Of a stretch of 39,463 bases of DNA, positions 1-39,463 are shown piece by piece. The stretch comes from Archaeoglobus sp. JdFR-27. GTDB taxonomy: Archaea > Halobacteriota > Archaeoglobi > Archaeoglobales > Archaeoglobaceae. The notes below the pieces were generated by a model. The model made no database searches and had not been told where the DNA came from. It worked only from the letters and a program-made list of their open reading frames with translations. The stretch lies in the NCBI GenBank assembly GCA_002011235.1, contig MTMO01000053.1, forward strand, positions 1 through 39,463. Reading direction: 5' to 3'. The position numbers and the translations under genes are program-made. Position 1 is the stretch's first letter. Every line of letters begins with the position of its first letter.

Positions 1-244
1 CGAGCACGATTACCTTCTCGCCCGGTTTTATCCTGTAGCCTTTCGTCGTAAAGCCGTATCCTTCCTCAGCTTTGGTTATTTTTAAACTTGAACTTAGAAG
101 CAGAATTCTCGTTTTTGTTTCGTTTGGTGTGGGAATATAGGAATCTGAAGATGGAGATAGCGTAATCTTGGTTCCGGTCTGGGAGCAACCTACTAGGGGT
201 ATGATTACAAGTAATAGTAGAAATACGAGTGTTCTCATGCTCAT
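1..244 (-). CDS. Lipoprotein, N-terminal part (runs off the left edge)
   Basis: Reading leftward from the ATG at 244 (or the second ATG at 238) gives an open frame of 81 codons to the window edge. It starts MSMRTLVFLLLLVIIPLVGC: a short basic start, a hydrophobic stretch and a lipobox-like LVGC, so the product is probably exported and lipid-anchored at the Cys about 20 residues in. The mature part starts with a Ser/Thr/Pro-rich linker, then a more structured part ending in RIKPGEKVIVL. No function can be assigned from this fragment. A weak GGATGA lies just before the 238 start. The C-terminus is outside the window. Confidence 0.7.
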   Translation of the reverse strand, partial: MSMRTLVFLLLLVIIPLVGCSQTGTKITLSPSSDSYIPTPNETKTRILLLSSSLKITKAEEGYGFTTKGYRIKPGEKVIVL

Positions 245-287
245 CCAACTATGAGTTGAACTGTATAAAAATGGCAGTAAATCGTAA

Positions 288-923
288 TCATCTATTAACT
301 TTCACCCTAAAGAGCATGTCTCCGTTGTTATTCAAACTGTTAATAGTAATTAGTTCATCTGTCTTCTCTTCGGAATTTTCCCATGGATCGGAACCATCAG
401 AGTATTTCCACCTAATTACCCCATTATCAGTTGTATATACGTCAATAGGTCCTATATCGACATATTCAAAGGCGGAGTCATAAGGTCTTTCTCCTTGCAG
501 TTCTACCATTATATATGGGTGATTAGATTCGTAATTTACCAATACACTTTCACTTGCTAAAATATTCCCATTTTCATCCATTATGTACATGTTTAAGTAT
601 ATGTCTCCATGTGGGTCTCTTGTTCTTATCAGGTAGAAGATATACTTAGAATTCCAATCTAAACTCACACCATCGGTCCAATGATGACCATTTCGGTCAT
701 AGTAACCTATCCAACCCACTAAGTTTCCATTGTCGTTGATATCCAATGTTATATGTCCACAGTAATCCTTACCCTCTTCATGTATCTGTGCTATCCATCT
801 CACTTCTCCACTTTCTACATTTAGATAGTTTTTAACTGGGTGTATGGTCATTTTAATCCCTTTCTTTTTGTAATCAGGTAGTATCCTATCCGGGTAATCC
901 CTCGTTTCTTGCCATACAACCAT
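288..923 (-). CDS. Hypothetical beta-rich protein, 211 aa
   Basis: Not recognised. The ATG at 923 follows a strong ribosome site (GGGAGGTGA, five bases before the start). There is no signal peptide or membrane segment. The composition is rich in Trp, Tyr, Asp, Asn and Gly with alternating polar and hydrophobic residues, suggesting an all-beta fold, perhaps a jelly-roll or lectin-like domain; this is inference only. A TATA-like TTAAATAAAA at about 963-973 on this strand is the likely promoter, and an inverted repeat at 984-1003 lies just upstream of it. The preceding lipoprotein gene points the same way, 43 bases downstream, so the two may be co-transcribed. Confidence 0.7.
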   Translation of the reverse strand: MVVWQETRDYPDRILPDYKKKGIKMTIHPVKNYLNVESGEVRWIAQIHEEGKDYCGHITLDINDNGNLVGWIGYYDRNGHHWTDGVSLDWNSKYIFYLIRTRDPHGDIYLNMYIMDENGNILASESVLVNYESNHPYIMVELQGERPYDSAFEYVDIGPIDVYTTDNGVIRWKYSDGSDPWENSEEKTDELITINSLNNNGDMLFRVKVNR

Positions 924-983
924 TTATTCACCTCCCTATTCTTTACCAATCATTAAATCAACTTTTATTTAACAATTCCGACC

Positions 984-1020
984 ACTTCAACCCAGATTGA
1001 AGTAATCGAAAGGTTTATAA
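984..1020 (+). promoter_or_regulatory. Palindromic operator with plus-strand TATA box, no obvious target gene
   Basis: ACTTCAA at 984-990 and TTGAAGT at 997-1003 are perfect 7-base inverted arms with a 6-base spacer. Directly downstream is an excellent archaeal BRE/TATA pair, CGAAAGGTTTATAA, ending at 1020 and facing right. The only gene to the right, the MFS transporter, lies on the opposite strand, so this promoter would make a short or antisense RNA. The same palindrome sits upstream of the minus-strand promoter of the 211-aa gene and may serve both. Confidence 0.45.
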
Positions 1021-1172
1021 AAGAGATTTCAACGAAAGAATCTTGAGACAGCTTTATTGGCTTAAAGACCAAATTGGTTTGATTTTTTGTTTATCATAAG
1101 GGTTAGAAGGTTGAGTGAAACAAAATTTCGATAGTAATATTTAACTTAACCATAAGAAAGTAAAATTTTCAT

Positions 1173-2369
1173 CTAACTTTTAAGATCCATAAATCCAACG
1201 AATATCAGTGAGAGAAGAAAAATAGGTGAGGAGATTAGGAGCATCAGTTGTATGTGATGAAAGTTTTCCATAACTACTCCTGCCACTATCGTTACCATAA
1301 CCCCTACAATATTCTCCGTGTTACCGATAAAAGCCAGAACTTTGGCAACGTTTCTGTTTGCTTTCTTCTGGATAGCTGAGGTTAGTATAATAGCGGTGAA
1401 TCCGTTGCCCATACCGTTAAGTGTAGAGCCGACAGCTATCAACAACAAAACCCACACTCCGTTGGAAAATCCCGATAGGAGTGTAAGTGGGTAAACAGAT
1501 ATCAAGATTATACTCAATTGCAAAATCCTGTATTGGTTCCTGAGTTCTCTTTTAAATACTGTCAATCCTGATATTGCAGAACCCAGCCCGATGAAAGCGA
1601 CGATCATAGAGTATGCGTTTATAAAGCCGTTTTCAAGTGCATCGGCAACCGGTACAATCGCCAAGTTAACCACGCTGCCAGCAGAAGCTATTAGGACTCC
1701 TATTATTAAGGCTCCTTTAAGCGTTTTTTTGCGAAGAATATCTTTCAGACCATTTCTGAGATCATCAAACATACGAAAGTTATCTCCGTTATCTCCATTA
1801 CTCATACTTGATATTTCAGAGAGCCTTAGCTGGGATACCAATACCCCGGATACGACCAAACAGAGCGTTATAATAATCGTGCCAAGGTATCTTAAGTTTA
1901 TGAGAAAAGCGGCTATGAGAGGCCCAGCGACCATCATAAAGGAAAAGGTCATCTCGTAAATGGCATTGATGCGTTCAAGGCTGATACCTTTAAGTTTAGG
2001 GGGTATGGCATACTTTAGGATGTTATACGTTGTTATTAATGCTTCTACAATTATGGCTAATGAGAGTAGAGGAAGTAGTATGGATTTTGATGTTGAATTT
2101 GATATACTATAAAGCGAGAAAATTAGAAATATTAGAAAAAGAAACACCAAAATCAACACACGCTTAACACCGATTCTGTCTGCCAAAATGCTAAGTGGTA
2201 TGCTTGAGACGGTTGAAGTGAGTGTTCTGAGAGCAAAGAGAACAGAAACGAAAAGGATACTTGAGGTTGAGGTGTATATGGAGTTCAGTATTCCTATGAA
2301 TAGATACCATGCACCGCAGCCTACGAGAACGTCTATCGCACCGATAGAAAGGAGATTCAGCCGTGCCAT
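1173..2369 (-). CDS. MFS transporter, 398 aa
   Basis: About 12 hydrophobic segments over 398 residues, the normal length for a drug:H+ antiporter type major facilitator protein. The loop after helix 2 reads LADRIGVKRVLIL, matching the MFS signature GxLaDRxGRkr. The central loop (about residues 190-215) is hydrophilic, as expected between the two six-helix halves. Substrate unknown; inner-membrane export of small compounds is the usual role. The ATG at 2369 has no ribosome site and follows an A-rich stretch. About 165-205 bases upstream are two adjacent inverted repeats (2534-2575) that could be operator sites, since the gene stands alone. Confidence 0.85.
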   Translation of the reverse strand: MARLNLLSIGAIDVLVGCGAWYLFIGILNSIYTSTSSILFVSVLFALRTLTSTVSSIPLSILADRIGVKRVLILVFLFLIFLIFSLYSISNSTSKSILLPLLSLAIIVEALITTYNILKYAIPPKLKGISLERINAIYEMTFSFMMVAGPLIAAFLINLRYLGTIIITLCLVVSGVLVSQLRLSEISSMSNGDNGDNFRMFDDLRNGLKDILRKKTLKGALIIGVLIASAGSVVNLAIVPVADALENGFINAYSMIVAFIGLGSAISGLTVFKRELRNQYRILQLSIILISVYPLTLLSGFSNGVWVLLLIAVGSTLNGMGNGFTAIILTSAIQKKANRNVAKVLAFIGNTENIVGVMVTIVAGVVMENFHHIQLMLLISSPIFLLSLIFVGFMDLKS

Positions 2370-2710
2370 GGGAATTTTTTATTTCTTATTTTTCCGATTT
2401 TTCTAACTAAACATCTGGGTGAAGGTTAATGATATCCTGTATCGCATTTTGAACAGACATGTAAGTAACTGAACGTCCAGTCTATTATATGTTATTATGA
2501 GAGCATGAAAATTTAGGTCAGCTCTATCACGATTCCGAAAATATTCGGATGAAGTAAGTTAGAAGTACTTACTTCAATTTTAATTTTATGTATAAAGTTA
2601 TTGTAAAAGTAAAGGAAAGTAAAGGGACGACGCTATCGGAAATGCAACGATCGATTCAACAGCTTTGGATTGATTAGCCAGTATATTCCTGCAAATAGGA
2701 TATCCACAGA
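2370..2710. other. Intergenic region with two adjacent palindromes
   Basis: A 341-base gap between the 3' end of the macro-domain gene and the 5' end of the MFS gene, both on the minus strand. It holds the inverted repeats at 2534-2575 and a minus-strand TATA-like stretch around 2576-2590. A minus-strand mini-ORF of 17 codons (MSVQNAIQDIINLHPDV, about 2413-2466) exists but has no ribosome site and is not called. No RNA gene was seen. Confidence 0.5.
2534..2575 (-). promoter_or_regulatory. Tandem inverted repeats, candidate operator for the MFS gene
   Basis: TCCGAA-aata-TTCGGA (2534-2549) is followed within two bases by GAAGTAAGT-N7-ACTTACTTC (2551-2575), a perfect 9-base-arm palindrome. On the minus strand a TATA-like TTAAAATT lies just upstream (about 2576-2588), so the larger palindrome would cover the transcription start of a leftward transcript reaching the MFS gene. 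Its half-site ACTT-ACTTC loosely resembles the ACTTCAA arm at 984-990. The link to the MFS gene is inferred from position only. Confidence 0.4.
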
Positions 2711-3289
2711 CTAAAAGAACCTCTTGGCAACTTCTACCGACTCCTTATCGTAGATGACGAGGGCAACCTCCTTTACGTTTGAGGCAGTCTTTGAAAAGTC
2801 TTTAACGACTTCTATGAAGGTCTTGACAACCTCTTCAAGCGGACAGCCGTAGATTCCAGCGCTAACTGCGGGGAAAGCAATGGAATCGAGGTTTAACTCC
2901 TCTGCCTTCTCGAGAGCACCTCTGAAAGCTTTATAAAGTTTATCTTTAAAGGAATCATCCCATTTCCCGCCGCATATCGGGCCGACCGTATGGATAACGA
3001 ACTTTATCCCGCGCTCTTCCAGCCTCATCGCCGGGGTTACAACAACCTCCCCATGTTCTATGAAACTCCTTCCGATCTGCTCCTTCATTGCCTGCTTACT
3101 TATTCTCGTGTATTCTTGGGCGTTTCCTGCACAAGCTTTCGCTATTGCGTATGCAACTCCACCTCCATGATCGAGATACTTATTTGCCGCATTTACTATT
3201 GCTTTCGCAGGATATGCGGTTATATCTCCTTGAAGGAGTTTTATTGAAATCCCTCCTACATTAATTTCCTTAATCTTCTCAACGGCCAT
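2711..3289 (-). CDS. Macro-domain protein (ADP-ribose binding, deacetylase type)
   Basis: 192 residues, one complete macro domain. Diagnostic stretches are LLQGDITAYPAKAIVNAAN (phosphate/adenine pocket Asp and the NAAN motif), the Gly-rich loop DHGGGVAYAIAKACAG, EVVVTPAM, HTVGPI and the diphosphate loop AFPAVSAGIYGCPLE. The sequence closely resembles the A. fulgidus prototype AF1521, which binds ADP-ribose and removes it from acidic residues or from O-acetyl-ADP-ribose. It is probably a soluble cytosolic hydrolase dealing with NAD-derived adducts. The ATG at 3289 is about 100 bases from a divergent gene at 3390, so the two promoters share that interval. Confidence 0.93.
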   Translation of the reverse strand: MAVEKIKEINVGGISIKLLQGDITAYPAKAIVNAANKYLDHGGGVAYAIAKACAGNAQEYTRISKQAMKEQIGRSFIEHGEVVVTPAMRLEERGIKFVIHTVGPICGGKWDDSFKDKLYKAFRGALEKAEELNLDSIAFPAVSAGIYGCPLEEVVKTFIEVVKDFSKTASNVKEVALVIYDKESVEVAKRFF

Positions 3290-3389
3290 GAAACTAAATC
3301 GATCTGAAACATTAAATCCTTTATGTCCCAGTCCCCCAAATATTCTAAACCGAAAATATTATATTGAATTATCACACAAATTTTGAAAT

Positions 3390-3788
3390 ATGAAGGTTAA
3401 GGAGGCCCCCAAAACCTCGACAAGCATAATCGTTCGCTCAGCTTCTGCTGCGAGGGTAACACAATCAAAAAATCCTTTTCTCGAACTTATGAGAAGGCTT
3501 TTCAGAAAAGAGGATGTTGCGATGAAGGCAATAAAGTTCATCAACATCGTCGATGAAAGGCAGAAATCCGGAAAGCCTGTGAGGGTGGAGGAGTGGGAAA
3601 ATCTGATGGAAGAGCTTGGAATGGTTCGCTCATCATTTTACTCAATGAGAAACAAGCTTCTCGGAGCTGGGATGATATCTGTGAAGGATGGAGAATACAG
3701 ACTTAGTGGTGTTTTCAGCAGAGATCTCGTTGACATGGCCAGATGGTGGTGGACGGCTGTTTTGGGCTATGATCCGGAGTCTCTTTAA
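3390..3788 (+). CDS. Hypothetical protein with winged-helix-like core, 132 aa
   Basis: Not assigned to a named family. Residues 1-30 are basic and Ser/Ala-rich. Residues about 40-105 look like a winged helix: predicted helices, then [20 protein letters not shown] as recognition helix and start of the wing, then VKDGEYRLS. The C-terminus is aromatic ([17 protein letters not shown]). The start at 3390 lies about 25 bases after an AT-rich TATA-like stretch (3354-3365) and has no ribosome site, which fits a leaderless transcript. It is divergent from the macro-domain gene. A DNA-binding role is plausible but unproven. Confidence 0.7.
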
Positions 3789-4125
3789 ATGAAAAGGTTG
3801 TGATAGGATATATTGATAATTATGGATGTTAAAGAGTGGAAAAGTTTGAAAATCACTTTTTTGGTTAAATTTGATAATTTGAAGGTTGTCTATTGTAGAT
3901 ACATTGTAGATACTATGTTCATTGCATTTAATGAAAGAAGGTGGAGAAATTTGAAAAGCCCATATAAGAGTAAGAGAATAAAAACTCCCTGTTATGATTA
4001 TACTAAAGCACTTGAATGCAATTGAAATTTGATTCATTTTTCCCCCTTCCCACAACTCGATTTCTATTTTCCATCAAAACAAAAATGTATTATACCTCAA
4101 AAACAACCCAATTAATGGTGATAAA
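3789..4125. other. Intergenic region, no gene supported
   Basis: 337 bases between the small winged-helix-like gene and the acyl-CoA dehydrogenase. A 70-codon plus-strand frame (3813-4025) is open, but it has no ribosome site, unusual composition and no recognisable motif, so it is not called. The 3' end is pyrimidine-rich (TTTTTCCCCC at about 4037-4046) and the last 40 bases hold the upstream region of the dehydrogenase. Confidence 0.5.
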
Positions 4126-5235
4126 ATGATAGAGGAAGTTACAGAAGTAAAAAAAAGCATATCCAAGGTTTTACCTTTAATATCGAAAAAATCAACAGCC
4201 ATTGATAAAAATAACGAGATGTATTCTGAAATCCTGCAAGCCCTTTTCGATAACGGCCTGATGTCCATTCTCGCTCCAAAGGAGTTTGGTGGTTTTGAGA
4301 GTTATTACCTTGCATCTCTTGTAGCGGAATCCCTTGCAAAGGTTAATGCTGGGGTTGCCCACTCTGTTGTTGTTCATAACGCAACCGTGGATGCTTTAAG
4401 GCTATTCGGCACTAAGGAGCAAAAGGAAAAGTGGATACCGAAGCTCAAAGAGAAGGCTGGAACTCTTGCTATGACAGAGCCTGGAGGAGGAAGTGATGTG
4501 GCTGCGATTAAGATGGAGGCGAAAAAGGAGGGAGACGTTTACATTCTAAACGGCAGGAAAACGCTAATCACAAACGCTGAATTCGGGAACGTTTTTATTG
4601 TAATTGCCAGGACAGAAGAAGGTTTAACGGCATTTCTTACTGAAAAGGATGGAGTTGTGGTAACAAAGCTGAATGCTTCAGGAATGAGGGGTAGCGGCCT
4701 CTCTTCAGTTGGATTCTCAAACATTGAGGTGCCAGAAGAAGACATTCTTGGAGGGGTAGGAAAGGGTTTGAAGGTTGCCTTGGGAACTCTCGCTCCAAAT
4801 AGAATTCCTTTCTCTGCCATGGGAGTAGGGATAGCAAACAGATGCCTTGAAGCGGCAATGAAATATGCGAAGGAAAGATCCGCTTTTGGCAGAAAGGTTG
4901 CAGATTTTCAAGGCATTCAGTGGATGATAGCTGACGTCGCAGCTGATATTGAAGCTGTTAAAACGCTAATCTACACCGCTGCAAAGGTAGCTGATGGAAA
5001 TAAGGATACAGAACTTAATGTGACCGATGTAACAACCCTTGGAGCCATGTGCAAGCTTAAGGCAGCTGAACTTGCAAAGAAAGCAGCAGATGTCGCTGTA
5101 GAAATTTACGGTGGACATGGGGTAATAACCGCCTCACCTGTCGAGAGAGCATACAGAGATGCCAAACTTCTCGATATAGCGGAAGGCACCTCTGAGATTA
5201 TGAAGGTAATTATCTCGAGAGCGATTCTTAGGTAG
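4126..5235 (+). CDS. Acyl-CoA dehydrogenase
   Basis: 369 residues, a full-length single-module flavoenzyme oxidising an acyl-CoA to the 2-enoyl-CoA with FAD. Visible family features: N-terminal helical domain (to about 105), the beta-domain signature LAMTEPGGGSDVAAIKMEA (about 112-130), the C-terminal helical domain with the FAD-contacting RSAFGRKVADFQGIQWMIAD, and the end pattern IYGGHGVI...RDAKLLDIAEGTSEI, whose Glu before GTSEI is the expected catalytic base. The start ATG follows GGTGAT. Its stop is only 12 bases from the next gene, so it is co-transcribed with the cNMP/CBS protein. Substrate chain length is not evident; fatty- or branched-acid oxidation is likely. Confidence 0.92.
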   Translation: MIEEVTEVKKSISKVLPLISKKSTAIDKNNEMYSEILQALFDNGLMSILAPKEFGGFESYYLASLVAESLAKVNAGVAHSVVVHNATVDALRLFGTKEQKEKWIPKLKEKAGTLAMTEPGGGSDVAAIKMEAKKEGDVYILNGRKTLITNAEFGNVFIVIARTEEGLTAFLTEKDGVVVTKLNASGMRGSGLSSVGFSNIEVPEEDILGGVGKGLKVALGTLAPNRIPFSAMGVGIANRCLEAAMKYAKERSAFGRKVADFQGIQWMIADVAADIEAVKTLIYTAAKVADGNKDTELNVTDVTTLGAMCKLKAAELAKKAADVAVEIYGGHGVITASPVERAYRDAKLLDIAEGTSEIMKVIISRAILR

Positions 5236-5247
5236 GAGGTTGGAGAG

Positions 5248-7086
5248 TTGATAAGCCCGCCCAAAGAATACATGAGGAGGATAAAACCCTTCTCCTTTCT
5301 TACTGAGGATGAGCTCAACATTTTGGTTGAAAATCTTGATGTAGAGGCTTATGAGAAAGGGACAGCAATTGTTAGGAAAGGAAAACAATCTAACTACATA
5401 TTTCTTGTTTTTTCTGGTGTTGTTGGATTGTATGATGACGATACCCTAATTGATACAGTTTCAAAAGGGGAAATCTTTGGAATCCTTTCTGCGATCACTG
5501 GAAATCCTTTCTCCCTTTCTGCAGTTGCAATGGATGATACAATATGTTATAGAATAAAGAAAGAAGCATTCAAAAAAGTTTTTGAGTCAAATCCAAAATT
5601 TTCCGCGTTCTTTAGCACATTCATTAACAGGAGATTTAGATCTTTTACAAACCTCCTCAAAGAAACGGAAGGAGCTTTTCAGGAGGAGATATACCTTACA
5701 AGGGTTAAAGAAATCGTAAGCAAGGAACCAGTCGTATGCAAGCCTGATACGACGGTTGAAGAGGCTGCGAAAGTAATGCTCGAGAGGAATGTCGGTTCTA
5801 TAGTTGTCGTTGAAAATGGCAGGCCAATTGGAATTCTTACCGATCACGATCTAAAGAAGGTTCTGATTTCTGGAGATAAAGCTGCAAAAGTTACCGAGTT
5901 TATGAACTCGCCGGTGATCTCGGTTGATGAAGAACAACCAGTTTTTGAAGCATATTTGACATTGATAAATAAAGGAATAAATTACATAGTTGTCGTTGGT
6001 GATGAGGGGGTAAAGAAGGTAAGAGGTGTTATAACGAGCAAAGACATATTGACTCAATTCGAACCGAGCTCCTCTTTAATTGCTCTGTACAGAAAAATCA
6101 GAAAGGCTAATACGATCGATGAACTAAAAAACCACCTTGTAGGTATCCGAAAGGCTGTTGCTGGACTTGCGATAAAGGGCGTGCACTTCTATGAGCTGAG
6201 CCGAATGATAACTTCCGTCTACGATTCAACGGTTGTGAGTGTAATAAAGATAGTTGAGGAGGAATTTAAGCAAAAAGGTATCGATCTCCCAGATTACGTC
6301 TGGATTCATGTGGGGAGTTCAGGAAGAAAGGAACAGATCATTGCAACCGATCAGGATAACTGTCTGATTCATGATGGTGATGGAGAAGTTATGCTTGAGT
6401 TTGCTGAGAGGGTTAATGAGGTTTTGGACTACATCGGAATTCCTAAATGCACAGCAAACTATATGGCATCCAATCCTAAATGGAATCTTACGCTGGACGA
6501 GTGGAAAGATAATTTTGACAGGTGGTTTGACTCACTGACTGGAGAGAATATCAGATATCTGTCCGTTTTCCTTGATTTAAGACCGATCTACGGAGATCAA
6601 AAACTCTATCTGGCTTTGATTGACCATGTAAAAAAAAGTGTGACAAATCAAGCCATAAGATTTCTAGCCCTAGATGCAACCTCAATTGAACCACCCATTG
6701 GGTTCTTTGGAATTAAAGGACTGGAAAAGGGCCTTGATATCAAACTCTATGGCATATATCCTATAGCCAATGGTGTCAGAGTTTTGGCTTTAGATAACAA
6801 AATACTCGACACAACAAATACCAAAGAAAGAATAGAAATCCTAAGGGATATGGGTGTTCTGAGTGAGGAGAGAGCAAGAGAAATCCTTGAAAGCTACGAA
6901 TTCTTACAAGAGTTGAGACTTAAGCATCAATCAATATCGGTCTCAGCAGGAAGAGAGGGGGACAACGTAATCAGGCTTGACGATATAGATAGAATCCATG
7001 CCTACGTTCTGAAAGAAGCCTTAAAGATAGTTTCATCCTTCCAGAATTTTATAAGGGGGAAATATAGGATTGAAGGGGGATTTTGA
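5248..7086 (+). CDS. cNMP-binding / CBS-pair / DUF294 nucleotidyltransferase-like signalling protein
   Basis: 612 residues. Order: cyclic-nucleotide-binding-like beta barrel (about 8-125; AIVRKGKQSNYIFLVFSGVV, then GEIFGILSAITG); two CBS motifs (about 155-275; each ends like GILTDHDLKKVL and GVITSKDILTQF); and the DUF294 putative nucleotidyltransferase, with HVGSSGRKEQIIATDQDN (about 353-370) matching the GSxxRxEQ...TDQDN motif, followed by its helical C-terminal domain. The start is TTG, supported by GGAGG eight bases upstream and no earlier in-frame ATG. It is probably a cytosolic sensor of adenylates and small ligands. In bacteria this architecture is commonly encoded beside an exonuclease, DUF4212 and an SSS symporter, exactly as here. 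Confidence 0.88.
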   Translation: MISPPKEYMRRIKPFSFLTEDELNILVENLDVEAYEKGTAIVRKGKQSNYIFLVFSGVVGLYDDDTLIDTVSKGEIFGILSAITGNPFSLSAVAMDDTICYRIKKEAFKKVFESNPKFSAFFSTFINRRFRSFTNLLKETEGAFQEEIYLTRVKEIVSKEPVVCKPDTTVEEAAKVMLERNVGSIVVVENGRPIGILTDHDLKKVLISGDKAAKVTEFMNSPVISVDEEQPVFEAYLTLINKGINYIVVVGDEGVKKVRGVITSKDILTQFEPSSSLIALYRKIRKANTIDELKNHLVGIRKAVAGLAIKGVHFYELSRMITSVYDSTVVSVIKIVEEEFKQKGIDLPDYVWIHVGSSGRKEQIIATDQDNCLIHDGDGEVMLEFAERVNEVLDYIGIPKCTANYMASNPKWNLTLDEWKDNFDRWFDSLTGENIRYLSVFLDLRPIYGDQKLYLALIDHVKKSVTNQAIRFLALDATSIEPPIGFFGIKGLEKGLDIKLYGIYPIANGVRVLALDNKILDTTNTKERIEILRDMGVLSEERAREILESYEFLQELRLKHQSISVSAGREGDNVIRLDDIDRIHAYVLKEALKIVSSFQNFIRGKYRIEGGF

Positions 7087-7109
7087 GGAATTCGTGTTCG
7101 GGTGATAGA

Positions 7110-7724
7110 ATGAATATCAGAGAAGCAAGATTTTCAGTAATAGATCTTGAAACGACAGGTTTGAACCTTTTAAAAGATGAAATACTCTCCATAGCCATAG
7201 TACCGATGAGGGGTACAAAGATTCTTGCCGGAGAGAGCTATTATACGTTCGTTAGGCCATCCAATTACGATCTCAAATCAATGAAAATACACGGAATTGA
7301 TCCCAAAACCATTGAAAACGCTCCGAAATTCTCGGAAATTGCAGAAGAAATCAGAAAGAAAATTGATGATACAATAGTTGTGGGTCATGCAATTGAAATC
7401 GACGTTGATTTCCTTAAGAAAGCCTTCAAAGCTCAAGGTATCGAGTTGAAAAACAAATCAATTGATATCGCCCTTCTGGAGAAATGGCTCTGTGATAGGC
7501 TTGGAGACAGGAAGTGCACTACAGATCTAAGTCTAGACTCCCTCATCAAGGATTACAACCTGAGTGTTAGATTCAGACATGATGCCTTAGCAGATGCGTT
7601 TTTAACAGCTCAGATATTTCAGATCCAGTTGCTTAAGCTTTTGAAATACGGTCTAACCTCGCTTGAAAGGGTGCTGTCGATCATTGATTCAATCAAAATG
7701 ACAAGAATTGACTTTATTTTCTGA
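7110..7724 (+). CDS. DnaQ-like 3'-5' exonuclease (DEDDh)
   Basis: 204 residues from the ATG at 7110, chosen because GGTGAT sits just upstream; an earlier TTG at 7083 overlapping the previous stop would add nine residues of no clear value. The three exonuclease motifs are present: Exo I VIDLETTGLN, Exo II VGHAIEIDVDFLKKAF and Exo III RHDALADAFLTAQ, giving the DEDDh metal-binding set. It resembles the polymerase III epsilon type but lacks any polymerase-binding tail. The gene follows the CBS/DUF294 gene closely and is probably in its operon. Its role beside a transporter regulator is unknown, though the pairing is conserved in bacteria. Confidence 0.88.
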   Translation: MNIREARFSVIDLETTGLNLLKDEILSIAIVPMRGTKILAGESYYTFVRPSNYDLKSMKIHGIDPKTIENAPKFSEIAEEIRKKIDDTIVVGHAIEIDVDFLKKAFKAQGIELKNKSIDIALLEKWLCDRLGDRKCTTDLSLDSLIKDYNLSVRFRHDALADAFLTAQIFQIQLLKLLKYGLTSLERVLSIIDSIKMTRIDFIF

Positions 7725-7822
7725 CAATTTTTAAATTATTTAATGTTTGTAGAGCGAAAGAAATAGAAAGATTTAAATTTGTAATTATTTTTCCATATAG
7801 TGGTGAAATAAGAGGTGATGAA

Positions 7823-8032
7823 ATGCCATGGCCACCTAAAATATTTTGGGTAGGGTTGATATTGTACTACGGCTATACAGTGGTTTGCTGGCTCGGCGAA
7901 GCGACTGCAGGATGGAACCATATACCGTTGGCGGTAGAGGTGTATGCAGCATTACTTGGAACGTGGATTGTGCCACTGATACTGTCGGTGATATACTTCT
8001 ACTTCCCAGAAAAAGCGGAGGCTGAGGGGTGA
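7823..8032 (+). CDS. DUF4212 small membrane subunit of SSS transporter
   Basis: 69 residues with two hydrophobic segments (about 8-28 and 42-63) and a short charged tail, FPEKAEAEG. Size, topology and position directly before an SSS-family symporter match DUF4212 proteins, the presumed small partner subunit of such transporters. The ATG follows a strong GAGGTGATG. A TATA-like GATTTAAATTTG at about 7769-7780 lies in the 98-base gap after the exonuclease, so the transporter pair may have its own promoter. The next gene starts 5 bases after this stop. Confidence 0.85.
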   Translation: MPWPPKIFWVGLILYYGYTVVCWLGEATAGWNHIPLAVEVYAALLGTWIVPLILSVIYFYFPEKAEAEG

Positions 8033-8037
8033 TATAG

Positions 8038-9639
8038 ATGGCGGATCCGATTGTTGTTGGAATAACCGTTCTATACTTCTTGGCCATTATTGCCATCGGT
8101 TGGTATTCAAGGGCGAGAATGAAAAGTGCCACCGATTATTATGTTGCCGGAAGGCAGATTGGTAGTGTTGTTAATGGTTTAGCCCTCGAATCTACATATC
8201 TAAGCCCCGCTTCAATGCTTGGTTTGCCTGCATATATCTTTATTCTTGGATATCCGTTCTGGTGGGCGATGTCAGCTATTATTGCAGGTATGCCGGTTGC
8301 AACCTTGCTTACCGCTGCAGCGATGAGAAAATACGGCCCGACAAGCTTTGCAGATTACTATGCTGACAGGTACAACGATCAGAACCTGAGATGGCTTGTA
8401 GGAGTTATAGTGATTTTCGGAGCGATTCTCTACATAACGCTCTCAATAGTCGGTATGGGCATATTCCTCCTTGCAATTCTGAGATTCCCGTACCTCTACG
8501 GTGTCATACTTGGGGCAATCATCGTTATGCTCTACGTCGTCTTCGGTGGTATGATTGCAACGAGCTGGAACGCTGCATTTCAGGCTGTTTTGATGACAAT
8601 AGCAGCAGTTATTGCAGCAATCGGTATGATAAACTACTTTGGAGGGCTTGGAGAGTTCCACGCTGCAGTTCTAGCAAACAATCCTAAGTTCTTCAATACA
8701 CCGGCCGATCCTGAACCAAACCACATTCTTGCTGGAACATGGCTCGGTGTCGTTGGATGGTACTTCACGTGGCATTATGGCTTCGCGACGATGCCGTACA
8801 CCGTTGTCAGATTCTTCACGGTTATGGACATGAAGACTGCAAGGAGAAGCATCTTCTGGTGCACACTGTTTGCAGGGTTCTTCTATCTTGGCCTTGAAAT
8901 TATCGGTGCTGGCGCAAAGGTTATGATTGAAAAAGCTCATCCACTGGTGGTTTCAGGAGCAGTAAAAGCGAACGCTTTGGCCGTTCTGAAATACTATGCA
9001 ACTAACTTCGGAGTCGGTACGCCTCTGGACTACTCAATGGTTGCAGCTGTTGAGGCTTTGCAGAATCCGTGGATTCTCGGCATACTTGCTGCAGGAGGTC
9101 TCGCCATCGCTATGTCTACTGCTGCAGGTTGGGTTATGGTTGTCAATGTTATAGTGACAAGAGACTGGGCCGACATGATGCTGAGGAGCAAGTTCGCCAA
9201 AGAGAACCCGGTTCTGATGGCAAGAATAATCTCAGTGATATTCCTTGCAATTGGTATGGTCATAGCGATAAACCCACCCGGCCTCGTGCTCGACCTCTCT
9301 GGATGGGCATTCGTTGTGATCATAGCAGCTATAGGGCCAAGCTTAGTCCTAGGTTTATGGTGGAAGGGAGCCACAAGAACTGCAACATGGATTACCGCTA
9401 TCATCATGTTCGTGCTCCACCTGTATGCATGGCTCTACGCAAAGCTTACTCTTGGCCACCACTCGTTCTTCTTCCTAGGTCCAGCTCTCGGACTGCCTAA
9501 GACGGCGATAATCACACCGCATCAAGTGTGGGCCATACCGGTGGGCTTCCTACTGTTCATAGTGATCTCGCTCCTGACAAAGAAGCCCGACCCAGAGGTT
9601 GTGGAGAAGTACTGTGTGCAGCTGACAGAAAAAGTCTAA
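8038..9639 (+). CDS. Sodium:solute symporter (SSS family), acetate-permease-like
   Basis: 533 residues with about 13 membrane segments. Family features are the N-terminal SATDYYVAGRQIG (the RS.DYyvAGR pattern of SSS proteins), ESTYLSPASMLGLPAYIF in the helix forming the Na+ site, and GPTSFADYYADRY. It imports a small organic solute, probably a monocarboxylate, with sodium; the exact substrate cannot be read from sequence. It follows the DUF4212 gene by five bases. Linkage to an acyl-CoA dehydrogenase and a nucleotide-sensing CBS/DUF294 protein suggests uptake of a carboxylic acid matched to energy state, by inference. A T-rich stretch at 9642-9658 probably ends the operon. Confidence 0.9.
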   Translation: MADPIVVGITVLYFLAIIAIGWYSRARMKSATDYYVAGRQIGSVVNGLALESTYLSPASMLGLPAYIFILGYPFWWAMSAIIAGMPVATLLTAAAMRKYGPTSFADYYADRYNDQNLRWLVGVIVIFGAILYITLSIVGMGIFLLAILRFPYLYGVILGAIIVMLYVVFGGMIATSWNAAFQAVLMTIAAVIAAIGMINYFGGLGEFHAAVLANNPKFFNTPADPEPNHILAGTWLGVVGWYFTWHYGFATMPYTVVRFFTVMDMKTARRSIFWCTLFAGFFYLGLEIIGAGAKVMIEKAHPLVVSGAVKANALAVLKYYATNFGVGTPLDYSMVAAVEALQNPWILGILAAGGLAIAMSTAAGWVMVVNVIVTRDWADMMLRSKFAKENPVLMARIISVIFLAIGMVIAINPPGLVLDLSGWAFVVIIAAIGPSLVLGLWWKGATRTATWITAIIMFVLHLYAWLYAKLTLGHHSFFFLGPALGLPKTAIITPHQVWAIPVGFLLFIVISLLTKKPDPEVVEKYCVQLTEKV

Positions 9640-9641
9640 AA

Positions 9642-9658
9642 TTTTCCTTTTTTATTTT
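9642..9658 (+). terminator. T-rich transcription end after the symporter gene
   Basis: Three bases after the symporter stop is a run rich in T (TTTTCCTTTTTTATTTT), the typical archaeal intrinsic termination signal. A convergent gene ends at 9701. Between them, AAACTG (9680-9685) and CAGTTT (9696-9701) form an inverted repeat that could help end transcription from either side. Confidence 0.55.
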
Positions 9659-9700
9659 ATATTCTAATACAGGGGTTTTAAACTGTTTTATTAAGCAGTT

Positions 9701-10528
9701 TCAGTCTACAAATCTCAAATCCAAAACATATCTGTAAATATAAGGGGCATAGTTTCCACATGCTTTCACATTCTCGACTTTAACATCAATTCCCTGCTCT
9801 TTAAAAAGCCCCATAACTTTTTTTGGAAGAATCTCATTCTCTTCCTCCTTTCCCGCAAATGTGTAGTAGTGAATCATGCCCTCTTTTTCTATTTTCCCTT
9901 TCAAGGTGGAAATGAAATTTTCAGCTATGTATGGAGATGGCATCAGTATGCGATCAAACTTCCCCTCAATTGAGGGAAGAAGCTTTCTTACATCTCCTTC
10001 GTAAACCTTAACTTTATCTTCAACTTTGTTCAGCCTCACGTTCTCTCTGAAATATTCAGCTGCTTTGGGATTCAGTTCAATTCCAATAACCTCTGAGGGC
10101 TTTGCCAGCTTTGCGATCACAATAGCATATGGCCCTACGCCTGCAAACATCACAAGAATCCTTTCTCCTTCTTTAACGAGTCTCGCAATTCTCTCCCTCT
10201 CTCCCGAAAGTTTGACCGAATAGTACACCTTTGTCGGGTCAACAAGAAACCTGCATCCATGTTCCTTGACGATAGTCTCCGTCTCACTCCCATAAATGAT
10301 TTCATATTTCGCAATTCTAAAGACTCCGTTAACCTCGCCAATTTTTCTGAGAATAGTCTTCACTCGTTTATGCTTCTTCAAAATGGCTTTAATTATCTCA
10401 TCCTTGAGGTGGATAACCTCATCAGGAATGTCGATTGTTACAACATCTCCTATTATTTCGAAGCTTCGTCTAATCTTATTCAATTCCTCATCGCTTGCAA
10501 TGCCTTTTAGCATCTCTTTCAGACTCAC
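9701..10528 (-). CDS. Trm5/Taw2-like class I SAM methyltransferase
   Basis: 275 residues. The N-terminal part has the Trm5 D2 pattern (SFEIIGDVVTIDIPDEV, then TILRKIGEVNGVFR). The catalytic domain holds VDPTKVYYSVKLSGERERIA, the SAM motif I VMFAGVGPYAIVIAK, motif II EVIGIELNPKAAEYF and motif IV DRILMPSPYIAENF. Trm5 makes m1G37 in tRNA; the related Taw2 transfers an aminocarboxypropyl group in wyosine synthesis. Motif IV here reads MPSP where Trm5 usually has NLP, so the exact reaction is uncertain. The frame begins with GTG at 10528; an ATG at 10513 is an alternative start. It is divergent from thiM across a repeat-rich promoter region. Confidence 0.8.
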   Translation of the reverse strand: MSLKEMLKGIASDEELNKIRRSFEIIGDVVTIDIPDEVIHLKDEIIKAILKKHKRVKTILRKIGEVNGVFRIAKYEIIYGSETETIVKEHGCRFLVDPTKVYYSVKLSGERERIARLVKEGERILVMFAGVGPYAIVIAKLAKPSEVIGIELNPKAAEYFRENVRLNKVEDKVKVYEGDVRKLLPSIEGKFDRILMPSPYIAENFISTLKGKIEKEGMIHYYTFAGKEEENEILPKKVMGLFKEQGIDVKVENVKACGNYAPYIYRYVLDLRFVD

Positions 10529-10577
10529 ATTCTGAATTTTTACCCCTCAGATATTAAGCTTAGCTCTGTTGAATGTT

Positions 10578-10621
10578 GAGTTGGTATAATTGGATGTAAG
10601 AGTTGGTATAATTGGATATAA
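10578..10621. repeat. 22-bp direct tandem repeat between the Trm5-like gene and thiM
   Basis: Two adjacent 22-base copies (10578-10599 and 10600-10621) each begin GAGTTGGTATAATTGGAT and differ at one base near the end (G versus A). Two helical turns per unit and the position in a divergent promoter region suggest stacked binding sites for a regulator, possibly of thiamine genes. Confidence 0.8.
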
Positions 10622-10679
10622 GAATTGAGCACAACCAGTAAATAAAGGTACTAGAGGTTATGCTAAATCAGATCATAAG

Positions 10680-10718
10680 AGTATAAGCAGTATAAGTAAT
10701 ATAAGTAGTCTTAAATAA
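10680..10718 (+). promoter_or_regulatory. 9-bp triplet repeat and TATA box of thiM
   Basis: Three tandem 9-base units (AGTATAAGC, AGTATAAGT, AATATAAGT) occupy 10680-10706. The TATA-like CTTAAATAA follows at 10710-10718, about 25 bases before the thiM ATG at 10740, which would make the message leaderless. Each unit itself contains TATAAG, so the array could offer alternative TATA boxes or a repeated operator. Confidence 0.55.
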
Positions 10719-10739
10719 CACTTTTTTGAATCCGAAGCT

Positions 10740-11552
10740 ATGGTTATGGGTAAACTTGAAAAGGTATTGAAATACGATATGGCAAAGATCAGAGCAACGA
10801 AACCCCTAATCCATCATATAACCAACTACGTTGCAATGAATGACTCGGCAAACGCAACCTTAGCCATAGGAGCCTCCCCGATCATGGCACATGCTCATGG
10901 AGAGTTAAGGGAAATAGTTTCTGTAGCCTCCACTTTGCTGATAAATATTGGTACGCTGGATGATTACTGGATTCAGAGTATGTTCATGGCCTGCGAGTTT
11001 GCGGATCGCAGAATCCCCATATTACTTGATCCGGTTGGAGCTGGAGCGACAGAACTGAGAACGATGACAGCACAGCAAATTCTCTCCAGGTTCAAAATTT
11101 CGGTTGTGAAAGGAAATTATGGAGAAATTATGGGTTTGATGGGAGAGGAAAATGCTGTAAAGGGTGTTGACTCGCTTAGCACTGATTTTCAAACGGTTGC
11201 AAATGTCGTGAAAGAATTCGCACTCCTCCACAATACCGTGGCTGTTGCAACGGGAGAAATAGATGTGTTCTCGGATGGAAAAGACAGCTATATTCTTAAA
11301 AACGGAACCGAAAAGCTGGGTAAAATTACTGCAAGTGGCTGCATGCTTGGAAGTATTATGGCATCATTTCTTGCTGTACAGAAAGATCCTTTAGTGGCTG
11401 CAATTGAGGGTGCTGCGGTTTATGAAATAGCAGGAGAACTCGCTGGAGAGAGAGCGACAGAAGGGGGCAGCTTCAGAACGGCCCTCATCGATTCCATTTC
11501 CATGATAACACCAGAAATGGTTATGGAAAGAATCAGCATAGAAAAGATTTAG
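10740..11552 (+). CDS. thiM: Hydroxyethylthiazole kinase
   Basis: 270 residues, the normal ThiM length. It phosphorylates 4-methyl-5-(2-hydroxyethyl)thiazole with ATP in thiamine salvage. Family features: KPLIHHITNYVAMNDSAN near the N-terminus, GASPIMAHAHGE (thiazole site), LLDPVGAGAT, VVKGNYGEI and the active-site loop KITASGCMLGS, whose Cys is the conserved catalytic residue and whose Gly-rich turn forms the anion hole. ATGs at 10740 and 10746 are both possible; a TATA box 25 bases upstream favours a leaderless start at one of them. thiE follows after seven bases, so the pair forms a thiamine operon. No thiD or thiC lies in this window. Confidence 0.95.
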   Translation: MVMGKLEKVLKYDMAKIRATKPLIHHITNYVAMNDSANATLAIGASPIMAHAHGELREIVSVASTLLINIGTLDDYWIQSMFMACEFADRRIPILLDPVGAGATELRTMTAQQILSRFKISVVKGNYGEIMGLMGEENAVKGVDSLSTDFQTVANVVKEFALLHNTVAVATGEIDVFSDGKDSYILKNGTEKLGKITASGCMLGSIMASFLAVQKDPLVAAIEGAAVYEIAGELAGERATEGGSFRTALIDSISMITPEMVMERISIEKI

Positions 11553-11559
11553 GGGAAGT

Positions 11560-12210
11560 ATGAGAGCTGGGAAACTTAAAAACCTCGAAAGACATCTTGG
11601 GCTTTATTTCATCACTGACAATAGCTTTGCTCATTCCTATATTGAGCTCGCTGAGATGGCGTTGAAAGCTGGAGTGAGAGTTATTCAGTTCAGAGAGAAA
11701 AGAATGAGCACTAAAGAGATGCTAGAAAGTGCAAGGGAAATCAGAAGGTTAACAGAAGATTATGGAGCAATCTTTGTAGTTAATGACCGACTGGATATTG
11801 CCTTAGCTTCCGATGCGGATGGCGTGCATGTTGGTCAGGATGATATGCCTCCTAAGGTTGTTAGGGACATTGCCGGAGATCTTATACTTGGAGTTTCGGT
11901 CAGAAATGTTGAAGAAGCATTAGTAGCTGAGAGGGATGGGGCTGATTATCTTGGAGCAGGTCCAGTATTCACAACATCAACAAAAGAGGATGCTGGAGAT
12001 GCCATTGGTGTAGCAGGGCTTACCGAGATTGTGAAAGCTGCTAAAATTCCTGTGGTTGCGATTGGTGGTATAAACCACTCAAATGCCCAATCTGTACTTG
12101 AAACCGGATGCACAGGGATTGCAGTTATATCTGCAATAGCTGCTAACAACGATCCAAAAAAGAGTGCTGAGAAATTGCTAGAAATTGTTAGGAGTTTTAA
12201 AAAAATTTGA
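11560..12210 (+). CDS. thiE: Thiamine-phosphate synthase
   Basis: 216 residues, a complete TIM-barrel ThiE. It joins thiazole phosphate, the product of the upstream kinase, with hydroxymethylpyrimidine diphosphate to give thiamine phosphate. Recognisable motifs are VIQFREKRMST, FVVNDRLDIALASDADGVHV followed by GQDDMP, LGVSVRN, YLGAGPVFTTSTKEDAG and the phosphate loop VVAIGGINHSN. The start follows GGGGAAGT a few bases after the thiM stop, so the genes are translated from one message. A 159-base AT-rich gap separates it from the next gene, which has its own ribosome site. Confidence 0.95.
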   Translation: MRAGKLKNLERHLGLYFITDNSFAHSYIELAEMALKAGVRVIQFREKRMSTKEMLESAREIRRLTEDYGAIFVVNDRLDIALASDADGVHVGQDDMPPKVVRDIAGDLILGVSVRNVEEALVAERDGADYLGAGPVFTTSTKEDAGDAIGVAGLTEIVKAAKIPVVAIGGINHSNAQSVLETGCTGIAVISAIAANNDPKKSAEKLLEIVRSFKKI

Positions 12211-12369
12211 GGGGGGTGCCGATTTAATTTTATTGTTTGAGCTTTTTTCGTTTCAAGTATAGCTCACTCAACTTGGAAAATTGGAAAAGACGTTGAGAGA
12301 ATTTTTTATTTTAAACAAAATGGAAAAAAATTAATATCTCTCAATTGACTCAATTTCAGGTGAATTTCA

Positions 12370-13800
12370 ATGAGGAAAGTGAAAATTGTTGATCTCACAC
12401 TTAGAGATGGGCATCAGTCTCTTCTTGCCACAAGAATGAGGACAAGAGACATGCTTCCTATTGTTGAGAAGTTTGATGACTCGGGAATAAGTGTGCTTGA
12501 GGTATGGGGAGGAGCAACTTTTGACTCGGCCCATAGGTTTCTGAATGAGGATCCGTGGGAGAGGTTGAGGGAAATCAGGAAGAGGGTTAAGAATGCCCAA
12601 CTCTCCATGCTTTTAAGGGGCCAGAATGTTGTGGGCTATCGGCACTATTCTGATGACATAGTTGAAAAATTTGTTATAAAAACTGCAGAAAATGGTCTTG
12701 ACTTTTTCAGAATCTTTGATGCTTTGAATGATGTGAGAAATCTTGAAACTGCCATAAAAACGGCAAAGAAAACGGATGCTCATGTTCAGGGAACGATCTG
12801 CTATACGATCTCTCCAGTGCATACAATCGAGAAGTATGTTGAGATCGCTAAAGAGCTTGCCACCTTCGATGTAGATTCGATATGTGTGAAAGACATGGCA
12901 GGACTGCTCTCTCCAAAGATGTCCTATGAGATCGTTAAAGCATTGAAGAAAGAAGTCGGAATACCGATAAACGTCCATTCTCACTACACAAGTGGAATGG
13001 CATCGATGGCTTTGCTCAAGGGAGTTGAGGCAGGAGCAGACATGGTTGACACCTGCATGTCTCCTCTAAGTATGGGAACCAGCCATCCACCAACTGAAAG
13101 TATTGTATATGCCTTAAATGAGCTTGGTTACAATACTGGAGTTGATTTAGAGATTCTGATGGAAATTAGAGAATACATGATGAGGATAAGGGAGAAGTAT
13201 GCCGGCTATCTCGATCCCATTTCCACGATCCCCGATACGAACGTTTTGGTTTATCAAATCCCTGGTGGAATGTTCTCCAACATGATCAACCAGCTTAAGG
13301 AGCAGAATGCAATGGATAAGCTGCCTGAAGTGCTGAAAGAGGTTCCTAAAGTTAGAGAGGATCTTGGATATCCACCTCTGGTAACCCCAACCAGTCAGAT
13401 TGTTGGCGTGCAGGCGGTTGTTAACGTTTTAGTGGGTGAGAGATACAAGGTTGTTACGAAGGAGACAAAGGATTTGGTAAAGGGAATGTATGGAAGGACA
13501 CCAGCTAAAATAAAGGATGAGATTGTTAAACTCATTTTGGGAGATGAGAAGCCAATCGATTGCAGGCCTGCAGATTTGCTTGAGCCCGAGTTCGAAAAGA
13601 GGAAAAAGGAGCTTGAAGCTGAAGGAATCGAAACTACAGATGAAAACGTTCTGCTTTATGCTCTATTCCCACAGACAGGACTCAAGTTCCTTAAGGGTGA
13701 GATTGAGGAAGAACCCTTCCCACCTGCAAAGACGGTTTCAGGAAAGTTCAAGGTGGAGATTGAGGGCAAGGAATATGAAGTAGAAGTTGAACCCATGTAG
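12370..13800 (+). CDS. pycB: Pyruvate/oxaloacetate carboxyltransferase subunit without biotin domain
   Basis: 476 residues. The N-terminal HMGL-like TIM barrel (about 1-270) starts VDLTLRDGHQSLLATRMRT and includes VKDMAGLLSP and NVHSHYTSGMA, typical of pyruvate carboxylase subunit B and oxaloacetate decarboxylase alpha. The conserved carboxylase domain follows (PGGMFSNMINQLKEQNA, RYKVVTKETKDLVKGMYGRTP). The chain stops right after a beta-strand pair (SGKFKVEIEGKEYEVEVEPM) where relatives continue into a biotinyl domain with AMKM. No such domain is encoded downstream, so a separate biotin carrier is needed. It serves anaplerotic pyruvate carboxylation or the reverse reaction. The start follows AGGTGA. 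Confidence 0.9.
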   Translation: MRKVKIVDLTLRDGHQSLLATRMRTRDMLPIVEKFDDSGISVLEVWGGATFDSAHRFLNEDPWERLREIRKRVKNAQLSMLLRGQNVVGYRHYSDDIVEKFVIKTAENGLDFFRIFDALNDVRNLETAIKTAKKTDAHVQGTICYTISPVHTIEKYVEIAKELATFDVDSICVKDMAGLLSPKMSYEIVKALKKEVGIPINVHSHYTSGMASMALLKGVEAGADMVDTCMSPLSMGTSHPPTESIVYALNELGYNTGVDLEILMEIREYMMRIREKYAGYLDPISTIPDTNVLVYQIPGGMFSNMINQLKEQNAMDKLPEVLKEVPKVREDLGYPPLVTPTSQIVGVQAVVNVLVGERYKVVTKETKDLVKGMYGRTPAKIKDEIVKLILGDEKPIDCRPADLLEPEFEKRKKELEAEGIETTDENVLLYALFPQTGLKFLKGEIEEEPFPPAKTVSGKFKVEIEGKEYEVEVEPM

Positions 13801-13960
13801 AAAGAGTTTTCCCATCAACTGTTTACCCAAACCATATAGCTGCAAGGGTGGAATGGTAGGAAAGACAGTTATATTTCTTTCTGAGGTAGCGTTAAATACG
13901 TTTAAAGCATACGTTAAGTATCAGCACAAACCTGAAAAGTGGTTGTTTCTGAGGTGAGTC

Positions 13961-14344
13961 ATGATTAGAAGAATTTGGGATATAACCCTCACTGTGAAGG
14001 ATTTGAAAAAAGCGGTTGATTTTTATGAAAATGTCTTGGGATTACAAAAGAAATACGAATTCGAAGACTATGCTGGATTTGACTGTGGTGGTGTTGAAAT
14101 AGGATTGAAAACATGGGGTGAACTGGAAAAACCAAGGAAAGGGGAACCGTGTATAAATTTCCTAGTCGACAATCTTGATGTTGCATATAAAATTTTGCAA
14201 GAAAAAGGAGTAAAAATCATTAAAAAGCCAAAAGAAACACTGTGGGGTAGCCGCATCCTTCTTTTTGCAGATCCCGATGGAAATATCCTACAAATAACCG
14301 AAATTGAGTGGAGGAAATACTTCGAAGTATGCGCTCCGAAATGA
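13961..14344 (+). CDS. VOC/glyoxalase-family protein
   Basis: 127 residues, one vicinal-oxygen-chelate unit of two beta-alpha-beta-beta-beta halves. It starts IRRIWDITLTVKDLKKAVDFYENVLGL, continues with CGGVEIGLKTW and PCINFLVDNLDVAYKILQEKG, and ends LLFADPDGNILQITEIEW, the usual C-terminal glyoxalase signature with a metal-binding Glu. In typical members a His near the start binds metal, but the equivalent position here is Asp/Thr, so metal chemistry is uncertain. The substrate is unknown. A strong GAGGTGAG precedes the ATG. The gene stands alone between pycB and the cupin gene. Confidence 0.85.
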   Translation: MIRRIWDITLTVKDLKKAVDFYENVLGLQKKYEFEDYAGFDCGGVEIGLKTWGELEKPRKGEPCINFLVDNLDVAYKILQEKGVKIIKKPKETLWGSRILLFADPDGNILQITEIEWRKYFEVCAPK

Positions 14345-14435
14345 GAGCCGAACTCTCTCGCTTCGTGCTATTGCAGCAGATAGAGGATCTCTAACAACAA
14401 CTTTTTTAAATTATCAATTGTTATGTTGTCTCGTG

Positions 14436-14762
14436 ATGGCCGTGTTAATCAAATCCGGTGAAGAGATAATGAAAAGGGTTGTTGACGGTATAACTTACAG
14501 AGTAAAAGCAAAATCAGGGAATCTGATTGTAATAAAGTCAGAGCTTGATCCTGGTGCAGAAACAGATGAATATGAGCATGAGGGAGAAGAAGTAAGGATT
14601 CTTCTTGAAGGAAAGGTTGAATGCAGAGTTGGAAACATGCACTACACGATGGAAGCGGGAGATGTGATATGGCATCCTTCAAATCTTCCCCATAAAATGA
14701 AAAATATTGGGGATGGAAAGGCTGTTTACATAACAATTGGAACACCACCGACCTTTATGTGA
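14436..14762 (+). CDS. Small single-domain cupin protein
   Basis: 108 residues from the ATG at 14436. The cupin core reads DEYEHEGEEVRILLEGKVECRV (motif 1, with His and Glu ligands; the usual first His of HxH is Tyr/Glu here) and GDVIWHPSNLPHKMKNIGDG (motif 2 with two His). It therefore probably binds one metal and may act as a sensor or small enzyme; function unknown. The start is ambiguous: a TATA-like TTTTTTAAATT at about 14402-14412 fits a leaderless start at 14436, while GGTGA at 14457 fits an ATG at 14469. The frame stays open upstream to 14304, but that part overlaps the VOC gene end. Confidence 0.8.
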   Translation: MAVLIKSGEEIMKRVVDGITYRVKAKSGNLIVIKSELDPGAETDEYEHEGEEVRILLEGKVECRVGNMHYTMEAGDVIWHPSNLPHKMKNIGDGKAVYITIGTPPTFM

Positions 14763-14824
14763 TTATGTAATATGTAATGTGTAGGTATGTAACATTTATC
14801 TGTCGTGAAGATTTGATTTTGTGA

Positions 14825-15310
14825 ATGCCAGAGATAGTGAGTGTGGTTGGATCTCCAGACTCAGGTAAAACGACGTTAATCGAAAAACTAGTTCCCATTT
14901 TGATGGAAAAAGGTTTGAGAGTTGTGGTTATTAAACATCACGCCCATGGAGATTTCGATTTCGATGAAGAAGGTAAAGATTCTTGGAAGCTGTATCAAGC
15001 TGGAGCTGATGTTGTTGTTGCCTCTCCTTTTAAAATTACTCTGATAAGGAAATCTAAAGACATTTACGATTTAGATTATGTTGTTGAGAGGTATCTTAAG
15101 GACTATGATCTCGTGCTCACAGAGGGATTCAACCGCCATGGTAAACCAAGAATAGTTGTATTGAGGCCCGGAGATGATATTTCGAGATTCAAAATAGGAA
15201 AAATTTTAGCTATAGTCTGTGAGAGGGATGTTGAAAGCTATCCAACTTACAGACTTACCGATGAAGATGTATTCAGAATTGCGGAACTGATTTTCCAGAT
15301 GGTCTCTTGA
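14825..15310 (+). CDS. mobB: Molybdopterin-guanine dinucleotide biosynthesis protein B
   Basis: 161 residues, full-length MobB. The P-loop VVGSPDSGKTTLIEKL is at the N-terminus, followed by the family pattern VVVIKHHAHGDFDFDEEGKDSW, KLYQAGADVVV and LVLTEGFNRHGKPRIVVLR. It is a GTP-binding accessory of molybdenum- or tungsten-cofactor maturation. MobA is not adjacent, although the convergent next gene is a related GTP-using nucleotidyltransferase (CobY type). Upstream bases hold three TATGTAA heptamers (14764-14792). Its 3' end overlaps the convergent cobY gene by 38 bases, so the two transcripts are mutually antisense there. Confidence 0.9.
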   Translation: MPEIVSVVGSPDSGKTTLIEKLVPILMEKGLRVVVIKHHAHGDFDFDEEGKDSWKLYQAGADVVVASPFKITLIRKSKDIYDLDYVVERYLKDYDLVLTEGFNRHGKPRIVVLRPGDDISRFKIGKILAIVCERDVESYPTYRLTDEDVFRIAELIFQMVS

Positions 15311-15866
15311 TTTTATTTTTTCCATTCTCGTCTAGTATCCTAGCAAGCCTGTCGGCCAGAAAAAGATCAAAAGGGTTGTTGATGTTGAAAGCTAGCAACT
15401 CGTTCGAGAACTCGAAGAACCTCTCCTCTCCAAAGGTTACTGTGTTGATGCCAACCAAACAATTTCCTTTGAATATTACAGCTCCAGCTCCTTTTGGTGT
15501 TCTCTTCAAACTAACACAGCCTGTCAGACTAAAATTCTTGCTGAAAGCACTCTCAATCTCATTGATGTCTTCTCTCCTTAAAAAGGGAATATCGCATGCA
15601 ATGCTAATGAACTCACCGTAATTCTCAAACAGCCACCTCACATCTTCCACATAACCCTCGCCTGGTGTGTTAATGATCGGTATTTTCTTGGATAGGCAGT
15701 AGGATTTTGTCTCTGGAGTGTTTCTACTAACAGCAACGTACGCATCGCAGGCATTGCAAGCATTGAAAACTCTCTCAATAAGCGGAATACCATTTACCTT
15801 CAGGATTCCCTTCTCTTTCCCCATTCTTTTTGCTCTTCCACCTGCAAGAATTATCTTAAATGCCAT
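15273..15866 (-). CDS. cobY: Adenosylcobinamide-phosphate guanylyltransferase
   Basis: 197 residues from the ATG at 15866. The nucleotidyltransferase signature FKIILAGGRAKRMGKEKGIL lies at the extreme N-terminus, and FISIACDIPFLRREDI supplies the metal-binding Asp of the MobA/GlmU-like fold. CobY is the archaeal, non-orthologous replacement for CobU and transfers GMP from GTP to adenosylcobinamide phosphate. The cobS stop lies inside its first codons (11-base overlap, ATGGCATTTAA), implying translational coupling; the 15887 ATG would add seven unlikely residues. MobA is the main alternative, but the context of cobS, cbiB, cbiZ and cobT strongly favours CobY. Confidence 0.85.
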   Translation of the reverse strand: MAFKIILAGGRAKRMGKEKGILKVNGIPLIERVFNACNACDAYVAVSRNTPETKSYCLSKKIPIINTPGEGYVEDVRWLFENYGEFISIACDIPFLRREDINEIESAFSKNFSLTGCVSLKRTPKGAGAVIFKGNCLVGINTVTFGEERFFEFSNELLAFNINNPFDLFLADRLARILDENGKNKIKRPSGKSVPQF

Positions 15867-16563
15867 GGTACCATAGCATACCGACACTTATAAGGAGGCT
15901 AGAAACCCTTGTAAGCTCAGCAGCAGCGCCTATACAGTCTCCGTTTATCCCACCGAAGCTTTTGATGGAGATGTTCGCTATGTAAAAAGGAACTACGAGA
16001 GAAAGGGAAGGAATTATCGGGGTTGTGGATTTGGTAAGCAAGAATATAACCACATTGCATGCCAAATAAATCGCTATCGAAAGGAACAACTTTCTATTGT
16101 TCATCCTCTCCATGAAAAATCTACCTATCCCATCCTCAAGTGGTGTCTTCCTGCTCAGCATTAAAACCATCGCCATTTTTGAGTTTATCTCTGCAGAAAT
16201 CAGTGTCCAGAAGGGGAGGATGTTTAAGGAAAATATTTGGAGGATTAATATCATGAAAATTGCGAAGACTCCAGCCACTCCAATATCTGGCAATCTCATT
16301 ACCCGGAGTTTTTCTTCTCTCTCTCCCTTGGCCATAAGTCCATCGAAGAAATCGGCAGTTCCATCGAGGTGGATTATACCTATTATCATGTAAAGGCAGA
16401 GAAGAGAGATTATTCCCTTTAGCGGGACATTGAAGTAAAGGATCAGGGATGGTAACGATGCAGTCATTAAGCCAAGGAAAGGAAGCATCCATACCTCATC
16501 TCTGGCCTTCTCTATTTCCCCCTCAACGGGGATTCTGGAGAAGAAAGAGATGAGGTTTTTCAT
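15856..16563 (-). CDS. cobS: Adenosylcobinamide-GDP ribazoletransferase (cobalamin synthase)
   Basis: 235 residues, polytopic (about 6 hydrophobic segments). It starts KNLISFFSRIPVEGEIEKA, the usual CobS opening, and carries the signature GIIHLDGTADFFDGLMAKG with its Asp-rich metal-binding cluster, then the helix bundle and KSFGGINGDCIGAAAELTR. It joins adenosylcobinamide-GDP, made by CobY, to alpha-ribazole in the membrane to complete the nucleotide loop. It overlaps cobY by 11 bases and is divergent from cbiB, whose start lies 60 bases away, so the two operons share one compact promoter region. Confidence 0.93.
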   Translation of the reverse strand: MKNLISFFSRIPVEGEIEKARDEVWMLPFLGLMTASLPSLILYFNVPLKGIISLLCLYMIIGIIHLDGTADFFDGLMAKGEREEKLRVMRLPDIGVAGVFAIFMILILQIFSLNILPFWTLISAEINSKMAMVLMLSRKTPLEDGIGRFFMERMNNRKLFLSIAIYLACNVVIFLLTKSTTPIIPSLSLVVPFYIANISIKSFGGINGDCIGAAAELTRVSSLLISVGMLWYHGI

Positions 16564-16622
16564 GGCATTCGCTCGGAGACAAAAGATAAATTTTTTTTGA
16601 TTTGAAATCCGTTAATTTTAAA

Positions 16623-17492
16623 ATGTTTGAATGGCTCGTGCTGGCTTTAGCCCTAATCTTTGATCTGATATTTGGAGAACCGAAGAAGGAGATACATCCT
16701 ACCGTCTGGTTTGGTAAGCTTATCGCTTTTTTCGATAGGAAATACAAGAGAAGGGGGCGTATAGATCTATTAGTAGGGTTTTTAGCCAGTTTTATTGTCA
16801 TTCTTTTTGCATATATTCTATCCCTTCTGCCTGATTTTTTACCCCAGCCACTTGGAATCATTCTCGCCATCTACCTGACAAAAACGACATTCGCGATAAA
16901 AAGCCTCGAAAGGCACGTTAGGGATTCGATAGTTTCGGACTTAAATTTAAAGAGGGAGAGAATATCGCTGATTGTGAGCAGAAATACCACTTTGCTAAAA
17001 GAAAATGAGCTCAACTCCGCTGCTATAGAAAGTCTCGCTGAGAACATCGTGGACAGCGTTGTCTCACCACTTTTTTATTATCTGCTGTTTGGTCTACCGG
17101 GTGCTATTGTTTACAGAGCTATAAACACAATGGATGCTATTGTTGGCTACAAAACTGAAAGATACAAAAATTTCGGGAAGTTTGCGGCAAGACTTGATGA
17201 CTTAATTAACTTTATTCCCTCAAGAATAACAGTTCTTCTTTTTCTTCCCTTCTCTAAAAGAGTATGGAGCTATTATAGGATGGCTAAGTTCAAATTAAAT
17301 GGAGACAAGCCAATCGCTGCTATGAGTGCTGTTTTGGGTGTAAAACTTGAGAAAAAGGGCCATTATTGTTTTCCAGGAAGAGATCCTGAAAACAGTGATA
17401 TCTTCAGAGCCCTAAAGGTTTTCAGGTTCATAGTATTTGAGTGGGTGCTGATAGTATTCTTAGTTTTGTTTTTCAAAACAAGCTTGGTATAA
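16623..17492 (+). CDS. cbiB: Adenosylcobinamide-phosphate synthase
   Basis: 289 residues from the ATG at 16623; an in-frame TTG at 16602 would add seven residues. It is a membrane protein joining aminopropanol phosphate to adenosylcobyric acid. Family marks are [21 protein letters not shown] near the N-terminus, [24 protein letters not shown] and the loop [31 protein letters not shown]-like GATAAATTT at about 16585-16593 suggests a leaderless start. Its stop overlaps the first unit of an 11-bp triple repeat. The cobD-like gene follows on the same strand, 172 bases later. Confidence 0.92.
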
Positions 17493-17523
17493 TCAGCAAA
17501 TAATCAGCAAATAATCAGCAAAT
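17491..17523. repeat. Perfect 11-bp triple tandem repeat
   Basis: Three identical copies of AATCAGCAAAT start at 17491, 17502 and 17513. The first copy overlaps the cbiB stop codon. The period matches one helical turn, so three sites would face the same side of DNA. It lies upstream of the cobD-like gene, whose promoter may be the AT-rich CTAAATTTTAAAAG at about 17630-17643. Confidence 0.9.
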
Positions 17524-17664
17524 TGGCAGAGGATTTGGAGAAAGGCAAGTTTGGCTGTGGGCAAGAATGCTGGTATTATAGCAGGATGACAATAAAAGGT
17601 GTAGAATGATAGAACGATATACTGATAGACTAAATTTTAAAAGTTCAGTCTGAGTGTTGGAGTT

Positions 17665-18648
17665 ATGAACCTGGATTTCAGATCAAAGTTTGATCTTTTA
17701 GCTCTGAGATCACTTTCCGAGCATGGTGGCAGGATGGAAGATGGTTTTTTAGATTTTTCCACCTCCATAAATCCCTATCAGCCCGATTGGAAGAGAGAAG
17801 TATTTTTGAAAGCTGAAAGGAATTCGACAAGGTACACGTATTTTGAAGACCTCGATAGGGAATTGGGAGAGTTGGTTGGTGAAGACGTTGCTATAACGGC
17901 TGGGGCAACGGAGGGAATCTATCTCTCACTAATCTTTCTCAAAAATCTTGACATGGAACGCATAATTATCCCCAATCCAACCTACTCGGAATACGAGAGA
18001 GTTTCGAGGATTTTTGGATGCAGGGTTGTTAAAGCAAAAGTAAATCCACAAGATTTGGCAGAGAAGGTTAGGAAAAACAGTGCAGTGTTCTTCTGCAACC
18101 CCAATAATCCCGATGGAAAATACTTCAGTCCTAAAGAACTGAGATCCTTAATCAAAGCAGTCGAGGACAGCAATTCAATCTTAATCATCGATGAAGCATT
18201 CAAAGATTTTGTCAAAGGCTTTGAGTCTCCTGATGGAGATAACATAATCAAGATAAGGACGTTTACGAAAAGCTATGGCATGCCGGGAATTAGAGTGGGA
18301 TATATCACTGGCTTCTCTAGTGAGTTTCAAGCTTTAAGGATGCCTTGGAGCATAGGTTCTGTCGGTTACGCTTTCATCGAGAAAATCATCGAAGATGGCT
18401 TTGATTTTTTGAGAAATACGATGCCAAAAATCTGGAAAGAAAAGGAGAGGATTGAAAAAGCTTTAGGTGTGAAAAGCGATGCAAACTACTTCTTAATGAA
18501 ATTTGACGTAGATCTCCTTAAATCAAAGAAGATCTTGGTTAGGGACTGCAGGTCTTTCGGGCTAAACAGCCTCATTAGGTTCTCTGTAAGAAAACCTGAA
18601 GAGAATACGAGGCTTATAGAGGCCATAAAGTCTTTAAGTGCTGAATGA
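17665..18648 (+). CDS. cobD: PLP aminotransferase-fold enzyme, L-threonine-phosphate decarboxylase type
   Basis: 327 residues, fold type I PLP enzyme of the HisC/CobD group. It shows HGGRMEDGFLDFSTSINPY at the N-terminus (CobD and HisC typically have G...DFS.N.NP), AGATEGIYLSL, FFCNPNNPDG, SILIIDEAFKDF with the PLP-pyridine Asp, and TKSYGMPGIRVGYITG with the Schiff-base Lys. CobD decarboxylates threonine phosphate to aminopropanol phosphate, the substrate CbiB uses. Position after cbiB and convergent to cbiZ favours CobD over histidinol-phosphate aminotransferase, but the families cannot be fully separated by eye. The gene is 28 bases from the convergent cbiZ end. Confidence 0.82.
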   Translation: MNLDFRSKFDLLALRSLSEHGGRMEDGFLDFSTSINPYQPDWKREVFLKAERNSTRYTYFEDLDRELGELVGEDVAITAGATEGIYLSLIFLKNLDMERIIIPNPTYSEYERVSRIFGCRVVKAKVNPQDLAEKVRKNSAVFFCNPNNPDGKYFSPKELRSLIKAVEDSNSILIIDEAFKDFVKGFESPDGDNIIKIRTFTKSYGMPGIRVGYITGFSSEFQALRMPWSIGSVGYAFIEKIIEDGFDFLRNTMPKIWKEKERIEKALGVKSDANYFLMKFDVDLLKSKKILVRDCRSFGLNSLIRFSVRKPEENTRLIEAIKSLSAE

Positions 18649-18676
18649 TATGGCTATCAAAAGCAAAAGCCAGAGA

Positions 18677-19303
18677 TCATAGGCTATCTCCCTCGATTTT
18701 CTCCCATTTCAGGATACTTTTCTCAACAGCCTTGCTAACGGAGATTTTTATTTCTCTCCCAACTTCCGTTGCATGCCCGGCCCAGTCTTCTCTGCCTTCT
18801 TTGCAGAAAACTCCAATCCCATCACTTGTGGTTCCGGCAGCTCTGTACTTTTCATAAACAACTTTAGCTTTTGCTTCTGTGGCAGTTATGATGGCATTAA
18901 CCATACCATTTATGCTTAGACCCTTATCGATTATTAGGGCGATGTTTATTGTGTTTATTGTATTCATAGAGCTAAAGTCCCTCACTTCAGTCTCAAGGTT
19001 GCTCAGCCCTGCCGTTACATAAACCTCAACACCTCCGCATTTAAAGTGGGTAAGAACTTCAGAAATATCAACGGCCGTCATGAAACCAACAAAATCTTTA
19101 AGGCCATATTTTACTGCAAATTCTTCGCAGTCCAATCTGTAGTCTCCCGAGTAGTTTTTATCCACGTATATGAAAAAGAAACCCTTGGCCTTTGAAAGTC
19201 CTCCCTTATATGGCGCGGAGGAAAGGGAGCTGAGCTCATAATCAAATCCTCTAATGAAGTTTTTCGAGATGAAAAATCCCCTCATTCTCGATACCTTTTT
19301 CAT
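18677..19303 (-). CDS. cbiZ: Adenosylcobinamide amidohydrolase
   Basis: 208 residues, typical CbiZ length. The enzyme cleaves the aminopropanol side chain of salvaged adenosylcobinamide to adenosylcobyric acid, the archaeal entry route that re-feeds CbiB. Recognisable parts: LSSAPYKGGLSKAKGFFFIYV, FVGFMTAVDIS, EVYVTAGLSN, NIALIIDKGLSINGMVNAIITATEAK and the end pattern GTTSDGIGVF...GHATEVGREI. The start at 19303 follows AAGGTAGACTG, 20 bases after the cobT stop, so it is the second gene of a cobT-cbiZ operon. Alternative starts a few codons in (MRGFF) are possible. Confidence 0.93.
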   Translation of the reverse strand: MKKVSRMRGFFISKNFIRGFDYELSSLSSAPYKGGLSKAKGFFFIYVDKNYSGDYRLDCEEFAVKYGLKDFVGFMTAVDISEVLTHFKCGGVEVYVTAGLSNLETEVRDFSSMNTINTINIALIIDKGLSINGMVNAIITATEAKAKVVYEKYRAAGTTSDGIGVFCKEGREDWAGHATEVGREIKISVSKAVEKSILKWEKIEGDSL

Positions 19304-19323
19304 CAGTCTACCTTTACCACACC

Positions 19324-20322
19324 TTAAATTTTCTCCTTTAGCATTAAATATAGCTCTTCCACCCTGTTAACAACTTCTCCCTCCGCGAAACCTCTTTTCT
19401 TTGCGAGATAAACACTTCCTCCCGCACCAACTCCCTCCTTGACGTAACCCCTTTCGTAATCTCTGAGCCCCTTAAACTTGGAATCGCTGAAATTCAGCAT
19501 TGCAGTCCAGAATTCTATTCCTATTTCCTCTGCGGTCTCTTTGAAGGAAGAAGTTTTATCGTTTGTAACGTATTTCGTTGTAGCGATGATGAATCTTGAA
19601 AGATCTTCCCCTAAAGCCTTCAGTGAGGCTGCAACGGCGAGCATCTGACTTCCTCCTGCTAGCACGACTCTCTTTTTGAAGCCCAGAGAGATGCCTAAGA
19701 CGGTTGCAATCATTGGATCACCAAATTCTGAAATGGCCATGAGTGGATCGCTTATACCTCCTTTCTCAATCCCAACCCTTCTAAAGCCTTCTTCAATCAC
19801 GTCTTCCTTTAGCTTTTGAGGATTCTGTGGTGAAGCGGAGCTTGTTTTTGCATCGTAGCCCAAGGCCAACAGCACAGCTTGGGCAGTAGTTGTCCCACCG
19901 GGAATACTCTCTCCAATAACAACCTCTTCAAATCCCATTCTTTCAAGCTGAGATCCGAGCAGTTTTGCTCTCTGAACGATTTCTTTAGCATTCTCCAAAG
20001 CTGGTTGCATCCTGAAGTCTTTGCCAAATCTATCTGTTATCTCCACATAGGGTGTTTTTGGAGGCAAAATCGAACCTCCTCGAACGGGGAGAATAGCAAA
20101 ATTTGCCAACTCATAGCTCGCTTTGGTTATTATCGCTGGTGTAGGATGACCTTCTGGAGTTACCGGGATAGCATCTATGCTCAACGGCTTGCCATAAAAA
20201 ACGTATTCGACATCGGCTGGAGGGGTGTATTTGGTAAGTTCCGGCGACGCCCCAGCAACGGAGATCCCTGGAATCGTTGCTATTTCCGTATTTGCAATCA
20301 CAATAAGCATCAAATCCGACAT
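19324..20322 (-). CDS. cobT: Archaeal-type nicotinate mononucleotide:base phosphoribosyltransferase (CobT-like)
   Basis: 332 residues, matching the archaeal CobT-like family (TIGR00303-type). Diagnostic stretches are [22 protein letters not shown] near the N-terminus, [52 protein letters not shown] and [12 protein letters not shown]. It makes alpha-ribazole phosphate for the lower ligand that CobS attaches. The ATG at 20322 has AT-rich upstream sequence with TATTTAAATTGT-like bases at about 20342-20351. cbiZ follows in the same operon. The TrmB regulator pair lies upstream on the same strand, separated by 173 bases. Confidence 0.9.
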
Positions 20323-20447
20323 ACTTGATTTGAAATCAAGACAATTTAAATATTTTCTCTTTTTTCATCCGACAAACTTAATGGGTATCTGACCATAAGC
20401 GTGCTCACTGAAAGCAACACTGATATAAGAGTAAACAAACCGGAATA

Positions 20448-20469
20448 AAAGGAGAAATAAAGGAGAAAT
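20448..20469. repeat. 11-bp tandem duplication
   Basis: AAAGGAGAAAT is repeated directly at 20448-20458 and 20459-20469, between the sensor-domain gene and cobT. Its AAAGGAG core looks like a plus-strand ribosome site, but no plus-strand gene follows. Confidence 0.85.
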
Positions 20470-20495
20470 GATTCTCTAAAAATCTTTTGTCCCCC

Positions 20496-20924
20496 TCATT
20501 TTTGAGCGTACCGCCATGCCGTATCGAAAGTTCTGCGCATACATTTTACGCATTTGGAGTACTCCATTGTAGAGATCTCGATTATCCTGTCATCCGTCCA
20601 TGAAATATTGAAGATTACATCAGAGAAGCTAACATTGCCTATATTTGCTTCTTCCTCGTCATACTGATGATAGAGCCTTGCTTTCGTTACAGCGACTTCA
20701 CCAAGTTTTGTTAACTCCTCTGTTCTTTCCACTCCCATTGGAAGGATTATCTTCAAATCCTTTCCTTCAAGCAATGGCATCAACTCCTTCAATAGATTCA
20801 TTGGAATATTGCTTATCCTTACAACCCTCGATCTCTTTATCTTTCTCTTAACCTCCTCGATGCCTTTTTCAATTTTATAGGTGGTCCCAATTTTTGCTTC
20901 ATACCTTCCATCTACTATGGGCAT
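20496..20924 (-). CDS. Stand-alone sensor-like domain protein paired with a TrmB regulator, 142 aa
   Basis: No helix-turn-helix. From about residue 20 it parallels the C-terminal domain of the gene upstream: GIEEVKRKIKRSRVVRISNI matches GLENFKEILREVKTVWISN, and both end with a CxxC segment followed by aromatic residues (SKCVKCMRRTF here, EECGNCFREWW there). The paired Cys suggest metal, heme or redox binding, by inference. The ATG follows GGGTGATTGA, 35 bases after the regulator stop, so both are made together. It may modulate the regulator as a heterodimer partner or decoy. Function unproven. Confidence 0.75.
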   Translation of the reverse strand: MPIVDGRYEAKIGTTYKIEKGIEEVKRKIKRSRVVRISNIPMNLLKELMPLLEGKDLKIILPMGVERTEELTKLGEVAVTKARLYHQYDEEEANIGNVSFSDVIFNISWTDDRIIEISTMEYSKCVKCMRRTFDTAWRYAQK

Positions 20925-20959
20925 TCAATCACCCTGCATTTAATCTTTAATCACTCCCA

Positions 20960-21661
20960 TTAATCACCCCAGCCCAAGCTCCACCACTCTCTAAAACAGT
21001 TCCCACACTCTTCATACAGCATCTCAGAAATGATGTAACTGTCATCTGTATTCTTGAATATGTTGAATACTCTTTCTTCATCGAGAATTACTGATATTGC
21101 CGGCACCTCTACATTCCTAACCCTCTGCACAATTTTTATGTCTGCTTCCTTTGTTTTCATGTTCCTGTGCTCTATTCTTATACTTCTCTCTCCCGGAAAA
21201 AGTACAACTTTAATCTCTGCATCTTCATTAAAACTATCTTTTATTTCCTCTAAAAACTCAGCAGTGGTATTTGATATCCATACAGTCTTCACCTCTCTCA
21301 ATATCTCTTTAAAATTCTCCAATCCGATATTGTAATTAGTTATAACAAATTTTTCTTCCATTTTCTCCACCTCCAGCATTTCTCGGATGGAATTCAGAAA
21401 TCTTTCATAATTTTCCTTGTATTTCTCGAATATCTCAACAGGATTGACAGCTTTGAAGAGTAATGGTGAACCAGAGTATATTTTTATCCAGCCTTTACTC
21501 TCGAGAGATTCCAATACTGCATAAATCTTTGTTCTGGGAACTCCTGATCTCTTAGCAAGTAGTGTAGCGCTGTTAAAGTTGGTACAGAGCAAGCTTAAGT
21601 ATACTTTCGATTCATATTCCGTTAAACCAACCTTTTGCAGGTTCTCTATGATTCCACCCAT
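20960..21661 (-). CDS. TrmB-family transcriptional regulator with C-terminal CxxC
   Basis: 233 residues. Residues 1-70 are the TrmB winged helix: LQKVGLTEYESKVYLSLLCT, LAKRSGVPRTKIYAVLESLE and SKGWIKIYSG, then the linker FKAVNPVEIFEKYKENYERF (coiled coil). The C-terminal half (about 105-233) is a ligand or redox domain ending EECGNCFREWWSLGWGD. The promoter has TATA-like ATTTAAATTTTA at about 21680-21690 and a palindrome (21698-21715) just upstream, probably its own operator. The second gene of the unit repeats the C-terminal domain. The nearby cobT-cbiZ operon is a possible but unproven target. Confidence 0.88.
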   Translation of the reverse strand: MGGIIENLQKVGLTEYESKVYLSLLCTNFNSATLLAKRSGVPRTKIYAVLESLESKGWIKIYSGSPLLFKAVNPVEIFEKYKENYERFLNSIREMLEVEKMEEKFVITNYNIGLENFKEILREVKTVWISNTTAEFLEEIKDSFNEDAEIKVVLFPGERSIRIEHRNMKTKEADIKIVQRVRNVEVPAISVILDEERVFNIFKNTDDSYIISEMLYEECGNCFREWWSLGWGD

Positions 21662-21697
21662 TAATCGATCAAATAAAATAAAATTTAAATAGTTATT

Positions 21698-21715
21698 GTA
21701 ACTCGAAAAAGTTAC
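21698..21715 (-). promoter_or_regulatory. Palindromic operator upstream of the TrmB regulator
   Basis: GTAACT-CGAAAA-AGTTAC: perfect 6-base arms with a 6-base spacer, 18 bp in all. On the minus strand it lies directly upstream of the TATA stretch (21680-21690). That is the usual place for an archaeal activator site or BRE-proximal repressor site, and autoregulation is the simplest guess. Confidence 0.55.
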
Positions 21716-21739
21716 AGAAGCAATAGAAAAATTTGCAGC

Positions 21740-21904
21740 TCATCTCTTCTCCCTTAATCTTGGCAAATTCTTTTTGAACACTCGATCTATCGAAATAAAA
21801 TCATGGGCTAGTCTTTTCTTTGCTTGAATGGGCTGAATTCTCGGATCTGAATTAACTCTTTTCTTAGCCATCTGGGTTATTTGGAAAACCTGTAATTGTA
21901 ATCT
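21740..21904 (-). pseudogene. HepT-like (DUF86) antitoxin/toxin remnant, C-terminal part
   Basis: An in-frame minus-strand stretch directly after the stop of the DUF3795 remnant reads QITQMAKKRVNS, then QPIQAKKRLAHDFISIDRV and FKKNLPRLREKR. This parallels the HepT/DUF86 C-terminus (Q.IGEAAKRVS ... MRNRLAHDYFSID..W ... KNDLP.LKE), with the R-x4-6-H/Y nuclease region partly kept and a few residues missing before FKKNLP. No start codon or N-terminal half is present (an ATG at 21871 would give 43 aa). No MNT partner gene is nearby. It is probably a decayed toxin-antitoxin fragment; identification is by pattern only. Confidence 0.5.
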
Positions 21905-22246
21905 TCAACCTAAAGAGGCTCTTATCCCATCAAGGGTTATTTTGGCATTCGGAATTTTTTCAAACCACTTTCCAGCTTCTCGCATGCATATTCGTCACAG
22001 TGAGCACAGTTTTCAACACTTTTTTCAAGGCCACAGTTTCTTATTTCGCAAATGTTACGTACTCAATGAGTCTCCCACCGGCAGTACATCCATCACAGTT
22101 AACGTATTCAGGCTTCATTTCAGCATCGAACATCTTTGACCATAGTTCGGCAACTTTCTTCCTTTCTTCATCGCTGTCTTTCTGAGTGGCAATGTAGCCT
22201 GGGCACTGGCTGCATACAATTCCGCAAAAAGCAATTATTTTTTCAT
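21905..22246 (-). pseudogene. DUF3795 cysteine-rich protein, frameshifted remnant
   Basis: Three minus-strand frames together give a recognisable DUF3795 protein. The ATG at 22246 is followed by six A and an immediate stop; with seven A it would read MKKIIAFCGIVC. The next segment continues SQCPGYIATQKDSDEERKKV, WSKMFDAE and NCDGCTAGGRL. A second shift gives ICEIRNCGLEKSVENCAHCD with EYACEKL, and a third gives WFEKIPNAKITLDGIRASLG before a TGA at 21905. The Cys pairs match the metal-binding pattern of the family. At least three frame changes mean it cannot make the normal protein. Neighbouring remnants suggest real decay rather than sequencing error. Confidence 0.75.
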
Positions 22247-22354
22247 ACTCTACTTTGTGGTTTATATCATTTATACATTTCTTGTAGAGTTTTTCTCAAT
22301 TCTTTAACTTCTCTGATCTCAATTCCTTATTTCAATATTAGCACCTCAAACTAC

Positions 22355-22380
22355 GCTCCTAACAAAAGCTCCTAACAAAA
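22355..22380. repeat. 13-bp tandem duplication
   Basis: GCTCCTAACAAAA occurs twice in direct tandem (22355-22367, 22368-22380), followed by GC. It lies in gene-free decayed DNA upstream of the DUF3795 remnant. The surrounding 22247-22505 stretch holds no supportable gene. Confidence 0.85.
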
Positions 22381-22505
22381 GCAATACAAGTATTCATTAA
22401 GACGAACAAAACAAGTTCGCTCTTATTTTCCAAAATACAATTGTTCACATTCTTTTTTGTTTTGGGAATAAGGTCTCCTAATTTTTCATCCAGAAGTCTA
22501 CAACT

Positions 22506-22749
22506 TCACTTATTCTGGGGTTTACACCGAATATATCTGTTGCAAGCGTTGATGCAAGAAGTTATTATCAGGAGAATAAAGGATACTTCGATGGAAATTA
22601 AAACTGGAGAATGCCAGAGAATACTGTAGTTTACCTTTCATAAAATGATCTATTGTACTCACAAGGCTGAGAGAATAGAAAACTCCAGCAACCATCGCTA
22701 AAAAAGGTGCTAAGAAGAACAAAGAGGAGATAAAGTAGAGCAACATCAT
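22506..22749 (-). pseudogene. Small membrane-protein remnant with one frameshift
   Basis: From the ATG at 22749 the frame gives a hydrophobic N-terminus (MMLLYFISSLFFLAPFLAMV, AGVFYSLSLVS) and a loop. The most sensible continuation switches frame near 22600 to another membrane helix (VLISIEVSFILLIITSCINA) ending in a basic tail, NRYIRCKPQNK, with a stop at 22506. Read without the shift, the tail is polar and unlikely. There is no ribosome site before the ATG. No family assigned. It sits among other broken genes on the same strand. Confidence 0.4.
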
Positions 22750-22887
22750 GAAACTGTTTTCAGCTAGAATGTTGATAAAAAGAGTTCTTTAGACATCGAT
22801 TCATAGATGAAAGTTCTGCTGTATGCCCTCCCAGCTTCTCACAAATCTTAAATATTTCTGGATGTCTGGAAAGTGGTGTATTAGGAT

Positions 22888-22909
22888 TTTTAAGGTAATT
22901 TTAAGGTAA
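22888..22909. repeat. 11-bp tandem duplication
   Basis: TTTTAAGGTAA is repeated directly (22888-22898, 22899-22909) just beyond the 3' end of the exported-protein gene at 22956. The rest of 22750-22955 holds no recognisable feature. Confidence 0.85.
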
Positions 22910-22955
22910 CGAAATCGCCAGAGGTAGGATCACTAGAAGCAAATGAGCTTGAGCC

Positions 22956-23558
22956 TTAGAAAATATTGGTCTCAATTAGATTTGATTCATACCAAATCTC
23001 CCCGTTATGCTCATGCCTCCATTTTAGCAAGAGACCCGTTTGCTTATCATACCAACCTGTCCATCTGTCATTTCCAAATTCAGCTTTCAAGATGTAAGCC
23101 TCACGCTCATTACCCTTGATTTCAATTGATTTAACATCAACGATCTTGTACCCTTCTCCATTCTCCTCGTCATCTCCAGCCTGATAGAGATTTATCGTAT
23201 CACCAACGGAAATGTCAGTAGGTATCCAGAGGTAGTAATAATAGCTTTTAAATGGCGGTCTTATGAAGAGTCCTGTAATATTTTGCCCGTTTACCATCGC
23301 TTTTAGTAGCTTTCGAGAGTTTGAATCTACATAAAATGTCTCATTTCGAAGCCAGTTGTGTTTGATCACAACCTTGTTGTTTGACACGGAAAGAATTTCA
23401 TGCTCGTCGATGTAATGATCTTGAAAGAAAACGTTGTAGACATCATACTTTGCATAGGCTCCAGCTTTAAGCCAAGAGATTTTTGGATGAGAGTATAGGT
23501 TGAATACAGCTACCAACAAGACTATCGCTCCGATGATTACCAAAATCTTCCACCTCAT
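22956..23558 (-). CDS. Membrane-anchored exported protein, 200 aa
   Basis: Start ATG at 23558 (AGGTGG just upstream; a TTG 15 bases earlier is less likely). MRWKILVIIGAIVLLVAVFN is an N-terminal anchor or uncleaved signal. The rest is a soluble, Tyr/Trp-rich domain outside the cell: KAGAYAKYDVYNVF, then repeated beta patterns, SYYYYLWIPTDISVGDTI and GWYDKQTGLLLKWRHE, which resembles the strand-turn-strand of lipoprotein-type beta sheets seen in archaeal surface proteins. Function unknown. Its first nine codons closely resemble those of the 36-aa ORF at 31521-31631. A degraded methyltransferase lies immediately upstream. Confidence 0.75.
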   Translation of the reverse strand: MRWKILVIIGAIVLLVAVFNLYSHPKISWLKAGAYAKYDVYNVFFQDHYIDEHEILSVSNNKVVIKHNWLRNETFYVDSNSRKLLKAMVNGQNITGLFIRPPFKSYYYYLWIPTDISVGDTINLYQAGDDEENGEGYKIVDVKSIEIKGNEREAYILKAEFGNDRWTGWYDKQTGLLLKWRHEHNGEIWYESNLIETNIF

Positions 23559-23587
23559 TATGCCACCTTTCAAGTACTGCGAGATTT

Positions 23588-23845
23588 TTAAGCTGAACTC
23601 TTAAACATTATCCTTTTAGCTTTGGCCAGTTCGATTGCTTGACCAATCCAAGCGCTCGTCAATATCCACGCCTTGTGATTTGACATATTTCTTGCTGTAA
23701 TTGCCAGTCTCTATTCCATAGCAATATTCAGAACCTTTGAATCTCTGCTGATATGGCACATTTGAGCTAATCTATCGGTTGCCAAAGTGTTGGGTGTAAA
23801 ATGGTTATTCCCGCAATGTTTGCCATGAATCAAAGATGTTACATT
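23588..23845 (-). pseudogene. SAM methyltransferase remnant
   Basis: Fragments in two or three minus-strand frames resemble the start of a class I methyltransferase. HFTPNTLATDRLAQMCHISR followed by DSKVLNIA parallels the common (F/H)xPGGxxATDxLxxLCxI...SKVLDIG, where motif I should follow. Then GIETGNYSKKYVKSQGVDID parallels the stretch up to motif II, and the last frame gives IGQAIELAKAKRIMFKSSA before the stop at 23588. Motif I itself is lost (MGIETGN in place of GCGxG) and the catalytic half is missing. A short, decayed cassette-like remnant; identification is by pattern. Confidence 0.45.
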
Positions 23846-23847
23846 CG

Positions 23848-24429
23848 TCAGAGTTTTGGTCTTGCATCCTTAAGCCTATGCTTTACAAACTTTATGAAAT
23901 ATTTTACTAAAACTCCGGCAACCGCTCCAACAATTAAAATCCCAGGAGTTAGTAATAGCAATAAAAACCGAAATATCAACCCAACGTCACTGCGGATGTA
24001 AAAATAAGGGTCGACAAAAGGTATTAGGTATGTAGCTAAAAACGTAAGAAAAACTGGACTCTCCACTATTATAGCTCCACAGATTGCTTTATTCTTTATA
24101 TTGCTGATCAGTCCAACTGCTAGACTAATAATGAAGCAGGCTAAAGAACCGCTTACTAAATGATCTATATCACTTCCGGTATAACTACCGAAGATAAAAT
24201 GTAAGGCAGGTTTCAAGAAAGGACTTAAAAGATAACCAATAAAAACAGGTATCCTACCCAGAAGAACATGCAACAGTCCCCAAGGGCTCCCCTCCCAATA
24301 CGCATCTAATGTAATCAAAACGTATCCATAGAGTGCCATAAAACCATATACGATAAATGAAACTAGAAATGCAAACGAGAAATTCTCTCTTAATTTGGTT
24401 ATAAATCTATCTGTAATTTTTTTATTCAA
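23848..24429 (-). CDS. Polytopic membrane protein, 193 aa
   Basis: Not recognised. About five hydrophobic segments separated by short loops (FAFLVSFIVYGFMALYGYV; GLLHVLLGRIPVFIGYLLSP; HLVSGSLACFIISLAVGLI; IIVESPVFLTFLATYLIPF; FRFLLLLLTPGILIVGAVAG) with a basic C-terminus, VKHRLKDARPKL. The start is TTG at 24429, supported by GAGGTG seven bases upstream and no nearby ATG. The inverted-repeat element at 24483-24606 lies immediately upstream, separating it from the CPBP-like gene. No promoter is evident, consistent with transcription from upstream genes. Confidence 0.7.
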   Translation of the reverse strand: MNKKITDRFITKLRENFSFAFLVSFIVYGFMALYGYVLITLDAYWEGSPWGLLHVLLGRIPVFIGYLLSPFLKPALHFIFGSYTGSDIDHLVSGSLACFIISLAVGLISNIKNKAICGAIIVESPVFLTFLATYLIPFVDPYFYIRSDVGLIFRFLLLLLTPGILIVGAVAGVLVKYFIKFVKHRLKDARPKL

Positions 24430-24482
24430 ATCTGTTCACCTCGGTTAGCTTCTAACTAAGTTTCCAGTCAACTTCAGTAAGT

Positions 24483-24606
24483 CGTATAACAACTTTTTGT
24501 GTCCGAAGCCGATTGCATATAACGTTTGCTGGTATGCGAAGTTCGAGAGAGGCTTTGCCGAGCATTTGAGTGAGTGCAAGAGAACCGCATACTCGTTGTT
24601 ATACGC
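24483..24606 (-). repeat. attC-like palindromic element A
   Basis: On the minus strand: GCGTATAAC (24598-24606), a short spacer, GTATGCG plus GTTC, a variable centre with the hairpin GGCAAAGCC, GAAC plus two unpaired T, CGCATAC, an 8-base spacer and GTTATATGC (24515-24523). Outer and inner arms pair (9 bp with one G-T; 7 bp perfect), with extra unpaired bases on one side only, as in integron attC sites. A further perfect 11-base inverted repeat, CGTATAACAAC (24483-24493) with its complement (24595-24605), extends the element. It begins 27 bases after the CPBP-like stop. No protein is called across it. Confidence 0.6.
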
Positions 24607-24632
24607 TGTTGTCCATTCATTATTAGACTCAA

Positions 24633-25349
24633 TCAAGACCATAGTATCTTTACTATAAACCATACTTGTCCGTTTATGAGGGTCCATGCAATTATTGGCC
24701 CGATAGAATTTTTTGTATATTTATAGACCAAACCTAACACCAGAAAAATTAAACCAACTTTGGGGGCGTTCCAAACACCTGCAGTAGGGGAAGAAAGGAT
24801 GTGCAAGGCACCAAATATTATAATAGTTAAAATGAGTCCCCATGATAGTACTCTACTCTCGCTCTTAAAAATGCGATCAGTATTGGTGATAAGCCACATG
24901 ACAAAGAAGACCTCCAAAGGACCATAGGCAAATATTCCTAATGCAACATACCAGAGATTCCAAGGGAAATTTAAATGAAAAGTAGGCGAATCAAAATGCG
25001 GTCCTCCAGCCAGAAGTCCGATACAGAAATCAGTTGCAACAATTAAACTTGATAGCAAAAGGGATTTCTCTATTCCTTTACGACTAAGTCCATACAGCTC
25101 AGGATCGTCTTTGCATATGAGTGTGATGACTAAAGGAAACAATCCAACAGACACAAATTCGATATAAAACGCGAGATACCGCCTCTCACCCAATACTTCA
25201 AGTGCTGTTGTGAAATCTAAACCATAAGCTTCTAAAATAATCAGTACAACCAACGCTGCACCAACAAAAAACCATATCCAAGTGGCAATAACTCGAAACA
25301 CGGGGTTATAGAGAAAAGCAAATCTAACATCTTGATTCATTTGTTTCAT
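24633..25349 (-). CDS. CPBP-like polytopic membrane protein, active-site Glu pair lost
   Basis: 238 residues with about eight hydrophobic segments. The overall layout resembles CPBP (Rce1-like) intramembrane proteases: the segment AYGPLEVFFVMWLI stands where the family has GPxxEExxxRG, and GALHILSS where a conserved His helix lies. Only one Glu of the EE pair and no following Arg are present, so protease activity is doubtful. The ATG follows GAGGTGG by four bases. The downstream side carries element A 27 bases after the stop. The gene lies 70 bases from the propeller protein gene upstream on the same strand, perhaps co-transcribed. Confidence 0.65.
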   Translation of the reverse strand: MKQMNQDVRFAFLYNPVFRVIATWIWFFVGAALVVLIILEAYGLDFTTALEVLGERRYLAFYIEFVSVGLFPLVITLICKDDPELYGLSRKGIEKSLLLSSLIVATDFCIGLLAGGPHFDSPTFHLNFPWNLWYVALGIFAYGPLEVFFVMWLITNTDRIFKSESRVLSWGLILTIIIFGALHILSSPTAGVWNAPKVGLIFLVLGLVYKYTKNSIGPIIAWTLINGQVWFIVKILWS

Positions 25350-25419
25350 TTTTCCACCTCTTTATTATCTGAAATTCCCATCCTTTTTTGTGCAAAATGG
25401 GCTCTTTAGCCGAGTGGAA

Positions 25420-26697
25420 TTAGTGTTTTCTTTTCCCAGTTCTTGGAATGACTTCGACGTTTTCAACTTTGAGTTTTAGTTTTTCGGTCAAGATATCAAT
25501 TCGTGTTGCTGAGCCACTTTTTTCCTCCACTTCTACACTCATCCTCTCAAATTTTTCCTCCCCATTCTCCAGCCACTCCCTGCATACTACGGGACTGGCA
25601 AGGTAGATTGTGTCATCTTTTAAATCTAAATCGCCGATAGGACCTTTAAGCAAGTAGAAGTTAATAAGATCACCATTTTCATCAAACACGAAAAGTACAT
25701 AATTGCTCACCCAGGCGATGAATCTTTTTCCGTCTTTTATGATCTTACCTTCCATTACATATTGGCTCTCTGGATAGGTTACGTTTATTATTTTGGCCCA
25801 TAGGATTTCTCCATCTCTGCTCAGTTTGGCTAAGAATGGATGAACTTCTGACTTCCAAAGTGGTAGTTCACGAAAGCGTTCATGAGCAAGCCCCGCAACA
25901 TAAAAATTATCACCGGCATAAATTGCATATAGTTCTACGGAATACTTCGGAAGTTCTTCAAACTCTGGGATTTTCTCTCCTTCTTTCTCTGTCATTTTCC
26001 TCTTTTCTTCTGGGATCTCGACTTTTCTTTTTATCTTTTCTTTAGATTTCAGGGAGATAGCCCATTCAAGCTTACCGTTCTTGCTGAGCTTGATAATTTT
26101 GTCCCCTTTCGTTAAGTATATTCCATCGGACACGGAAATATCATCGTTCAAATCTCCAAATCTAATATTACTTTCACTTTTTAATTTTATAGCCCAAATC
26201 ACATTTAAATCTTCATCAGTTTTCACCACTCCGTCCCTCGTGTTAAAGTAAAGAAACTTTCCATCACTTTCGATGTCAAACACGTTTAGAAAGTCTTCAT
26301 ACTCAACTAGAATAGGATTCTCCCTCGTCCCCTCATAGCTAACCCCCTTTTTCACAAGATCCTTTATCCATACAATCTTACCATTTTCGATCTTGGCAAT
26401 GTCTACACCTGCAGCATAAATCCTTCCGTCAAAGCACTTCAAGATATTTGAAATCCAGAAATCCTCATCAAGCGTCAAATTCCAGCCGTTTATCATTTTA
26501 ATGTATGGAGAACCTCTTTCAGTGCAGTTCTCAATAAATCCAAGTATGTAAATGCCGTTGTTCACAGAAATTTTCCTTCCTTCAATAATCTCGAATCTGT
26601 AGTCTGAGCTTTCAGATTTCATTTTTGAAGATTGGAATACATAAAGACTAGCTGCAAAGATTATTACTATGCATACCAGCAGAAGCGTTCTATTCAC
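25420..26697 (-). CDS. Membrane-anchored beta-propeller-like surface protein, 425 aa
   Basis: An N-terminal anchor (LLLVCIVIIFAASLYVF) is followed by a long extracellular domain with repeated strand patterns typical of PQQ/WD-type propellers: KIENGKIVWIKDL, KTDEDLNVIWAIKL, KLSKNGKLEWAISL and KLSRDGEILWAKII, each about 60-100 residues apart with W near the end. A charged Glu/Lys insertion (about 225-245) interrupts one blade. Function unknown; a surface binding or scaffold role is likely. The start is GTG, with GGAGGTG four bases upstream. Element C (26751-26832) lies 54 bases upstream. A possible transcription link to the CPBP-like gene exists. Confidence 0.75.
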   Translation of the reverse strand: MNRTLLLVCIVIIFAASLYVFQSSKMKSESSDYRFEIIEGRKISVNNGIYILGFIENCTERGSPYIKMINGWNLTLDEDFWISNILKCFDGRIYAAGVDIAKIENGKIVWIKDLVKKGVSYEGTRENPILVEYEDFLNVFDIESDGKFLYFNTRDGVVKTDEDLNVIWAIKLKSESNIRFGDLNDDISVSDGIYLTKGDKIIKLSKNGKLEWAISLKSKEKIKRKVEIPEEKRKMTEKEGEKIPEFEELPKYSVELYAIYAGDNFYVAGLAHERFRELPLWKSEVHPFLAKLSRDGEILWAKIINVTYPESQYVMEGKIIKDGKRFIAWVSNYVLFVFDENGDLINFYLLKGPIGDLDLKDDTIYLASPVVCREWLENGEEKFERMSVEVEEKSGSATRIDILTEKLKLKVENVEVIPRTGKRKH

Positions 26698-26750
26698 CTA
26701 CCACCTCCATTTTAAAATTTTTAAATTTTCCTTGGGCGGACTCGCAATTT

Positions 26751-26832
26751 CAGACAACGCTCGTTTCGGGGATATGTGAAGTTTGCGATAGCAAATTTGG
26801 GCGAGCGAAGTCTTTTACCCGCTGTTATATGC
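26751..26832 (-). repeat. attC-like palindromic element C
   Basis: On the minus strand it opens with GCATATAAC (26824-26832), 16 bases after the stop of the glycosyltransferase-like gene, and closes with GTTGTCTG (26751-26758). Inner parts GCGGG and CCC, the centre CGCCCAAAT and the right block AAACTTCACATATC align with elements A and B, where the block is GAACTTCGCATA(C/T)C. Pairing of the arms is weaker than in A. Length 82 bp. Confidence 0.5.
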
Positions 26833-26847
26833 AGTATGGTAGCAATC

Positions 26848-28179
26848 TTATTTTGCATAATTCGTCTCTAATAAGTTATAAATTTTATGAATACCAATAC
26901 GAAGACCAATAATTGAAAATGGAATTAGAACACAAACATATCGATTAATATCAGATCGAATCAATTCACGCATCTGCGCTGGAGTTTCTGGTACGGTTAC
27001 TGGAATTCCTCCAATATCAATTACTCCTTGACCAATATGATAATACATTATTGGTATCCGCAGGGTATAAAAGATAAGTAAAACAAAGGAGCAAAGACCG
27101 ATTACTTTAAGAATAGAATCATTTGTGGTAACAAGAAATATAAGGCCAGGTACAAGTAATGGAGTCCAAAATAAGACTCCCGATTCTGGGTGTATTAAAT
27201 TTTCAAAGATATATCGCCAATTTAAACCCAGTGTATTAATATCACCTCGCAAAATACCTAAATGTAATGGTACTCCAAATAAAGATATATTATAGATGAC
27301 AAGAATAATAAATGCAACTAAACCGCCAAGAGAAAAAAGTACAAGAAATCTGATTTTTTTAGTGAAAAGAAAATATCCAATTAACAGGATTACCAAAATG
27401 CTGAGTTCAAGCCGAGTTAAAACAAGTAAACCAAGTATAAGGCCTGATGAAATTATATGCCAGGTTTTGTTTGAACGAAAAGATAAGCATGTAAATAATA
27501 AAAAAAGAGAAGCTAAGCCATACGAGGTCAAAGTTGCATAAAGCGGCAAATCAAAAATATTTTTCATAAATATAGGCGCTGTGACTAATGCTGCTGGTAT
27601 AATAAACAGACATTTATATGTTGGATAATACAACTTTAAAACCTTTGCATTAGCCCATATACCTATGAACAAGAAGAAAAAACTAGTTAATAAAAGTGAT
27701 AGTGCTAATTTCCACTGGTACCAGCTACTTTCCGTAGGAATATAAAAATCTTTAAAAAATAAATCTTTTATAAGTAGAGGTTGTGGTGGCAACATCGTCA
27801 TTTCAGAACCTACCGTTTTTTCTGTCCTTTTTATCGTAAGCTCAGGGGATACATATTCACTGATTTTTTCTGTAGTTACGAATGGCTCAACGAGTACTGT
27901 CAATAAAGAATATGGAATAAGTGATAGCAGACTATATCCAGGAGACCGCTGTTCTACAAAATGTAGGTTTCTGACGATTGGTTTTTCTTTTGCAGGTGTT
28001 ACCGACTGCAATATAGCGTAATAATCTACCGAATCAGCGGCAACATTTACTTTAGTTGATGTTGCTATTAAGACAATTAAGATACCTATAGATACGAAAA
28101 ACAGAATATAGTCTAGAAGATTTAATATTCGTGAAGTATATATTTTCTTATCAAATTTGTGCGTCATATTCCCAACCAT
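26848..28179 (-). CDS. Putative GT-C type membrane glycosyltransferase
   Basis: 443 residues from the ATG at 28179; further starts at 28200 (TTG) and 28167 (ATG) are possible. About ten membrane segments. After the first helix a long external loop has AADSVDYYAILQSV, with an Asp in the position used by GT-C (GT39/ArnT-like) enzymes, and RSPGYSLLSLIPYSLL. Later helices carry GLILGLLVLTRLELSILVIL, a pattern also common in such transferases. It probably adds a sugar from a lipid carrier to a surface molecule; the donor is unknown. It is bounded by element B 36 bases upstream of the start and element C 16 bases after the stop, like a one-gene cassette. Confidence 0.6.
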   Translation of the reverse strand: MVGNMTHKFDKKIYTSRILNLLDYILFFVSIGILIVLIATSTKVNVAADSVDYYAILQSVTPAKEKPIVRNLHFVEQRSPGYSLLSLIPYSLLTVLVEPFVTTEKISEYVSPELTIKRTEKTVGSEMTMLPPQPLLIKDLFFKDFYIPTESSWYQWKLALSLLLTSFFFLFIGIWANAKVLKLYYPTYKCLFIIPAALVTAPIFMKNIFDLPLYATLTSYGLASLFLLFTCLSFRSNKTWHIISSGLILGLLVLTRLELSILVILLIGYFLFTKKIRFLVLFSLGGLVAFIILVIYNISLFGVPLHLGILRGDINTLGLNWRYIFENLIHPESGVLFWTPLLVPGLIFLVTTNDSILKVIGLCSFVLLIFYTLRIPIMYYHIGQGVIDIGGIPVTVPETPAQMRELIRSDINRYVCVLIPFSIIGLRIGIHKIYNLLETNYAK

Positions 28180-28214
28180 TATGGTTAGTCTTATATTCAA
28201 TCAGCCGCCATATT

Positions 28215-28301
28215 GCATATAACGGTTTGCAGATATGCGAAGTTCGACATGAAGCCGAATTTGGGTGGAGCGGAGCGTAGCCGTATGTCCGACTGTTAAG
28301 T
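28215..28301 (-). repeat. attC-like palindromic element B
   Basis: Minus-strand order: ACTTAAC (28295-28301; fits RYYYAAC), GTCGGACATACGG, a GC-richer centre with CACCCAAATTCGG, GTCGAACTTCGCATATC, a spacer and GTTATATGC (28215-28223). The right 33 bases align with element A with only a few differences. The arms pair imperfectly (two mismatches in each). It lies between the stop of the broken methyltransferase and the start of the glycosyltransferase-like gene. The next bases (28302-28351) are GC-rich with the hairpin CCCC-gaca-GGGG. Confidence 0.55.
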
Positions 28302-28371
28302 GACCCCGACAGGGGCAAGGTGTGAAGCACCGCAGAGTCCCGAACCCCGCCAAAAGATTCTTTACTCATAT

Positions 28372-28972
28372 CTACCCCTCTCTAAATTTACTCTTGCTCA
28401 TTTGATTGGGCTTTCTAAAGTTTGCGGTATAATTTCTTTTCTTGCCGTAGCTCTCGACGAATTCAAACTCCTGTTTTTCAGCCAACGAACGGACAACCGA
28501 CAGAGGTAAGAAGTCAGGGTCTCCTGGTTGTTCAGTGATGGATAAAAGGCCAGAGGGTCTAAGAACTCTATATATCTCCTTCAGGCACGCTTCTGGGTTT
28601 GAAACCTCACCCAAAACTGCCACAAGAAAAACAACATCGAATTCGTTTGCATCAAAGGGAAGACTGATAGCGTCTCCCTGTGTAAATCCCACATTATCCA
28701 CCCCCGCTGCTTCAAGTTTCCGACGGGTTTTTTCAAGCATCTCTTGTTGCAGGTCGAACAATTCTAAAATGTCCTTGTGGGATGCGTCGTGCAACTTCAA
28801 CGCTAAAGTAACCCGAACCTGGACCTATTTCAAGCACTCGTGAATCCTTTTTAAGATGAAGGCGATCAGCCAGTTTCTGAGGAGAAAGAATGAGCCTGCG
28901 TAAAGGAGAATTTAACCAAAATGATAGCAGAGGTGGATAAGCCCCCTTACCAAAAAACGCTTTATGGTCCCC
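28372..28972 (-). pseudogene. SAM methyltransferase with frameshift and lost start
   Basis: The 5' segment (about 28770-28972) encodes GKGAYPPLLSFWLNSPLRRL, ILSPQKLADRLHLKKDSRVL and motif I EIGPGSGYFSVEVARRIPQG. Then an extra T in the run at 28766-28769 shifts the frame, and the rest continues LELFDLQQEMLEKTRRKLEA, VGFTQGDAISLPFDANEFDV, YRVLRPSGLLSITEQPGDPD to the stop at 28372. It is a close relative of a common bacterial/archaeal class I methyltransferase of unknown substrate. The 5' end meets a TAA at 28973 without a start codon, so it is also truncated next to the inverted CPBP half. Confidence 0.75.
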
Positions 28973-29039
28973 TTATATTCCGTAGAATTTTTACATCTTT
29001 TCCTATTCTGCTTAACCAGAGTTTTCGGTCCAAAAATGA

Positions 29040-29290
29040 CTATTACTTATTCTCGGCGTAATATGGGCTTTGTGGCATCTTCCTCTTTTCTTCATGAAAG
29101 GACAATGGCAGCACGATGTGTTGAAATTTGGCACATTGGATTTCTGGACGTTTATTTTTAGCCCAATCATTCTTTCAATCTTGTTCACATGGATTTACAA
29201 CAACACTAACCGTAGCACTTTATCAGCAATTCTTTTCCATTTCATGATTAATTTTAGTGGGAATCTTATTCCCTTAACCAAACAAGGTAG
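29040..29290 (+). pseudogene. CPBP protease, C-terminal half, inverted relative to its N-terminal half
   Basis: The plus-strand frame opened after the TGA at 29037 reads LLLILGVIWALWHLPLFFMK, then FSPIILSILFTWIYNNTNRS and LSAILFHFMINFSGN. These are the second and third conserved parts of the CPBP (Rce1-like) protease, including the W-H-L-P and FH...N residues. The matching first part (EELGWRG) lies on the minus strand just to the right, ending at the same hairpin (29283-29303). So one gene was split and half of it flipped. There is no start codon of its own. Confidence 0.75.
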
Positions 29291-29303
29291 ACTCTATACC
29301 TTG
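29283..29303. repeat. Inverted repeat at the CPBP inversion joint
   Basis: CAAGGTA (29283-29289) and TACCTTG (29297-29303) are perfect inverted arms with a 7-base loop. The C-terminal half (plus) and the N-terminal half (minus) of the split CPBP gene both run into it. A further partial copy (ATACCTTG) lies at about 29315-29325. The hairpin probably marks or caused the rearrangement. Confidence 0.75.
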
Positions 29304-29826
29304 AAACAAGTGCATTATACCTTGCTTGCAGACCATCCAGGGCATAACCACGCCAACCCAGCTCCTCCGGTAATGGACCATAAAGCAAGATGAAAATTGC
29401 AAATGGAAGAATTCTCCAGGGTTCGAACAACAAATTTTTAGCAGTTTCAAATTCCGGTAAAGGAGAGCCCGCGAAAACACTTAACAGAAGGGCAAGAGCG
29501 TTCAATGCAGGAAAGGTAAGCAAAATCACCAAGAGCCACCTTTTACCAATCCGTCTGATGTCAAATACACGTTGCCAGTAATCTCTCCATTGTTCCTTAT
29601 CGTGGGTGCGGGAAATTAGTATGATTTCTGCTAATGCTGGGCCGAACAGTCCAAAAGCACCAAAAAGTATTGCAGGAAATCTCCAGACATTCCAACCTAA
29701 CAATATAACCCACATCCAGAAAAACCATGAAATACCAAGAGCAAGAGCAAAGAACCTCCATGGGTTTGCAGCTTTTAAAATTCCTGTGTTCATATTATCT
29801 ACCTTTTTCTTTTCTGGATGAGCCAT
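29291..29826 (-). pseudogene. CPBP intramembrane protease, N-terminal half
   Basis: Start ATG at 29826 (or 29793, preceded by AAGGTAGAT). Hydrophobic segments include FFALALGISWFFWMWVILLG, AILFGAFGLFGPALAEIILI and LLVILLTFPALNALALLLSV, then the protease motif PLPEELGWRGYALDGLQARY with the catalytic EE and R. After NALVS the frame enters the inversion joint and ends in unrelated residues (RYRVYLVWLRE, stop at 29266). The remaining helices with the catalytic His are on the other strand at 29040-29290. The product would be inactive. Family role: cleavage or prenyl-type processing in the membrane, often immunity-related in bacteria. Confidence 0.8.
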
Positions 29827-29855
29827 TACAAATCAAAGGCGGGGTTCGGAATTTC

Positions 29856-29876
29856 ATCTAACGGTATGCGAACATA
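29856..29876 (-). repeat. Half attC-like element E
   Basis: Minus-strand GATATGTTCGCATACC immediately followed by GTTAGAT (29856-29862, fits GTTRRRY). TTCGCATACC repeats the inner-arm block of element A, but the long spacer and the left half are missing. It sits just before the start region of the broken CPBP gene, where the right boundary of an element is expected. Confidence 0.4.
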
Positions 29877-29953
29877 TCTTTACTCATCCTTTCTTTTTTA
29901 CCCAGTAATTATTATTTCAAACTTTTCTTTTTTAACTGGTCATAGCGAGTTTT

Positions 29954-30033
29954 GCCTAACATCAGGGATAAAAGAAGTCGCCGAAGGCGATTTGGTGAAA
30001 GCATAGACCTGAACCAGATACATGCTGTTATTT
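29954..30033 (-). repeat. attC-like palindromic element D
   Basis: Minus-strand order: AAATAAC (30027-30033), a spacer, TCAGG, a centre with CACCAAATCGCC and the hairpin GCC-TTC-GGC, CGACTTCTTTTATC, CCTGA, then GTTAGGC (29954-29960), a perfect GTTRRRY core. CCTGA-TGTTA pairs with TAACA and TCAGG on the left, leaving a left-side bulge. The stop codon of the upstream methyltransferase (30028) lies inside AAATAAC, a common arrangement in integron cassettes. Centre and right block align with elements B and C. Confidence 0.5.
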
Positions 30034-30657
30034 GTCGTTGCGATACCTCCTGGCTATTATCCTGTTGACAGCGTGCTTGTGAGGAATGCCACTCGACATA
30101 CAATCGAAGATTTCCTCTGTACAATACACAATCTCCCAGTCCCAGAAATAACCCATCAACTCTCCAGATTTGTAAAGGAAAGCTGTTTCTTCAGCGTCTG
30201 GTGCTCTTGGAATAAACGGCTTCTTCACGAATACAGAAAAAGCAATAATGCCGTTAGGTGAAGTGTGCTCCTTGTAGTTCTGGAAGCGTTTATCTCTTAC
30301 TTCAGGTGGAAGATACTGCAAGGTGCCTGTTGAAAAAATAACATCATAAGTATCTTCAAGCTCATAGGTTACAATGTCAGCATGGATAGTCTCGACGTGA
30401 ACTCCAACTTCCTCAGCATACCTCCTTGTTTTCTCTAGGCCAGGCAGAGACAAGTCGAGGCCAACAACCTCAAAACCATGTTTGGCAAAATAAACAGCAT
30501 TTCTCCCCTCTCCACAACCCAGATCCAGTAGCTTGGGGCGAAAGTCTGAACTGGGTCGAATAATCTCTATGATTCTATCGCATATGGTAGAGGGCTTCTT
30601 TCCCCAATAGTATTCCTGATTTGCATACCTTTTGTCATAAGGGTTCTCCTTCTTCAA
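30028..30657 (-). CDS. Class I SAM-dependent methyltransferase (TehB-like)
   Basis: 209 residues, intact. Motif I is KLLDLGCGEGRNAVYFAKHG, motif II EVVGLDLSLPGLEKTRRYA, motif III IHADIVTYEL and motif IV YDVIFSTGTLQYLPPEVR, as in TehB and tellurite/thiol-type methyltransferases; the substrate is unknown. The start is TTG at 30657, directly after the TAG of a 46-codon ORF and preceded by GGAGGTG six bases away, so the two are translationally linked. Its stop lies inside element D. This is the best-preserved gene of the cassette-like block. Confidence 0.85.
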   Translation of the reverse strand: MKKENPYDKRYANQEYYWGKKPSTICDRIIEIIRPSSDFRPKLLDLGCGEGRNAVYFAKHGFEVVGLDLSLPGLEKTRRYAEEVGVHVETIHADIVTYELEDTYDVIFSTGTLQYLPPEVRDKRFQNYKEHTSPNGIIAFSVFVKKPFIPRAPDAEETAFLYKSGELMGYFWDWEIVYCTEEIFDCMSSGIPHKHAVNRIIARRYRNDK

Positions 30658-30798
30658 CTATCGCACCTCCCTCGAATTGCAGGCAGATAACTCGTCCATA
30701 TTCGAACTATCTGGATATACTGCTATTTTGGGAACATATGCGACATGTTCACACATGCACCCTTCTGGATGACCGAATGTTTCTGCCCTTTCCATCAT
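30658..30798 (-). CDS. Small CxC protein coupled to the methyltransferase, 46 aa
   Basis: Two ATGs at 30798 and 30795 follow AAGGTGA, a good ribosome site. The product has a possible metal- or metalloid-binding cluster, FGHPEGCMCEH, then VAYVPKIAVYPDSSNM and a second Cys near the end. The TAG stop directly abuts the TTG start of the methyltransferase, and its last codons contain that gene's ribosome site. No family recognised. A role as a small partner or substrate-delivery protein of the methyltransferase is only a guess. Confidence 0.55.
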   Translation of the reverse strand: MMERAETFGHPEGCMCEHVAYVPKIAVYPDSSNMDELSACNSREVR

Positions 30799-30838
30799 GG
30801 TTCACCTTCTGTTAAAAAGGTTATCAAAGGGCTTTTTA

Positions 30839-30969
30839 CTACCCCAATTTCACAGCAGGGATCTCAGCTTCTCTTGCCTTTTATAAAGATTATAAAGAGT
30901 TGATTTTCCCATTTTTAAATATTTTTGCAGTCTCCTCAAGGATCATTATAGGAGAACTACTCTCCAACA
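30839..30969 (-). pseudogene. Excisionase-like HTH_17 DNA-binding protein, frameshifted
   Basis: The ATG at 30969 has AAAGGAG eight bases upstream. The first frame gives MLESSSPIMILEETAKIFK. An extra A in a five-A run shifts the frame to MGKSTLYNLYK, and a missing A in AAAA shifts it again to KAREAEIPAVKLG, with the stop at 30839. Joined, this is the Xis/MerR-type pattern (L.EAAK.LKMGKSTLY.L...GEIPAVKLG). Such small HTH proteins usually belong to integrated elements. Both shifts are in A-runs, so sequencing error should be excluded before calling it dead. Confidence 0.65.
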
Positions 30970-31233
30970 TTAGGTTTACTCCTTTTTTGCCTGCTAAAAT
31001 TTACCACCGTTTAACCTCATGTAAATATAGCGAAGGAAAGCAAAAGTTGGTCACATTAAAGAATTTCTCTCTTCCTGAGCGTGGTCAACTCTCATTTTAT
31101 TTTAGAATAAAAGAGACTCTTATTATTCCAGAATAGAAGAAAGATAGAATTTTTGCTCTCTTATAGATGAATTGAAGGAAAGCTTGAAGAAATTTCATAT
31201 TTACTTTGATTTATTTTAAATTACTAATTTATT

Positions 31234-31458
31234 TTAAATACATCTTATTTCTCTTATCACTCTTTTGTAAGCATAAAACACCTTAGTCCTTTCTTCATCT
31301 CTTAAAACTTGGATAAAACGGAAGAACTGTATTTTAAAAGGAGCGTCAGATGGATAAACGATGAATTTTGGAGTAAAAAACGGATTTACACTCTTTACCT
31401 TATATTTTTGTACATAATAAACGATAAATTTGATCCATTTGGCATCTAAAGGAGCCTT
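31234..31458 (-). pseudogene. Unassigned open-frame fragment
   Basis: A minus-strand frame of about 74 codons, between a TGA at 31459 and TAA at 31234, has protein-like composition (KAPLDAKWIKFIVYYVQKYK; NPFFTPKFIVYPSDAPFKIQ; RDEERTKVFYAYKRVIRE) but no ATG, GTG or TTG start near its beginning and no ribosome site. It may be the C-terminal remnant of a larger gene; no family recognised. The stretch 30970-31233 to its left is AT-rich with a 13-base direct repeat (ATTTATTTTAAAT at 31209 and 31227) and no supportable gene. Confidence 0.3.
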
Positions 31459-31520
31459 TCAGCTCTCGTAAAATCTAAATCTTTTTCCGTTTGAGTTATA
31501 GCTTTAGGGCCCTTACCAAA

Positions 31521-31631
31521 CTAGCTCTCATCCAACCTCTGCAACACCTTCTTTTCTCTAAAACCAAGAGCAACAACCACAACAACTACCGATAACACCA
31601 TAGCGATGGTAATCAAAATCTTCCAGCTCAT
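31521..31631 (-). CDS. Small single-span membrane protein, 36 aa
   Basis: The ATG at 31631 has an AAAGGAG ribosome site seven bases upstream. The product is one hydrophobic helix, MSWKILITIAMVLSVVVVVV, followed by a charged tail (FREKKVLQRLDES). Its first nine codons and ribosome-site region resemble the start of the exported protein at 23558 (MRWKILVII), so it may be a truncated paralogue or a re-used leader. No known family. Confidence 0.5.
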   Translation of the reverse strand: MSWKILITIAMVLSVVVVVVALGFREKKVLQRLDES

Positions 31632-31814
31632 TTTGCTCCTTTATTTTAGCCTTTTTAGGTATTTTGCCTGAGCGAAGTCGTATTAATAAAAAATTTAGGT
31701 TCTCTCTAGCTATGTCATTTCCAACCCACAATTTTTGGAAAGTTATTCCGTATTTGTTAAAACTCATTAAATAAAAAGTTGCACCAAATCTTTCAACTAG
31801 CCTTTATATGCTCT

Positions 31815-32216
31815 TTAGTAATCTGGCATCTCTTTCCAAAGATAGTATATTAGGGGTAACCCAATTATCAATAGGGCAATGCCGCTGTATCCCCCTGCAA
31901 ACCCGTCGAAATACTTTCTCGTTATAATTGCTGCGATGTTATGACCGACACCCTGTAGGCCCATAAAACCAACATATACAATACTAAGCTTGTATGCCCA
32001 GCGCTTATAATCTAAAACAAAATAGAATAGAACCACGGGAATGCAGAGAAGCATCCAGTTTATAGCTAAATAGGATCCAAGTCCGAGTTTGCTCACCATC
32101 CAGAATCGTCCCCAGATTTCTTCGAACACATGGGCTACATGCCCGAGTAACATTAAAAAGTATAAAGAAATGATTTTATTTTTCTTGAACTTAAAAACAC
32201 CTGATTTTGATAACAT
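31815..32216 (-). CDS. HXXEE-domain membrane protein
   Basis: 133 residues with four hydrophobic segments. The name-giving motif is present at the first membrane segment (LLGHVAHVFEEIWGRFW: His-x-x-Glu-Glu) and a second conserved part is GVGHNIAAIITRKYFDGFAGG, followed by the last helix SGIALLIIGLPLIYYLW. This matches HXXEE proteins (Pfam PF13787), thought from their His/Glu pattern to bind metal in the membrane; biochemical role unknown. The gene is a single unit; TATA-like bases lie upstream but no ribosome site, so the start codon is less certain. Short fragments downstream (GAGCGAAGTC at about 31670-31679) resemble part of element C. Confidence 0.75.
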   Translation of the reverse strand: MLSKSGVFKFKKNKIISLYFLMLLGHVAHVFEEIWGRFWMVSKLGLGSYLAINWMLLCIPVVLFYFVLDYKRWAYKLSIVYVGFMGLQGVGHNIAAIITRKYFDGFAGGYSGIALLIIGLPLIYYLWKEMPDY

Positions 32217-32249
32217 TTAGAGAGATTTTTGGGTCGATTGTTAAAAAAG

Positions 32250-32528
32250 TTAACCTTCTAAAAGCTCCTCAATCTTTTTCAAAATCTTCTCTATCTTTTT
32301 TACTTCCTCAGCCACCTTTGTGCCCCTGTCTGTAAGTCTATACCTTATTTTACCATCTGAGTCCTCTCGAGAGACGATTAGATCGAACTTTAAGAGTTCT
32401 TTTAATCTATTGTTTAGGGTGTCGGGATAAGCTTTCAAGATTCTTAACAGCTCATTAAACGATTTTGGAGATTCAAGCAGGAGCAAAAGTATATCGTTGA
32501 AGTATTTTTTGCAAATAAATCTGATCAT
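32250..32528 (-). CDS. Winged-helix regulator (HxlR/PadR-like), 92 aa
   Basis: The ATG at 32528 is about 25 bases after TTTATAAAAG, giving a leaderless transcript; earlier codons back to 32594 would run through the operator and promoter, so that longer reading is rejected. The protein is a single winged helix: CKKYFNDILLLLLESPKSFN, ELLRILKAYPDTLNNRLKEL (recognition helix about residues 30-45), wing VSREDSDGKIRYRLTDRG and a C-terminal coiled-coil tail for dimerisation. A perfect palindrome (32566-32583) lies just upstream of TATA, so autoregulation is likely. Its target beyond itself is not evident. Confidence 0.82.
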   Translation of the reverse strand: MIRFICKKYFNDILLLLLESPKSFNELLRILKAYPDTLNNRLKELLKFDLIVSREDSDGKIRYRLTDRGTKVAEEVKKIEKILKKIEELLEG

Positions 32529-32544
32529 TATGAATTTCGAAAGT

Positions 32545-32583
32545 CTTTTATAAATATGAAATCCAACTACGATCAATCGTAGT
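32545..32583 (-). promoter_or_regulatory. Promoter with perfect 18-bp palindrome for the winged-helix gene
   Basis: ACTACGAT-CA-ATCGTAGT at 32566-32583 (8-base arms, no mismatch) is followed on the minus strand by BRE/TATA (ATTTATAAAAG, about 32543-32554) and then the leaderless ATG at 32528. A dimeric regulator site upstream of TATA is the simplest reading. Confidence 0.65.
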
Positions 32584-32795
32584 ATACGGATCAAGACCTT
32601 AGCAGTGGTATCAAGCCGATAGCCTCATTTGAGACAACCTAAAAATGCATTTGCTTTGAAGCTATACAACCCCCAGAGTATGTGTTTACAAGTCTCCACA
32701 GCTTCGATCAAAATCGAAGTCCACGGTTTGAAAAGGCCAAGCAAACTCTCTCAGAAGATAGATTTGTAGTTTATGTAAACCTGAATTTGGCTGGT

Positions 32796-33215
32796 ATGAT
32801 GGGGAAAGAAAGCACTACAGTAAAAAACAATAGAATCCTCATTGTAGAAAGTGATGTTGGGATATTGAGGATATTAAAACTCATGCTTACAGAATACGAA
32901 TGCATTTCGGCAAATGATGGCGAAATGGCCGTTCAGCTTTTCATGAAGTTTAGACCTGCATTGGTTTTGGTGGAGATAATACTGCCTAAAATGAGTGGGA
33001 TAGAAGCCACCAAAAAAATTCTTGAAATAGACCCAGACGCTAAAATAATTGGGGTTACTGCCTTCAGAAATAGGTGGGGGAAGGATTTACTCGAAGCTGG
33101 AGCAATTGAATTGATAGATAAACCCTTCAGGAAAAGAGAGCTGCTAGAAATTGTCAAGAAACATCTAAAAAACCAATCAATTGATTGGGTCACCTACTAC
33201 ACTAAAGAAACTTAA
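32796..33215 (+). CDS. CheY-like receiver protein with Glu at the phospho-acceptor site
   Basis: 139 residues from the ATG at 32796 (another ATG follows at once); a TATA-like GTTTATGTA about 28 bases upstream suggests a leaderless start, and the longer frame back to 32682 has no support. It is a single receiver domain: RILIVESDVGILRIL holds the acidic pair, LVLVEIILPKMSG has Glu where the phosphorylated Asp should be, IIGVTAF supplies the conserved Thr and LIDKPFRKREL the Lys. There is no output domain. Glu often mimics the phosphorylated state, so it may be constitutively active or work by protein contact. No histidine kinase is nearby. Confidence 0.85.
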   Translation: MMGKESTTVKNNRILIVESDVGILRILKLMLTEYECISANDGEMAVQLFMKFRPALVLVEIILPKMSGIEATKKILEIDPDAKIIGVTAFRNRWGKDLLEAGAIELIDKPFRKRELLEIVKKHLKNQSIDWVTYYTKET

Positions 33216-33233
33216 ACCGCTAGAAATATTATA

Positions 33234-33320
33234 CGGGCCGGGAGGGATTTGAACCCCCGACCGACGGATCTCTCCGAGGGCTTAAGAGTCCGCTGCTCTG
33301 CCTGGCTGAGCCACCGGCCC
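33234..33320 (-). tRNA. tRNA-Lys(CTT) with 13-nt anticodon-loop intron
   Basis: Reading leftward from 33320: acceptor GGGCCGG, D stem GCTC/GAGC, anticodon stem GCGGA/TCCGT (one G-T pair), anticodon loop CTCTTAA after splicing with CTT at 33284-33286, T stem with TTCAAAT loop, acceptor CCGGCCC and discriminator G at 33234. The exons total 74 nt, a normal size. The intron (33270-33282) lies between loop positions 37 and 38, the canonical archaeal site. CTCT in the exon can pair with AGAG at the intron end to form a short bulge-helix motif for the splicing endonuclease. CCA is not encoded. Confidence 0.92.
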
Positions 33321-33413
33321 CCTTTTAAAAGCATCTGGGTCTTTGCTGTTTGGGCTTATAAGGGTTATGGTGTTTTTGGAGTTGGTGTTGGCCGGTAAAT
33401 TAAACCTCGGGAT

Positions 33414-33437
33414 AATTTCCTGTTTAATTTCCTGTTT
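33414..33437. repeat. 12-bp tandem duplication
   Basis: AATTTCCTGTTT occurs twice in tandem (33414-33425, 33426-33437), between tRNA-Lys and the 3' end of the MFS gene. No gene is present between 33321 and 33500. Confidence 0.85.
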
Positions 33438-33500
33438 AATCTACTGTTTTTTGTTTATCCCTTAAAGACAAGAACAATTGGCATTTCGAATGCTCTTCCG

Positions 33501-34766
33501 TTAGATTCTGTGTCGAATTCTCGAAACTGGTAAAGATAGGAACGCTATTAGAAGAAACAAAGTAGCAAATACAGAGAATGGGAATGTATAGCTACCATAC
33601 ACATCCATGAAGTAACCGGTGAGGTAGGGGGCGAGTATGCCTCCAATCCTTCCCACACTCGCTGCTGAACCCACCCCCAATCCCCGGATGTTTGTTGGAT
33701 AACTTTTTTGGGTGAGTAGGATAAGCAAGACCCACCCACCAATGCTGAGGAAAGAGAGGATTATCATTCCTGAAATTGTCAGAATGGCACTTCTGGAAAA
33801 AATGAATATCAGGGTTGCTAAGGCAGCAAAAAAGGAGTAAATTACCAATAATCTCTCTGTATTTCCTTCCCTTGCAATAAAGGAAAGCAGTAGTGGGGAG
33901 ATTATCTGAATGCCATATACCGGAATCAAAATAGGAATCGAGACAGAAATCAAAACGGAAATTTCATATCTGGAAGAAACTACAACCTCGGGCAACCATA
34001 GGAATACACCGTAGTAGGTGTAGACGCCGCAGAACCAGATGATCCATAGCAGTGCAGTAAGTTTTCCGTATTTATAGAAGAGATCGCTGATGTTTCCTGA
34101 GATATTTTTCTTAGAGTTGGAATTAGAATTAGATTGTGTAAATCGGATAGATCTACTATAGGATTCGGCATAAGATTTGACATCGGATTTGATATCAGGA
34201 AGTAAATAAAAGAGTGGGAGGGTTAAAAGCGGAATAAAGCCTGCGATAAAAAGCTGTCCGAGATTAACCTTTAAATAAAATACAGAGACTACAAGCAAAG
34301 CTCCAAAACCCCAAAAGGATTCAATATAACACATGTATTTGTCCAGATTTTCTTTTATAAGATCTGGTAATGTGGCAATGGTCATAGTTAAGCTTCCACC
34401 AAGCCCAAGTCCGGCAACGAAGAGCAGAAAAAGGAGCCAAAAGTAGGTCTGATTAAAAGCCATCATACCGGTTGAAATTGAAAAAATTGTGACGGAGATG
34501 TATATTACTCTCTTTCTCCCAGTAAAGTCTGAAAGAGCACCAAAAATCAGAGCCCCCAATCCTATACCGATCATCAGGCCAGTTCCAAGCAAACCTGCCT
34601 GAGAATGGGAGAGGTTATATTTTGGAATGAGATCTGGAATAGCAAATCCGAGGAGTAAAGTATCAAAGGCCGTAATTCCAAAAAGAATTCCCAGGATGAT
34701 AAGATAGGTAAGGTTTCTCGGATCGTTGGAAGCAGATGAATTTGCCATCATTTCATCTCTACTCAT
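33501..34766 (-). CDS. MFS transporter (AAHS/aromatic-acid type), 421 aa
   Basis: About 12 membrane segments. Residues 20-45 (GITAFDTLLLGFAIPDLIPK) and the loop LIFGALSDFTGRKRVIYISV (MFS signature GxLsDrxGRkr) match sugar- or acid-transporting MFS proteins, and the AFD motif in helix 1 is typical of the aromatic acid:H+ symporter group. The central loop carries a Ser/Asn-rich stretch (QSNSNSNSKKN). Substrate unknown, probably an organic acid. The ATG at 34766 follows AGGTGAT by eight bases. It lies 65 bases downstream of an MBL-fold hydrolase on the same strand and may form an operon with it. Confidence 0.88.
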   Translation of the reverse strand: MSRDEMMANSSASNDPRNLTYLIILGILFGITAFDTLLLGFAIPDLIPKYNLSHSQAGLLGTGLMIGIGLGALIFGALSDFTGRKRVIYISVTIFSISTGMMAFNQTYFWLLFLLFVAGLGLGGSLTMTIATLPDLIKENLDKYMCYIESFWGFGALLVVSVFYLKVNLGQLFIAGFIPLLTLPLFYLLPDIKSDVKSYAESYSRSIRFTQSNSNSNSKKNISGNISDLFYKYGKLTALLWIIWFCGVYTYYGVFLWLPEVVVSSRYEISVLISVSIPILIPVYGIQIISPLLLSFIAREGNTERLLVIYSFFAALATLIFIFSRSAILTISGMIILSFLSIGGWVLLILLTQKSYPTNIRGLGVGSAASVGRIGGILAPYLTGYFMDVYGSYTFPFSVFATLFLLIAFLSLPVSRIRHRI

Positions 34767-34831
34767 TTCTTAGATATCACCTAACTTACCTAATTTACAT
34801 GACTTTCTTAATTTTCCCACCGCATCTGGCT

Positions 34832-35740
34832 TCATCCAACCTTATCCAACCTCGTTACCTTCCAATAAAGAACCTCATCGAAGTTAGCTGCAAGCAAACC
34901 TTCGTTGTAAAGGTAGCTTAAATATGCCCTTAGTGCAGACATCATGAGATAGTATTCTGTAAAGTTATTTAGTTTAATCTCAAACTCTTGACAAAGCTTT
35001 CTTAGGATATCCTCAGTTGTTCCCTCCTTAAGGGAAATCAAGAATTCTTCAACCTTTCTGATCACATCTAAGTTGGATTCTACAAGCTCTGAGATATCAT
35101 TTGTAGTTTCTGCATGGCATGGGACATAGTGCTCATACTCACTTTTCTCGAGAAAGGAGAGAGTTTGTTTCTGTCTTTCGACATCCATAAAAAGCGGAAT
35201 TTTGTACTTCTTGATAACCTTTCTGGAAAAAACGGAATCGGCACAGTAGAGAACGTTATCGACTTCCACACCAATCTGATTGGGTGAGTGACCTGGCAAG
35301 GGCAGAACATCTACAATCGGAAATTCTCCACCAAAATCGAGTTCGGTCTTGTTTTTCACGTTCAAAACGAAATCCACTTTCGTTGCTTCAGCCATCAAAA
35401 ATCTGTTCATAAGGTCTTTTACCGGATGGGCTGAGTATAGGTAAAGTGGCTCGAGAAACGGGTACTGAATGATTCCAGCTTCGATTTCCGGAGCATAAAC
35501 CTTTGCATTCGTTCTCCTCACGATATAGCGGTCTCCTCCAAAGTGATCTGCATGAGAGTGGGTGTTGATTATCGCCTTTACTTTTAGATTGTTTTTCTCG
35601 AGGAGCCTCAGTATCCTTCTGCCTGCTTCTCTGTCTAAGCCGGTATCGATTAAAACAGCATCATTTTTCACTCTTATAACTCCTATGTTTATTGCTCCAG
35701 GAATGTAATACGTGTTCTCAGAGATCTGCTCTAATTTCAT
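34832..35740 (-). CDS. MBL-fold metallo-hydrolase, 302 aa
   Basis: Metallo-beta-lactamase fold: VLIDTGLDREAGRRIL near the N-terminus, the zinc motif INTHSHADHFGGDRYIV, a later ligand in LPLPGHSPNQIGVEV (His), DNVLYCADSVFSRK (Asp) and VPCHAETT (His). The C-terminal 80 residues form a helical extension (FLISLKEGTTEDILRKLC...) like the winged-helix tail of LACTB2-like hydrolases. It is a soluble hydrolase of an ester or thioester, identity unknown. An AT-rich stretch before the ATG (AAATAAATT at about 35758-35766) suggests a leaderless start. Followed by the MFS gene, so substrate processing and transport may be linked. Confidence 0.88.
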   Translation of the reverse strand: MKLEQISENTYYIPGAINIGVIRVKNDAVLIDTGLDREAGRRILRLLEKNNLKVKAIINTHSHADHFGGDRYIVRRTNAKVYAPEIEAGIIQYPFLEPLYLYSAHPVKDLMNRFLMAEATKVDFVLNVKNKTELDFGGEFPIVDVLPLPGHSPNQIGVEVDNVLYCADSVFSRKVIKKYKIPLFMDVERQKQTLSFLEKSEYEHYVPCHAETTNDISELVESNLDVIRKVEEFLISLKEGTTEDILRKLCQEFEIKLNNFTEYYLMMSALRAYLSYLYNEGLLAANFDEVLYWKVTRLDKVG

Positions 35741-36177
35741 AAGAAAAAGATAGAAAGAATTTATTTAAGGGTTGCTGGTAGCGAGATATGGCTGAGAGAT
35801 TGAGAGATTGCTGGGAATCTGAATCAGGAAATAGATGGGATTACTTTTTGGGTTGTGTTGTTGTGTGTCAGAATTTGGATTGTGTGTAGGAAATGTTGGT
35901 GTGCACGTTAAAGTAATGCCCCTTTGGTTAGGGCTAATAACTTAAGGTACAGTTGAAAGCTGGGAGAAAATCTGAGAAAACCATCAATGTTTTAACGTTT
36001 TAACTTCTTAACGTTTTAACTTCTTAACGTCTGAATTGACCAAAGAAGTAGAGTTGATTATACTATTCTGCTATTCTACTGGATTAAAGTCATGAATTAA
36101 GATCAAGACCCAATTAACCACAGGGAAACCACAGGGTTATTAAACCCATCCTAAAATCCATATCTGGGTGCTTAGAG
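35741..36177. other. Divergent intergenic region with tandem repeats
   Basis: 437 bases between the divergent MBL and EamA genes. It contains two 16-bp units AACGTTTTAACTTCTT (35994-36009, 36010-36025) plus a partial third, and a spaced direct repeat AACCACAGGG (36116-36125, 36127-36136; 11-base period) near the EamA promoter. A GT-rich stretch lies at about 35850-35910. No gene or RNA is supportable. Confidence 0.7.
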
Positions 36178-37029
36178 ATGATTAACAAATGGATAGTACT
36201 ACTCCTCACGATACTCTTCTGGGGACTTGCCTTTACAGCGATAAAGTATTCTGTAAGCTATCTCGATCCGATAGAGCTCGCCTCACTGAGGTTTGCAGTG
36301 GCAGATCTATTTTTTATTGCTGGCATAGCTATAGGGGGTTTCAGGATAAAAAGAAAAGACGTTCCAGCAGTTTTTATCCTTGGTTTGTTCGGAGTTGCAA
36401 TTTATCACATATTCTTGAATGCCGGGGAAATCTATGTTAGCTCTGGGATTGCAAGTCTGATCATCTCAACTGCTCCGATATTCGTTCTTATTCTTTCTTG
36501 GATGTTTTTGAAAGAGAAAGTTACTAAGATGAAGATTTTGGGAGTTTTGATTGCTTTCACCGGGGTGGCACTCCTTTCAAAACCTGAAAGCGGAGGGAAT
36601 CTATTAGGTGTAATCTTTGTATTCATCAGTGCAGTCTCAGCAGCAGCTTATACAGTTCTTGGAAAGAAGTTAATGGATGAGTATGACTCCGTCACCCTCA
36701 CAAATGGTGCAGTTATCTTAGGATCTCTTCCCATCCTTATCTTCTCATTTTCTGGATTAAAGAAAATTCTGTTGTATCAGGATTTTGGTTTGACCTTTTC
36801 TGTCCTTTTTCTCGGCATCTTTTCAACCTATCTCGGGTATTTGGGGTGGTATTACTTTCTTGAGCGTGAAGAAGCTTCAAGGGCATCGGTATTTCTTCTA
36901 GCGATACCTTTCGTCGCCTTAATGGCCGGTGCATTTCTGTTAAAAGAAAACATAACAACCCTTACGATCTTGGGAGGAATGGCAGTTATCATCGGAATAC
37001 TTCTAGTCATCAAAGAGCAAAGAACTTGA
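36178..37029 (+). CDS. EamA/DMT-family transporter
   Basis: 283 residues with ten predicted helices in two five-helix halves, the usual size of 10-TMS drug/metabolite transporters. The first EamA repeat starts WIVLLLTILFWGLAFTAIKY and SYLDPIELASLRFAVADLF; the second is marked by SAVSAAAYTVLGKKLMDEYD, and it ends LGGMAVIIGILLVIKE. It is an inner-membrane transporter of small metabolites, possibly amino acids or nucleosides; direction and substrate are unknown. The ATG comes after GGGTGC at a 7-base distance. The following MBL protein on the same strand lies 75 bases downstream. Confidence 0.9.
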   Translation: MINKWIVLLLTILFWGLAFTAIKYSVSYLDPIELASLRFAVADLFFIAGIAIGGFRIKRKDVPAVFILGLFGVAIYHIFLNAGEIYVSSGIASLIISTAPIFVLILSWMFLKEKVTKMKILGVLIAFTGVALLSKPESGGNLLGVIFVFISAVSAAAYTVLGKKLMDEYDSVTLTNGAVILGSLPILIFSFSGLKKILLYQDFGLTFSVLFLGIFSTYLGYLGWYYFLEREEASRASVFLLAIPFVALMAGAFLLKENITTLTILGGMAVIIGILLVIKEQRT

Positions 37030-37104
37030 TACTTCATGCTCGAGTGTGAGCCATAGCTCTCAATTCCAAAAACTCTATGTGTAAGGTTGGAAAATTGTAA
37101 TTTC

Positions 37105-37842
37105 ATGAGGTACAAAATTCATCCTGTAGCTGTGGGAGTGAGGATACTACCGAAGTGTGCAATGACCTACTATTTTGACTGCGATAAAACGATGTACTTA
37201 CCCGTTTTCATGTGGTACATAGAAGGAGGAAACAAAAAGATAATCGTTGATACTGGAACGATGGATCCGTTTAAAACCAATGAAGTGAGAAGGGAACTTG
37301 GAGAGACGTATACATTTGTTGAGGCTCTTGAAAAGTTTGATTTAACTCCAGACGACATAGATATAATCATCCATACCCACCTGCACAACGATCACTGTGA
37401 AAACGACTTCTATTGTGAAAACGCAACGATATACGTACAGAAAAAGGAGTATGAGTTCATGCTCAATCCCCATCCGATCGATTTCAGGTATGACAGGGAT
37501 TTGCTGGAGGATGCCATCGGAGATGGCAGGGTAGTTCTGTTGGATGGAGATGCAGAGATAGTCGATGGGATTAGTGTGATTTTTACACCAGGTCACACAC
37601 CTGGAGGACAATCTGTTGTAGTTGAAACTGCTGAAGGGAAAGCAATAATAACGGGATTTTGCTGCATTATGGAGAATTTTAATCCACCTCCAAAAGCAGC
37701 GAGATTCATGCCAGTCATACCTCCTGGGATAAATACTGACATAATTGCTGGCTATGACAGCGTGCTGAGGGTGAAAAAGGAAGCAGACATAATTTTACCC
37801 TTACATGAACCGTCGCTCATCAAAAATGAAACGATAGGTTAG
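37105..37842 (+). CDS. MBL-fold hydrolase, lactonase-like
   Basis: 245 residues from the ATG at 37105 (a TTG at 37087 in frame is less likely). It starts MRYKIHPVAVGVRILPK and contains MWYIEGGNKKIIVDTGTMDP, the zinc motif IIHTHLHNDHCENDFYC, FTPGHTPGGQSVVVET (His ligand), AIITGFCCIMEN (an unusual Cys-rich segment where Asp bridges metal in most members) and LPLHEPS (His). The overall look is of N-acyl homoserine lactonase/quorum-quenching-type MBL proteins, but substrates vary widely. The two Cys at the GFCC position may replace the bridging Asp, so metal use is uncertain. Confidence 0.85.
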   Translation: MRYKIHPVAVGVRILPKCAMTYYFDCDKTMYLPVFMWYIEGGNKKIIVDTGTMDPFKTNEVRRELGETYTFVEALEKFDLTPDDIDIIIHTHLHNDHCENDFYCENATIYVQKKEYEFMLNPHPIDFRYDRDLLEDAIGDGRVVLLDGDAEIVDGISVIFTPGHTPGGQSVVVETAEGKAIITGFCCIMENFNPPPKAARFMPVIPPGINTDIIAGYDSVLRVKKEADIILPLHEPSLIKNETIG

Positions 37843-38015
37843 TGGATAATTTAATCCATAGGCAAAACTGGGCATTTTTTACCTTATTTTTCGAGAACTC
37901 AAGGAGCCATGAAGCAAAACCGAGGCCCTAATTGGTAGTTAGTAATTAGTGTAAATCTGCAATTGTCAATCAGTAATCAAAAAGTTCTTGTGCTATCACT
38001 CAATTAAAAATAAAC

Positions 38016-38294
38016 ATGGTCTCAATAGAACTAATAGCCTTTGTTATTGGGGTAATTTATGGGTTTGTAAATCCCGGAAAGGAAGATCGGCTGAATATCC
38101 TTAAAAAGGCCCTTATAATTGGTATTGTTGTCGGAGTCATCATAGGACTTCTCGTGGCCTTCTTCATACCATTCGTTGGAATTCTGGTTGCCGGAGTTGG
38201 AGCATTGAGTTTTGCTTTGGTGGCTTTGTATTTCACAATATTCTTTGTCATCGGAACATTTGTTGGAGATGCCCTTGAGAGAGTCAGAAAATAA
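38016..38294 (+). CDS. Small polytopic membrane protein, 92 aa
   Basis: Not recognised. Three hydrophobic stretches (IELIAFVIGVIYGFV; ALIIGIVVGVIIGLLVAFFI; AGVGALSFALVALYFTIFFV) with Gly-rich helices and a short basic tail (ALERVRK). The ATG at 38016 is preceded by AT-rich bases (ATTAAAAATAAAC) but no ribosome site. It lies between an MBL gene and the CGGC-domain gene on the same strand. Gly-zipper-like helices may form oligomers. Function unknown. Confidence 0.7.
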   Translation: MVSIELIAFVIGVIYGFVNPGKEDRLNILKKALIIGIVVGVIIGLLVAFFIPFVGILVAGVGALSFALVALYFTIFFVIGTFVGDALERVRK

Positions 38295-38295
38295 C

Positions 38296-38321
38296 AAAAG
38301 ATAAACAAAAAAGATAAACAA
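38296..38321. repeat. 13-bp tandem duplication
   Basis: AAAAGATAAACAA is repeated in tandem (38296-38308, 38309-38321) directly after the membrane-protein stop and before the CGGC-domain gene. Confidence 0.8.
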
Positions 38322-38382
38322 AAAATAAGTATTATTTTTGATAACATTATTTGGTGAACCTAAAATTTCTGGGGGTGGTGTT

Positions 38383-38739
38383 ATGACTAGGATAGCTATT
38401 GTGTGTTGTGAAAATATTAGGGATAAGAGTTGTATTGCCTGTGCAAAGTGCTTTAAAGGTATAGACGAGAGAGCAGGAAGTTTTGAGGGATATGAGAAGA
38501 TTGAAGTGATAGGTTTCTCTGGCTGTGGCGGATGTCCGGGATTAGTAGTCCCAAAACTCAAACTATTTTTCACGTATCTCCAATCTTTGGACAGGGATGT
38601 TGATGAGATATTCATTGGAACGTGCGTTAATTCGGCGATAACCACAGGGAACTGCCCGATAGGTGATGTAGGTATACTAAAGGAGTTGATCGAGCTGAAA
38701 TTCGGCAAAAAGATAGTTGTGGGAACACATCCATGGTAG
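38383..38739 (+). CDS. CGGC-domain cysteine-rich protein
   Basis: 118 residues from the ATG at 38383, chosen because GGGGGTGGTG lies just upstream; 15 earlier in-frame codons are not supported. The three Cys clusters of the CGGC domain are present: RIAIVCCENIRDKSCIACAK (with CxxC), VIGFSGCGGCPGLVVPK (the name motif) and FIGTCVNSAITTGNCPIGD. The domain probably binds metal or an Fe-S cluster; function unknown, though it is common in anaerobes. A T-rich stretch (TTTTTAATTTTTT, 38741-38753) follows the stop and may end transcription. Confidence 0.9.
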   Translation: MTRIAIVCCENIRDKSCIACAKCFKGIDERAGSFEGYEKIEVIGFSGCGGCPGLVVPKLKLFFTYLQSLDRDVDEIFIGTCVNSAITTGNCPIGDVGILKELIELKFGKKIVVGTHPW

Positions 38740-38861
38740 CTTTTTAATTTTTTGGTGGATAAAACTAATAGGAAAGCAATGTTTTGGGTATTAGAAGATT
38801 AGACTGAAAATACCACTCTATGAAGTTAAATTAAAGTCATAAACTTTTAAAGCTTAAAAAA

Positions 38862-39176
38862 TTAATATCCCTCATAGGGGAAAAGTTTTATTTGATTGGC
38901 AAGCGATGGCTTCCAATTAGCTAAAAACCCTGCAATAGACTCTTTTAATGCATCGTAGGCGCTGTCTTTAATCTGATGGCTTAAATAAGGGTTGGATCTT
39001 CCAGGTTCTTGTATTAAAAAGTTGGCTATACCGATAAATTTGCCATCTGGGCGTTTTACAACTTTGATTTTCAATCTTTCCGGACAATTTTCAACTACGA
39101 ATTCCCACTCACCCACAACTTCGTACGCTTTAGTGATATGTTCCATTTCTAAAAATTCGTTCAAATTGATTTCCAT
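38862..39176 (-). CDS. Hypothetical protein, 104 aa
   Basis: Start at the ATG 39176, which has GGTGAT four bases upstream; an ATG at 39188 overlaps that ribosome site. The protein is soluble and mixed alpha/beta: YEVVGEWEFVVENCPERLKI, KVVKRPDGKFIGIANFLIQE, then PYLSHQIKDSAYDALKESIA as a helix and a short tail. No recognised domain. AT-rich TATA-like bases lie upstream (TATATTATAG at about 39190-39199). It lies on the same strand as the P-II gene at the right edge, 180 bases downstream of it, with no evident link. Confidence 0.7.
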   Translation of the reverse strand: MEINLNEFLEMEHITKAYEVVGEWEFVVENCPERLKIKVVKRPDGKFIGIANFLIQEPGRSNPYLSHQIKDSAYDALKESIAGFLANWKPSLANQIKLFPYEGY

Positions 39177-39355
39177 TTTAATCACCATTATATATTATAG
39201 AGCAAACTATAAAATGTTATGCATTCTTTTAGATCTCTATTTTTTGGAAATTTTGTTGGAACTTATGTTTGATATTTCTATGGATTTACAAAAAGAAGTT
39301 CTAATGATAAAGTAAAAGCAGAAGTTAATTCAATTGTAATCGACTCTGATTTAAT

Positions 39356-39463
39356 TCATTTCCCATCCTCCTCTCCAGTCCTCACCTTAATCGTCCTCTC
39401 CACATCAATAACGAATATCCTCCCATCCCCAGGCTTTCCAGTTCTTCCAGCTTTCATTACCAC
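39356..39463 (-). CDS. P-II nitrogen regulatory protein, C-terminal part
   Basis: The right edge cuts this gene; 35 codons and the stop are visible, reading leftward. VVMKAGRTGKPGDGRIFVID is the conserved P-II segment after the T-loop (R-T-G-x-x-G-D-G-K/R-I-F), followed by VERTIKVRTGEEDGK, the usual end. P-II proteins bind ATP/ADP and 2-oxoglutarate and control ammonium transporters and nitrogen metabolism; an amtB partner would be expected next to it outside the window. The T-loop and start are not visible. Confidence 0.85.
   Translation of the reverse strand: MVMKAGRTGKPGDGRIFVIDVERTIKVRTGEEDGK

Follow-up and report, generated by a model that had tools for sequence, protein, structure and literature searches.

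A probable decayed chromosomal integron in Archaeoglobus, of an archaeal lineage whose recombinase lacks the IntI-specific domain

A contig of Archaeoglobus sp. JdFR-27, analysed here over a stretch of 39,463 nucleotides (the window), carries a row of genes separated by similar elements, which raises the question of whether this archaeon once had an integron and what kind of recombinase served it. Reports of archaeal integrons have so far drawn on MAGs alone and applied the definition used for bacteria: Ghaly et al. (2022; PMC9668308) described them in 75 archaeal MAGs, with IntIs bearing the IntI-specific domain (ICD), and the main text of that paper names no Halobacteriota or Archaeoglobi, an overlap with the attC sites treated here being possible. 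IntegronFinder 2.0, which recognises IntI by the extra domain, is reported to have called neither integrons nor CALIN or In0 elements in the archaeal genomes of RefSeq (PMC9024848). A sequence-only reading of the window had proposed a decaying integron cassette array in an archaeon. Our analyses support this proposal, but not an ordinary bacterial type, since the integrase of its relatives is ICD-less and the attC and attI sites are of their own kind. Considering covariation in the elements, the layout of the array, the attI, the remains of an integrase gene and the exchange of cassettes at G|TT, the region 30997-24516 (minus strand) is very probably a decayed chromosomal integron of an archaeal lineage with an ICD-less recombinase. 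This lineage has members in Archaeoglobi, ANME-1, Methanoperedenaceae-like archaea and others.

All four elements of the sequence-only reading were present on the minus strand, with boundaries now set by a covariance model, and the half copy that it had placed at 29856-29876 is real (Table 1). Element A is also a real site, but its proposed end at 24483 lay 33 bases too far, the R' being GTTATAT at 24523-24517 and not GTTATAC at 24489-24483. The four sites are spaced 1.4-2.1 kb apart and share the layout R'' (NNNTAAC), left arm, CCCAAAT-like centre, ACTTC-like block, right arm and R' (GTTNNNY); a 35-base stretch common to attC A and attC B is 92% alike (E=8e-7 over the own genome). A degenerate pattern built from A, B and the half copy had four matches in 257 Gb of genomes, with about 0.5 expected by chance according to our estimate, and all four are full elements with the layout of the window, hosted by an Ignavibacteriales bacterium, Methanoperedenaceae GB37, a Euryarchaeota MAG and ANME-1. 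No match to two element patterns was detected in viral contigs, and plasmid searches by blastn with elements A, C, L015 and L016 gave no useful match. The sole above-threshold Rfam match in the window was a tRNA gene (33234-33320, minus strand), with the integrase relic lying about 2.2 kb downstream of it.

Table 1. Positions of the recombination sites, the integrase relic and the cassette genes in the window.
Feature	Positions	Strand	Crossover (G of G|TT)	Remarks
Integrase (tyrosine recombinase) relic	30795-30997	minus		both ends kept, catalytic middle gone
attI	30687-30769	minus	30691	adjoins relic downstream; aligned with the attI of L142
Cassette gene 1, TehB-like methyltransferase	30028-30657	minus		Pfam PF03848, E=6e-20
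attC D	29953-30035	minus	29960	R1 55.3 bits, training sequence
Half attC	29851-29880	minus	29862 (G|TT)	right arm and R' only; TTCGCATACCGTTAGATGAAAT
CPBP-type membrane protease, C-terminal part missing	29266-29826	minus		Pfam PF02517, profile positions 2-37 of 93 only
Broken methyltransferase gene before attC B	28372-28800	minus		Pfam PF08241 from profile position 24
attC B	28216-28303	minus	28223	R1 65.2 bits, training sequence
450-aa multi-pass membrane protein, cassette C	26848-28200	minus		75% aa identity to cassette at attI in L159
attC C	26751-26832	minus	26758	R1 51.5 bits, training sequence
425-aa protein, function not assigned, last cassette	25420-26697	minus		ORF; no Pfam match above cut-off
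CPBP-type membrane protease gene	24633-25349	minus		Pfam PF02517, E=4e-6
attC A	24516-24606	minus	24523	R1 73.4 bits, training sequence; last array site

The covariance model (R1), built from the four window attCs and four outside copies, matched these four elements only in the own genome; within the order, 25 of 57 genomes have elements, and within the phylum 92 of 394 (E<=1e-4). In an alignment of 150 matches, whose fitting to the model favours this outcome, 85.1% of stem cells were paired (at most 53% in a sliding control), two-sided changes in the stem numbered 488 versus 200 in shuffles, and the elements formed the imperfect hairpin of attC sites with paired R''/R' and L''/L'. A TT bulge is located in the L' arm, the bottom strand folds more stably than the top (mean z -2.86 versus -2.17), and the R' core is mostly GTTATRY or GTTATCY, with about one third fitting strict GTTRRRY. 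In the A4 consensus, conservation continues past R' as GMAAT and then ends, implying that cassettes begin with a common TTANNYGMAAT. Of 60 pairs of adjacent elements, mostly 0.3-2.7 kb apart, 58 have both members on one strand. An ORF stop precedes 44% of the elements within 50 bp, against 4% when the opposite strand is considered and 6% for random positions. Elements are rarely found inside ORFs of at least 100 aa (6% versus 55% at random), and thus a repeat dispersed outside ORF junctions was not what we observed. The attC identity of the elements gains support from this covariation and layout, together with the adjoining attI and the cassette exchange at G|TT described below.

Arrays of the same attC type (12 elements; L239, L240 and L015) were also detected in an Ignavibacteriales bacterium (G394), in which neither an attI of this archaeal type nor a recombinase of the clade described below was found; in its order, 7 of 116 genomes have elements. 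These bacterial arrays, along with an assembly contamination of 3.9%, might suggest that the contig or the array is bacterial contamination of an archaeal assembly. We consider this extremely unlikely: both flanks of the window match a same-genus genome at 79-82% nucleotide identity, indicating that the contig is archaeal, and closed archaeal chromosomes carry attI and attC arrays. G005, a single contig of 2,076,931 bp, contains one array with three attCs, along with an attI and the remnant of a recombinase, and G009 (1,901,943 bp) carries the locus L051. On the tRNA side, the same-genus match begins at 32826, where that contig ends. An archaeal 16S gene (RF01959) was not found in the own assembly, and its placement therefore relies on kinship and on the flanks.

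The array had further been described as lacking a local integrase. A search of the own genome indeed gave no functional integrase of this type, but there is an integrase locus: directly upstream of the array lie an integrase gene with a deletion and an attI. In the relic, an N-terminal part with a helix-turn-helix start (30997-30845, minus strand) is fused to the C-terminal tail VVKSPLITFLTEGEP (30842-30795, minus strand), which matches by a short KSPL-type motif in the expected place. Using tblastn with the GB37 recombinase L142, the relic was matched at 49% over 51 aa (E=3e-5 in a 4-kb region; the search was repeated over the window). A sequence-only attI model (R2), built from 15 loci with the window left out, recovered the window attI at E=5e-8 in 542 kb, and this was its only match in the own genome (E=2e-7), where no second integrase or second attI was found. 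Two weak matches to the integron integrase profile TIGR02249 in this genome (C22 and C13) are generic. Integrase loss seems to be recurrent, because G005 too keeps only a C-terminal recombinase remnant beside its attI.

We then looked at relatives with intact recombinases. None of the 394 genomes of the phylum has a TIGR02249 match over the cut-off, and the best matches are tyrosine recombinases that skip profile positions ~181-231. Strong matches occur in only 31 of these genomes, several per genome in some, and are linked to arrays. XerA enzymes resolve chromosome dimers at dif, and a XerA-like pattern would place one recombinase in nearly all relatives, which this distribution does not. The recombinases linked to arrays group in a single clade (99/99), with IntI1 and the array-less recombinases outside it, and keep the catalytic R, K, H, R, H and Y. 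The ICD, ~41 residues of IntI1, is absent from the intact members (25 residues where the integron integrase structure 2a3v has 67), and the relic has lost the region. By sequence and fold search, 2a3v is the nearest solved structure, though with low whole-chain TM-scores (0.42-0.50). L003 and L004 were considered as degenerate classical IntIs and ruled out, their alignments showing no ICD. L142, L145 and others have an N-terminal extension, with a helix-turn-helix (PF12728) or an IKxxxGxRWxPxxKYWxxP motif, for which IntI1 showed no counterpart; of this, the helix-turn-helix start is still present in the window relic.

Of the 14 clade recombinases that score above 240 bits and whose contig runs on for more than 1 kb downstream, 12 are followed by same-strand elements, the first 0.4-3.6 kb away, whereas none of 11 more distant recombinases has elements. 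L134 and L115 have an attI and no detected array despite room downstream, and the recombinase relic L050 is divergent from its array. A recombinase on a Chryseobacterium plasmid (L244), which groups with the clade on a long branch, was not accepted as an array integrase, no clear element being found in its region (best E=4.1). In relatives, the attI directly follows the recombinase stop and consists of tandem imperfect palindromes of the TATACGCAATGCGGATATA type, ending in GAACGAG|TTA or CCGAAG|TTA. R2 detected attI in recombinase loci on which it had not been trained and in 0 of 10 control loci.

Comparison of cassettes between loci may provide evidence for how they moved. Cassette C of the window (the 450-aa gene with its attC) is 80% identical over 1475 bp to a segment of L159 in G224, a genome of the same family (f7) as the ANME-1 genome GoMg2, and the match starts right behind attC B and stops right behind attC C. 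The homologue in L159 sits at attI, whereas the window copy follows attC B. Both copies start at the same G|TT, with 29 of the first 40 bases agreeing without gaps, whereas only 12 of the 60 bases before G|TT agree, as expected by chance. A 94% block is common to L051 and L199 (G080, another family); it begins at G|TT, which belongs to attI in one locus and to an attC in the other. L172 of the closed GB37 genome is 98% identical to L175 over 1689 bp, the match having its ends at G|TT, and the upstream site in L172 looks like an attC reduced to R''-R'. MAG-derived assemblies are among the sources of L175, L159 and L199. The matches L142/L190 and L117/L185 were not counted as attC-bounded exchange because they include the attI itself. 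Gene content around the elements differs among relatives, and identical gene order was not found. According to these alignments, cassettes moved as precise units with G|TT at their borders, and the junctions show this to be the crossover point, while the enzyme and strand are what we infer. At L172:7156 (minus strand), a cassette is preceded by GATATAACATA|GTTATAT, which resembles an attC with the stem deleted and R''-R' left.

Such junctions also bear on the view that the elements are not recombination sites but a structured repeat of the dispersed kind, either REP/MITE-like or an RNA element located at the ends of genes. The conserved CCCAAAT and ACTTC exceed canonical attC motifs and single elements do occur outside arrays, as a repeat might. 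However, same-strand arrays lie downstream of one recombinase clade and its attI, and homology blocks have a border precisely at G|TT, past which the sequences are unrelated. The attI-cassette junctions have largely refuted this view, which we consider very unlikely.

In the integron reading, a tyrosine recombinase gene, of which the two ends are left, would once have stood upstream of the attI, and genes each with a downstream attC would have been captured at the attI. Cassettes would be excised and inserted in the manner of classical integrons, attI exchanging strands with a folded attC, and would be exchanged by G|TT recombination of attI with attC or of attC with attC. The ICD-less recombinase presumably performs the recombination and may act on folded single-stranded attC. 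Loss of the integrase would have frozen the array, which is presumably inactive, and genes and sites would now be disappearing. The ICD is held necessary for attC use. That a separate archaeal integron lineage recombines folded attCs with a recombinase devoid of this supposedly essential domain is reasonably likely in our judgement. Besides the absent ICD, points that count against the integron reading are the bulge in L' and not L'', the array-less L134 and L115, the divergent L050, the shortness of the relic match and the partly MAG-derived sources of L175, L159 and L199.

Alternatively, a classical ICD-bearing IntI might act in trans or from passing elements, with the ICD-less recombinase as a bystander. 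ICD-bearing IntIs reported in other archaea and the ability of bacterial IntI1 to recombine archaeal attCs (both according to the main text of PMC9668308) agree with this, but the 394 genomes of the phylum lack any TIGR02249 match over the cut-off, the ICD-less clade is consistently beside attI with cassettes sitting at that attI, and R1 gave no match to the attCs of a class 1 integron. We therefore judge action in trans improbable and favour the ICD-less recombinase as the integrase of these arrays.

The system resembles class 1 and Vibrio integrons (IntI1; IntI4, structure 2a3v) in having an integrase, attI, attC arrays, a G|TT crossover and R''/R' pairing. It differs in the ICD-less integrase, which is co-directional with the array in nearly all loci, in an attI made of tandem palindromes, and in attCs with conserved CCCAAAT and ACTTC motifs, a longer left paired arm, a spacer of 1-2 nt on one side and ~5 on the other, and, relative to class 1 attCs, the bulge in L' rather than L''. 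With the archaeal integrons of Ghaly et al. it shares attC cassette arrays, many without integrase, and an attI that adjoins the integrase and has an insertion point of the same type; those integrons, as presented in the main text, have ICD-bearing IntIs and come from MAGs only, whereas here the integrases are ICD-less and closed genomes carry arrays. Like a CALIN, the window has two or more attCs with under 4 kb between them and no functional integrase, but it still holds an attI and an integrase relic. Intact clade proteins pass the cut-off of NF040815 (XerA, 'tyrosine recombinase/integron integrase'). The IntI insertion is not fully conserved in an integron-like subgroup (Smyshlyaev et al. 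2021, PMC8138268), and neither NF040815 nor, in the part of that paper drawn on here, the subgroup description links ICD-less members to attI or attC arrays. In the integron papers searched, chiefly main texts of openly accessible journal articles, we found no description of ICD-less archaeal integrons, so that priority is uncertain.

This integron type is common in Archaeoglobi and ANME-1, finished genomes included, and its integrase and attC are unlike the targets of standard tools. If our reading is true, the ICD is not required for integrons, and standard searches have missed an integron class that exchanges genes between archaeal families, and possibly also with bacteria via the common attC type. 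It would offer a concrete route of gene exchange among methane-oxidising or sulfate-respiring archaea, and the role of the IntI-specific domain becomes directly testable, with cultured archaeal hosts on offer. As to cargo, the 450-aa membrane protein, earlier named GT-C-like, has no Pfam match.

At least six attI-like sites are present in the closed 1.92-Mb GB37 chromosome (G389:C1; 108522, 282770, 322115/322172, 598145, 1086076 and 1118513), suggesting several integron platforms per genome. Contig breaks within 250 bp of a recombinase number nine downstream (beside L113, L125, L127, L136, L137, L138, L141, L143 and L145) versus one upstream, and the downstream breaks could reflect cassette variation in the population.
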